From positions 1 to 33,071 of the IMG/VR virus record IMGVR_UViG_3300029309_000169: a stretch of DNA of 33,071 nt. One strand, 5' to 3'. A program made the position numbers and the translations under genes. Positions 1 through 33,071 of this stretch are shown here, one piece after another. Source of the stretch: a virus. Under the pieces are notes generated by a model. It was given only the letters and a program-made list of their open reading frames with translations, made no database searches and was not told the origin of the DNA. Every line of letters starts with the position of its first letter. The stretch's first letter is position 1.

Positions 1-98
1 GTATTAAATTTTGTAGGTACAGGTGTTGTTGCTACTGGTAGTGGTTCAACTAAAACTATAACAATTACAAGTGGTTCTGGTCCTATTGGTCCTACTGG
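1..98. repeat. Terminal overlap, left copy (circular closure)
   Basis: Bases 1-98 match 32972-33069 exactly. The two copies differ at the next base (T at 99, A at 33070), inside a Gly-Pro-Thr coding repeat. About 80 of the 98 bases are non-repetitive fibre sequence, so the match is not just low-complexity collagen-like sequence. The reading frame is continuous across the join. The simplest reading is that a circular or terminally redundant genome was linearised by the assembler inside the fibre gene. A tandem duplication within the fibre gene is the alternative. Confidence 0.85.
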
Positions 99-897
99 TC
101 CAACTGGACCTACTGGACCAGAAGGTCCTACAGGACCTACTGGACCTGCTGGTGCAGATTCTACCGTAGCTGGACCTACTGGTCCTACAGGACCGACTGG
201 TCCAACTGGACCTACTGGACCTACTGGTCCTTCTGGTTCTGGTGGTAGCAGTGATACTGCACTAGAACTTAATGGTGGTGTAACTTATGATCCAAGTTCA
301 ACAGGTAGTGGAACTGATACAGCTTCAGATGTTGCACTATCGATAGGTTCTGGCGCAAGAATAGTTGGTCATGCAGGTGGTTATATACGAACATTATTAG
401 AATGGAATAGTAGTTCTAATTTAGTTATTGGTAATCAAAATACTGCTCTTATTCAAGAAGTGCAAATAGGTGGAGGCAATGCTCATGGTGTTGAATTATA
501 TGATTCTAATACAAAAAGATTAGAAACTACATCTTCTGGTGTAACAGTTACTGGATTGTTAACTGCAACAACCAAATCATTTGATATAGAACATCCAACA
601 AAAGAAAGATATCGATTACGCTATGGTTCATTAGAAGGTGCAGAGAATGGTGTATATTATAGAGGACAAACAGATTTAGATTATATTGAATTACCAGACC
701 ATTGGATAGGATTGGTTGATGAGAAATCAATCACAGTACAACTTACACCAAAGGGTAAGTTTCAACCATTATTTGTAAGAGACATTGAAGACTTAATAAT
801 ACTAGTAGATGGTGTTCAAGGTAATTATTATTTTGTAGTATTTGCAGAACGTAAAGATGTAGATAAACTGGTGGTAGAATATGAGACTAAAGTTTGA
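1..897 (+). CDS. Collagen-like tail fibre, C-terminal part (continues from 31007-33071)
   Basis: This is the 3' part of the fibre gene that begins at 31007; the frame is open from base 1 to the TGA at 895-897. Joined across the circular junction the product is about 953 residues. The first part here is a spacer, then a third Gly-X-Y block (about 82-243), then a glycine- and serine-rich stretch. The final 100 or so residues form a compact domain ([35 protein letters not shown]) of the kind found at the C-terminal ends of cyanophage and other marine phage tail proteins, sometimes next to intramolecular chaperones. No peptidase S74 catalytic dyad was recognised. The distal part of the fibre probably contacts the host surface. 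Confidence 0.88.
82..243 (+). repeat. Collagen-like Gly-X-Y block 3
   Basis: About 50 codons repeat as Gly-Pro-Thr, Gly-Pro-Ala, Gly-Pro-Glu and similar triplets, with one non-triplet interruption of the type GADSTVAG. It belongs to the fibre that starts at 31007 and is the most C-terminal of three Gly-X-Y blocks. Pro sits almost always in the X position and Thr in the Y position. Confidence 0.9.
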
Positions 898-1045
898 AAT
901 ACTATCTGATGATTCTATAAATGTTTTAGAATCTGATTTTAATGGAGAAGAATTTATAAAAATAACAAGAGAAAACAATAAACTTATATTGTTAGTTGAT
1001 GCACCAGAACAGGTAGATATATACGATGGCATCTTACACGAGTAG
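881..1045 (+). CDS. Small acidic protein between two tail genes
   Basis: A 54-codon frame starts with ATG at 881, inside the last codons of the fibre gene, and ends with TAG at 1043-1045, inside the start of the next tail gene. It overlaps its neighbours by 17 and 20 bases, the tight packing seen through the late operon. The product is mostly acidic (for example [10 protein letters not shown] and [13 protein letters not shown]) with no membrane segment. A GGTGG purine stretch lies a few bases upstream. Without this gene there would be a gap of 128 bp in a region where genes otherwise overlap, which supports it being real. No family is recognised; it may be a small tail-associated or fibre assembly protein. 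Confidence 0.6.
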
Positions 1046-3461
1046 TCAAACAGGAAATTTTAGTGCTTCGAGTACATGGGGTGGTGGTGGTGTACCTAAT
1101 TCAGATGGTGATACATTTACTATTACAAATGGTCATACTGTTACAGTTGATGGCTCTATAACTGTTCCTACAAATGGGTTTGGCGATTCTAATATATACG
1201 GTGTTTTGAAAGCAGGGTCAGGCGCAGGAATATTGAGGATGGATGGTAGACTATATATAAACACAAATGGTTTGTTATGGTTACAAGATGGTGCTGAAAT
1301 ACAAATTACAGGTACAAGTGGAGAAACTCATGGAATATATATTGAGAATCAAGATGGTGCTTCTGTAATTATGGAAGGTTCTGATGGTATGCCATCAACA
1401 ACTATATCATCTACAACGAATGAATTGTCAACTTCATTACCTTTAACAAGTGCTAGTAATTTTGCGGCTGGTGAATGGATTGCAATTTATGATAACTCTA
1501 ATACACAAAATACAAATTCTGCTGTAAGATTTAGACATGAAGGTTTTTGGATACACGATGTATCAAGCAATACTGTTTATTTAAGAGAATTAGTAGGACC
1601 AGAAGATGTAACAGTTACAAGCTATAGTGGTTCAGATATTGTTGTATCTAATGCTAGAAAATTTAAAAAGAATAAACGTATTGTATTTGGTACAGGTTCA
1701 AATCTAAATGCAAAAAATATAACATCTATTAATTATTCAACAAATACAATTACTTGTGATTCATCTATATCTGGTAATCCAACAGGTGTAACTGTTTATC
1801 ATTCTGGTACAGAAAAAAGACATTCATCTGGAGAAAAAGTTCGTAAGATAGCTACTGTTACAACAGCAGTTTCTAACTCAGGAACTAATACAATAACAGT
1901 AGCAAATGCAAATATGTTTGCAAATAACGATATTATCTTTATTGAAAACAGAAGTGAGTCTGCTAGTACCTCTGATTATGGTACAAGTTTTGGTACAAGT
2001 TATTATCATTATACAGTACAAAGTGTATCTTCAAATACAATAACACTTACAGCTAATTTAGCTTATAAAGCAGTTCAAGGTGCATTAGTTACAAGAATTA
2101 CTAGACAAATAAAAGTGGGTACAACATCAACAAATGATTATGGTTATTTGTATGGAGAGTATTATAGCAGTAATTATAATAGAAAGTTAATTTTAAAAGA
2201 TGTTCACTTTGAAAACTGGGGTAGTAATAATAGTAATTTTTATCGTGGTGTTGTTGTAAGAGGTTATTACTCAACTGCAAGTTTACCAGTTACACTTGCT
2301 AATACAGTACCATCTACGAATCAAGGTGGTTGGGTAGAAGGTTTAGCAATTAAAGCAAGACAAACCACAACAAGTGACCACGGAAATTTATGGTTTTATG
2401 ATGCAAGATATATGACAGGTGTTGCTTGTATAGTTTTATATGGACATGATGGTATTGAGACATGGTACGAGCCTGGTCAAATTATGACGAATTGTATTAC
2501 AGCAGGTACAGAAGGCTTTATTTGTAGACATGAGGGTAATGTAGAACGTGGAGAATTAGCTTATTTATATCATTCAAGAGGAACTTTTGGAGCAAGAGTA
2601 ATAATACAAGATGAAGAATGTATGGGACAACATCATTGGATAATAGACGGTTGCAGATATGGTCTTGAAGCACCTCACTCAGATGGATTATTTAGAAGAT
2701 TTAAAGTATCAGGTACACGATATGGAAACTATTCTAGTGGTGGTGGTGGTATAAGAATACTTGAAGGTGAATCAAAATTTTTAAGTGCATATTCAAATCA
2801 AAATCAACAAGGTCATTATTATGCAGGTCAAATAAATAGAGGTATGGGTGTTCCTAGACATGTTGTATTTATTGAAAATGATTTTGAATATGATTCAATA
2901 AAAATGTTTGGTTTTAATGCAGTAATGACTTGGGATAGAAATGAACAGGCATGGTTCTTTGAAAGAAAAAATGATAATGATAATAATCCTGCTATTACAC
3001 AATACATTTATATTCCGTCAAACACAGAAGTTTATGTTAGTTGTAAAGTAAAATTGGTAAGTGGTTTTTCTGGGACATACCCATATCTTGATGCAAGACC
3101 ATCTACTAACTCATTGACAGAAAATATAATAAGTAACTCTGCTTTAAATACATCTGTATATGCAACAGATTGGAAAGCGGCACAATATACTTCAAGTGCG
3201 GCAAGTGATTATGAAGAAAAACAAATTACATTAACTGCTGTACCTTATCCACAATATTGGAAAATGGGAGTATATAGTAGTAATAGAAATGCATCAGAAG
3301 GTTTTTATGTAAAAGATTTTCAGTGGTCAATGGATACACCTTATCCAAATCAAGGTTTTCCTATATTTAATGCAGGAATTCTTGATCCAAACTATACACA
3401 TAATGTTGTTAAACAAGGGCATGGTGAACAAAAAATAAGATTAGGTGGTAGAATAAAATGA
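1026..3461 (+). CDS. Large tail/adhesin protein with G8-like N-terminus and beta-helix-like body
   Basis: The 811-residue product begins with a sequence (TGNFSASSTWGGGGVPNSDG, then ITNGHTVTVDG) resembling the start of G8-type beta-rich domains found in surface proteins. Repeated short Gly/Asn/Thr-rich strands with the look of a right-handed beta-helix follow. The middle part has aromatic- and His-rich strands, and the C-terminal third could be a carbohydrate-binding or receptor-binding module. No signal peptide or membrane segment is seen. It lies between the collagen-like fibre and three more tail-associated genes, so it is probably a virion adhesin or tailspike-like component. I see no unambiguous glycosidase active site. 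It ends in an ATGA overlap with the next gene, which suggests translational coupling. Confidence 0.75.
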   Translation: MASYTSSQTGNFSASSTWGGGGVPNSDGDTFTITNGHTVTVDGSITVPTNGFGDSNIYGVLKAGSGAGILRMDGRLYINTNGLLWLQDGAEIQITGTSGETHGIYIENQDGASVIMEGSDGMPSTTISSTTNELSTSLPLTSASNFAAGEWIAIYDNSNTQNTNSAVRFRHEGFWIHDVSSNTVYLRELVGPEDVTVTSYSGSDIVVSNARKFKKNKRIVFGTGSNLNAKNITSINYSTNTITCDSSISGNPTGVTVYHSGTEKRHSSGEKVRKIATVTTAVSNSGTNTITVANANMFANNDIIFIENRSESASTSDYGTSFGTSYYHYTVQSVSSNTITLTANLAYKAVQGALVTRITRQIKVGTTSTNDYGYLYGEYYSSNYNRKLILKDVHFENWGSNNSNFYRGVVVRGYYSTASLPVTLANTVPSTNQGGWVEGLAIKARQTTTSDHGNLWFYDARYMTGVACIVLYGHDGIETWYEPGQIMTNCITAGTEGFICRHEGNVERGELAYLYHSRGTFGARVIIQDEECMGQHHWIIDGCRYGLEAPHSDGLFRRFKVSGTRYGNYSSGGGGIRILEGESKFLSAYSNQNQQGHYYAGQINRGMGVPRHVVFIENDFEYDSIKMFGFNAVMTWDRNEQAWFFERKNDNDNNPAITQYIYIPSNTEVYVSCKVKLVSGFSGTYPYLDARPSTNSLTENIISNSALNTSVYATDWKAAQYTSSAASDYEEKQITLTAVPYPQYWKMGVYSSNRNASEGFYVKDFQWSMDTPYPNQGFPIFNAGILDPNYTHNVVKQGHGEQKIRLGGRIK

Positions 3462-4099
3462 ATGATGTATTAATTACTCCAGCAAGTCGTAAGATTGAGT
3501 TTAAAGATTCGAGTTCAAATATTGATGCAAAGATAGAAACAGATACATCTGGTAATTTATCTATTACTAATGCAGGTGGTGATATTGGAATAGGAAACAC
3601 AGCAACTGATTTATATATAGGTAATGGTACAGCTAATGTTGATATTATATTTGAAGCGGCTGGTGAAATACGTGGTGCTACAGGAATAAACTTAACACTA
3701 GGTCAATCAGATAGTAATGTCATTGTTAATGCGGCTAATGCTTCTCTTGATTCTTCTGGTAATCTTGATGTTTCTACTATAGTTGCAGGTCGTACTATAA
3801 ATGCACAAACAGGAACATCTTATACATTTGTTATTGGTGATAGATTAAAAATTGTTACTCTAAACAATAGTAGTCCAATTACATTGACTATTCCCCCAAA
3901 TAGTTCTGTTGCATTTGCTGTTGGCACATCTATTGACATTATACAATTAGGGTCAGGACAAGTAACAGTTGCAGGTGGCAGTGGTGTAACAGTAAATTCT
4001 ACACCAACGCTCAAACTTCGAGCGCAGTATTCTGTTGGTAGTTGTTTAAAAATTGCTACTAATCAATGGATTTTTATGGGTGATTTAGCGACTTCATAA
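3458..4099 (+). CDS. Tail-associated structural protein (beta-rich)
   Basis: This 213-residue protein begins with a stretch (LITPASRKIEFKDSSS) that recurs in marine phage tail fibre proteins. A repeated Gly-Asn-Gly-Thr beta region follows. The C-terminal half (from about residue 105, TGTSYTFVIGD, then LTIPPNSSVAFAVGTSIDI) resembles a small beta-sandwich module seen at the tips of phage fibres. The ATG overlaps the TGA of the preceding gene (ATGA), and its own TAA shares one base with the next ATG. It is probably a short fibre or baseplate-tip protein acting with the neighbouring adhesins. The family assignment comes from general resemblance only. Confidence 0.65.
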   Translation: MNDVLITPASRKIEFKDSSSNIDAKIETDTSGNLSITNAGGDIGIGNTATDLYIGNGTANVDIIFEAAGEIRGATGINLTLGQSDSNVIVNAANASLDSSGNLDVSTIVAGRTINAQTGTSYTFVIGDRLKIVTLNNSSPITLTIPPNSSVAFAVGTSIDIIQLGSGQVTVAGGSGVTVNSTPTLKLRAQYSVGSCLKIATNQWIFMGDLATS

Positions 4100-4965
4100 T
4101 GTTTACAAAAGGTTTTATATCATCTGGTAATACATCAACATCTGCTATCCCTCAGTTAGCAGACTTTCTTGTAGTTGGGGGTGGTGGTGGTGGTGGAACA
4201 AATGGTAATTTGTCAAGTGCTGGCGGTGGTGGCGGTGGTGCTGGTGGTGAAGTTAATTATATTACTAATAGAGGATTAACTGCTGGTGTTACCTATACTA
4301 TTGTTGTTGGTGCTGGTGGTTCTGTTAGTGCTAATGGTAACGCTAGTAGTGTTAGTGGTTCTGGATTTACTACCATAACATCGATTGCTGGTGGTGCTGG
4401 TGGTAATGGTGGTTCTAGTTTTGGTTCTGCTGGTCAAGTTGGTTCAGTTGCTGGTGGGGGTGCTGGGGGTTATTATGGAATGGCAGTTCCTAATTGGCAA
4501 TCATACCGATACTCTGGTGGTGCTGGTTCAGGAAATATAGGTGCTGGTGGTCAGTCTGGTAGAGGTGTAGATCAATCAGGAGGTGGCGGTGGTGGTTATC
4601 AAACTGATGGTTCACAAGGTGGTTTTAGAACTGGTGGTAATGGTGGCAATGGATTTACTTCAACTATAACAGGTTCTTCTTTTGTTGTTGGTGGCGGTGG
4701 AGGTGGTTCATCTAGAAGTACAGCAGGAACAGGTGGCACAGGTGGTGGTGGCAATGGAACTTATGACGGTGGTCCAGCAGGTAGTGCAGGAACTGTTAAT
4801 ACTGGTGGAGGTGGCGGTGGTGGTTATGCTGGAGGAAGTGGCGTTGTTTATATTAGAATTGCAACAGCTTTATATTCATCTACAATTACTGGTTCACCAA
4901 CAGTAACAACTGATGGAAGTTTTACTATTTTAAAATATACACAAAATGGGACGTATGTACATTGA
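4099..4965 (+). CDS. Glycine-rich tail adhesin-like protein
   Basis: The 288-residue product is dominated by runs of four to eight glycines and GGxGG patterns between about residues 28 and 250. The C-terminal end (GGSGVVYIRI, then DGSFTILKYTQNGTY) is typical of glycine-rich phage tail proteins. In some phages, such as those with T4-like gp38 adhesins, glycine-rich motifs pack as polyglycine II helices and carry the receptor-binding loops; applying that to this protein is inference. It sits in the adhesin cluster and shares four bases with the next gene if that gene uses its TTG start. The glycine codons are mostly GGT, giving a long G- and T-rich strand asymmetry. Confidence 0.75.
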   Translation: MFTKGFISSGNTSTSAIPQLADFLVVGGGGGGGTNGNLSSAGGGGGGAGGEVNYITNRGLTAGVTYTIVVGAGGSVSANGNASSVSGSGFTTITSIAGGAGGNGGSSFGSAGQVGSVAGGGAGGYYGMAVPNWQSYRYSGGAGSGNIGAGGQSGRGVDQSGGGGGGYQTDGSQGGFRTGGNGGNGFTSTITGSSFVVGGGGGGSSRSTAGTGGTGGGGNGTYDGGPAGSAGTVNTGGGGGGGYAGGSGVVYIRIATALYSSTITGSPTVTTDGSFTILKYTQNGTYVH

Positions 4966-5498
4966 GACAGAACTGGCAAATGTGGCAAGGTGTTTCACGT
5001 GAAACAATATCTTTAATACAATCAGAAGCTGATAAAGAATCATTTACTGATGCAAAAATTTTTTCTGGTGATAGTAAAAAAATAAGAAAATCAAATATCA
5101 AATGGTTGTCTAATAATTTACAAATAAGAGAAATACTTTGGAGTTTTGTTTCTCAATCAAATAGAAATGCTTTTGGATTTGATGTCACTTCGATGGGTGA
5201 CATACAATATACAGAGTATGATTCTAAATATAAAGGTCATTACAATTGGCATCATGATATTCAGTGGGATAATACAAATGCATATGATAGAAAGCTTTCT
5301 ATTACTATACAATTATCTGAATCTGATGATTATGAAGGTGGTGATTTTGAGTTTAGTGAATGTGAAACACCAGACAATTGTAGAAAATTAGGAACTGTAT
5401 TAGTATTTCCATCTTATTTACAACACAAAGTATCACCTGTTACAAAAGGAAAAAGAAAAAGTTTGGTCGGATGGTTTGAAGGACCACGCTGGAGATAA
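4962..5498 (+). CDS. 2-oxoglutarate/Fe(II)-dependent oxygenase (prolyl hydroxylase-like)
   Basis: The 178-residue protein shows the facial triad of the 2OG-Fe(II) oxygenase superfamily: His97-x-Asp99 (in NWHHD) and His155 (in LQHKV). Arg165, ten residues after the distal His, is placed to bind the 2-oxoglutarate carboxylate. The C-terminal pattern HxVxPVTKGxR...GWFxGP is that of PKHD-type/2OG-FeII_Oxy_3 enzymes. Two starts are possible. TTG at 4962 overlaps the TGA of the upstream gene and keeps the NWQMW segment common in relatives; ATG lies at 4980. The protein is soluble with no signal peptide. It could hydroxylate Pro, Lys or Asn in phage or host proteins. The substrate is not shown by the sequence, but a collagen-like fibre is encoded a few genes upstream. 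Confidence 0.85.
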   Translation: MRQNWQMWQGVSRETISLIQSEADKESFTDAKIFSGDSKKIRKSNIKWLSNNLQIREILWSFVSQSNRNAFGFDVTSMGDIQYTEYDSKYKGHYNWHHDIQWDNTNAYDRKLSITIQLSESDDYEGGDFEFSECETPDNCRKLGTVLVFPSYLQHKVSPVTKGKRKSLVGWFEGPRWR

Positions 5499-5500
5499 CA

Positions 5501-5977
5501 ATGGTTGACCCAATTAGTGCAATGGCAATTGCAGGTTCAGCGTTTAACGCACTCAAGCGAGGTGTATCTATTGGTCGTGATATAGAATCTATGGGTAAAG
5601 ATTTATCTCGATGGATGTCAGCAATATCAGATGTTGATAGAGCACATCATGAAGCTAAAAACCCACCAATATTTAAAAAAATTTTTTATGGTAAAAGTGT
5701 TGAAGAAGAAGCTATTCAATTATTCACACAAAAGAAACAATTAGAAAATCAAAGAGATGAACTACGTAAGTTAATTTCATCTATGTGTGGTCCACAAGCT
5801 TGGCAAGAATTACTCAAGATGGAACGTGATATAAGAAAACAAAGACAAGAAACAATGTATGCTCAACGAGAAGCTCGTCATCACTTCCTTGAGTTTTGTG
5901 CAATTGTTTTATTAATAGTTTCTGTTGTTGGATTAGTTACTTTGATTCTTTATTTTTATTACAATAGGAGATACTAA
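5501..5977 (+). CDS. Membrane-anchored coiled-coil protein, lysis region
   Basis: This 158-residue protein has a helical, charged central region (about residues 65-128, rich in Lys, Glu, Gln and Arg). A single strong membrane segment at about 131-154 is followed by a short Asn-Arg-Arg-Tyr tail. It begins just after the oxygenase stop, with a GGAGAT ribosome-binding sequence overlapping that stop, and its TAA shares a base with the next ATG. Proteins of this shape sit next to holins and endolysins in many marine podoviruses. It may be a spanin-like or holin-accessory factor, but no lipobox or paired Rz1-like frame is seen, so the function is unknown. Confidence 0.6.
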   Translation: MVDPISAMAIAGSAFNALKRGVSIGRDIESMGKDLSRWMSAISDVDRAHHEAKNPPIFKKIFYGKSVEEEAIQLFTQKKQLENQRDELRKLISSMCGPQAWQELLKMERDIRKQRQETMYAQREARHHFLEFCAIVLLIVSVVGLVTLILYFYYNRRY

Positions 5978-6186
5978 TGAGTGCAGAAGAAGTAGCAAGA
6001 AAACTTTTAGAGTTAAAAATATTACCACGTTTTATGATGTTATGTATGACAGGTGTTTACATACGTTGTATCGAGTGGGCATTATCTCAACCAGATTTAT
6101 CAACACAACAAGCAAGTCTTATATCTGTTGTAACTGGTGCTATGACAGGTAGCCTTGCTGTCTGGTTAAACTCGGAGAAACATTAA
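5977..6186 (+). CDS. Small two-helix membrane protein (putative holin)
   Basis: The 69-residue protein has two likely membrane helices, about residues 15-33 and 47-64, with a charged N-terminus and a short hydrophilic tail. The size and arrangement fit a class II-like holin or a pinholin/antiholin. It lies between a membrane-anchored coiled-coil protein and a GTA-type holin, directly upstream of the endolysin, and uses overlapping stop/start junctions (TAATG) on both sides. Two adjacent holin-like genes suggest a holin/antiholin pair. This is inference from size, membrane segments and position. Confidence 0.6.
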   Translation: MSAEEVARKLLELKILPRFMMLCMTGVYIRCIEWALSQPDLSTQQASLISVVTGAMTGSLAVWLNSEKH

Positions 6187-6551
6187 TGCTTGGTGTTATT
6201 AGTAAAATTCTTGGGTCAGATAAAATTTTATCTAAAGGCATGGACCTTATTGATTCCATGCATACAAGTGAAACAGAGGCAATAGAAGCAAAAACACAAG
6301 CAAAAGTTGAGTTGATGAAAAGTTATGCGCCATTCAAAATTGCTCAAAGATATCTTGCTTTGATGTTTGGTGGTACTTTTTTATTATCTTTTTTTCTTGT
6401 GTTATCAATGACTTTGTTTGGTTATGGTAATACTCTTGAGATAAAAATGGTTTTATCTGATTTTTATATTGGTGAGATAATGTTGTTAATTGTTGGATTT
6501 TATTTTGGCGGTGGGTTAGCTGAATCAATTAGAAGGAAACCAAAAGAATGA
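6186..6551 (+). CDS. Holin, three-TM GTA type
   Basis: The 121-residue product has an amphipathic N-terminal region. The segment AKVELMKSYAPFKIAQRYLA precedes two or three membrane helices (about 57-78 and 93-113), and the tail is basic (RRKPKE). This pattern matches the holin family first noted in gene transfer agents (GTA_holin_3TM). It would form inner-membrane pores that release or activate the muramidase encoded next. The gene shares a base with the preceding stop, and its TGA overlaps the endolysin ATG (ATGA), as expected for a coordinated lysis cassette. Confidence 0.78.
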   Translation: MLGVISKILGSDKILSKGMDLIDSMHTSETEAIEAKTQAKVELMKSYAPFKIAQRYLALMFGGTFLLSFFLVLSMTLFGYGNTLEIKMVLSDFYIGEIMLLIVGFYFGGGLAESIRRKPKE

Positions 6552-7060
6552 GTGATTTTGATTATTGTATAACAGAAGTATTAAAGCATGAAGGTGGATA
6601 TTCAAATAATGTAAATGATTTAGGAGGTGAAACTAATCTTGGTGTCACTCATAAAACATATACAGAATATTGTATGGAACAAGATTTTGTTGCTAAAGAT
6701 ATGAAAGATTTAACAAAAGAAGATGTGTCTCCTATTTATAAAACAAAATTTTGGAACGCAATGAAATGTGATGATATTCCTAGTGGTTTGAATTATTTTT
6801 TATTTGATTTCGGTGTTAACTGTGGACCATTTAGAGCAATAAAAAAACTTCAACGTTGTGTTGGCACTCTTGAGGATGGTATTATTGGTCCTCAAACAAT
6901 TGCTCAAATATTTTCCCATGATGTACAAACTATTATCAATGATTTATGTATTGAAAGACAAAAGCATTATGAATCTTTAGATAGTTTTAAACATTTTGGT
7001 AATGGTTGGACAAGAAGAAATAAAGAAGTTCGAAATAAATCTATTGAAATGATTAAATAA
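6548..7060 (+). CDS. Endolysin, GH108 N-acetylmuramidase
   Basis: The 170-residue protein begins with the family signature VLKHEGGYSNN, in which Glu15 is the expected catalytic acid. GGETNLGVT follows, a variant of the usual GG-x-TN-x-GIT. The second half (FGVNCGPFRAIKKLQRCVG, then DGIIGPQT) matches the peptidoglycan-binding part (PG_binding_3) normally fused to GH108. It should cleave beta-1,4 bonds between MurNAc and GlcNAc in the host wall. There is no signal peptide, so export depends on the holin. It is the last gene of the late operon and is followed by a strong hairpin. Confidence 0.9.
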   Translation: MSDFDYCITEVLKHEGGYSNNVNDLGGETNLGVTHKTYTEYCMEQDFVAKDMKDLTKEDVSPIYKTKFWNAMKCDDIPSGLNYFLFDFGVNCGPFRAIKKLQRCVGTLEDGIIGPQTIAQIFSHDVQTIINDLCIERQKHYESLDSFKHFGNGWTRRNKEVRNKSIEMIK

Positions 7061-7064
7061 AAAA

Positions 7065-7096
7065 GGTGCTAGAGCAGAAAGGAAAACTCTAGCACC
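7065..7096. terminator. Hairpin between convergent operons
   Basis: A perfect 10-bp stem pairs GGTGCTAGAG (7065-7074) with CTCTAGCACC (7087-7096) around a 12-nt purine-rich loop. It sits between the end of the endolysin gene and the end of the early operon. On the minus strand the hairpin is followed by a run of six or more T, so it is a good rho-independent terminator for the early operon. On the plus strand no T-run follows, so plus-strand termination would be weaker. A second weak hairpin (7100-7105 with 7120-7125) adjoins it. Confidence 0.85.
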
Positions 7097-7120
7097 CCAC
7101 ATAACCGAGAGGTACTTCAG

Positions 7121-7480
7121 TTATGTTTGTCTTGGTTCTGCAAGTTGCACATTATAATATGTGTTACCTTCAGCAGAAGCATTTTTCCACATAGAAAATC
7201 TCATTTTAAATGTATCTGTTGATATATATACATTACCGCTAACATCTGGTCTGTTATTAGATGTGTCACTATTTTTGTATATGACTCCAATAGATTGGTA
7301 GACAAGAAAACAATCATTGTTATCTCTATCTTTATGATCCATAACAATTAATTTTTGTCTGTCTGTTTCTTTATCTGGGTTCTTTGATTCTACTACTGAA
7401 TAACCAGATAGTCTAAGAACGTCTTTTTCATTGGCAAAAAACATTTTACCAGTGTTAATTTTATCTTGTTGTTGTTCCAT
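7121..7480 (-). CDS. Hypothetical early protein, last gene of the early operon
   Basis: The 119-residue product is chosen to start at the ATG at 7480, seven bases after a near-perfect ribosome-binding site (AAGGAGG); a longer frame upstream has no such signal. It is soluble and beta-rich in appearance, with charged segments (DKETDRQKLIVMDHKDRD) and a conserved-looking aromatic tail (FSMWKNASAEGNTYYNVQLA). It lies directly downstream of the ERF annealing protein. A role in recombination or single-strand DNA handling is possible from context only. No family is recognised. Confidence 0.75.
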   Translation of the reverse strand: MEQQQDKINTGKMFFANEKDVLRLSGYSVVESKNPDKETDRQKLIVMDHKDRDNNDCFLVYQSIGVIYKNSDTSNNRPDVSGNVYISTDTFKMRFSMWKNASAEGNTYYNVQLAEPRQT

Positions 7481-7490
7481 TTGTACCTCC

Positions 7491-8012
7491 TTATAGTTCA
7501 TTGTTGCTTAGTGCTTGATTTATTTTTGTATCATCTGGTTTGATGGTTCTTCCTGTTGCTTCTCCCAGAGTAGTTTTTTTGTGTGGTGGATTGAATATTT
7601 GTTGTGTTGCTGTCTCCGCATCATCATCAACAGCTAATCCAAATATAGCAAGTAATGAATATCTTTTAGCATAGGTTATTGCACTTCCCATTGCCTGTGG
7701 ATTTCTTTCATCCTTTACTTTCAATGGACATCTAGATGTTTTTGTTTCACCACTATCAGTATGTGTAATAGTAGTAGTAACAAACTCATGTCTGTTGCCT
7801 ACAATTGTATCAACTTCAAAGTCAATCATTTGTGAGAAAGTTATATTGTGTTCCAATGCTTTACGACATGTATGTATAACAGATTCGAGTGAAGCATAAT
7901 CACTCTTAAAATGAGGATTAGTGCTATCAAGTGCTGGGTCTACATCATCTCTTGATTGAAACGTTGCAAGTGCTTTATCTAGTGTCATTGTTGTTTTAGT
8001 CTTTGTTGTCAT
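7491..8012 (-). CDS. erf: ERF family single-strand annealing protein
   Basis: The 173-residue protein carries the ERF signature: an N-terminal region with NPHFKSDYASLESV and, at about residues 110-134, GSAITYAKRYSLLAIFGLA followed by DDD. The protein would bind ssDNA left by exonuclease resection and anneal complementary strands, and it could circularise or concatenate phage DNA. The ATG at 8012 is preferred because AGAGAGGT lies just upstream; an in-frame extension to 8057 lacks this signal. It follows the YqaJ-type exonuclease by a few bases, the classic exonuclease plus annealing-protein pair analogous to lambda Exo/Beta. Confidence 0.9.
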   Translation of the reverse strand: MTTKTKTTMTLDKALATFQSRDDVDPALDSTNPHFKSDYASLESVIHTCRKALEHNITFSQMIDFEVDTIVGNRHEFVTTTITHTDSGETKTSRCPLKVKDERNPQAMGSAITYAKRYSLLAIFGLAVDDDAETATQQIFNPPHKKTTLGEATGRTIKPDDTKINQALSNNEL

Positions 8013-8028
8013 TGTGACCTCTCTATAT

Positions 8029-8817
8029 TTAGTCTTTGATTGTAATGCGTCTTCCACGTTTATTTCTTTTTACAGATATAACATCGTTGAAGACTTCTCT
8101 TTCATTATCTTGAAGACAAGATAACAAACCTAATTTAGCATCTTCATATCTCTTTGCACTATCTTGCATGTCAATATAAATTGCTGATTGTTCTGTGAAA
8201 AAATTTTCTGATGACGCGTCTCTTGCTACAAGGTCATCAATCTTTATGTCTTTAATACTTATTTCTTGTGATGCTTCAGTTTCTGGACGAGATTTATCTA
8301 CAACATGTTTCCAAAATCTCATTACCAATGTATGTAATTTATTCCAGTAAGAAGAATCAAATTCAATCTTATGATAAGCATAATTGTTTCCAACTATCAG
8401 TGACATATATCCATACTGAACATTCCACATTCTCATGTATGCTTGTATCTGTGGCATGTATGTTTGGATTACATCTTCTGTTTTTTGAAAACCACCAACA
8501 TGCTTACATTCAAGAATACTAAATTGTTCATTAGTATTTTTTCTTCTTACTAATGCATCTGCTGTACATCTGTAAGGAACACCATCTATTGTTTCAATTT
8601 GTAATGGTTGTGTGTACTCAGCATGCAAACCTGTTGTTTTGCAAAACCAATTGATATTAAATTTTTCTGTGAATGTTCCTAACTGTACTTTGAATATGTG
8701 AGATAAATCTTCTGGTTCTTTGTCACCAACTTTTATATCATACAATTCTGCCCAGTTACCATTGAGTATGGTGTATAAATCAGAGCCACCAATAAAACCC
8801 TTTCTATTTTGTGTCAT
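8029..8817 (-). CDS. YqaJ-type viral recombinase exonuclease
   Basis: The 262-residue protein matches the YqaJ/lambda-exonuclease group of PD-(D/E)XK nucleases. It has FIGGSD near residue 8, a LGTFTE segment with Glu51, Asp87 in CTADALV, Glu103-x-Lys105 in ILECKH, and Gln123 in the MPQIQAYM helix typical of YqaJ proteins. It should degrade one strand of linear dsDNA to expose single strands for the ERF protein encoded next. The start at 8817 has an AAAGGA site upstream; a longer frame to 8889 overlaps the preceding gene and lacks one. The C-terminal about 90 residues are charged and poorly conserved in appearance. Confidence 0.88.
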   Translation of the reverse strand: MTQNRKGFIGGSDLYTILNGNWAELYDIKVGDKEPEDLSHIFKVQLGTFTEKFNINWFCKTTGLHAEYTQPLQIETIDGVPYRCTADALVRRKNTNEQFSILECKHVGGFQKTEDVIQTYMPQIQAYMRMWNVQYGYMSLIVGNNYAYHKIEFDSSYWNKLHTLVMRFWKHVVDKSRPETEASQEISIKDIKIDDLVARDASSENFFTEQSAIYIDMQDSAKRYEDAKLGLLSCLQDNEREVFNDVISVKRNKRGRRITIKD

Positions 8818-8842
8818 TGTTTTGTCCTTTCTTAACAACACG

Positions 8843-9415
8843 TTAACATGTTTTGATTCTATTTGCAATGCATTTATGCAGTGCTTCATACAATAATTTT
8901 CTTGGTTTCAGTTTCCAATCCATATGTTCACAAAACTCAGCAAAGGATGGAAAGAATCTGCATTGTCTTTCTACTGTCTGTATTCCTTCGAGAGTAATAT
9001 CAGCAGGAAAGTTTTCATTTATCTTTCTTGCTAATGCTTTTATTTTTGCTGTTATAAGTTTGGGGTCTGCGTCTTTTGATAGTGTTATCAACAATAACAT
9101 ATCTTTCAGCCTTTGCTCAATTATTGGGGTTGGCAAAGGCTGAAGAGAAATCATTACAGCTTTCATTGCTTTCTCTAGATTTTCGATGGGAATAGTATCT
9201 GGACCACTATTGTAAGACATCAAATCATATTGTTTATTATAAATTGGTTTGACTCCAGTAGTTGATTCACACATATCTTCCAATGAGTTATTGCGATCTA
9301 ATGCTGTCATAGAATTGTCTGTAAGTTTTTTTACAGCATATTTTTCTTCATCATCATTTAACTGAAGACTTTGATGTATATGATTCAATGTTGTTGTTAA
9401 TTTTTTACTAACCAT
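8843..9415 (-). CDS. Hypothetical early protein, possible replication accessory
   Basis: The 190-residue protein starts at 9415 behind AGAAAGGA. It is mostly helical. The C-terminal part has an Arg/Phe motif (VERQCRFFPSFAEFCEHMDW, then KLKPRKLLYEALHK) resembling segments in uncharacterised alphaproteobacterial phage proteins near replication or recombination genes. No nuclease or ATPase motif is visible. It sits directly upstream of the YqaJ nuclease. A loader or adaptor role is possible but unsupported by any recognised domain. Its start is overlapped by a tiny upstream frame (9397-9447), so its expression may be coupled to that peptide. Confidence 0.75.
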   Translation of the reverse strand: MVSKKLTTTLNHIHQSLQLNDDEEKYAVKKLTDNSMTALDRNNSLEDMCESTTGVKPIYNKQYDLMSYNSGPDTIPIENLEKAMKAVMISLQPLPTPIIEQRLKDMLLLITLSKDADPKLITAKIKALARKINENFPADITLEGIQTVERQCRFFPSFAEFCEHMDWKLKPRKLLYEALHKCIANRIKTC

Positions 9416-9447
9416 TTTATTTCCTTTCTGATATGGTTATTGCACAT
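9397..9447 (-). CDS. Possible 16-residue leader peptide
   Basis: A 17-codon frame begins at ATG 9447 with a strong GGAGG five bases upstream and ends in TAA at 9399-9397, inside the start of the next gene. The predicted peptide is short, basic and without a known motif. Its ribosome-binding site lies in the loop of a hairpin and its ATG lies in the stem. It could be a translational coupling or leader peptide for the downstream gene, or chance. The evidence is the ribosome-binding site and position only. Confidence 0.3.
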   Translation of the reverse strand: MCNNHIRKEIKWLVKN

Positions 9448-9464
9448 GGTGTCCTCCACCATGT
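9444..9464 (-). promoter_or_regulatory. Hairpin presenting a ribosome-binding site
   Basis: An 8-bp perfect stem (ACATGGTG at 9444-9451 with CACCATGT at 9457-9464) has a 5-nt loop. Read on the minus strand, the loop and flank give GGAGG, and the downstream stem strand contains the ATG of the small leader frame. Folding would hide the start codon while leaving the purine motif in the loop, a possible translational switch. Confidence 0.4.
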
Positions 9465-9480
9465 ACAAACGTAAACAAGT

Positions 9481-9512
9481 TGGCTATCTGATTGTCATTG
9501 GTCAGATAGCCA
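9481..9512 (-). terminator. Strong hairpin at the 3' end of the nuclease gene
   Basis: An 11-bp perfect stem (TGGCTATCTGA at 9481-9491 with TCAGATAGCCA at 9502-9512) has a 10-nt loop and overlaps the stop codon of the Hjc-like gene. No real T-run follows on the minus strand, so it may be an attenuator, an RNA processing or stability element, or a weak terminator rather than a full terminator. Confidence 0.5.
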
Positions 9513-9827
9513 TTTTAAAAATAATTTACACACCTCACTTTCATGTTCTAATACTATAAAGTTTGGACCAGTCTTTTGTTTATAGACATACACATCTGCT
9601 GGTTGTTTGATATGTGTCTTTGTCAGAAATGAAAAACCATTTCCATTTGCTAAATACTTTGATTCAACTAACAAATGTTTGTCTTTCAATTCTATTCTTA
9701 TATCTGAACGTAAATCTCCACCTAAACTACCAGACATTGGTTGCCTTCGAGATTTGATACCAAACTGTTCAAAAAATTTTATCCACCACTTTTCGTGGTA
9801 CGTGCCTTTTCTGCTAGATTTTCCCAT
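9495..9827 (-). CDS. PD-(D/E)XK nuclease, Hjc-like Holliday junction resolvase
   Basis: The 110-residue protein has the short layout of archaeal-type Hjc and phage resolvases: Glu12 in GTYHEKWW, then RRQPMSGSLGGD with Asp38/Asp42, then Glu55-x-Lys57 in LLVESKY. These fit the E, D, ExK metal site of the fold. It would cut branched DNA made during recombination-based replication and packaging. The ATG at 9827 gives the usual length; a few in-frame codons extend upstream. The gene overlaps the zinc-ribbon gene by 49 bases and ends inside a strong hairpin. Confidence 0.78.
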   Translation of the reverse strand: MGKSSRKGTYHEKWWIKFFEQFGIKSRRQPMSGSLGGDLRSDIRIELKDKHLLVESKYLANGNGFSFLTKTHIKQPADVYVYKQKTGPNFIVLEHESEVCKLFLKWLSDQ

Positions 9828-9982
9828 CCGTAATAATCCCAACAATCTACACAATAAACTTTGTTACTAGCTGTTACAATAAACAGAGAACTACTCACAT
9901 TGCAGTTCATACAATCTGCTTTCCTCTCTGCTAGTATTTGTTTGCCTGATTTCTTTGATTTGTATTTCTTTTTGTAACGCAT
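9779..9982 (-). CDS. Small zinc-ribbon protein
   Basis: The 67-residue protein has a very basic N-terminus (MRYKKKYKSKKSGK) and two CxxC pairs, Cys24/Cys27 and Cys44/Cys47, spaced as in zinc ribbons. It overlaps the HTH gene upstream and the nuclease gene downstream, both on the same strand, in other frames. The ribosome-binding site is weak, so translation may depend on coupling. Small zinc-ribbon proteins in phage early operons often bind nucleic acid or host polymerase; the role here is unknown. Confidence 0.6.
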   Translation of the reverse strand: MRYKKKYKSKKSGKQILAERKADCMNCNVSSSLFIVTASNKVYCVDCWDYYGWENLAEKARTTKSGG

Positions 9983-10145
9983 TTGACCAACTCATAAAGT
10001 TCATTACATTGGGAATAGCTTGTTGCCGTTCCCATTTTGTAATGAGTGTTCTGTCACAACCAATCAAATCTGATAGTTCTTCTTGTGTAATCTTTAATTT
10101 TTTTCTTTGATTAACAAGAATTGTTATCATATCTGAGTATTGCAT
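9891..10145 (-). CDS. XRE/Cro-like HTH transcription regulator
   Basis: The 84-residue protein carries a Cro/CI-type helix-turn-helix at about residues 5-55 (KLKITQEELSDLIG, CDRTLITKWERQQAIP). This is the standard XRE pattern with a Trp-Glu-Arg recognition-helix end. It probably represses an early or late promoter. The ATG at 10145 is used here; a TTG at 10151 is also in frame. It overlaps the upstream HTH gene by about 35 bases. A palindromic operator-like site lies in the candidate early promoter at 12389-12400. Confidence 0.85.
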   Translation of the reverse strand: MQYSDMITILVNQRKKLKITQEELSDLIGCDRTLITKWERQQAIPNVMNFMSWSNALQKEIQIKEIRQTNTSREESRLYELQCE

Positions 10146-10350
10146 TTTCAATTTTCTTAGCTGTATCTAACCTCAAACTTGTTTCAGCTTTTGACCGATA
10201 GTATGTAGATGTTGGAACACCAGCTTTTTTAAAAAAGTAAAGCAATGACTGTTGTTTTGTTTGTGCTAGTTCTTCGAGTTGTTTCATATAAGAAATCATT
10301 CTAGTACAATATTGCAAAATTGCAGTCATGGCAAGATGTTTCAAGTTCAT
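10111..10350 (-). CDS. Second HTH-type regulator, coupled to a membrane microprotein
   Basis: The 79-residue product has a C-terminal half (LLYFFKKAGVPTSTYYRSKA, then TAKKIENAIL) with the form of a compact DNA-binding helix-turn-helix. Similar domains occur in small alphaproteobacterial phage regulators. I choose the ATG at 10350 because it forms an ATGA overlap with the stop of the 31-residue membrane frame. A longer frame to 10482 would overlap two other genes and lacks its own ribosome-binding site. It may act with the XRE protein in an early/late switch. Confidence 0.65.
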   Translation of the reverse strand: MNLKHLAMTAILQYCTRMISYMKQLEELAQTKQQSLLYFFKKAGVPTSTYYRSKAETSLRLDTAKKIENAILRYDNNSC

Positions 10351-10442
10351 GCTAATACAAACAACAACATCATTATCAAATACATTGTGACAAAAAATGC
10401 GGCTGTCGCTAGAAACTCTGCGAATATATGATACCATTTCAT
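10347..10442 (-). CDS. 31-residue single-pass membrane microprotein
   Basis: This 32-codon frame starts at ATG 10442, six bases after a strong AAGGAG. The ATG overlaps the TGA of the upstream gene and its own TGA overlaps the ATG of the HTH gene, so it is ATGA-coupled on both sides. The peptide is almost entirely hydrophobic from residue 6 on (FAEFLATAAFF and VTMYLIMMLL) and would span the membrane once. Possible roles include superinfection exclusion, modulation of a host membrane enzyme, or an antiholin-like function; none is shown. Confidence 0.65.
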   Translation of the reverse strand: MKWYHIFAEFLATAAFFVTMYLIMMLLFVLA

Positions 10443-10627
10443 ATCTTTCTCCTTGTAAATTGATCCCTTCGATGTTGACCATCTCTTCTTTCTAAGTTTT
10501 TAATGTTAACATTATCTTTTTTCTTTTTAGTTGGTTTGATTTTTGGGACAGAGTTTACAACTTCATCCCATGAATCCTTCAAACATTTTTTGAATTCTTC
10601 AAGTGTCATGTCTATACAATTATTCAT
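10439..10627 (-). CDS. Small hypothetical early protein
   Basis: The 62-residue product starts at ATG 10627, preceded by AAGGAGAT at good spacing; an in-frame extension to 10666 overlaps the upstream gene. It has an acidic/helical N-terminus (TLEEFKKCLKDSWDEV) and a strongly basic C-terminus (KPTKKKKDN, ERRDGQHRRDQFTRRK), suggesting RNA or DNA contact. Its stop overlaps the start of the membrane microprotein. No family is recognised. Confidence 0.7.
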   Translation of the reverse strand: MNNCIDMTLEEFKKCLKDSWDEVVNSVPKIKPTKKKKDNVNIKNLERRDGQHRRDQFTRRKI

Positions 10628-10628
10628 T

Positions 10629-10910
10629 TTAATCTCCTTGATAATTCCAAGGTCTGTCTGGTCCATCAGATTCCTGATTTGCCATTACTTCCATGTAATC
10701 ATTTTGCACACGCATACCAGCTTCAAGTTTTGACATTTGATGTGGTGAAAATTCTGAAATAATTTCTAATAAATGTTCATCTTCAAGAGGTTTAGTTTCA
10801 TTGTAATAATTTATCTTTGCAATGTATCTACCGAATTGTAAAACATTTAAGATGACTTTATCTTTACCTTCTGTTATCGTTGGTACTGGAAGTACCGAAA
10901 TGTTAGGCAT
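10629..10910 (-). CDS. Hypothetical early protein
   Basis: The 93-residue product starts at ATG 10910 with AGGAGAAAT upstream. It shows a beta-rich N-terminus (VLPVPTITEGKDKVILNVLQ) and an acidic helical C-terminus. It ends one base before the next gene's start region. No known family or catalytic motif is visible. The preceding intergenic stretch holds a perfect 15-bp inverted repeat that may control expression from here on. Confidence 0.7.
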   Translation of the reverse strand: MPNISVLPVPTITEGKDKVILNVLQFGRYIAKINYYNETKPLEDEHLLEIISEFSPHQMSKLEAGMRVQNDYMEVMANQESDGPDRPWNYQGD

Positions 10911-10930
10911 AGTATTTCTCCTATTAACTC

Positions 10931-10970
10931 TATCCCTGTTATTACTTAGGCGTTTGTAATAACAGGGATA
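10931..10970 (-). promoter_or_regulatory. Perfect 15-bp stem-loop in the early operon
   Basis: TATCCCTGTTATTAC (10931-10945) pairs exactly with 10956-10970 around a 10-nt loop. It lies in the 74-bp gap between the DUF932 gene and the 93-residue gene. No T-run follows on either strand, so a plain intrinsic terminator is unlikely. It could be an mRNA processing or stabilising hairpin, an attenuator, or a protein-binding site on DNA. Confidence 0.6.
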
Positions 10971-10984
10971 CCTTTCATTGATTG

Positions 10985-11869
10985 TTAGTTGAAAATTGGT
11001 GCAGATAATGATTGTGATACCTTCACCATGCTATTTCGCATCGTTGTGATAGGATTATCAACTCCTTCTGGATGCGATGCCCATTCTGTTATAGCATTGT
11101 ATAATGCCCAACAGTTTGAACCTAGTTCGTATTTGTTTTTGATCCATAGTTTTACCAACAGGTCTGTTTGTTTGTTGTTTACTTTGAATTGATTTGTATT
11201 GTGGTCAAAGTTGTTTGTTTTTGTGATGTATTTTTTGATGAACTCTGTTGCTTGTTCATCTGTTATTGTTTGCTGTGACCATCTCAAATACTTATCACTT
11301 GAGTTATAGAATATATCAACTGAGCTAGTGATGTGTTTTGCAACACTATCTGTATTGATATTCTTTGTGTGTTTTTGTGTCTCTCTGACAATGTTGAAGT
11401 TACCAACCATGCCATTAGAACATATCTGTCTTTTACCTTGACCAATAACTTGGAATGAATAAGAACCATCATAAGAGTTAAAGAACAATAGCTCGAATGT
11501 AATTGTATCTCTTGGAAGCGGTTCTATCTTTACGGAAGGAAATGTTACCCTGCCAAATAGCTTACCACCTTCGATGACTTCATTAGTATGTTGTGATGTT
11601 GTTGGATAAAGTTTTGTAGTTAGTACATAATCTCTTGGTAAATCAGATAACCGAACACCTTCTTCAACAGCATCAACAACTTCTTTGTGTGTTAATATTT
11701 TGTATGAAGGTGAAACAATTTGGAAGTCTTGATCTGTATCAAGTCTACTAACCCATTGGAATCTTTTGGAATCACATTGATTTGATTGAACAACTGGTCG
11801 TTTACCAACTGGAAAATCATAATGTTTATCCATGACTGTTATTGGTTTCATTGGTGCAATACTATTCAT
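10985..11869 (-). CDS. DUF932 family protein
   Basis: The 294-residue protein matches the DUF932 family found in phages and plasmids. The most telling segment is VIGQGKRQICSNGMVGN, corresponding to the family's R-x-C-x-NGM core. Around it are TFELLFFNSYDGSYSF and a C-terminal helical part with NCWALYNAITEWASH. Family members are linked to DNA metabolism or anti-restriction contexts on plasmids and phages, but the activity is not settled. The start at 11869 is set by GAAAGGA upstream; an in-frame extension to 11887 overlaps the preceding gene more deeply. It is the largest early gene. Confidence 0.85.
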   Translation of the reverse strand: MNSIAPMKPITVMDKHYDFPVGKRPVVQSNQCDSKRFQWVSRLDTDQDFQIVSPSYKILTHKEVVDAVEEGVRLSDLPRDYVLTTKLYPTTSQHTNEVIEGGKLFGRVTFPSVKIEPLPRDTITFELLFFNSYDGSYSFQVIGQGKRQICSNGMVGNFNIVRETQKHTKNINTDSVAKHITSSVDIFYNSSDKYLRWSQQTITDEQATEFIKKYITKTNNFDHNTNQFKVNNKQTDLLVKLWIKNKYELGSNCWALYNAITEWASHPEGVDNPITTMRNSMVKVSQSLSAPIFN

Positions 11870-12122
11870 TGTCTTTTCCTTTCTCAATAGTTTCGCTGTG
11901 TTCTAAGATGATATAAGTATCATGGTTTTCTATTTTACCATCAAAGAATTCTGTTGTGTTCATTTGCCAAGGTCTGTAAGTGACCACAGTATGAACAATT
12001 TTTGTCCCTTGTAAAAAATTGAAAGTTGCTTTTATTTGTTTTGGTGTAGATTCAGCAAACCCAACAATCAATTCAATCTTTGTTACATCAAGAACAATGG
12101 ATGATTTATTAAAGTTTTCCAT
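11862..12122 (-). CDS. Hypothetical early protein
   Basis: The 86-residue protein starts at ATG 12122, six bases after GGGGGT at the end of the upstream gene, and overlaps the DUF932 start by eight bases. The sequence alternates hydrophobic and polar residues (IELIVGFA, KIVHTVVTYRPW) and looks like a small beta-sheet protein with an acidic tail. No family is recognised. Tight coupling with the DUF932 gene suggests a partner role. Confidence 0.65.
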   Translation of the reverse strand: MENFNKSSIVLDVTKIELIVGFAESTPKQIKATFNFLQGTKIVHTVVTYRPWQMNTTEFFDGKIENHDTYIILEHSETIEKGKDNE

Positions 12123-12125
12123 TTG

Positions 12126-12359
12126 TTACCCCCAATTCTTTTTGTCACCAGATTCTTCATTTATGTCATAACCCAAATGGTAAGCATGAATTTCTGGTTT
12201 TGTCATGTGTTCTTCAGTAACTAACTCTGAAGTCATGGTAGCTCCTTTATAGTAATGAGGTTTCTTTGGTCTACCATAGTAACTATCCATTCCACCACGG
12301 TCATAAGGTCCACCATGTCGGATTAAATCTTTTGTGTCTAAAATATCAAAACAAGTCAT
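12126..12359 (-). CDS. Small hypothetical protein, first gene of the early operon
   Basis: The 77-residue product starts at ATG 12359 behind AAAGGAAAT; an upstream in-frame extension (to 12440) would cover the candidate promoter and is not favoured. The protein is rich in Gly, Tyr, His and Pro (HGGPYDRGGMDSYYGRPKKP). It resembles small uncharacterised phage proteins with a HGGPxDRGxxDxYYxR pattern seen in cyanophages and other marine phages. The function is unknown. As the promoter-proximal gene it is likely made very early. Confidence 0.7.
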   Translation of the reverse strand: MTCFDILDTKDLIRHGGPYDRGGMDSYYGRPKKPHYYKGATMTSELVTEEHMTKPEIHAYHLGYDINEESGDKKNWG

Positions 12360-12383
12360 TTGATTTCCTTTCTTCTTTTTATT

Positions 12384-12412
12384 ATTGTTGCATATATGCA
12401 GTAGATAGTCAA
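12384..12412 (-). promoter_or_regulatory. Candidate early promoter with palindromic operator
   Basis: On the minus strand TTGACT (12412-12407) is followed after 17 bases by AACAAT (12389-12384), or after 20 by AATAAT, a fair sigma70-type arrangement. A perfect 12-bp palindrome TGCATATATGCA (12389-12400) lies across the spacer, where a repressor would block polymerase. It lies about 25 bp upstream of the first early gene and downstream of a terminator, so a promoter is needed here. An alternative promoter (TTGAGA, 18 bases, CATAAA) lies further up at about 12472-12501. Confidence 0.5.
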
Positions 12413-12521
12413 ATATAAAATCATTTGATTTGGATGGCATATACGATTTAGAAAGTTAGTCCTTAGGAAATTTATGGGGAATCACAGAACTAACTCTCAA
12501 CATCGTACACATTGTAAGCAT

Positions 12522-12554
12522 AAGAAAAGACTCACAAGCTGTTGCCTGTGAGCC
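12522..12554 (-). terminator. Rho-independent terminator after the palindrome-arm gene
   Basis: On the minus strand GGCTCACA (12554-12547) pairs with TGTGAGTC (12536-12529), with one G-T pair, and is followed by TTTTCTT. It lies just after the stop of the 136-residue gene and before the early promoter, so that gene forms its own transcription unit. The remaining bases of this 209-bp gap (12360-12568) hold the promoter region and no convincing gene. Confidence 0.75.
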
Positions 12555-12568
12555 TTGAATAACCAGTG

Positions 12569-12979
12569 TTATGCAAACTGTTTGATGATGTCATCAACTA
12601 CTTTCGTTTGCTCGGTGTTACCATTCAATTGAGTTATTGCTTGCTGAAGGTAGTTTATCCACCAATCATCAACTTCCAACTGGTCTTTCTGCCATTGTAA
12701 ATCTTGATGCAGTTTTACCAACTCAACGTCGTCAATATTTTCACGATTGGTCTTAGCTTCAGAACACATAATCTGGATTCTATCCTCCATAGCTTTGATT
12801 CTACCTTGCTTTGAATTCTGAATAGACTCAGAATCATTCTCTTTCCCATAAGCAGTTTGTTTCGTGAACTTCAGTTGGGCTTCTAGTCGCCAGATTATTT
12901 GGGATATTTTAGACTTAGAACGACCCTCAGATTTTAGGAAATCTTGGGAAAGACCATTACGATTAGTATTACTTGACAT
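12569..12979 (-). CDS. Coiled-coil-like hypothetical protein in the left palindrome arm
   Basis: The 136-residue product starts at ATG 12979 after a strong TAGGAGGT. It is hydrophilic and predicted helical, with heptad-like charged stretches (RLEAQLKFTKQTAYGKEND, GRIKAMEDRIQIM) and a Trp-rich patch (EVDDWWINYLQQA). The N-terminal 35 residues are Ser/Asn/Lys-rich. No family is recognised. The whole frame lies in the left arm of the large palindrome; its counterpart in the right arm is broken by frameshifts. It has its own terminator. Its position beside the small terminase gene, its size and its coiled-coil look would suit a DNA-binding accessory protein, but that is speculation. Confidence 0.7.
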   Translation of the reverse strand: MSSNTNRNGLSQDFLKSEGRSKSKISQIIWRLEAQLKFTKQTAYGKENDSESIQNSKQGRIKAMEDRIQIMCSEAKTNRENIDDVELVKLHQDLQWQKDQLEVDDWWINYLQQAITQLNGNTEQTKVVDDIIKQFA

Positions 12980-12994
12980 TTGTACCTCCTATGT

Positions 12995-13126
12995 CGAACG
13001 TTATAGATATCCCTCGAAGAACACGGCTTTCGAGAGTTATCAAATCACGCATAGCGTCCTGCGTTCGCGCAGGTCGATTTGATAAGTAGCGAAAGTTGTG
13101 TTATCGATTGGGATATCTAAGGTTCG
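12995..13126. other. 132-nt nested hairpin with TTCG loop, palindrome core
   Basis: Nested stems from outside in are CGAAC/GTTCG (12995-12999, 13122-13126), AGATATCCC/GGGATATCT (13005-13013, 13110-13118), AACAC/GTGTT (13020-13024, 13098-13102), CTTTCG/CGAAAG (13027-13032, 13090-13095), TTATCAAATC/GATTTGATAA (13037-13046, 13076-13085) and CCTGCG/CGCAGG (13058-13063, 13068-13073), closing on TTCG. Small asymmetric internal loops separate the stems, as in a structured RNA. As DNA it could extrude a cruciform. It lies between divergent genes, so it could be a replication origin, a regulatory RNA, or a packaging or hairpin-end element. Confidence 0.75.
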
Positions 13127-13141
13127 AGATGGGGGGTTCGA

Positions 13142-13402
13142 ATGTCTTTAGTAATGCTTACTCGTGATGGACTTTGCCTAGGTTTGCTTAATCTGACTTG
13201 GGAGTTCTTAGTCTAAAATATCCCAAATAATCCCTTTCCCCGTTGTTTCCTCGTGAAGTTCACCGAACAAACTGATTTGGGATTATTTGGGAATGATTCT
13301 GTCTTCAGAATCATGCAAGGTATTCAAAGCTGGAGGGGAATCACTGAGATTATGTGTGAAGCTAACCAATGTGTAATATTGTCAGTTGACAGGTGAGACT
13401 GC
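13142..13402 (+). pseudogene. Degenerate inverted copy of the 136-residue gene
   Basis: From the ATG at 13142 to the small terminase start, the plus strand matches most of the first two thirds of the minus-strand gene at 12979, at roughly 70-75 percent identity by eye. There are many one- and two-base indels, and a TAA stop after 24 codons. The frame is not open, so this arm is either a decayed copy or never coded for protein. It fills the 423-bp gap 12980-13402 together with the core hairpin. An internal 14-bp inverted repeat (13221-13234 with 13279-13292) and the dyad GTGAAGTTCAC (13253-13263 region) lie within it. Confidence 0.65.
13334..13348 (+). repeat. Inverted repeat flanking the small terminase gene, left copy
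   Basis: AGGGGAATCACTGAG at 13334-13348 matches the reverse complement of 13826-13840 at 14 of 15 positions. A third, weaker direct match (GGGGAATCACAGAA) lies at 12477-12490. The two inverted copies bracket the small terminase gene, where packaging recognition sites often lie. The role is inferred. Confidence 0.5.
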
Positions 13403-13414
13403 ATGATTTACAAG
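13386..13414 (+). promoter_or_regulatory. Candidate late promoter at the small terminase start
   Basis: TTGACA (13386-13391) is followed after 17 bases by TACAAG (13409-13414). The -35 is perfect and the -10 matches four of six positions. Transcription would start near 13421, which would favour a downstream start codon (13448) for the small terminase protein. The hub needs a rightward promoter, and no better match was seen in 13068-13400. Confidence 0.35.
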
Positions 13415-13807
13415 GGGGGGATGACAGGGGGGGTTGATGATTCAGTGATGAAACTAACCAGCAAGCAGATGAAATTGGTTGATACACTCGTAGCAAACGG
13501 ATGTAGTATCAAAGAAGGTGCTAAACTTGCTGGTTATTCATCAGGTGAATCAGGGAGAGTGACAGCCAGCAAGGCTTTGCGCCTACCACATGTTCAAGCT
13601 TACATGATGCAACAGATACAGAATACCATTGGTGTAAATGCTACGATGGCAAGCGCAAAGCTAGTGCATCTTGCATCAGGAGCTAAGAGTGAGTACGTGC
13701 AACTAGAAGCGAGTAAGGATATCTTGGACAGGGCAGGATTCAAAGCTCCTGACAAGCAAATGCACTTGCATGCTGGGTCAATCTCTGTACAAATTGACTT
13801 GACATAG
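13403..13807 (+). CDS. terS: Terminase small subunit
   Basis: The 134-residue product has the expected small-terminase layout: an N-terminal helix-turn-helix (KLTSKQMKLVDTLVANGCS, then EGAKLAGYSS), a central helical region (KALRLPHVQAYMMQQIQNTI) for oligomerisation, and a short C-terminal tail. It would bind packaging DNA and stimulate the large subunit. Three starts are possible: 13403 (AGGTGAG upstream), 13421 and 13448. The first codons contain two G7 tracts. The gene's base composition is visibly more GC-rich than most of the late operon, and its first part lies in the right arm of the palindrome. It is separated from the large subunit gene by seven small genes. Confidence 0.75.
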   Translation: MIYKGGMTGGVDDSVMKLTSKQMKLVDTLVANGCSIKEGAKLAGYSSGESGRVTASKALRLPHVQAYMMQQIQNTIGVNATMASAKLVHLASGAKSEYVQLEASKDILDRAGFKAPDKQMHLHAGSISVQIDLT

Positions 13808-13934
13808 GTAACCACCCCCAAAAATCTTAGTGATTCCCCTCGACCCCCACCTTCACTAGCATTTTTTTCCACAAAGTATTTTTTGGTTGTTGAAAAATAT
13901 TTTTTTCTGTAAGGTTCGAGAAAGGGAGTAGGTC
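13808..13934 (+). terminator. T-rich intergenic region with weak hairpins
   Basis: This 127-bp gap follows the small terminase gene. It holds the right copy of the AGGGGAATCACT inverted repeat (13826-13840) and a weak stem (TAGTG/CACTA) followed by T7 at 13862-13868. A 7-bp all-AT stem (13877-13883 with 13893-13899) is followed by another T7. Partial termination is possible. It ends with TAAGGTTCGAGA (13910-13921), the same 12-mer as at 13118-13129, just ahead of the next gene's ribosome-binding site. Confidence 0.4.
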
Positions 13935-14282
13935 ATGGCAAAGACACCTGCATGGACTAGGAAAGCTGGTAAAAACCCCAAAGGTGGTTTAAATGCTAAA
14001 GGTCGTGCATCTTACAGAACAAAGACAGGTAAGAAAGGTAATCTAAAAGCACCAGTAAAAGGTGCTCCAAAGACTGATGAACAACTAAGAAGAAAAGGTT
14101 CTTTTTTAGTACGCATGGGTTCAGCAAAAGGTCCACTGAAAGATGAAAAAGGAAGACCTACTCGTTTAAAACTATCTTTAGTTGCATGGGGTCACAATGG
14201 TGACAAAGCTAGTGCTGTTGCTAAAGGGAGAAGACTGCTTGCAAGATATCAAGCTCGTAAAAAGAAAAAGGGGAAAAAATAA
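13935..14282 (+). CDS. Small basic protein, DUF6321-like
   Basis: The 115-residue protein is strongly basic and matches a family common in cyanophages and marine phages (DUF6321-like): TPAWTRKAGKNPKGGLNAKG at the N-terminus, then LRRKGSFLVRMGSAKGPLKD, GRPTRLKLSLVAWG and a Lys-rich C-terminus. The start at 13935 has AAAGGGAGTAGG upstream. The charge suggests nucleic-acid binding, perhaps in DNA packaging, but the family is uncharacterised. Its stop shares a base with the next start. Confidence 0.8.
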   Translation: MAKTPAWTRKAGKNPKGGLNAKGRASYRTKTGKKGNLKAPVKGAPKTDEQLRRKGSFLVRMGSAKGPLKDEKGRPTRLKLSLVAWGHNGDKASAVAKGRRLLARYQARKKKKGKK

Positions 14283-14404
14283 TGAAAGCACCAAAGAAAA
14301 CAATGTTAACTAAAAAACAAAAGACTTTACCAAAGACTTTACAGAAAAAGATAGTTGCTTCCAAGAAAAAGAAACCAGTTGGTAATTACTCTAGGGGATA
14401 TTAA
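14282..14404 (+). CDS. 40-residue Lys-rich protein
   Basis: A 41-codon frame starts at ATG 14282, sharing a base with the preceding TAA, and ends at 14404, sharing a base with the next ATG. The product is extremely Lys-rich (TKKQKTLPKTLQKKIVASKK) and ends in NYSRGY. The TLPKTLQKKI pattern recurs in tiny basic proteins of other marine phages. It is too short for a recognised domain. The packed overlaps argue that it is translated. Confidence 0.7.
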   Translation: MKAPKKTMLTKKQKTLPKTLQKKIVASKKKKPVGNYSRGY

Positions 14405-14901
14405 TGGCAAAAATTAAATATGAAGGAAAAGTTGATCCCATATTAGCTAAAGACAAACGATTAAATCCACTTCAACAAGACATCTCTAAGTTGCGTGAGA
14501 TGGTTAAACAACAGAAAATTGACGATGCCTTTGATGAAGCAAAAAGAAAATTAAATTTAAGAATTGCTAGAAAAGAAGAATCTCGTCGTAGAATTGAAAA
14601 AAATAGAAAACAACCACCTGTTGGTAAAAAATTATCTGAGTTAGTAAAAAAAGCAAAAGTAAGTAAGGAATTAGATTCTTTAAAAAAGATTAAAGAAGCA
14701 CAATTAAAAACAAAACCTAAATCTTTATTGAATAAAAGAAAAGCTTTAATACAAGCAACTAATTTAAAAAATCCTACAGAAACAAATGTTAAAAAAATAT
14801 TAATAAAATATGGCTTAAGAACTGTACCTATTGTTGGTTCATTATTGTCTGCTTTTAAATCTAAACCAGCAGGTGTTGGTTCTTCATTGGATGGGAGATA
14901 A
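14404..14901 (+). CDS. Basic helical hypothetical protein
   Basis: The 165-residue protein is highly charged and predicted helical through residues 20-115 (many Lys, Arg and Glu). Near the C-terminus a short hydrophobic patch (RTVPIVGSLLSAFKS) resembles a minor membrane-active segment. The start is fused to the preceding stop (TAATG). The function is unknown; the position in the terminase cluster suggests a packaging or virion-associated role. Confidence 0.65.
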   Translation: MAKIKYEGKVDPILAKDKRLNPLQQDISKLREMVKQQKIDDAFDEAKRKLNLRIARKEESRRRIEKNRKQPPVGKKLSELVKKAKVSKELDSLKKIKEAQLKTKPKSLLNKRKALIQATNLKNPTETNVKKILIKYGLRTVPIVGSLLSAFKSKPAGVGSSLDGR

Positions 14902-14903
14902 AA

Positions 14904-15071
14904 ATGGCAGTTAATGCGGCTGGTAACTATACAAAACCTGCAATGAGAAAAAGAATCTTCCAACGTATTAAAGCAGGTAACAAAGGCGGTGCTAGTGGTC
15001 AATGGTCTGCTCGAAAAGCACAGATGTTAGCTGTTGCATATAAAAAGGCAGGTGGAGGTTATACATCATGA
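14904..15071 (+). CDS. Small conserved phage protein with GQWSARKAQ motif
   Basis: A 55-residue frame starts at ATG 14904 and overlaps the next ATG (ATGA at 15068-15071). The sequence KPAMRKRIFQRIKAG followed by GGASGQWSARKAQML and a terminal AGGGY matches a small family known from marine phages. In large eukaryotic viruses and some phages, similar sequence is fused to the partner motif found in the protein encoded at 15207. The function is unknown; it is basic and probably binds nucleic acid. Confidence 0.75.
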   Translation: MAVNAAGNYTKPAMRKRIFQRIKAGNKGGASGQWSARKAQMLAVAYKKAGGGYTS

Positions 15072-15217
15072 AACTTACAAAACAACAACGCAAAGCATTA
15101 GCAAGACATAAAAAACATCATACTAAAAAACATATGGATTCTATGAAAAAAGATATGATGAATGGTATGAGTTTTACAGCATCACATAAGAAAGCGATGA
15201 AATCAGTTGGCACTTAG
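15068..15217 (+). CDS. 49-residue His/Lys-rich phage protein
   Basis: This frame starts at ATG 15068 within the previous stop and ends at 15217. The sequence KLTKQQRKALARHKKHHTKK followed by HMDSMKKDMMNG and FTASHKKAMKSVG is typical of tiny proteins encoded near terminase genes in many phages. Family members are uncharacterised. The pattern of Lys and His suggests DNA or RNA contact. Confidence 0.75.
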   Translation: MKLTKQQRKALARHKKHHTKKHMDSMKKDMMNGMSFTASHKKAMKSVGT

Positions 15218-15461
15218 ACCTTCACAGAAATCTTTAAAAGATTGGAGTAAACAGAAATGGAGAACCAAATCTGGTAAACCATCTACTCAAGGACCTAATG
15301 CAACTGGTGAAAGATATTTACCAGAAGCGGCAATAAAAAATTTATCTTCTTCTGAGTATGCTCGTTCTACAGCCGCAAAACGTAGAGCTATAAGAAAAGG
15401 CAAACAGTTTAGTAAACAACCTAAATCTATTGCAAAGAAAACAAGACAATATAGAACATGA
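15207..15461 (+). CDS. Small basic protein, partner half of a giant-virus-like fusion
   Basis: The 84-residue frame begins with TTG at 15207, overlapping the preceding stop, and ends in an ATGA overlap with the next gene. SQKSLKDWSKQKWRTKSGKP, RYLPEAAIKNLS and GKQFSKQPKSIAKKTRQYR form a conserved pattern. From memory, it is fused in some giant-virus proteins to the GQWSARKAQ motif of the protein encoded at 14904 (DUF5872-like). It is a basic protein of unknown function. TTG initiation by coupling is the likely reason for its weak start signal. Confidence 0.7.
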   Translation: MALRPSQKSLKDWSKQKWRTKSGKPSTQGPNATGERYLPEAAIKNLSSSEYARSTAAKRRAIRKGKQFSKQPKSIAKKTRQYRT

Positions 15462-15652
15462 CTTTTTTGCATACATTAAAAGTAGAAGAACGTGATACAC
15501 TTCGTAAGATTGTGAAAAATGTTCACATGAAATATTTCCCTAAAGATTTTTGTACTGACTATGAAGCTGATAAATTAATAGCTTCGATAGGACCAGAGAC
15601 TATTGAAAATCTTTTAAAGGTTGGTAAAAAACATGACATTAGAAACATTTAA
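15458..15652 (+). CDS. Small hypothetical protein before the large terminase gene
   Basis: The 64-residue protein starts in an ATGA overlap with the previous gene and overlaps the terminase start by 20 bases. It is helical, with ERDTLRKIVKNVHMKYFPKD and an acidic/hydrophobic second half (DKLIASIGPETIENLLKVG). Similar small proteins precede the large terminase gene in other marine podoviruses. No function is known. Confidence 0.65.
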   Translation: MTFLHTLKVEERDTLRKIVKNVHMKYFPKDFCTDYEADKLIASIGPETIENLLKVGKKHDIRNI

Positions 15653-17156
15653 ATACAAACCTGATGGTGATGTTTTAAAGAGTTTTATGAAGGACAATAG
15701 TTTTTTTAGAGGGATACGAGGTCCAGTTGGTAGTGGTAAATCTGTTGGTTGTTGTGTTGAAGTCTTTAGAAGAGCATTAGGACAAGAAAAAGCATCTGAT
15801 GGTATTCGTCATTCAAGGTGGGCAATCATTAGAAATACTAACCCACAGTTAAGAACAACAACAATTAAAACATGGCTTGATTGGTTTCCAGAAAACACAT
15901 GGGGAAAATTTACATGGTCTGTGCCTTATACCCATAGAATACAAACACATGATTTAGACCTTGAGGTTATTTTTCTTGCTCTTGATAGACCAGAAGATGT
16001 TAAAAAATTATTATCATTAGAGCTTACAGGCATCTGGGTTAATGAAGCTAGAGAAATACCTAAGTCTATTATTGATGCATGTACAATGCGTGTTGGTCGT
16101 TTTCCTTCTATGAAAGATGGTGGATGCACGTGGACAGGTGTCATATGTGATACTAACGCACCAGAAGAAGACCATTGGTGGTCTATCATGTCTGGTGAAG
16201 CACCAATACCAGACCATATATCTAAAGAAGAATCTGCAATGTTAATTAAACCAGATAACTGGAATTTTTATTGTCAACCATCTGGTATGGTAGAAGAAAA
16301 AAATGATGATGGTATTGTACAAAAATATAATAAAAATAATAAAGCAGAAAATATAAATAATTTAAGAGGTGATTATTACACAAACATTGTTGCAGGTAAA
16401 ACAAAAAGCTGGATTGATGTTTATGTAATGAATCGACTAGGTTCTATTAAAGATGGCAAACCCATTTATGGAATGTTTGCGAGTGATGTGCATATCGCAA
16501 AAGAACAAATACCAATTGCTGATGGCATCCCTGTGTATGTGGGGATTGATTTTGGTCTTACTCCTGCTTGTGTTTTTGGTCAGAAGGTAAGAGGCAGATG
16601 GTTAATACAAAAAGAAATAGTTGCCTTTGATATGGGTGTAGTTAAGTTCTCTGAGTTATTGAGAGTTGAATTAGCAAGCTATTATAACAATTGTGAAGCT
16701 ATTATATTTGGTGACCCTGCTGGTGATTTTCGTTCACAAACAGATGAATCAACCCCTTTTCAGATATTAAGAGGTGCAGGAATACAAGCTCGACCTGCTC
16801 CATCAAATGATGTTTCACTTAGATTAGAATCTGTTTCTGCTACTTTAACAAGAATGATTGAAGGACAATCTGGATTTTTAATTGACCCAAGATGTAAAAA
16901 TCTTATAAAAGGTTTTGAAGGTGGATATCAATATAAAAGATTAGAAGTATCTGGAGAAAGATACGATGATAAACCAGAAAAAAATCATTATTCTCATATA
17001 CATGATGCACTTCAGTATTTAATGCTTGGAGCAGGAGAAGGTAGACAAGTAATGCATAATATGAGAATCTCACAAGGAGCATTTCAAGCAAGAAAAGAAT
17101 ATGATATTTTTGCTAGAAAAACAAAAAAACAAAGAGTTGGTTTCTGGTCAAGATAG
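15633..17156 (+). CDS. terL: Terminase large subunit
   Basis: The 507-residue protein (ATG 15633; a TTG at 15621 is also in frame) has an N-terminal ATPase domain with Walker A GPVGSGKS at about residues 30-37 and Walker B plus catalytic Glu in GIWVNEARE at about 133-141. The C-terminal RNase H-like nuclease has its acidic residues in GIDFG (about 306), GDPAGD (about 361) and HDALQY (about 458). It cuts concatemeric DNA and drives it into the prohead. The sequence type resembles T7-like terminases of marine podoviruses. The ribosome-binding site (AAAGG) is somewhat far upstream. Confidence 0.93.
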   Translation: MTLETFKYKPDGDVLKSFMKDNSFFRGIRGPVGSGKSVGCCVEVFRRALGQEKASDGIRHSRWAIIRNTNPQLRTTTIKTWLDWFPENTWGKFTWSVPYTHRIQTHDLDLEVIFLALDRPEDVKKLLSLELTGIWVNEAREIPKSIIDACTMRVGRFPSMKDGGCTWTGVICDTNAPEEDHWWSIMSGEAPIPDHISKEESAMLIKPDNWNFYCQPSGMVEEKNDDGIVQKYNKNNKAENINNLRGDYYTNIVAGKTKSWIDVYVMNRLGSIKDGKPIYGMFASDVHIAKEQIPIADGIPVYVGIDFGLTPACVFGQKVRGRWLIQKEIVAFDMGVVKFSELLRVELASYYNNCEAIIFGDPAGDFRSQTDESTPFQILRGAGIQARPAPSNDVSLRLESVSATLTRMIEGQSGFLIDPRCKNLIKGFEGGYQYKRLEVSGERYDDKPEKNHYSHIHDALQYLMLGAGEGRQVMHNMRISQGAFQARKEYDIFARKTKKQRVGFWSR

Positions 17157-17165
17157 GAGTTTAAA

Positions 17166-17390
17166 ATGTGTTTACCAAGTAGTCGCTCAAGAGGAACAAG
17201 CGCACCTCGCGTTGATCCAAATATTGCCGCAATGAGAGCGGCAGAAGAAGCAAGAGAAAGACAAAAAGCCGCTGACGAAAAAGAAGAAACTTTAGAAAAA
17301 CGAGTAAGAAGAATGAGAGGTGGTCGAGGTTTACGTTCTTTATTTACAAGTAATCGTGGTGGTCTTGGATATTATAGTGAAACTTTATAG
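17166..17390 (+). CDS. Small conserved phage protein
   Basis: The 74-residue protein starts with MCLPSSRSRGTSAPRVD, then has a charged helix (AAEEARERQKAADEKEE) and an Arg/Gly-rich tail (RGGRGLRSLFTSNRGGLGY). That tail resembles the RRSLLxGxGGxG ending of tiny proteins encoded between terminase and portal genes in T7-like phages. It lies nine bases after the terminase stop. It is possibly a minor head or packaging factor; the function is unknown. Confidence 0.7.
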   Translation: MCLPSSRSRGTSAPRVDPNIAAMRAAEEARERQKAADEKEETLEKRVRRMRGGRGLRSLFTSNRGGLGYYSETL

Positions 17391-17399
17391 AGTTACAAA

Positions 17400-18938
17400 A
17401 TGAAAACAGTAGACATGATGATATCAAGATTTGAGAAAGCCAAATCTTATAGAGCGCACTTTGAATCAATGTTTGAAGAATGTTATGAATATGCTTTACC
17501 AATGCGTAAAAGCTTTTATTACGATGCTATTGGTCAAAGACGAGATGATAAAATCATGGATGAAACAGCAGTTGTTGGAACACAAGAGTTTGCTTCAAGG
17601 TTGCAATCTGGTCTTGTTCCAAATTTTGCTAGATGGGCTGATATAATTGCTGGTAGTGAAATACCTGATAATGAGCAAGATGAAGTAAATAATCAATTAG
17701 ATGTGGTTACAGATTATGTTTTTGAAGTTATACAAAATTCTAATTTTGGGCAAGCAGTACATGAAAGCTTCATGGACTTGGCTGTTGGAACTGGTGTTCT
17801 TCTTGTGGAAGAAGGTAATGCAATTAATCCAGTACGTTTCAATGCTATACCATTACCATCTGTTGTATTGGATAGTGGACCAGATGACAACATTGATCAT
17901 GTTTATAGGGAAAGACAACTCAAAAATAGGGAGATACCTATTGCGTATCCACAAGCAACAATACCTCCGAAAGTTGAAACAAAAATAGAAAAAGAACCAG
18001 ATTCATCTACAACCATTTTAGATATTATCTGTAAAAACTACGATGACCTTAATGAAGAAAAATATGATTATTATGTTATAGATACAACTTCTAAAGAACT
18101 TTTGTTTGTTGACCAATTTAAAGGTGTTGGTTCTAATCCATATGTATGTTTTAGATGGTCAACTGCTGGTGAAGTTTATGGAAGAGGTCCTCTTATAAAT
18201 GCACTTGCCGCCATTAAAACTACCAACCTGACAATTGAGCTTGTATTAGAAAATGCACAGATGGCTATCTCTGGCATATATCAAATGGATGATGATGGGG
18301 TTATAAACACAGATACAATAAATCTCGTGCCAGGGACTATAATACCTAAAGCTCAAGGCTCACAAGGATTACAACCAATTAGACCTGCTGGTAGTTTTGA
18401 TGTTGCCAATCTTGTTTTAGGTGACATGAGAAATAATATAAAACGTGCATTATACAATGATATGCTTGGCGATCCAAATAAAACACCTGCTTCAGCAACT
18501 GAGGTAGCTGAACGTATGGCTGATTTATCAAGACGTATTGGTTCTAGTTTTGGTAGATTACAAGCTGAAATGGTTCAACCTATTTTACAAAGAGTTGTTT
18601 ATATTTTAAAGAAACAAGGACGCATTGAAATACCTACAATTAATGGCAGAGAAGTTAAAATACGTTCTGTATCTCCATTAGCACAAGCACAAGCTAATCA
18701 AGATATATCAAATGTATCAAGATATTTATCATTAGTTGGTCAAACATTTGGACCAGAATTATTAAACTTACTTGTATCTTCTGAAGAAGTTGCTGTTTAT
18801 TTAGCAAAGAAATTTGGTGTTCCTGATTCTCTTATTAGAGATGATGCACAAAGACAACAAATTATGATGGCGGCTCAACAAGCTATGATGCAACAACAAC
18901 AACAAGGAATGATGGATGGCACAACATCTGGGTCTTGA
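17400..18938 (+). CDS. Portal (head-tail connector) protein, T7 gp8-like
   Basis: The 512-residue protein matches the Head-tail_con family, close in length to T7 gp8 (about 536). Recognisable segments include ECYEYALPMRKSFY near the N-terminus, LASRLQSGL-like FASRLQSGLVPNFARW, GTGVLLVEE, YGRGPLINALAAIKTTN, and PASATEVAERMADLSRRIG in the C-terminal third. A Gln/Met-rich tail ends the protein. It forms the dodecameric ring at one vertex through which DNA enters and leaves. The next gene begins inside its last codons. Confidence 0.93.
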   Translation: MKTVDMMISRFEKAKSYRAHFESMFEECYEYALPMRKSFYYDAIGQRRDDKIMDETAVVGTQEFASRLQSGLVPNFARWADIIAGSEIPDNEQDEVNNQLDVVTDYVFEVIQNSNFGQAVHESFMDLAVGTGVLLVEEGNAINPVRFNAIPLPSVVLDSGPDDNIDHVYRERQLKNREIPIAYPQATIPPKVETKIEKEPDSSTTILDIICKNYDDLNEEKYDYYVIDTTSKELLFVDQFKGVGSNPYVCFRWSTAGEVYGRGPLINALAAIKTTNLTIELVLENAQMAISGIYQMDDDGVINTDTINLVPGTIIPKAQGSQGLQPIRPAGSFDVANLVLGDMRNNIKRALYNDMLGDPNKTPASATEVAERMADLSRRIGSSFGRLQAEMVQPILQRVVYILKKQGRIEIPTINGREVKIRSVSPLAQAQANQDISNVSRYLSLVGQTFGPELLNLLVSSEEVAVYLAKKFGVPDSLIRDDAQRQQIMMAAQQAMMQQQQQGMMDGTTSGS

Positions 18939-19191
18939 CGGCTTTCCAAGAAAAAAAGAAGAAGATGAAAATATTTCATTACATATACAAACAATATTTA
19001 AAACACCAGCAGGAAAAGAAACATTAAAATATTTAAGGTCAATAACAATAGAAATGGTTTCTGGTGGTAGTATGTCAGATGCTGAATTAAGACACCTCGA
19101 AGGGCAGAGGTTTATTGTTGCTCTTATTGAAAAACGAATAAAAAATGGAGAAAAAATAACCAATGGAAGAACAAGCACAAAGTCAAATTGA
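18916..19191 (+). CDS. Bbp19-like phage protein
   Basis: The 91-residue protein has the segment IQTIFKTPAGKETLKYLR followed by EGQRFIVALIEKRI. This fits the small Bbp19-like family (F-x-TPxGxxvL...GxRxvvl) encoded beside portal and scaffold genes in several podoviruses. It overlaps the portal gene by 23 bases and the scaffold gene by 29. The function is unknown, but its constant place in the head module suggests an assembly or minor virion role. Confidence 0.7.
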   Translation: MAQHLGLDGFPRKKEEDENISLHIQTIFKTPAGKETLKYLRSITIEMVSGGSMSDAELRHLEGQRFIVALIEKRIKNGEKITNGRTSTKSN

Positions 19192-19870
19192 AACACCACA
19201 AGAAGTGGTTGAAACACAAAGACCTGAGTGGTTGCCAGAAAAATTTAATACACCAGAAGATTTAGCTACTTCTTATAATAATCTTGAATCTAAATTAGGT
19301 CAGAGTGAAGAAGAACTTTCACAAAAAATTATTGAAAGTATGGAACAAGAAATGCTTGCTAATAGACCTGCAAGTGTTGGTGACTATAGAATACCAGAAG
19401 GATTAGATGAATCATTAGTAAATGATAATGGATTATTTAGATGGTATGCAAACTTTGCTTTTGAAAATGGTTTTAATCAAGAAGAGTTTGATGAAGGTGT
19501 TAAAGCATATATTGAAAATCAACCTAATGTTGAGGAATATTTACAAGAACAAAAAAAATTATTAGGTGATAATGCTCAACAACGTATTGATGCTGTAGAA
19601 GCATGGAGTTCTAAATTTTTTCCAACTGAACTACAAGAAGCAGTTTTAGAATTGAGTACAACAGCTACAGGAATAAAAGCTTTAGAATATATACAAACAA
19701 AGCTATCAAATAATATAGGTGCAAATAATCAAACTATTGTTCAAAATAATGAAGATGATATAACATCTTTAATGAAAGATGAAAGATATTGGAATCCAGC
19801 AAAAAGAGACCCAGCAATTGTAAAAAAAGTAGAACAAGGATGGAAAAATCTTTATCCAGACCAGACTTGA
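19163..19870 (+). CDS. Capsid assembly scaffolding protein, T7 gp9-like
   Basis: The 235-residue product is acidic and Gln/Glu-rich. It begins with a T7-type scaffold signature (RPEWLPEKFNTPEDLATSYN followed by LESKLGQ). A long helical, charged middle ends in a basic C-terminal segment (RYWNPAKRDPAIVKKVEQGW), as expected for a scaffold that docks inside the capsid lattice. It is shorter than T7 gp9 (about 307). It would guide capsid assembly and leave before DNA fills the head. Confidence 0.85.
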   Translation: MEEQAQSQIETPQEVVETQRPEWLPEKFNTPEDLATSYNNLESKLGQSEEELSQKIIESMEQEMLANRPASVGDYRIPEGLDESLVNDNGLFRWYANFAFENGFNQEEFDEGVKAYIENQPNVEEYLQEQKKLLGDNAQQRIDAVEAWSSKFFPTELQEAVLELSTTATGIKALEYIQTKLSNNIGANNQTIVQNNEDDITSLMKDERYWNPAKRDPAIVKKVEQGWKNLYPDQT

Positions 19871-20361
19871 AAAAAATTGAAAGTTTGTTATTAGACAGAG
19901 TTTCTATTCGTAATTCTTGTCATAATGATGCACAATTTATTTCACAGAACATGAAAGAAACTGATTTAAAAGAATGTTATATACATCAAGTAACACCTTT
20001 TACAGCATTACATTTACCTATTGTAGAAGATAAACCTTATACATTTACTGCTTTTTTTGATGAAGAACCTGTTGCAATGTTTGGTGTTTGTGAACGTGAT
20101 ATCTATGAAGGCTATCTTTGTGGAGATATTTGGTGCTTAACTACTGATAAAATTCACAAAATACCCATAACATTTCACAAAGTCACAAAGTTGATTATTA
20201 ATTATTTGTTAGATCATTTTGATTATTTAGAAAATATTGTACCTTCAGAGCATATTGAAACAATAAATTGGTTGCAAAATCTTGGATTTACAGTTACTTC
20301 TGAAGTAATACAAATAAATGAGTATTCATGTTTACGTTTTGTGAAGTGGAAGGAAACTTAA
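19840..20361 (+). CDS. GNAT-like/T7 gp13-like protein
   Basis: The product, about 173 residues from ATG 19840 (a TTG at 19867 next to the scaffold stop is also possible), reads as a GNAT fold. It has an early helix (DAQFISQNMKETDLKE), a central strand pair (FFDEEPVAMFGVCERD), GYLCGDIWCLTTDKIHKIP, and a late WLQNLGFTV segment typical of acetyltransferase-like proteins. T7 gp13 and its relatives have this fold without a proven acetylation role. Here it lies between scaffold and capsid genes, not among the tail genes as in T7. Either an enzyme or a morphogenesis factor is possible. Confidence 0.7.
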   Translation: MEKSLSRPDLKKIESLLLDRVSIRNSCHNDAQFISQNMKETDLKECYIHQVTPFTALHLPIVEDKPYTFTAFFDEEPVAMFGVCERDIYEGYLCGDIWCLTTDKIHKIPITFHKVTKLIINYLLDHFDYLENIVPSEHIETINWLQNLGFTVTSEVIQINEYSCLRFVKWKET

Positions 20362-20458
20362 AATAAACGACCTACTAATATAGACAGCCCTTATTGGATA
20401 ACTGGATGAAGTAAAAGTAGATAATCGTGTGTCACGTAATTAAATAAAGGAGCTAAAT
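20362..20458 (+). promoter_or_regulatory. Intergenic leader of the capsid gene
   Basis: This 97-bp gap is one of the few in the late operon. It ends with AAAGGAGC spaced well from the capsid ATG, the strongest ribosome-binding site in this part of the window. Upstream is the AT-rich stretch CTACTAATATAGAC, with a possible -10-like AATATA. A dedicated promoter or processing site for high capsid output is plausible. No convincing -35 was seen. Confidence 0.35.
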
Positions 20459-21274
20459 ATGGCGAATACAATTGATGTCGCTTTTATTAAGCAGTTCGAG
20501 ACAGATGTTCATTTAGCTTATCAACGTATGGGTTCTAAACTACGAAATACTGTGAGAACAGTAGGAAGTGTTAGAGGTAACGTTGTTAGGTTTCAGAAGA
20601 TTGGTACTGGTTCTGCTTCAACTAAATCAAGAAATGGTGATGTTACTGCGATGGAGCTAACACATACAACTGTGGAAGCAACAATGCAGGATTTTTATGC
20701 GGCTGAATATATAGATAAGCTGGATGAATTGAAAACTAACATCGATGAACGTCAGGCTGTAGCAACATCTGCGGCGGCGGCTTTAGGTCGTAAAACAGAT
20801 GAATTGTTAATTACTGCTATGGATGCAGGTGCTAATAGTACACAAATACATGATACTGGTTCTGCTTTAGGAAAAGCAGACTTGCTTACATTGTTTGAAA
20901 CTTTTGGTAGTGCAAGCATCCCAGAAGATGGTGGTCGTTACTTAGCTATGCATCCAAAAGGATATGCTGACTTGTTTAACATTGATGCTTTTGCATCTTC
21001 TGATTTTGTCGGTGAACAAAACTTACCTTTTGCTGGGGGTATGACTATGAAAGAATTCTTAGGATTTAAGATATTCTCAACCTCTGCTGTATCAGCTGGT
21101 AAGAGTATGGCTTATCATACTTCTGCTGTTGGTTTGGGTGTTAATTCTGATATCTCTACTGAGTTGAATTATATACCTCAGAAAGCATCACATCTTGCAA
21201 CATCTATGATGTCAATGGGTGCAGTTGTTATTGATAGCAACGGCATCTATGAAGTCTTAGATAATAACACATAG
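20459..21274 (+). CDS. Major capsid protein
   Basis: The 271-residue protein shows the pattern of HK97-fold capsid proteins related to Phage_capsid_2: FIKQFETDVHLAYQRMGSKL near the N-terminus, then KSRNGDVTAMELTHT, AAEYIDKLDELKTNIDERQA, ALGRKTDELLITAMD, and a C-terminal GMTMKEFLGFKIFSTSAV region. It is shorter than the T7 capsid (about 345) and belongs to a different branch. It is preceded by an excellent ribosome-binding site and follows the scaffold and GNAT-like genes. Confidence 0.88.
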   Translation: MANTIDVAFIKQFETDVHLAYQRMGSKLRNTVRTVGSVRGNVVRFQKIGTGSASTKSRNGDVTAMELTHTTVEATMQDFYAAEYIDKLDELKTNIDERQAVATSAAAALGRKTDELLITAMDAGANSTQIHDTGSALGKADLLTLFETFGSASIPEDGGRYLAMHPKGYADLFNIDAFASSDFVGEQNLPFAGGMTMKEFLGFKIFSTSAVSAGKSMAYHTSAVGLGVNSDISTELNYIPQKASHLATSMMSMGAVVIDSNGIYEVLDNNT

Positions 21275-21284
21275 GAGTAAGAGC

Positions 21285-21590
21285 ATGGCTTTAAATTTAA
21301 AAAATCTTGTGAATCTTGCCTCTGGTAGTGGTGTAAATCTTTGGTATTATTCATCAAATGATGCGTTAGCTGATGTTAATTCAGCAAACTATTTTTCTAC
21401 TGCCGATGCTACTGGTGGTGAGATGAATGGTGAAACTGCGCTTGGTATGATGAGAGCAGGTGATATTGTTATTATGGTTGATGCAAACTCAACTCATAAA
21501 GATGCATCTATTACAGTTGTGAAAGAAGTATCAGCAACAGCTATCGACCTTGGTGATGGTACAACCATCAGTAATGCTGATGGCGACTAA
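21285..21590 (+). CDS. Head decoration-like protein
   Basis: The 101-residue protein begins ten bases after the capsid stop with GGAGTAAGAGC upstream. It contains the pattern GVNLWYYSSNDALADVNSAN, YFSTAD and MRAGDIVIMVD, common in small proteins encoded directly after capsid genes in many podoviruses and siphoviruses. The position suggests a decoration or head-fibre base protein. A hairpin follows its stop. Confidence 0.65.
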   Translation: MALNLKNLVNLASGSGVNLWYYSSNDALADVNSANYFSTADATGGEMNGETALGMMRAGDIVIMVDANSTHKDASITVVKEVSATAIDLGDGTTISNADGD

Positions 21591-21597
21591 CTAGGGG

Positions 21598-21633
21598 TAG
21601 GGAGATGTCAAGGTATCAACTTACATCTCCCTA
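21598..21633 (+). terminator. Hairpin after the capsid genes
   Basis: An 11-bp perfect stem (TAGGGAGATGT at 21598-21608 with ACATCTCCCTA at 21623-21633) has a 14-nt loop and sits in the 50-bp gap between the decoration-like gene and the tail tube gene. T7 has a partial terminator at the same map position, after its capsid gene. No T-run follows here, so this could instead be an mRNA-stabilising or processing hairpin. Confidence 0.5.
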
Positions 21634-21640
21634 ACAAATT

Positions 21641-22225
21641 ATGCCAACAAGTGCGTCATCAAATTTAGATATTACAAATCGTGCCTTAATATTAGTAGGT
21701 GCTAGTACAATCACTGCTTTTACTGATTCAAGTGAAGAAGCTATTGTAACTAACGCTTTATATGAAGATATGATAAAAACATTACTTACATCTGCTAGAT
21801 GGAGATTTGCTTCTAAACAAGTTGCTTTAAATGAATCAAGTGGTAATCCAATTGGAAGATTTGATAGAAGTTATACATTACCATCAGATTATTTAATGTT
21901 ACATGCAATAACTGTAAATGATTTATTAATTGAATATAACATTTATGGTACTGAAGTTTTTGCAAATACAACAGCAAGTGATTCTTTGATTGCAGATTAT
22001 ACTTTTAGACAAACAGAAGGTAACTTTCCTTCTTATTTTATTATGTTAGCTGAATATTCTTTTGCAACAATGTTAGCTACTTCTCTAGCAAGAGATGAGC
22101 AACTTGGAGCTTTACTAGATGCACAAACACAAAGATTGATGCAAAAAGCAAAAACATTAGATGCTCAACAACAAACAACAAAGAAATTGGTAACATCAAG
22201 GTTTTTAACTGACAGGAGAAATTAA
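21641..22225 (+). CDS. Tail tubular protein A, T7 gp11-like
   Basis: The 194-residue protein is almost the length of T7 gp11 (196). It has the family features NRALILVGASTITAFTDSSE, ALYEDMIKTLLTSARWRFA, YTLPSDYLML, and a helical C-terminal part ending SRFLTDRRN. It forms the gatekeeper ring between portal and nozzle. It shares a base with the start of the nozzle gene. Confidence 0.9.
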   Translation: MPTSASSNLDITNRALILVGASTITAFTDSSEEAIVTNALYEDMIKTLLTSARWRFASKQVALNESSGNPIGRFDRSYTLPSDYLMLHAITVNDLLIEYNIYGTEVFANTTASDSLIADYTFRQTEGNFPSYFIMLAEYSFATMLATSLARDEQLGALLDAQTQRLMQKAKTLDAQQQTTKKLVTSRFLTDRRN

Positions 22226-25173
22226 TGGCAAGAATAAGAGTTCCATTAAATAATTTCTCATTTGGTGAGGTAAACCCTTCATTATCAAGTAGAACAGATG
22301 TTGCAATTTATAGACAATCTGGTGAAACTATAGAAAATTTTTATATAAGACCTGAAGGCGGTCTTAAAAAACGTGCTGGCACATGGGTGCATGATGGGAT
22401 ATCGAATGAAGGAACATCTTCATCTACATCAAATATGGATGTGAGATTAGAAGCATTTGAATTTTCTGATGATGAAAAATATATTATTGCTTTTGATAAT
22501 GGTGGGTTTACACCATATAAAGTAGAGCCAAATACAACAAATGCTTTGAATAGTTCTTTTGGAAGTAGTCTTGGTATCTCTCAGTTAGAAAGAATAAAAG
22601 CAAATCAACAATTTAGAAATCAACTTATAGGATATGGTCCTAGTGGTTTTAATACTACTTCAAGAGTAAGGTTTAAAATTACATTAGACCCTGATCATAG
22701 TTATGCAAGTTCATTTACTCAAAGTGGAACTACTATGCCTATAAGAAGAGGTACTACTATTTTACGAATAGATGAAAATACAACAAGAAGATTTACACCT
22801 GCTAATAATGTATTTTTAACAGATGAAACATATACTGGTACATCTACAACTACAGATGTTGGCGGCACAAAATTAAATATAACTATTATTACAATAAAAT
22901 CTGGTGTTAATGGAGCATCAACAAAATATAACATACGTTATACAAATAATGGTGATATTACATTAAAGTTTGAAATTGATAATGAAGAAATAATTTTAAA
23001 TCCTGACCAATTTTATGAAGAGTTTGCTCAATCATCTAATAACTGGTCTGTTACTTTTAAAGAAGATGATGTAAAAGAAATATGGACTTCTGGTTATGGA
23101 GATAGTTCTGTTGGTAATTTAGACCCTTTTAATGCTCCAGATGTTTTAGAAGATAATCTTGGAAATGATATTGGTCCTGTTACTGGTATTGTTGTTTATA
23201 ATGATACAACAACTGATTATGTTGCATGTCCGTGGAGCAGCGCAACTTTAAATCAATTTACATTTACACAACGTGGAGACTTTATGTTTGTCTGTCATGA
23301 TACATGGCAAACTGTAATGATTGTAAGAACTGCATTAAATAGATTTGAATTAAGGTCATTTTCTTTTGATACATCTTTAGATGGTAATAGAATATTTCAA
23401 CCTTATTATAATTTCCAAGATTCTAATACAACTTTAACACCATCTGGAACTACTGGTTCTGTTACATTAACAACATCAAAAGATTATTTTGTTTCTGCTC
23501 ATGTTGGTATTACATTTAAAATAGGTGAAACAGAAGCTACTGTAACAGCATTTACAGATGCAAAAAATGTTACAGCTTCTATATTAGGAACATTAGAGTT
23601 TCAACTTGATAGAAATGCATTAAAAACTGCAAAGGGTTCAAATAAAATAGAAATAACTCATGCTGGTCATGGTTTACAATCAGGAGCTAGTATTACTATA
23701 TCTGAAGCTGGTACTACTGGTGGAATAACTGCCGCTAATATAAATGGTTCACGCACTATTTCAGAAATATTAGATGAGAATACATATAAAATAACTGCTG
23801 GTGCAAGTGCTACTTCTACAGAAGATGGTGGTGGTTCTCCTAAAATATCAGGTACAGCGGCAACAACAGAATGGTATGAGCAAGCTTATTCTGCATATAG
23901 AGGTTATCCTCAAGCTGTTGTTTTTCATGAAGATAGATTGTGGTTTGGTGGTACACCTTCTCAACCTTTAAATCTTTGGGCTTCAAAAACAGGTGAATAT
24001 TTTAATTTTGATATTGGTGAAGCTGAAGCAGATGATGCACTTGATATTGAAGCAAATATTGGTCTTCAAGCACAAATACGTCATCTTGTAAGTAATAGAG
24101 ATTTACAAGTTTTTACATCTGAATTTGAGTTTTTTGTTCCTGCTTTTACTGATCAACCACTTACACCATCAAATGCAAAAATATCTTCTCAAACTCCATA
24201 TGGTGTTGGATTTACAAGACCTCTTTTATTTGATGGAGTAACAGCTTTTGCACAGTCAGATGGAAAAACAGTTAGAGATTTTATTTATAATGATTCTGAA
24301 GGTGCATATGTTTCAAATCCTTTATCATTATTATCTTCTCATATGACTAAAAATATTTATCAAGCATGTGTTTTAAAAGGTGGACTAGACCAAGCAGGTT
24401 CTTATCTTTTTATGTTGAGAAGTAAATCTGATTCTGTTGATTATACAAATACAGAATTACTTGTTTACTATCAAATAAGAGGAGATAGAAAATCTGGTTG
24501 GGTAAGATGGACAACTGATTTTGGTTATATGCAATCTATTTGTGCTGTTGGTAGACGATTATTTGTTGCTACAAATAGAAAAGCAAAAAATACAACTAAT
24601 GCAAAATTATTTCAAATAGAAGAGTTTACTAATGCTGTAAATGCAGAAGCATGCACACCTGTTCATATGCCTAATACAAGTGAAAGTGGTGTATATGTTC
24701 AATCAAAAGTAGAAAACTCATACTTTGCTAATAGTAATAAAGCAGTTATGTTTTCATCTTCAAACATATATCTTGGAGAGTTTTCTATTGGAAGCAATGG
24801 TGGTGCATTAAATTCTATTGATATTGGTACTTGGGCAACAGACCATTCTGGTGGTTACATAGGTATACCTTTTTTTGCAAAGGCTACAACTCTTGCTGTT
24901 GATGCTGATGTACAAGGTGGTCCATTAACTGGAAGACCTAGAAGAATTGTAAAAGTTGTTGCTGATTTACAAGATACAAAAAGTATTGTTGTAAATGGAA
25001 CACCATTAATTCCTTCTTATGTTGGTGGAAATATAAACAATGGAATACAATCTGTATCACAAAGAAAAGAATTTTTTGTAAGAGGTTTGGCTCTTGATCC
25101 AAAAGTAATTGTAACACAAGACAAATCATTACCATGTCAAATTGATGGTATTGTAGCGGAGATAGCTTACTAA
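22225..25173 (+). CDS. Tail tubular protein B / nozzle, T7 gp12-like
   Basis: The 982-residue protein begins with the nozzle signature LNNFSFGEVNPSLSSRTDVA, then GETIENFYIRPEGGLKKRAG. Later segments such as FHEDRLWFGG, QPLNLWASKTGEYFNF, AQIRHLVSNRDLQVFTSEFE and YGVGFTRPLLFDGVTAFAQS are conserved in this family. It is longer than T7 gp12 (about 794), with an insertion-like beta-rich region around residues 400-560. It forms the distal part of the short tail. The next gene begins within its stop codon. Confidence 0.92.
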   Translation: MARIRVPLNNFSFGEVNPSLSSRTDVAIYRQSGETIENFYIRPEGGLKKRAGTWVHDGISNEGTSSSTSNMDVRLEAFEFSDDEKYIIAFDNGGFTPYKVEPNTTNALNSSFGSSLGISQLERIKANQQFRNQLIGYGPSGFNTTSRVRFKITLDPDHSYASSFTQSGTTMPIRRGTTILRIDENTTRRFTPANNVFLTDETYTGTSTTTDVGGTKLNITIITIKSGVNGASTKYNIRYTNNGDITLKFEIDNEEIILNPDQFYEEFAQSSNNWSVTFKEDDVKEIWTSGYGDSSVGNLDPFNAPDVLEDNLGNDIGPVTGIVVYNDTTTDYVACPWSSATLNQFTFTQRGDFMFVCHDTWQTVMIVRTALNRFELRSFSFDTSLDGNRIFQPYYNFQDSNTTLTPSGTTGSVTLTTSKDYFVSAHVGITFKIGETEATVTAFTDAKNVTASILGTLEFQLDRNALKTAKGSNKIEITHAGHGLQSGASITISEAGTTGGITAANINGSRTISEILDENTYKITAGASATSTEDGGGSPKISGTAATTEWYEQAYSAYRGYPQAVVFHEDRLWFGGTPSQPLNLWASKTGEYFNFDIGEAEADDALDIEANIGLQAQIRHLVSNRDLQVFTSEFEFFVPAFTDQPLTPSNAKISSQTPYGVGFTRPLLFDGVTAFAQSDGKTVRDFIYNDSEGAYVSNPLSLLSSHMTKNIYQACVLKGGLDQAGSYLFMLRSKSDSVDYTNTELLVYYQIRGDRKSGWVRWTTDFGYMQSICAVGRRLFVATNRKAKNTTNAKLFQIEEFTNAVNAEACTPVHMPNTSESGVYVQSKVENSYFANSNKAVMFSSSNIYLGEFSIGSNGGALNSIDIGTWATDHSGGYIGIPFFAKATTLAVDADVQGGPLTGRPRRIVKVVADLQDTKSIVVNGTPLIPSYVGGNINNGIQSVSQRKEFFVRGLALDPKVIVTQDKSLPCQIDGIVAEIAY

Positions 25174-25619
25174 TGAATCCTTTTTTAATAGCTGGTGTTA
25201 TTGGAACATTTGCACAAATGCAAGCTACAAGTGCTCTTGGTTATGAAGAAATGAAGAGACAAAGAGCTATTGCATCTCAACAAGATGAAAATGCAAATAT
25301 GATGCGTTTGCAAGCTATACAAGAAGAAAACGCAAGAGCAGATGCGTTTAATAGATATTTAAAATTAGCTAATGCAAAACGAGCAGTAAATAACAGAACA
25401 ACAACAGATAGAAGTTTTAATGCATTAATGGATGCACAATCAAAAAAATCTGCTGAAGAAAACAGAAGAGCTATTTTACAAAGTTTATTTCAACAAGCAA
25501 GAACAAGATTTGCGGCTGATGATGCATTAAGAGCAGGTCAAATAGCAGTACAATCAAGAAGAACTCAATCACTTGGTATGCTTACAAGCACATTTTTTCA
25601 AGCAAAGGATTTAATTTAA
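25173..25619 (+). CDS. Internal virion protein, T7 gp14-like
   Basis: The 148-residue protein starts with a hydrophobic segment (FLIAGVIGTFAQMQATSAL) followed by a long Gln/Arg/Ala-rich helix (QQDENANMMRLQAIQEENAR). The size, composition and place directly after the nozzle match T7 internal virion protein B (gp14), the ejection protein that forms an outer-membrane channel. Sequence similarity beyond composition is not evident by eye. Confidence 0.75.
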   Translation: MNPFLIAGVIGTFAQMQATSALGYEEMKRQRAIASQQDENANMMRLQAIQEENARADAFNRYLKLANAKRAVNNRTTTDRSFNALMDAQSKKSAEENRRAILQSLFQQARTRFAADDALRAGQIAVQSRRTQSLGMLTSTFFQAKDLI

Positions 25620-25620
25620 A

Positions 25621-27804
25621 ATGGCAGAAATAGGTGTTTATAGATCACAACAAATTTTTAATAGACCAATAGGTGTTGTGAATCCATCAACAGCAGGTAT
25701 TCGAGCGCAAGAAGCAAGAGTTTCACAACTAGGTTCTTTTACAAGTTTAATGTTAAAAGAAGCAGAACAATCTGAAATAAAAAAAGGAAGAGAGTGGGCT
25801 AAAACATTTGAAGTTTTTGATGAAAATCAAAAATTACAACGTATTGAAATACCAAAAGAATTTTCAAATGTTGCTACAGAAGAAGCAGAAAAAGATTTAA
25901 AGATAAGATATACAAATGCATTAAAATCAAATTTATTAAACAAAGCAAAAGAATTAAGAAGTGATGTAAATCAAACATCTTCTTCATTTGAAGAAGCTTA
26001 TGATACTTATTTACAATCAATTGTAGATACTGTTTCTGATGACTATAAAGAATTAGCTAGAGAAATGGGTCTTACTATTAGAGATAATAACTCCCATGAT
26101 TTAATTTTAAAAGAATCAGTAAGTCAAAGAAAAACAGATGCCGCATTAGAGTTAAGAGATGTAATTGATTCTTATAATGAAATAGATTGGGCTAGTTTAA
26201 CACCATCTCAATTTGGGAAAGAAATTACAAGACAACGTGAACAACTAAAAAATTATGCTACAAGATATAATGATATAGTTGGTGTTACTTTTTATGCAAA
26301 CCAAGAAACGCTTTTAAATAAAAGAATTGGTCATCAATATATAAACGATGTGTTGGTCAATATGAGAAAATATGCCAACAACCAAAATATGACTCTCCAA
26401 GAAAAATCTTTATTTTTTACACAAACTCTCAATGATTTAGCTGTTGAAATTGATATTGGTCAAGATGGTGAAGGACTAAGTAAAGAATTACAAAATGCTT
26501 TAAATTTTAATCCTGCAATTTTAGATTCTTTAGATTTAAATGAAGCGGCAAGAAATGAATTTTCTAGTGAATTTTCAACTACACAAGGAAGAATAATTGA
26601 GTCTTTGAATTCTGAAATAAAACAGGAACGCATAGCAAACACTGTTGATAAATTAAACTCAGACCAAGATATAAGTTCAGATAATGCAAAATTAATTTTA
26701 GAAACATCAGGTGTTTTTGATGCAGAAGATATTATAAATAATTTAAATACTATCTTTGTTTTGAATCCAGAAACTGGTTCATTAGAAAGTGGTGAAGGTC
26801 AATTCGTTTATCAGATATTACAAACAAGAGGCGGTCTTCCACCACAAATAGCTTCTTTGTTAGATGAAGAAAATTTAATTTTACTTGCAGATAGAAATCC
26901 TGATTATTTTAATGCTGTTATAAATATGTTTGATTTAGCTACTACAACATATTTAACAGATACAGCTACTGGAGAAATTTCAAGAGCAGAATTAGCAAGA
27001 GGTTTATCAAATACTCAACGAAGTAATTTAGCATTTTTATCTTCTGTTCAAGAACTTTCTATTGCTGGTTTTACACCAGTTAAGATGTTGACTGATTTAC
27101 AAAGATATAACTCAATGGATTCTGATACTAAAAGAGATATAAAAGAACGAGTTAAATTTGATAAAAATATAAATTCTATTGCAAATAAATATACAGTAGA
27201 AGAATTTGAATTTGTTAGAGATAGTAGATTACTAGAAGTTTTAGCTATTAGGTCTGAAACTGAAAAAAATTTTAAAGAAAATTTAAATCAAGTAACAGAT
27301 TATATTACAAAAAAATTATTTGTAGAATCTGACTACACTCGAAAAGAAACAGCATTTGCTCCAGAAAGATTGTTTACAAGTAAAACACAAAGACAGCTAA
27401 TGGAAAAAGATGTATTAAATGTAATACGTGCTATTGATAATAGTGTTACAAAAAATTTGATAGATAACTTAGATGGTAAACCAGAATTAGGAAAAAATTT
27501 ATTTTTGCTACCTATTGATGAATCTGGTGCTTTAACAAAATATTTTATAACAGATGCAAATGGTATGGCACTATTTGATAACAGAGGTCAATTTTTACAA
27601 TATGATTCTGCTGTTACATATAAACAAATTCTAAAAGCTGAAGGTCAAAATGTTGAAGAGTTAAGAAAACAAGCTAGAGAAGCACGTGAAAATGCAAGAC
27701 AAAATCAAATTAATAAATTTGGTACTCCAGAAGATGCAGAAGAAATACAAGAGACTTTAGAGGACTTTCAAACACTAGTAGATGAATTAGAAGCGAGTCA
27801 ATGA
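25621..27804 (+). CDS. Internal virion protein, T7 gp15-like
   Basis: The 727-residue product is close to T7 gp15 (747). It is almost wholly helical, hydrophilic and repetitive in charge, with no enzymatic motif. It starts two bases after the preceding stop and its TGA overlaps the next ATG. Genes in this position encode the periplasmic tunnel component of the DNA ejection machine. Assignment rests on order, length and composition. Confidence 0.8.
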   Translation: MAEIGVYRSQQIFNRPIGVVNPSTAGIRAQEARVSQLGSFTSLMLKEAEQSEIKKGREWAKTFEVFDENQKLQRIEIPKEFSNVATEEAEKDLKIRYTNALKSNLLNKAKELRSDVNQTSSSFEEAYDTYLQSIVDTVSDDYKELAREMGLTIRDNNSHDLILKESVSQRKTDAALELRDVIDSYNEIDWASLTPSQFGKEITRQREQLKNYATRYNDIVGVTFYANQETLLNKRIGHQYINDVLVNMRKYANNQNMTLQEKSLFFTQTLNDLAVEIDIGQDGEGLSKELQNALNFNPAILDSLDLNEAARNEFSSEFSTTQGRIIESLNSEIKQERIANTVDKLNSDQDISSDNAKLILETSGVFDAEDIINNLNTIFVLNPETGSLESGEGQFVYQILQTRGGLPPQIASLLDEENLILLADRNPDYFNAVINMFDLATTTYLTDTATGEISRAELARGLSNTQRSNLAFLSSVQELSIAGFTPVKMLTDLQRYNSMDSDTKRDIKERVKFDKNINSIANKYTVEEFEFVRDSRLLEVLAIRSETEKNFKENLNQVTDYITKKLFVESDYTRKETAFAPERLFTSKTQRQLMEKDVLNVIRAIDNSVTKNLIDNLDGKPELGKNLFLLPIDESGALTKYFITDANGMALFDNRGQFLQYDSAVTYKQILKAEGQNVEELRKQAREARENARQNQINKFGTPEDAEEIQETLEDFQTLVDELEASQ

Positions 27805-30800
27805 GTAGTTATAGAAGAGACATTGGAGAAATAGTTTTAGAAAAACCACTTGTTGATTTTAAAGAATTAAATCCAAGTTGGTGGGATGGATTTTCAGCAA
27901 GTGTTGCTGACACACAAATGCCATTATTTGAAGCAGTACAAGAATTTAGACAATTTAATAGTCGTGAATTTGACCAAGATTTTGATGTTGTTGCAGAAAT
28001 ACCAGATGAATTAATTTCTTATTATCCAGATTTGATAAAAGCAAAAGATTTAGAACATTATCAATTTTTAGAAAATAGAGTAAGAAAAGCATTAAAGAGA
28101 GATATTGCTACAGCAAATGCACCTATTACTGCACAACTTGCGGCTGGTGTTGCTGACCCATTATTCTTGATGTCATTTATTCCTTTTGTTGGTCAGATTG
28201 GTTTTGGTGCAAATACATTAACAGCTATTGCTAGATTTGGTGCGGCTGGTGCTGGGTTTGGTTTATTGTCTGAAGCAAGACGTGCGCCATTTGCTGTTGC
28301 AGATAGAGAATATGAAACACTTGAAAATGTTGCTGTATCAACAGCCATCGGTGGTTTATCAGGAGGTCTTTTGAAATTTGGTATTGATGTTGCACCTGCT
28401 GTTAAATTATCTACTGCAAAAACAATAGCTTACATAAGAGGTAAACCTTTTAGTGGTAATACATATACACCACAAGCAGGTAAAGATTATGATTCAGCTA
28501 TTAATTCATGGCTTATATCACCTGTTGGTAGAATATTACAAGACCCTAGTGTACCACAATCTGTCAAAGAATTTGGATATAGGATGCTTTATAATAGCAC
28601 TGTTCCAATACAAGGTAATAGGTCTAAATTTCTTGGACAATCTGTTGCTCAAAAAAGTTCAACATATCATGGCACTGCAAGAAATTTTGAAGAATCAATG
28701 CGTAATTTACATATGCAAGATACAAAAGGTATTCCAAAAGCAAAACAAATGATGGGTACTTTTGTAACAAATCCTTTTAAACGTGGTGAGTTTGATGATT
28801 GGTACAAAGATTTAATAGAAAAATATATAAAATCTGCTGACCCAAATACATCTGTATCTAATAAAATTAAAGAAAATTTATCTGAACCACAAAAACAAGC
28901 ATTTAATATTATTAAAAAAATATTTGATGATATTGATGCTGATGCAAGATTTGTTAAATTAGAAGGTTTTCTTGATGATGCATCTATTAAGTTAAAGATG
29001 GATGAAACAAAAAAAGCAATAGATGAAAAAGCAAAATTAATTGATAAATTAGATGCAAGTGAAAGACAGAAACTTGGTTTAACTAAAAAACAAAAAAAGT
29101 TTTATACAAAACTAGAATTAGAACAAGACCAGTTAAAAGCTAAATTAGATGATTTAGAATTTACATTACAAAGTCCTACCAGAAAATCATTTAGATATCC
29201 TATTTTTTATGACAAAACTCTTTTACAAAATGTATCTTCAAGAAAAAAATTAGAAGATATTTTTACTGACCATTATACAAAAGAAGGATTACAAGACCCA
29301 AGAGCTTCTGCAAAAAATACATTAAGTAAAATTATGGAAGAAGATGCAGAAGAAATGTCTGATTTTAGACCAGCTAAAGGTAATCAAAGTAGAAATAAAC
29401 ATATGCTTCATAGGAAAACAAATATTAATGAATATCAAATATCTGATTTTATGATTAAAGATATTGAAGTTATGTATACTTACCTTGATAGAATGGGGAA
29501 ACGTATTGAATTTAAAAGAGCTTTTGGAGATAAAAATATAGATGAATTACTAGATGATGCTGAATTTGATATGCGTAAATCTGGTATGAAAGAAAAAAAG
29601 ATTGCAGAATATAGAGCAGGATTAGCTGGTGATTATGATAGATTAATGGGTTCATTAATTAGAAATCCTGATAGATTAGACAATCAGTTAGCTCAAATGG
29701 CAAAAACATATTCTGGTTGGGTTTATCTTCCTTTTGCTGGTGTTGCCGCTATGACAGACCATGGTTCAATAATGTTGGCACATGGTACAAAAAAATATTT
29801 TGAAGCAGGACAAATTAAATTATTTGATAAAGCTTTTGCAGAAATGTCTGCTAAAAATTTACGTTCAAGTGGGGAAGGCTTAGATATTGCTAGAGCTTTT
29901 GTACAAAGACGTTTGCTTGGTGATACAATAAAAAGAGTCCAACCAAATAGAATAGAAAAATTACAGCAAAAGGGAAGTCAGGTTTTTTATACAGCAAATC
30001 TTTTAGGACCAAGTACAGTATTTGCAAAACAAATAGATCATATATTAGTAAACAATCATTTTATAAAATTATGCAGACAATATCAGAATCAAACTATTAA
30101 TAAATTTGATAGAGAATATCTTGCACGATATGGTTTTGATGAAGATTTAATAAAATATGTAAATGATAGTCCCACAGAAAAAAGTTCTACATCAGATTTT
30201 GAAATGGCTAACACAGATGATTGGGCTACAAATACTGAAATAGAACGTGATATGAAAAGAAGATATCAAGCGGCAACGAATCAACATGCTAATAATACAG
30301 TTATTTATGGTCAAGCATTTGATAAACCTTTGTTTGTAGATGGTGTTACATATATAAGAGACAATCCATTTTTTGCTTCAATGAGACAAAGATTTCCAAA
30401 TTTATTTAAAATAGATCAAAGAGCATCTACACAAAATATAAGAATGATACGTGTTGAATCTGGTATGATGACAATCCCATTTACATTTTGGAATTTTACT
30501 TTGGGTGCAAACACAAAACTACTTGGTGCTTTGCGTGACCCTAACAGATTATATAAACTTCAAGGTGTTATTGCATTAATGGCTTTAGGTGGTCTTGCTT
30601 TAGAAACTAAAGAAAGATTAAAAGGAAGAAGTTTTTGGGGAAAAGAAAATTTAACAACAGTTGATAAACTTGCTAGAACTATTGAATATAGTGGTGTTAC
30701 AGCTTTTTATGGTGACCTTGGTTATACTGCTGTATCAATGGCGGCAAACTTTGGATTACCAACACCAATACAACCAAAATATTTAAGTAGAGATAAAGAT

Positions 30801-31004
30801 GAAAGATTAGCAGATGGATTAACAGAACCATTTGGTGCTCCTGTTGGTCTTGCTTTAGATTACTACAGAATAATGAATAAATTTTATGAAGGTGAAACTG
30901 AAGAAGCATTACAAGATTTAAGGTTTGCAACACCTTTTGTTGGTCATCCATTTATAAGAGGTAGTGTAGAAGATTTGATGCGTGGTGATAGTTTTAGGTT
31001 TTAA
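27801..31004 (+). CDS. Internal virion protein, T7 gp16-like
   Basis: The 1067-residue protein occupies the gp16 position. It has a hydrophobic region at about residues 110-200 ([17 protein letters not shown] and repeated Gly/Ala helices), followed by long charged helices and a mixed C-terminal part. T7 gp16 carries an N-terminal lytic transglycosylase; I see no such catalytic Glu context here, so wall degradation may be missing or supplied elsewhere. It would form the inner-membrane part of the ejection channel. The fibre gene starts two bases after its stop. Confidence 0.82.
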
Positions 31005-31006
31005 TT

Positions 31007-33071
31007 ATGACAGTATCAGAAGCTGATAATGATAGAAGAGTTACGTATCAACTAAGTGCAAATGTATCCCAAGGAACTTGGACTGTACCTTTTGAGTTTA
31101 ATGACCATACTGAATTATCGGTATTACTTGTAAACAATACTAATGGTAGTGCTGTATTATATAATGAAGGTACTGGGCATTTACCTTCATCTAATGTATT
31201 AGGGGGAAATGGTTCTACTGGAACAATATTACTTGCTTTAACAGGTGCAAGTGGTAGTGGTTCTACTGTTGTTATAGTAAGAGATATTCCTTTAGCTAGA
31301 ACAACAGATTTTTTAACATCTGGTCCATTTAACATAGAAAAATTAAATGAAGAATTAGACAATCTTCTGTATATGATTGCTGACAATAAAGATAGAGCAG
31401 ACAGGTCATTACATTATCCAGATAGTGATAAAGATATTTCAACAGAAATACCTAATTTACAAGATAGAGCTAACAAAGTATTAGGTTTCAGTTCTACAGG
31501 TGTACCTGTTGTTAAACCATCATTAGATGCTGTTACTGTAAATACACAAACATTGAGTGCTGGTTCAACAGCAGATACAACATATGATGCATCAACAAAT
31601 AGATTTACTTTTAAAATACCTACAGGTGCTACAGGTGTCACAGGACCAACAGGTTTATCAGGTTCTACTGGACCTACAGGACCAACAGGTCCTACTGGTC
31701 TTACAGGTGCAACTGGTCCACAAGGTCCTATAGGACCTTCAGGACCGACAGGACCTTCAGGTGGTACTGGACCTACTGGACCAGCAGGTGATACAGGTCC
31801 AGCAGGTCCTACTGGACCTACAGGACCTACTGGACCAAAAGGTGACGATGGACCTACTGGACCAACAGGACCAGATGGTCCTCAAGGTGGTACAGGTCCA
31901 ACAGGTCCAACAGGGCCAATAGGGCCAACAGGACCAGATGGACCTGCAGGAGCAGATAGTACAGTAGCAGGGCCAACAGGACCGACTGGGCCAACAGGCC
32001 CTGCAGGTCCTATTGGTCCAACAGGACCAACTGGTCCTTCTGGTGCAGATGGTAATGATGGAGCTACAGGTGGAGCAGGACCTACTGGGCCTACAGGACC
32101 AGCAGGTTCTGCAGGTCCTGCAGGACCAACTGGTCCAACAGGAGATACAGGACCAACTGGTCCAACAGGACCAAGCGGTGCTGATTCAACTGTTGCAGGA
32201 CCAACTGGTCCGACTGGTCCAACTGGACCAGCAGGACCTACAGGTCCTACAGGAGCAGATTCAAATGTAGCTGGTCCTACAGGTCCGACTGGACCAACAG
32301 GACCTGCTGGTCCAGCAGGACCGACAGGACCTACTGGCCCGACAGGACCTGCTGGTTCGAGTGGTGTAAGTAATGCTAGTGATGTAACTGGTGGCATTAG
32401 CACTGGTAAATTATTTGTTACAAATGGTTTGATTGATATAAAAAATACAGGCGATCAATCAGAACTACGATTGTATTGTGAAAGCGCAAACGCACATTAT
32501 GCTGGTATTAAAGCTCCTGCTCATGCTGATTTTAGTGGTAATATAACAAATACATTACCAACATCAAATGGAACTCTGTTAAATACAAATTCAAAAACAC
32601 AAAACTTATCTAATGTATCAGGTACTGATCCATCAGCAGGTGATTTTTTACGTTTTGGTAGCGATCAATATTTACCAACATCTTTTGTTGCTGGTACTAA
32701 TATGTCAATTACACATAATAGTAGTAATAATACATTAACATTTGCATCTTCTGGTAGTGGACCAACAGGTCCGACAGGTCCTGCTGGTCCGACAGGTCCT
32801 ACTGGACCTCAAGGAAATGAAGGTAGTGATGGAGCAACAGGACCTACAGGACCTACAGGACCAACAGGACCTGCTGGTCCTGCTGGTCCAACAGGTCCGA
32901 CAGGTCCATCTGGTGGTGGTTCTGCTATAACTATACAAGATGAAGGTAGCAATTTATCAACAGCAGCGCAGGTATTAAATTTTGTAGGTACAGGTGTTGT
33001 TGCTACTGGTAGTGGTTCAACTAAAACTATAACAATTACAAGTGGTTCTGGTCCTATTGGTCCTACTGGAC
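31007..33071 (+). CDS. Collagen-like tail fibre, N-terminal part (continues at 1-897)
   Basis: The frame opens at ATG 31007 and is still open at the window end; it continues in phase at base 1. Residues 1 to about 150 resemble the T7 gp17 N-terminal anchor: [20 protein letters not shown], then [15 protein letters not shown], and [20 protein letters not shown]. This part should dock the fibre to the tail. A 246-residue Gly-X-Y block follows (31625-32362), then a spacer, a second block (32757-32918) and the sequence repeated at the window start. The full protein is about 953 residues versus 553 in T7 gp17, the excess being mostly collagen-like. Trimeric collagen-type helices probably form a long rigid shaft. 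Confidence 0.92.
31625..32362 (+). repeat. Collagen-like Gly-X-Y block 1
   Basis: About 246 residues of Gly-X-Y, mainly Gly-Pro-Thr with Gly-Pro-Ala, Gly-Asp-Thr and occasional charged triplets. At least three interruptions of the form GAD(S)(T/N)VA occur (near 31955, 32180 and 32255). Pro is in the X position and Thr in the Y position. The repeat gives a reverse-strand Gly/Pro/Val-rich shadow frame that is not a gene. Confidence 0.92.
32757..32918 (+). repeat. Collagen-like Gly-X-Y block 2
   Basis: About 54 residues of Gly-X-Y with one charged insertion ([10 protein letters not shown]), between two non-collagen spacers. The block ends in a Gly-Gly-Gly-Ser turn before the segment [16 protein letters not shown] that precedes the terminal overlap. 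Confidence 0.9.
32972..33069. repeat. Terminal overlap, right copy (circular closure)
   Basis: This is identical to bases 1-98 and begins on a codon boundary of the fibre frame, so reading passes from 32971 to base 1 without loss of phase. The mismatch at 33070 (A) versus 99 (T) is at the third base of a Gly codon, probably a repeat-induced assembly end or population variation. Confidence 0.85.

Follow-up and report, generated by a model that had tools for sequence, protein, structure and literature searches.

Cis-antisense RNAs and the long antisense leaders of "excludons" are exemplified by lambda OOP, P22 sar, and the Listeria excludons. Hairpin RNAs derived from inverted gene duplications include the young microRNA genes of plants and animals and the hpRNAs of Drosophila. 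In the ColE1 RNA II preprimer, G-runs come after a structured RNA, and the replicon has no replication proteins of its own; T7 concatemers have hairpin ends, with palindromic DNA near packaging functions. Among phage RNAs, GOLLD and ROOL are large, structured, and apparently noncoding, with no known function, and were recognized by covariation (PMC12286853). The ICP1 RNA is an abundant phage transcript of ~800 nt that is likewise large, structured, apparently noncoding, and of unknown function (PMC7567579).

Here we describe a region that is probably a very long, imperfect RNA hairpin maintained by selection on the + strand, with a stem of ~390 bp in the window (the whole 33,071-nt stretch of IMG/VR record IMGVR_UViG_3300029309_000169). 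Its arms are an early gene on the − strand, L, and a noncoding mirror copy of that gene, apparently held complementary by selection. GOLLD, ROOL, and the ICP1 RNA are the nearest in kind, but they are unlike it in architecture. Like them, it would be a large, highly structured, apparently noncoding phage RNA, here predicted from sequence; unlike them, it would form a single long rod-like stem, its sequence is poorly conserved from one lineage to the next, and a protein gene lies antisense to its 5′ arm. The geometry also fits that of cis-antisense RNAs and excludons, in that the predicted transcript would overlap the 5′ part of the divergent gene in antisense. Here, however, a mirror copy that co-evolves with the antisense stretch pairs with it in cis, and no other antisense RNA that we know of has one. 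With microRNA and hpRNA hairpins it shares a long imperfect stem and an arm that resembles and co-evolves with a gene, but it occurs in a phage without RNA interference, and the opposite strand of the gene itself serves as one arm.

At six loci, none of the Rfam covariance models (GOLLD, ROOL, and others) reached its gathering score, and a further Rfam search gave two chance-level snoRNA hits only (E 0.19 and 0.94). We found no description of such a hairpin in the open-licence papers searched. The arrangement, as predicted from the genomes, would be new.

The palindrome at the early/late border

The window, a contig of 33 kb, comes from a marine podovirus and has a 98-bp repeat at both ends. 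Its kin is Pelagibacter phage Hodr, other marine phages being more distant. Early genes run leftward from 12979 to ~7100, and late genes run rightward, starting with the terminase small subunit gene, TerS. The early set includes an Erf-like annealing protein, a RecE-like exonuclease, a Holliday-junction-resolvase-like protein, a CII-like regulator, and a DUF932 protein; no DNA or RNA polymerase, primase, helicase, or initiator was recognized among the proteins scanned. The 98-bp repeat is exact (1-98 and 32972-33069), and many direct repeats of ~70% identity and higher GC content (41-46%) span the contig ends (31618-32920 and 65-251). An 811-aa open reading frame at 1026-3461 had no PHROG or Pfam match.

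A first-pass annotation had reported a degenerate palindrome of ~1 kb at 12556-13540, and self blastn bore this out: on the minus strand, 12597-13507 matched its own reverse complement (69.5% identity, 976 columns, E 1.3e-68), and no other inverted match within the window comes close. The small indels that had been described between the arms are present and numerous, with ungapped identity at ~84%. The 23-bp exact pair singled out earlier (12893-12915 with 13210-13232) lies inside a 29-nt block of 97% complementarity (12893-12921 with 13204-13232), and the proposed center, 13065/13066, falls within a perfect mini-hairpin at 13058-13073. Local alignment and folding carry the arms slightly past the outer limits given there, to ~12543 and ~13556. 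The annotation also had each arm including or abutting a gene start; it missed the intact 136-codon gene in the left arm (12569-12979, − strand) and the overlap of the right arm with a late-promoter-like element and TerS. The features of the region are as follows.

12527..12556, − strand: terminator-like stem 3′ of gene L (from a scan; consensus match only)
12543..13063, + strand: 5′ arm of the predicted RNA hairpin, antisense to gene L (minimum free energy [MFE] fold, self blastn)
12569..12979, − strand: gene L, the first early gene, 136 aa, predicted helical (open reading frame, aligned homologues, AlphaFold)
13058..13073, + strand: apical mini-hairpin CCTGCG-TTCG-CGCAGG at the palindrome center (sequence, fold)
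13068..13556, + strand: 3′ arm of the predicted RNA hairpin (self blastn, local alignment, MFE fold)
13386..13433, + strand: TTGACA (13386-13391), 22 nt, G7 (13414-13420), ATGACA, G7 (13427-13433) (alignment of upstream regions)
13403..13807, + strand: terminase small subunit TerS (phrog_2538, E 9e-12; open reading frame as listed, start probably 13448)

We rejected an assembly chimera or artefact because an independent contig from another metagenome (L004) carries most of the palindrome. This contig is 99.8% identical to the window across 7572-13404, a span that takes in the entire left arm, the center, and ~340 nt of the right arm.

L is a genuine protein-coding gene. It is intact inside the left arm and has homologues in many lineages (alignment A2), and AlphaFold predicted a helical coiled coil (mean pLDDT 84.1). 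The protein matched no Pfam or PHROG family and no PDB fold at E < 1e-3. L evolves fast: relatives L085 and L092 differ at 13 codons by amino acid and at 6 silently, against 2 and 5 in TerS, and the mirror arm tracks these codon changes. The 3′ arm is a noncoding mirror of L as far as ~13384, with stops interrupting all three frames in that part; beyond it the arm covers the late-promoter-like element and the first part of TerS.

The element has the form TTGTGC-GTTGACA-~24 nt-GGGGGGG-AACACAA-GGGGGGG immediately 5′ of TerS and is conserved in nearly all of L005-L084, with a spacing across relatives of TTGACA, ~24 nt, and G7-N6/7-G7. It is presumed to be the late promoter, a function that we infer, or it might be an R-loop or G-quadruplex site.

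The hairpin and its distribution among relatives

In the window, the MFE fold has a main stem of 391 bp, formed by 12543-13063 with 13068-13556. Folding of 12560-13540 gave −465.3 kcal/mol (z −32.5) for the + strand and −386.8 (z −22.6) for the − strand. The + strand had the lower folding energy in all eight lineages computed. In Hodr, by contrast, whose stem occupies 12034-12539 of OQ414635, the two strands fold equally well (−174 and −176), a point against a + strand RNA.

We gathered relatives by a TerS scan, which yielded 80 loci. Many have long self-complementary stretches directly upstream of TerS, very different in length and sequence. The earlier picture of a conserved structure at the early/late divide, outside the standard phage features, holds: arms occur at the same site in TerS relatives. 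To measure prevalence we folded the 495 nt before TerS in 53 lineages; a GU-tolerant Smith-Waterman comparison was set aside, its gap costs being too loose for short hairpins. The z score was strongly negative in nearly all lineages (−22.8 in the window, −16.9 in Hodr), against a mean of −0.6 and a minimum of −3.3 in 48 control segments. Five lineages had z scores near zero, and their stems are longer than the 495 nt folded.

Across 23 lineages the main stem ranged from 83 to 526 bp. Lineages fall into a short class, with the 5′ foot 38 to 95 nt inside the L coding region (mostly 54 to 71, with L034 alone at 171), and a long class, the window included, with the foot past the L stop codon. In most lineages the 5′ arm ends on its inner side ~65 to 86 nt before the L start, and the L mRNA presumably begins near that point. 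In many lineages the apex spans 83 to 160 nt and is often branched; where it has only a few nucleotides, the stem runs on through that region. The 3′ foot usually lies 95 to 135 nt before TerS, just ahead of the TTGACA/G7/G7 element. The window is unusual in that its stem crosses this element and reaches into TerS by ~36 codons. Aligned with this TerS-side segment, the 3′ half of L scored 283, compared with at most 121 for shuffled sequences and 127 for the corresponding segment in other lineages, which indicates that in the window the coding sequences of L and TerS, although read from opposite strands, have become complementary. At the 5′ foot, the best −10 matches were weak (3.82, against 3.45 ± 0.16 in controls), and the window scan for a promoter there gave nothing convincing.

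Several apical sequences recur. AACACGG, a variable hairpin, and GCGGGCAG occur in order in Hodr (L003, ~3675-3715), L066, L034, and L025, which are distant lineages; as a general apical motif, AACACGG...GCGGGCAG failed, since few lineages share it. The L085 clade, variable in its arms, has an apex CAAGTTAGGYWATGGGTGGTACGGACAAACTTG and a side hairpin TTTTAGTA...TACTAAAA that hardly change (alignment A1, columns ~620-655 and ~800-830); both are possible protein-binding sites. L008, L044, and L060, also distant lineages, have in common an apical hairpin CTGTTCGCTAG...GCGAACAGTAGCTT (− strand).

Upstream of TerS, L052 and L061 have flanks that are ~98.5% identical on both sides and a different L gene and hairpin between them, suggesting that the L-hairpin unit is exchanged as a cassette. 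L082 (1507-2162) combines an L gene and 5′ arm of the L067 type with a 3′ arm of the L081 type, and it seems to be a natural recombinant and thus a natural mismatch experiment. Its arms match poorly, so pairing is not strictly required everywhere.

Co-evolution of the arms

The covariation evidence comes from relatives, since the only close relative of the window that we found is 99.8% identical to it. Alignment A1 comprised twelve relatives, among which there are ten different sequences, and a single sequence supplied the structure. It contains 511 pairs, and 96.7% of its cells are paired. Compensatory double changes occurred at 75 of the 511 pairs, compared with 6 to 13 for slid pairings and 52 ± 3 for shuffles, and double-change cells numbered 239 versus 88 ± 6. 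The compensatory changes that the first-pass annotation had proposed to look for in related genomes are thus present, in excess of both sliding and shuffling controls, as a structured RNA predicts. Of the checks proposed, this one was decisive, favoring a hairpin in RNA or, less probably, in + strand single-stranded DNA. Double changes were likewise above controls in clades L081, L011, L066, L034, and L023. Between L008 and L021, 63 columns were altered in both arms (18.6 expected), 46 of them still matching; between L008 and L017 the count was 5 (0.2 expected).

The L copy in the right arm is broken, and in distant lineages each arm resembles its own partner best. Both facts would suit an ancient inverted gene duplication with one copy decaying neutrally as a pseudogene. 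We consider this extremely improbable. Neutral decay implies that the arms diverge independently, but arm similarity was 310/290 bits within a genome and 121/115 bits between genomes, changes in both arms far exceeded expectation in L008/L021, compensatory changes are frequent, and the structure is kept in nearly all lineages. The within-genome similarity and the excess of double changes led us to reject a relic.

Mutation alone could account for double changes and within-genome similarity if hairpin-templated copying (quasipalindrome mutation or gene conversion) kept the arms alike by concerted evolution. Such copying predicts no preference for G.U over A.C, but pooled single transitions were pair preserving on the + strand in 110 cases and pair breaking in 34 (p 8e-8, null 0.55), and in the L-coding 5′ arm alone the ratio was 46:14 (p 4e-4). 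Fixed mismatches also persist beside compensated pairs. Concerted evolution by mutation only therefore seems very unlikely.

Standing mismatches are similarly biased. Across the arms, 390 were of the G.U type on the + strand and 49 of the A.C type (p 5e-67), with 22:4 in the window alone. The remainder were mostly GA, UU, and GG rather than AC, CC, CU, or AA; GA, UU, and GG mismatches are tolerated in RNA helices. The G.U asymmetry of single genomes is partly compositional because G and T abound in the 3′ arm, and since a composition-normalized mismatch table did not separate RNA selection from this richness, we relied on the single-change tests.

A palindrome acting as double-stranded DNA would be under equal constraint on both strands, which does not agree with ratios of 390:49 and 110:34. 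On the strength of the strand-specific G.U bias and the compensatory changes we rejected a DNA palindrome or genome end as the selected entity, and the same observations speak against the DNA-level roles suggested in the first-pass annotation (a replication dyad, a packaging end, or a relic of hairpin-primed synthesis). The locus resembles T7 hairpin ends in placing a palindrome near packaging functions; it differs in being internal, imperfect, and selected for single-strand pairing with G.U.

A hairpin in + strand single-stranded DNA would also be expected to show strand-specific pairing, and G.T is tolerated in DNA. Terminase might cut near TerS, with the RecE-like exonuclease exposing a + strand 3′ end that the hairpin protects or primes; the genome has both this exonuclease and the Erf annealing protein, and the site adjoins TerS, where contig ends are frequent. 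Contigs started at most 261 nt upstream of TerS in 10 of the 80 loci (L013, L026, L028, L031, L041, L048, L058, L064, L070, and L078), and these clustered starts may be physical ends or assembly breaks at the hairpin. Standing G.U at ~8% of pairs and repeated G.U intermediates are, however, typical of RNA, and it is gene L, with its presumed 5′ end, that the stem follows, not a fixed cut site. We regard a DNA hairpin as unlikely, and less likely than an RNA hairpin.

Taken together, the compensatory changes and the 110:34 and 390:49 ratios argue that selection keeps a + strand hairpin, most simply an RNA, because double-stranded DNA symmetry, neutral decay, and gene conversion do not predict G.U preference with compensation.

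Possible roles of the proposed hairpin RNA

Because the stem roughly coincides with the region for which transcription from both strands would be expected, our guess at a function, tentative and rather doubtful, is an RNA of the early/late switch that uses its 3′ arm to mask its antisense to L. The + strand transcript would start at the 5′ foot, and the stem would correspond to its overlap with the L mRNA. The 3′ arm would fold the antisense-to-L stretch back in cis, and this masking would let early (L) and late (TerS-side) transcripts coexist or switch on time. Late-side transcription could then start inside or behind L without silencing it, or silencing could be made conditional.

The RNA may have other roles, as an R-loop preprimer, a 5′ stabilizer of the late mRNA, or an RNase III substrate. 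The first of these would resemble ColE1 RNA II: a transcript hybridized as an R-loop at G7-N6/7-G7 would prime replication driven by the host. Two conserved G7 runs lie right behind the TTGACA element, the site is between divergent operons, and polymerase, primase, helicase, and initiator went unrecognized among the proteins scanned. The likeness to RNA II, a structured stretch and then G-runs in a genome without recognized replication genes, goes no further than the G-runs and those unrecognized genes; no RNA I counterpart or RNase H site is evident, and the stem here has hundreds of base pairs. The G-runs may instead be promoter or ribosome-binding sequence, no observation ties the stem to replication, and GC skew is uninformative, as it shifts at the operon border anyway. 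A preprimer thus seems improbable.

It is possible, although we would not put it at even odds, that the hairpin RNA represents a new viral regulatory RNA, in which a gene and its noncoding inverted copy are locked together by pairing, acting either as a self-masked antisense at the early/late switch or as a replication-starting RNA. If so, a marine podovirus group with a cultured member, Pelagibacter phage Hodr, would spend up to 1.3 kb of a 33-kb genome on an RNA hairpin forced to stay complementary to its own fast-evolving protein gene. This would be a new arrangement of an antisense RNA and its target, and it would make testable the timing of early and late expression and the start of replication in phages without recognized transcription or replication proteins.
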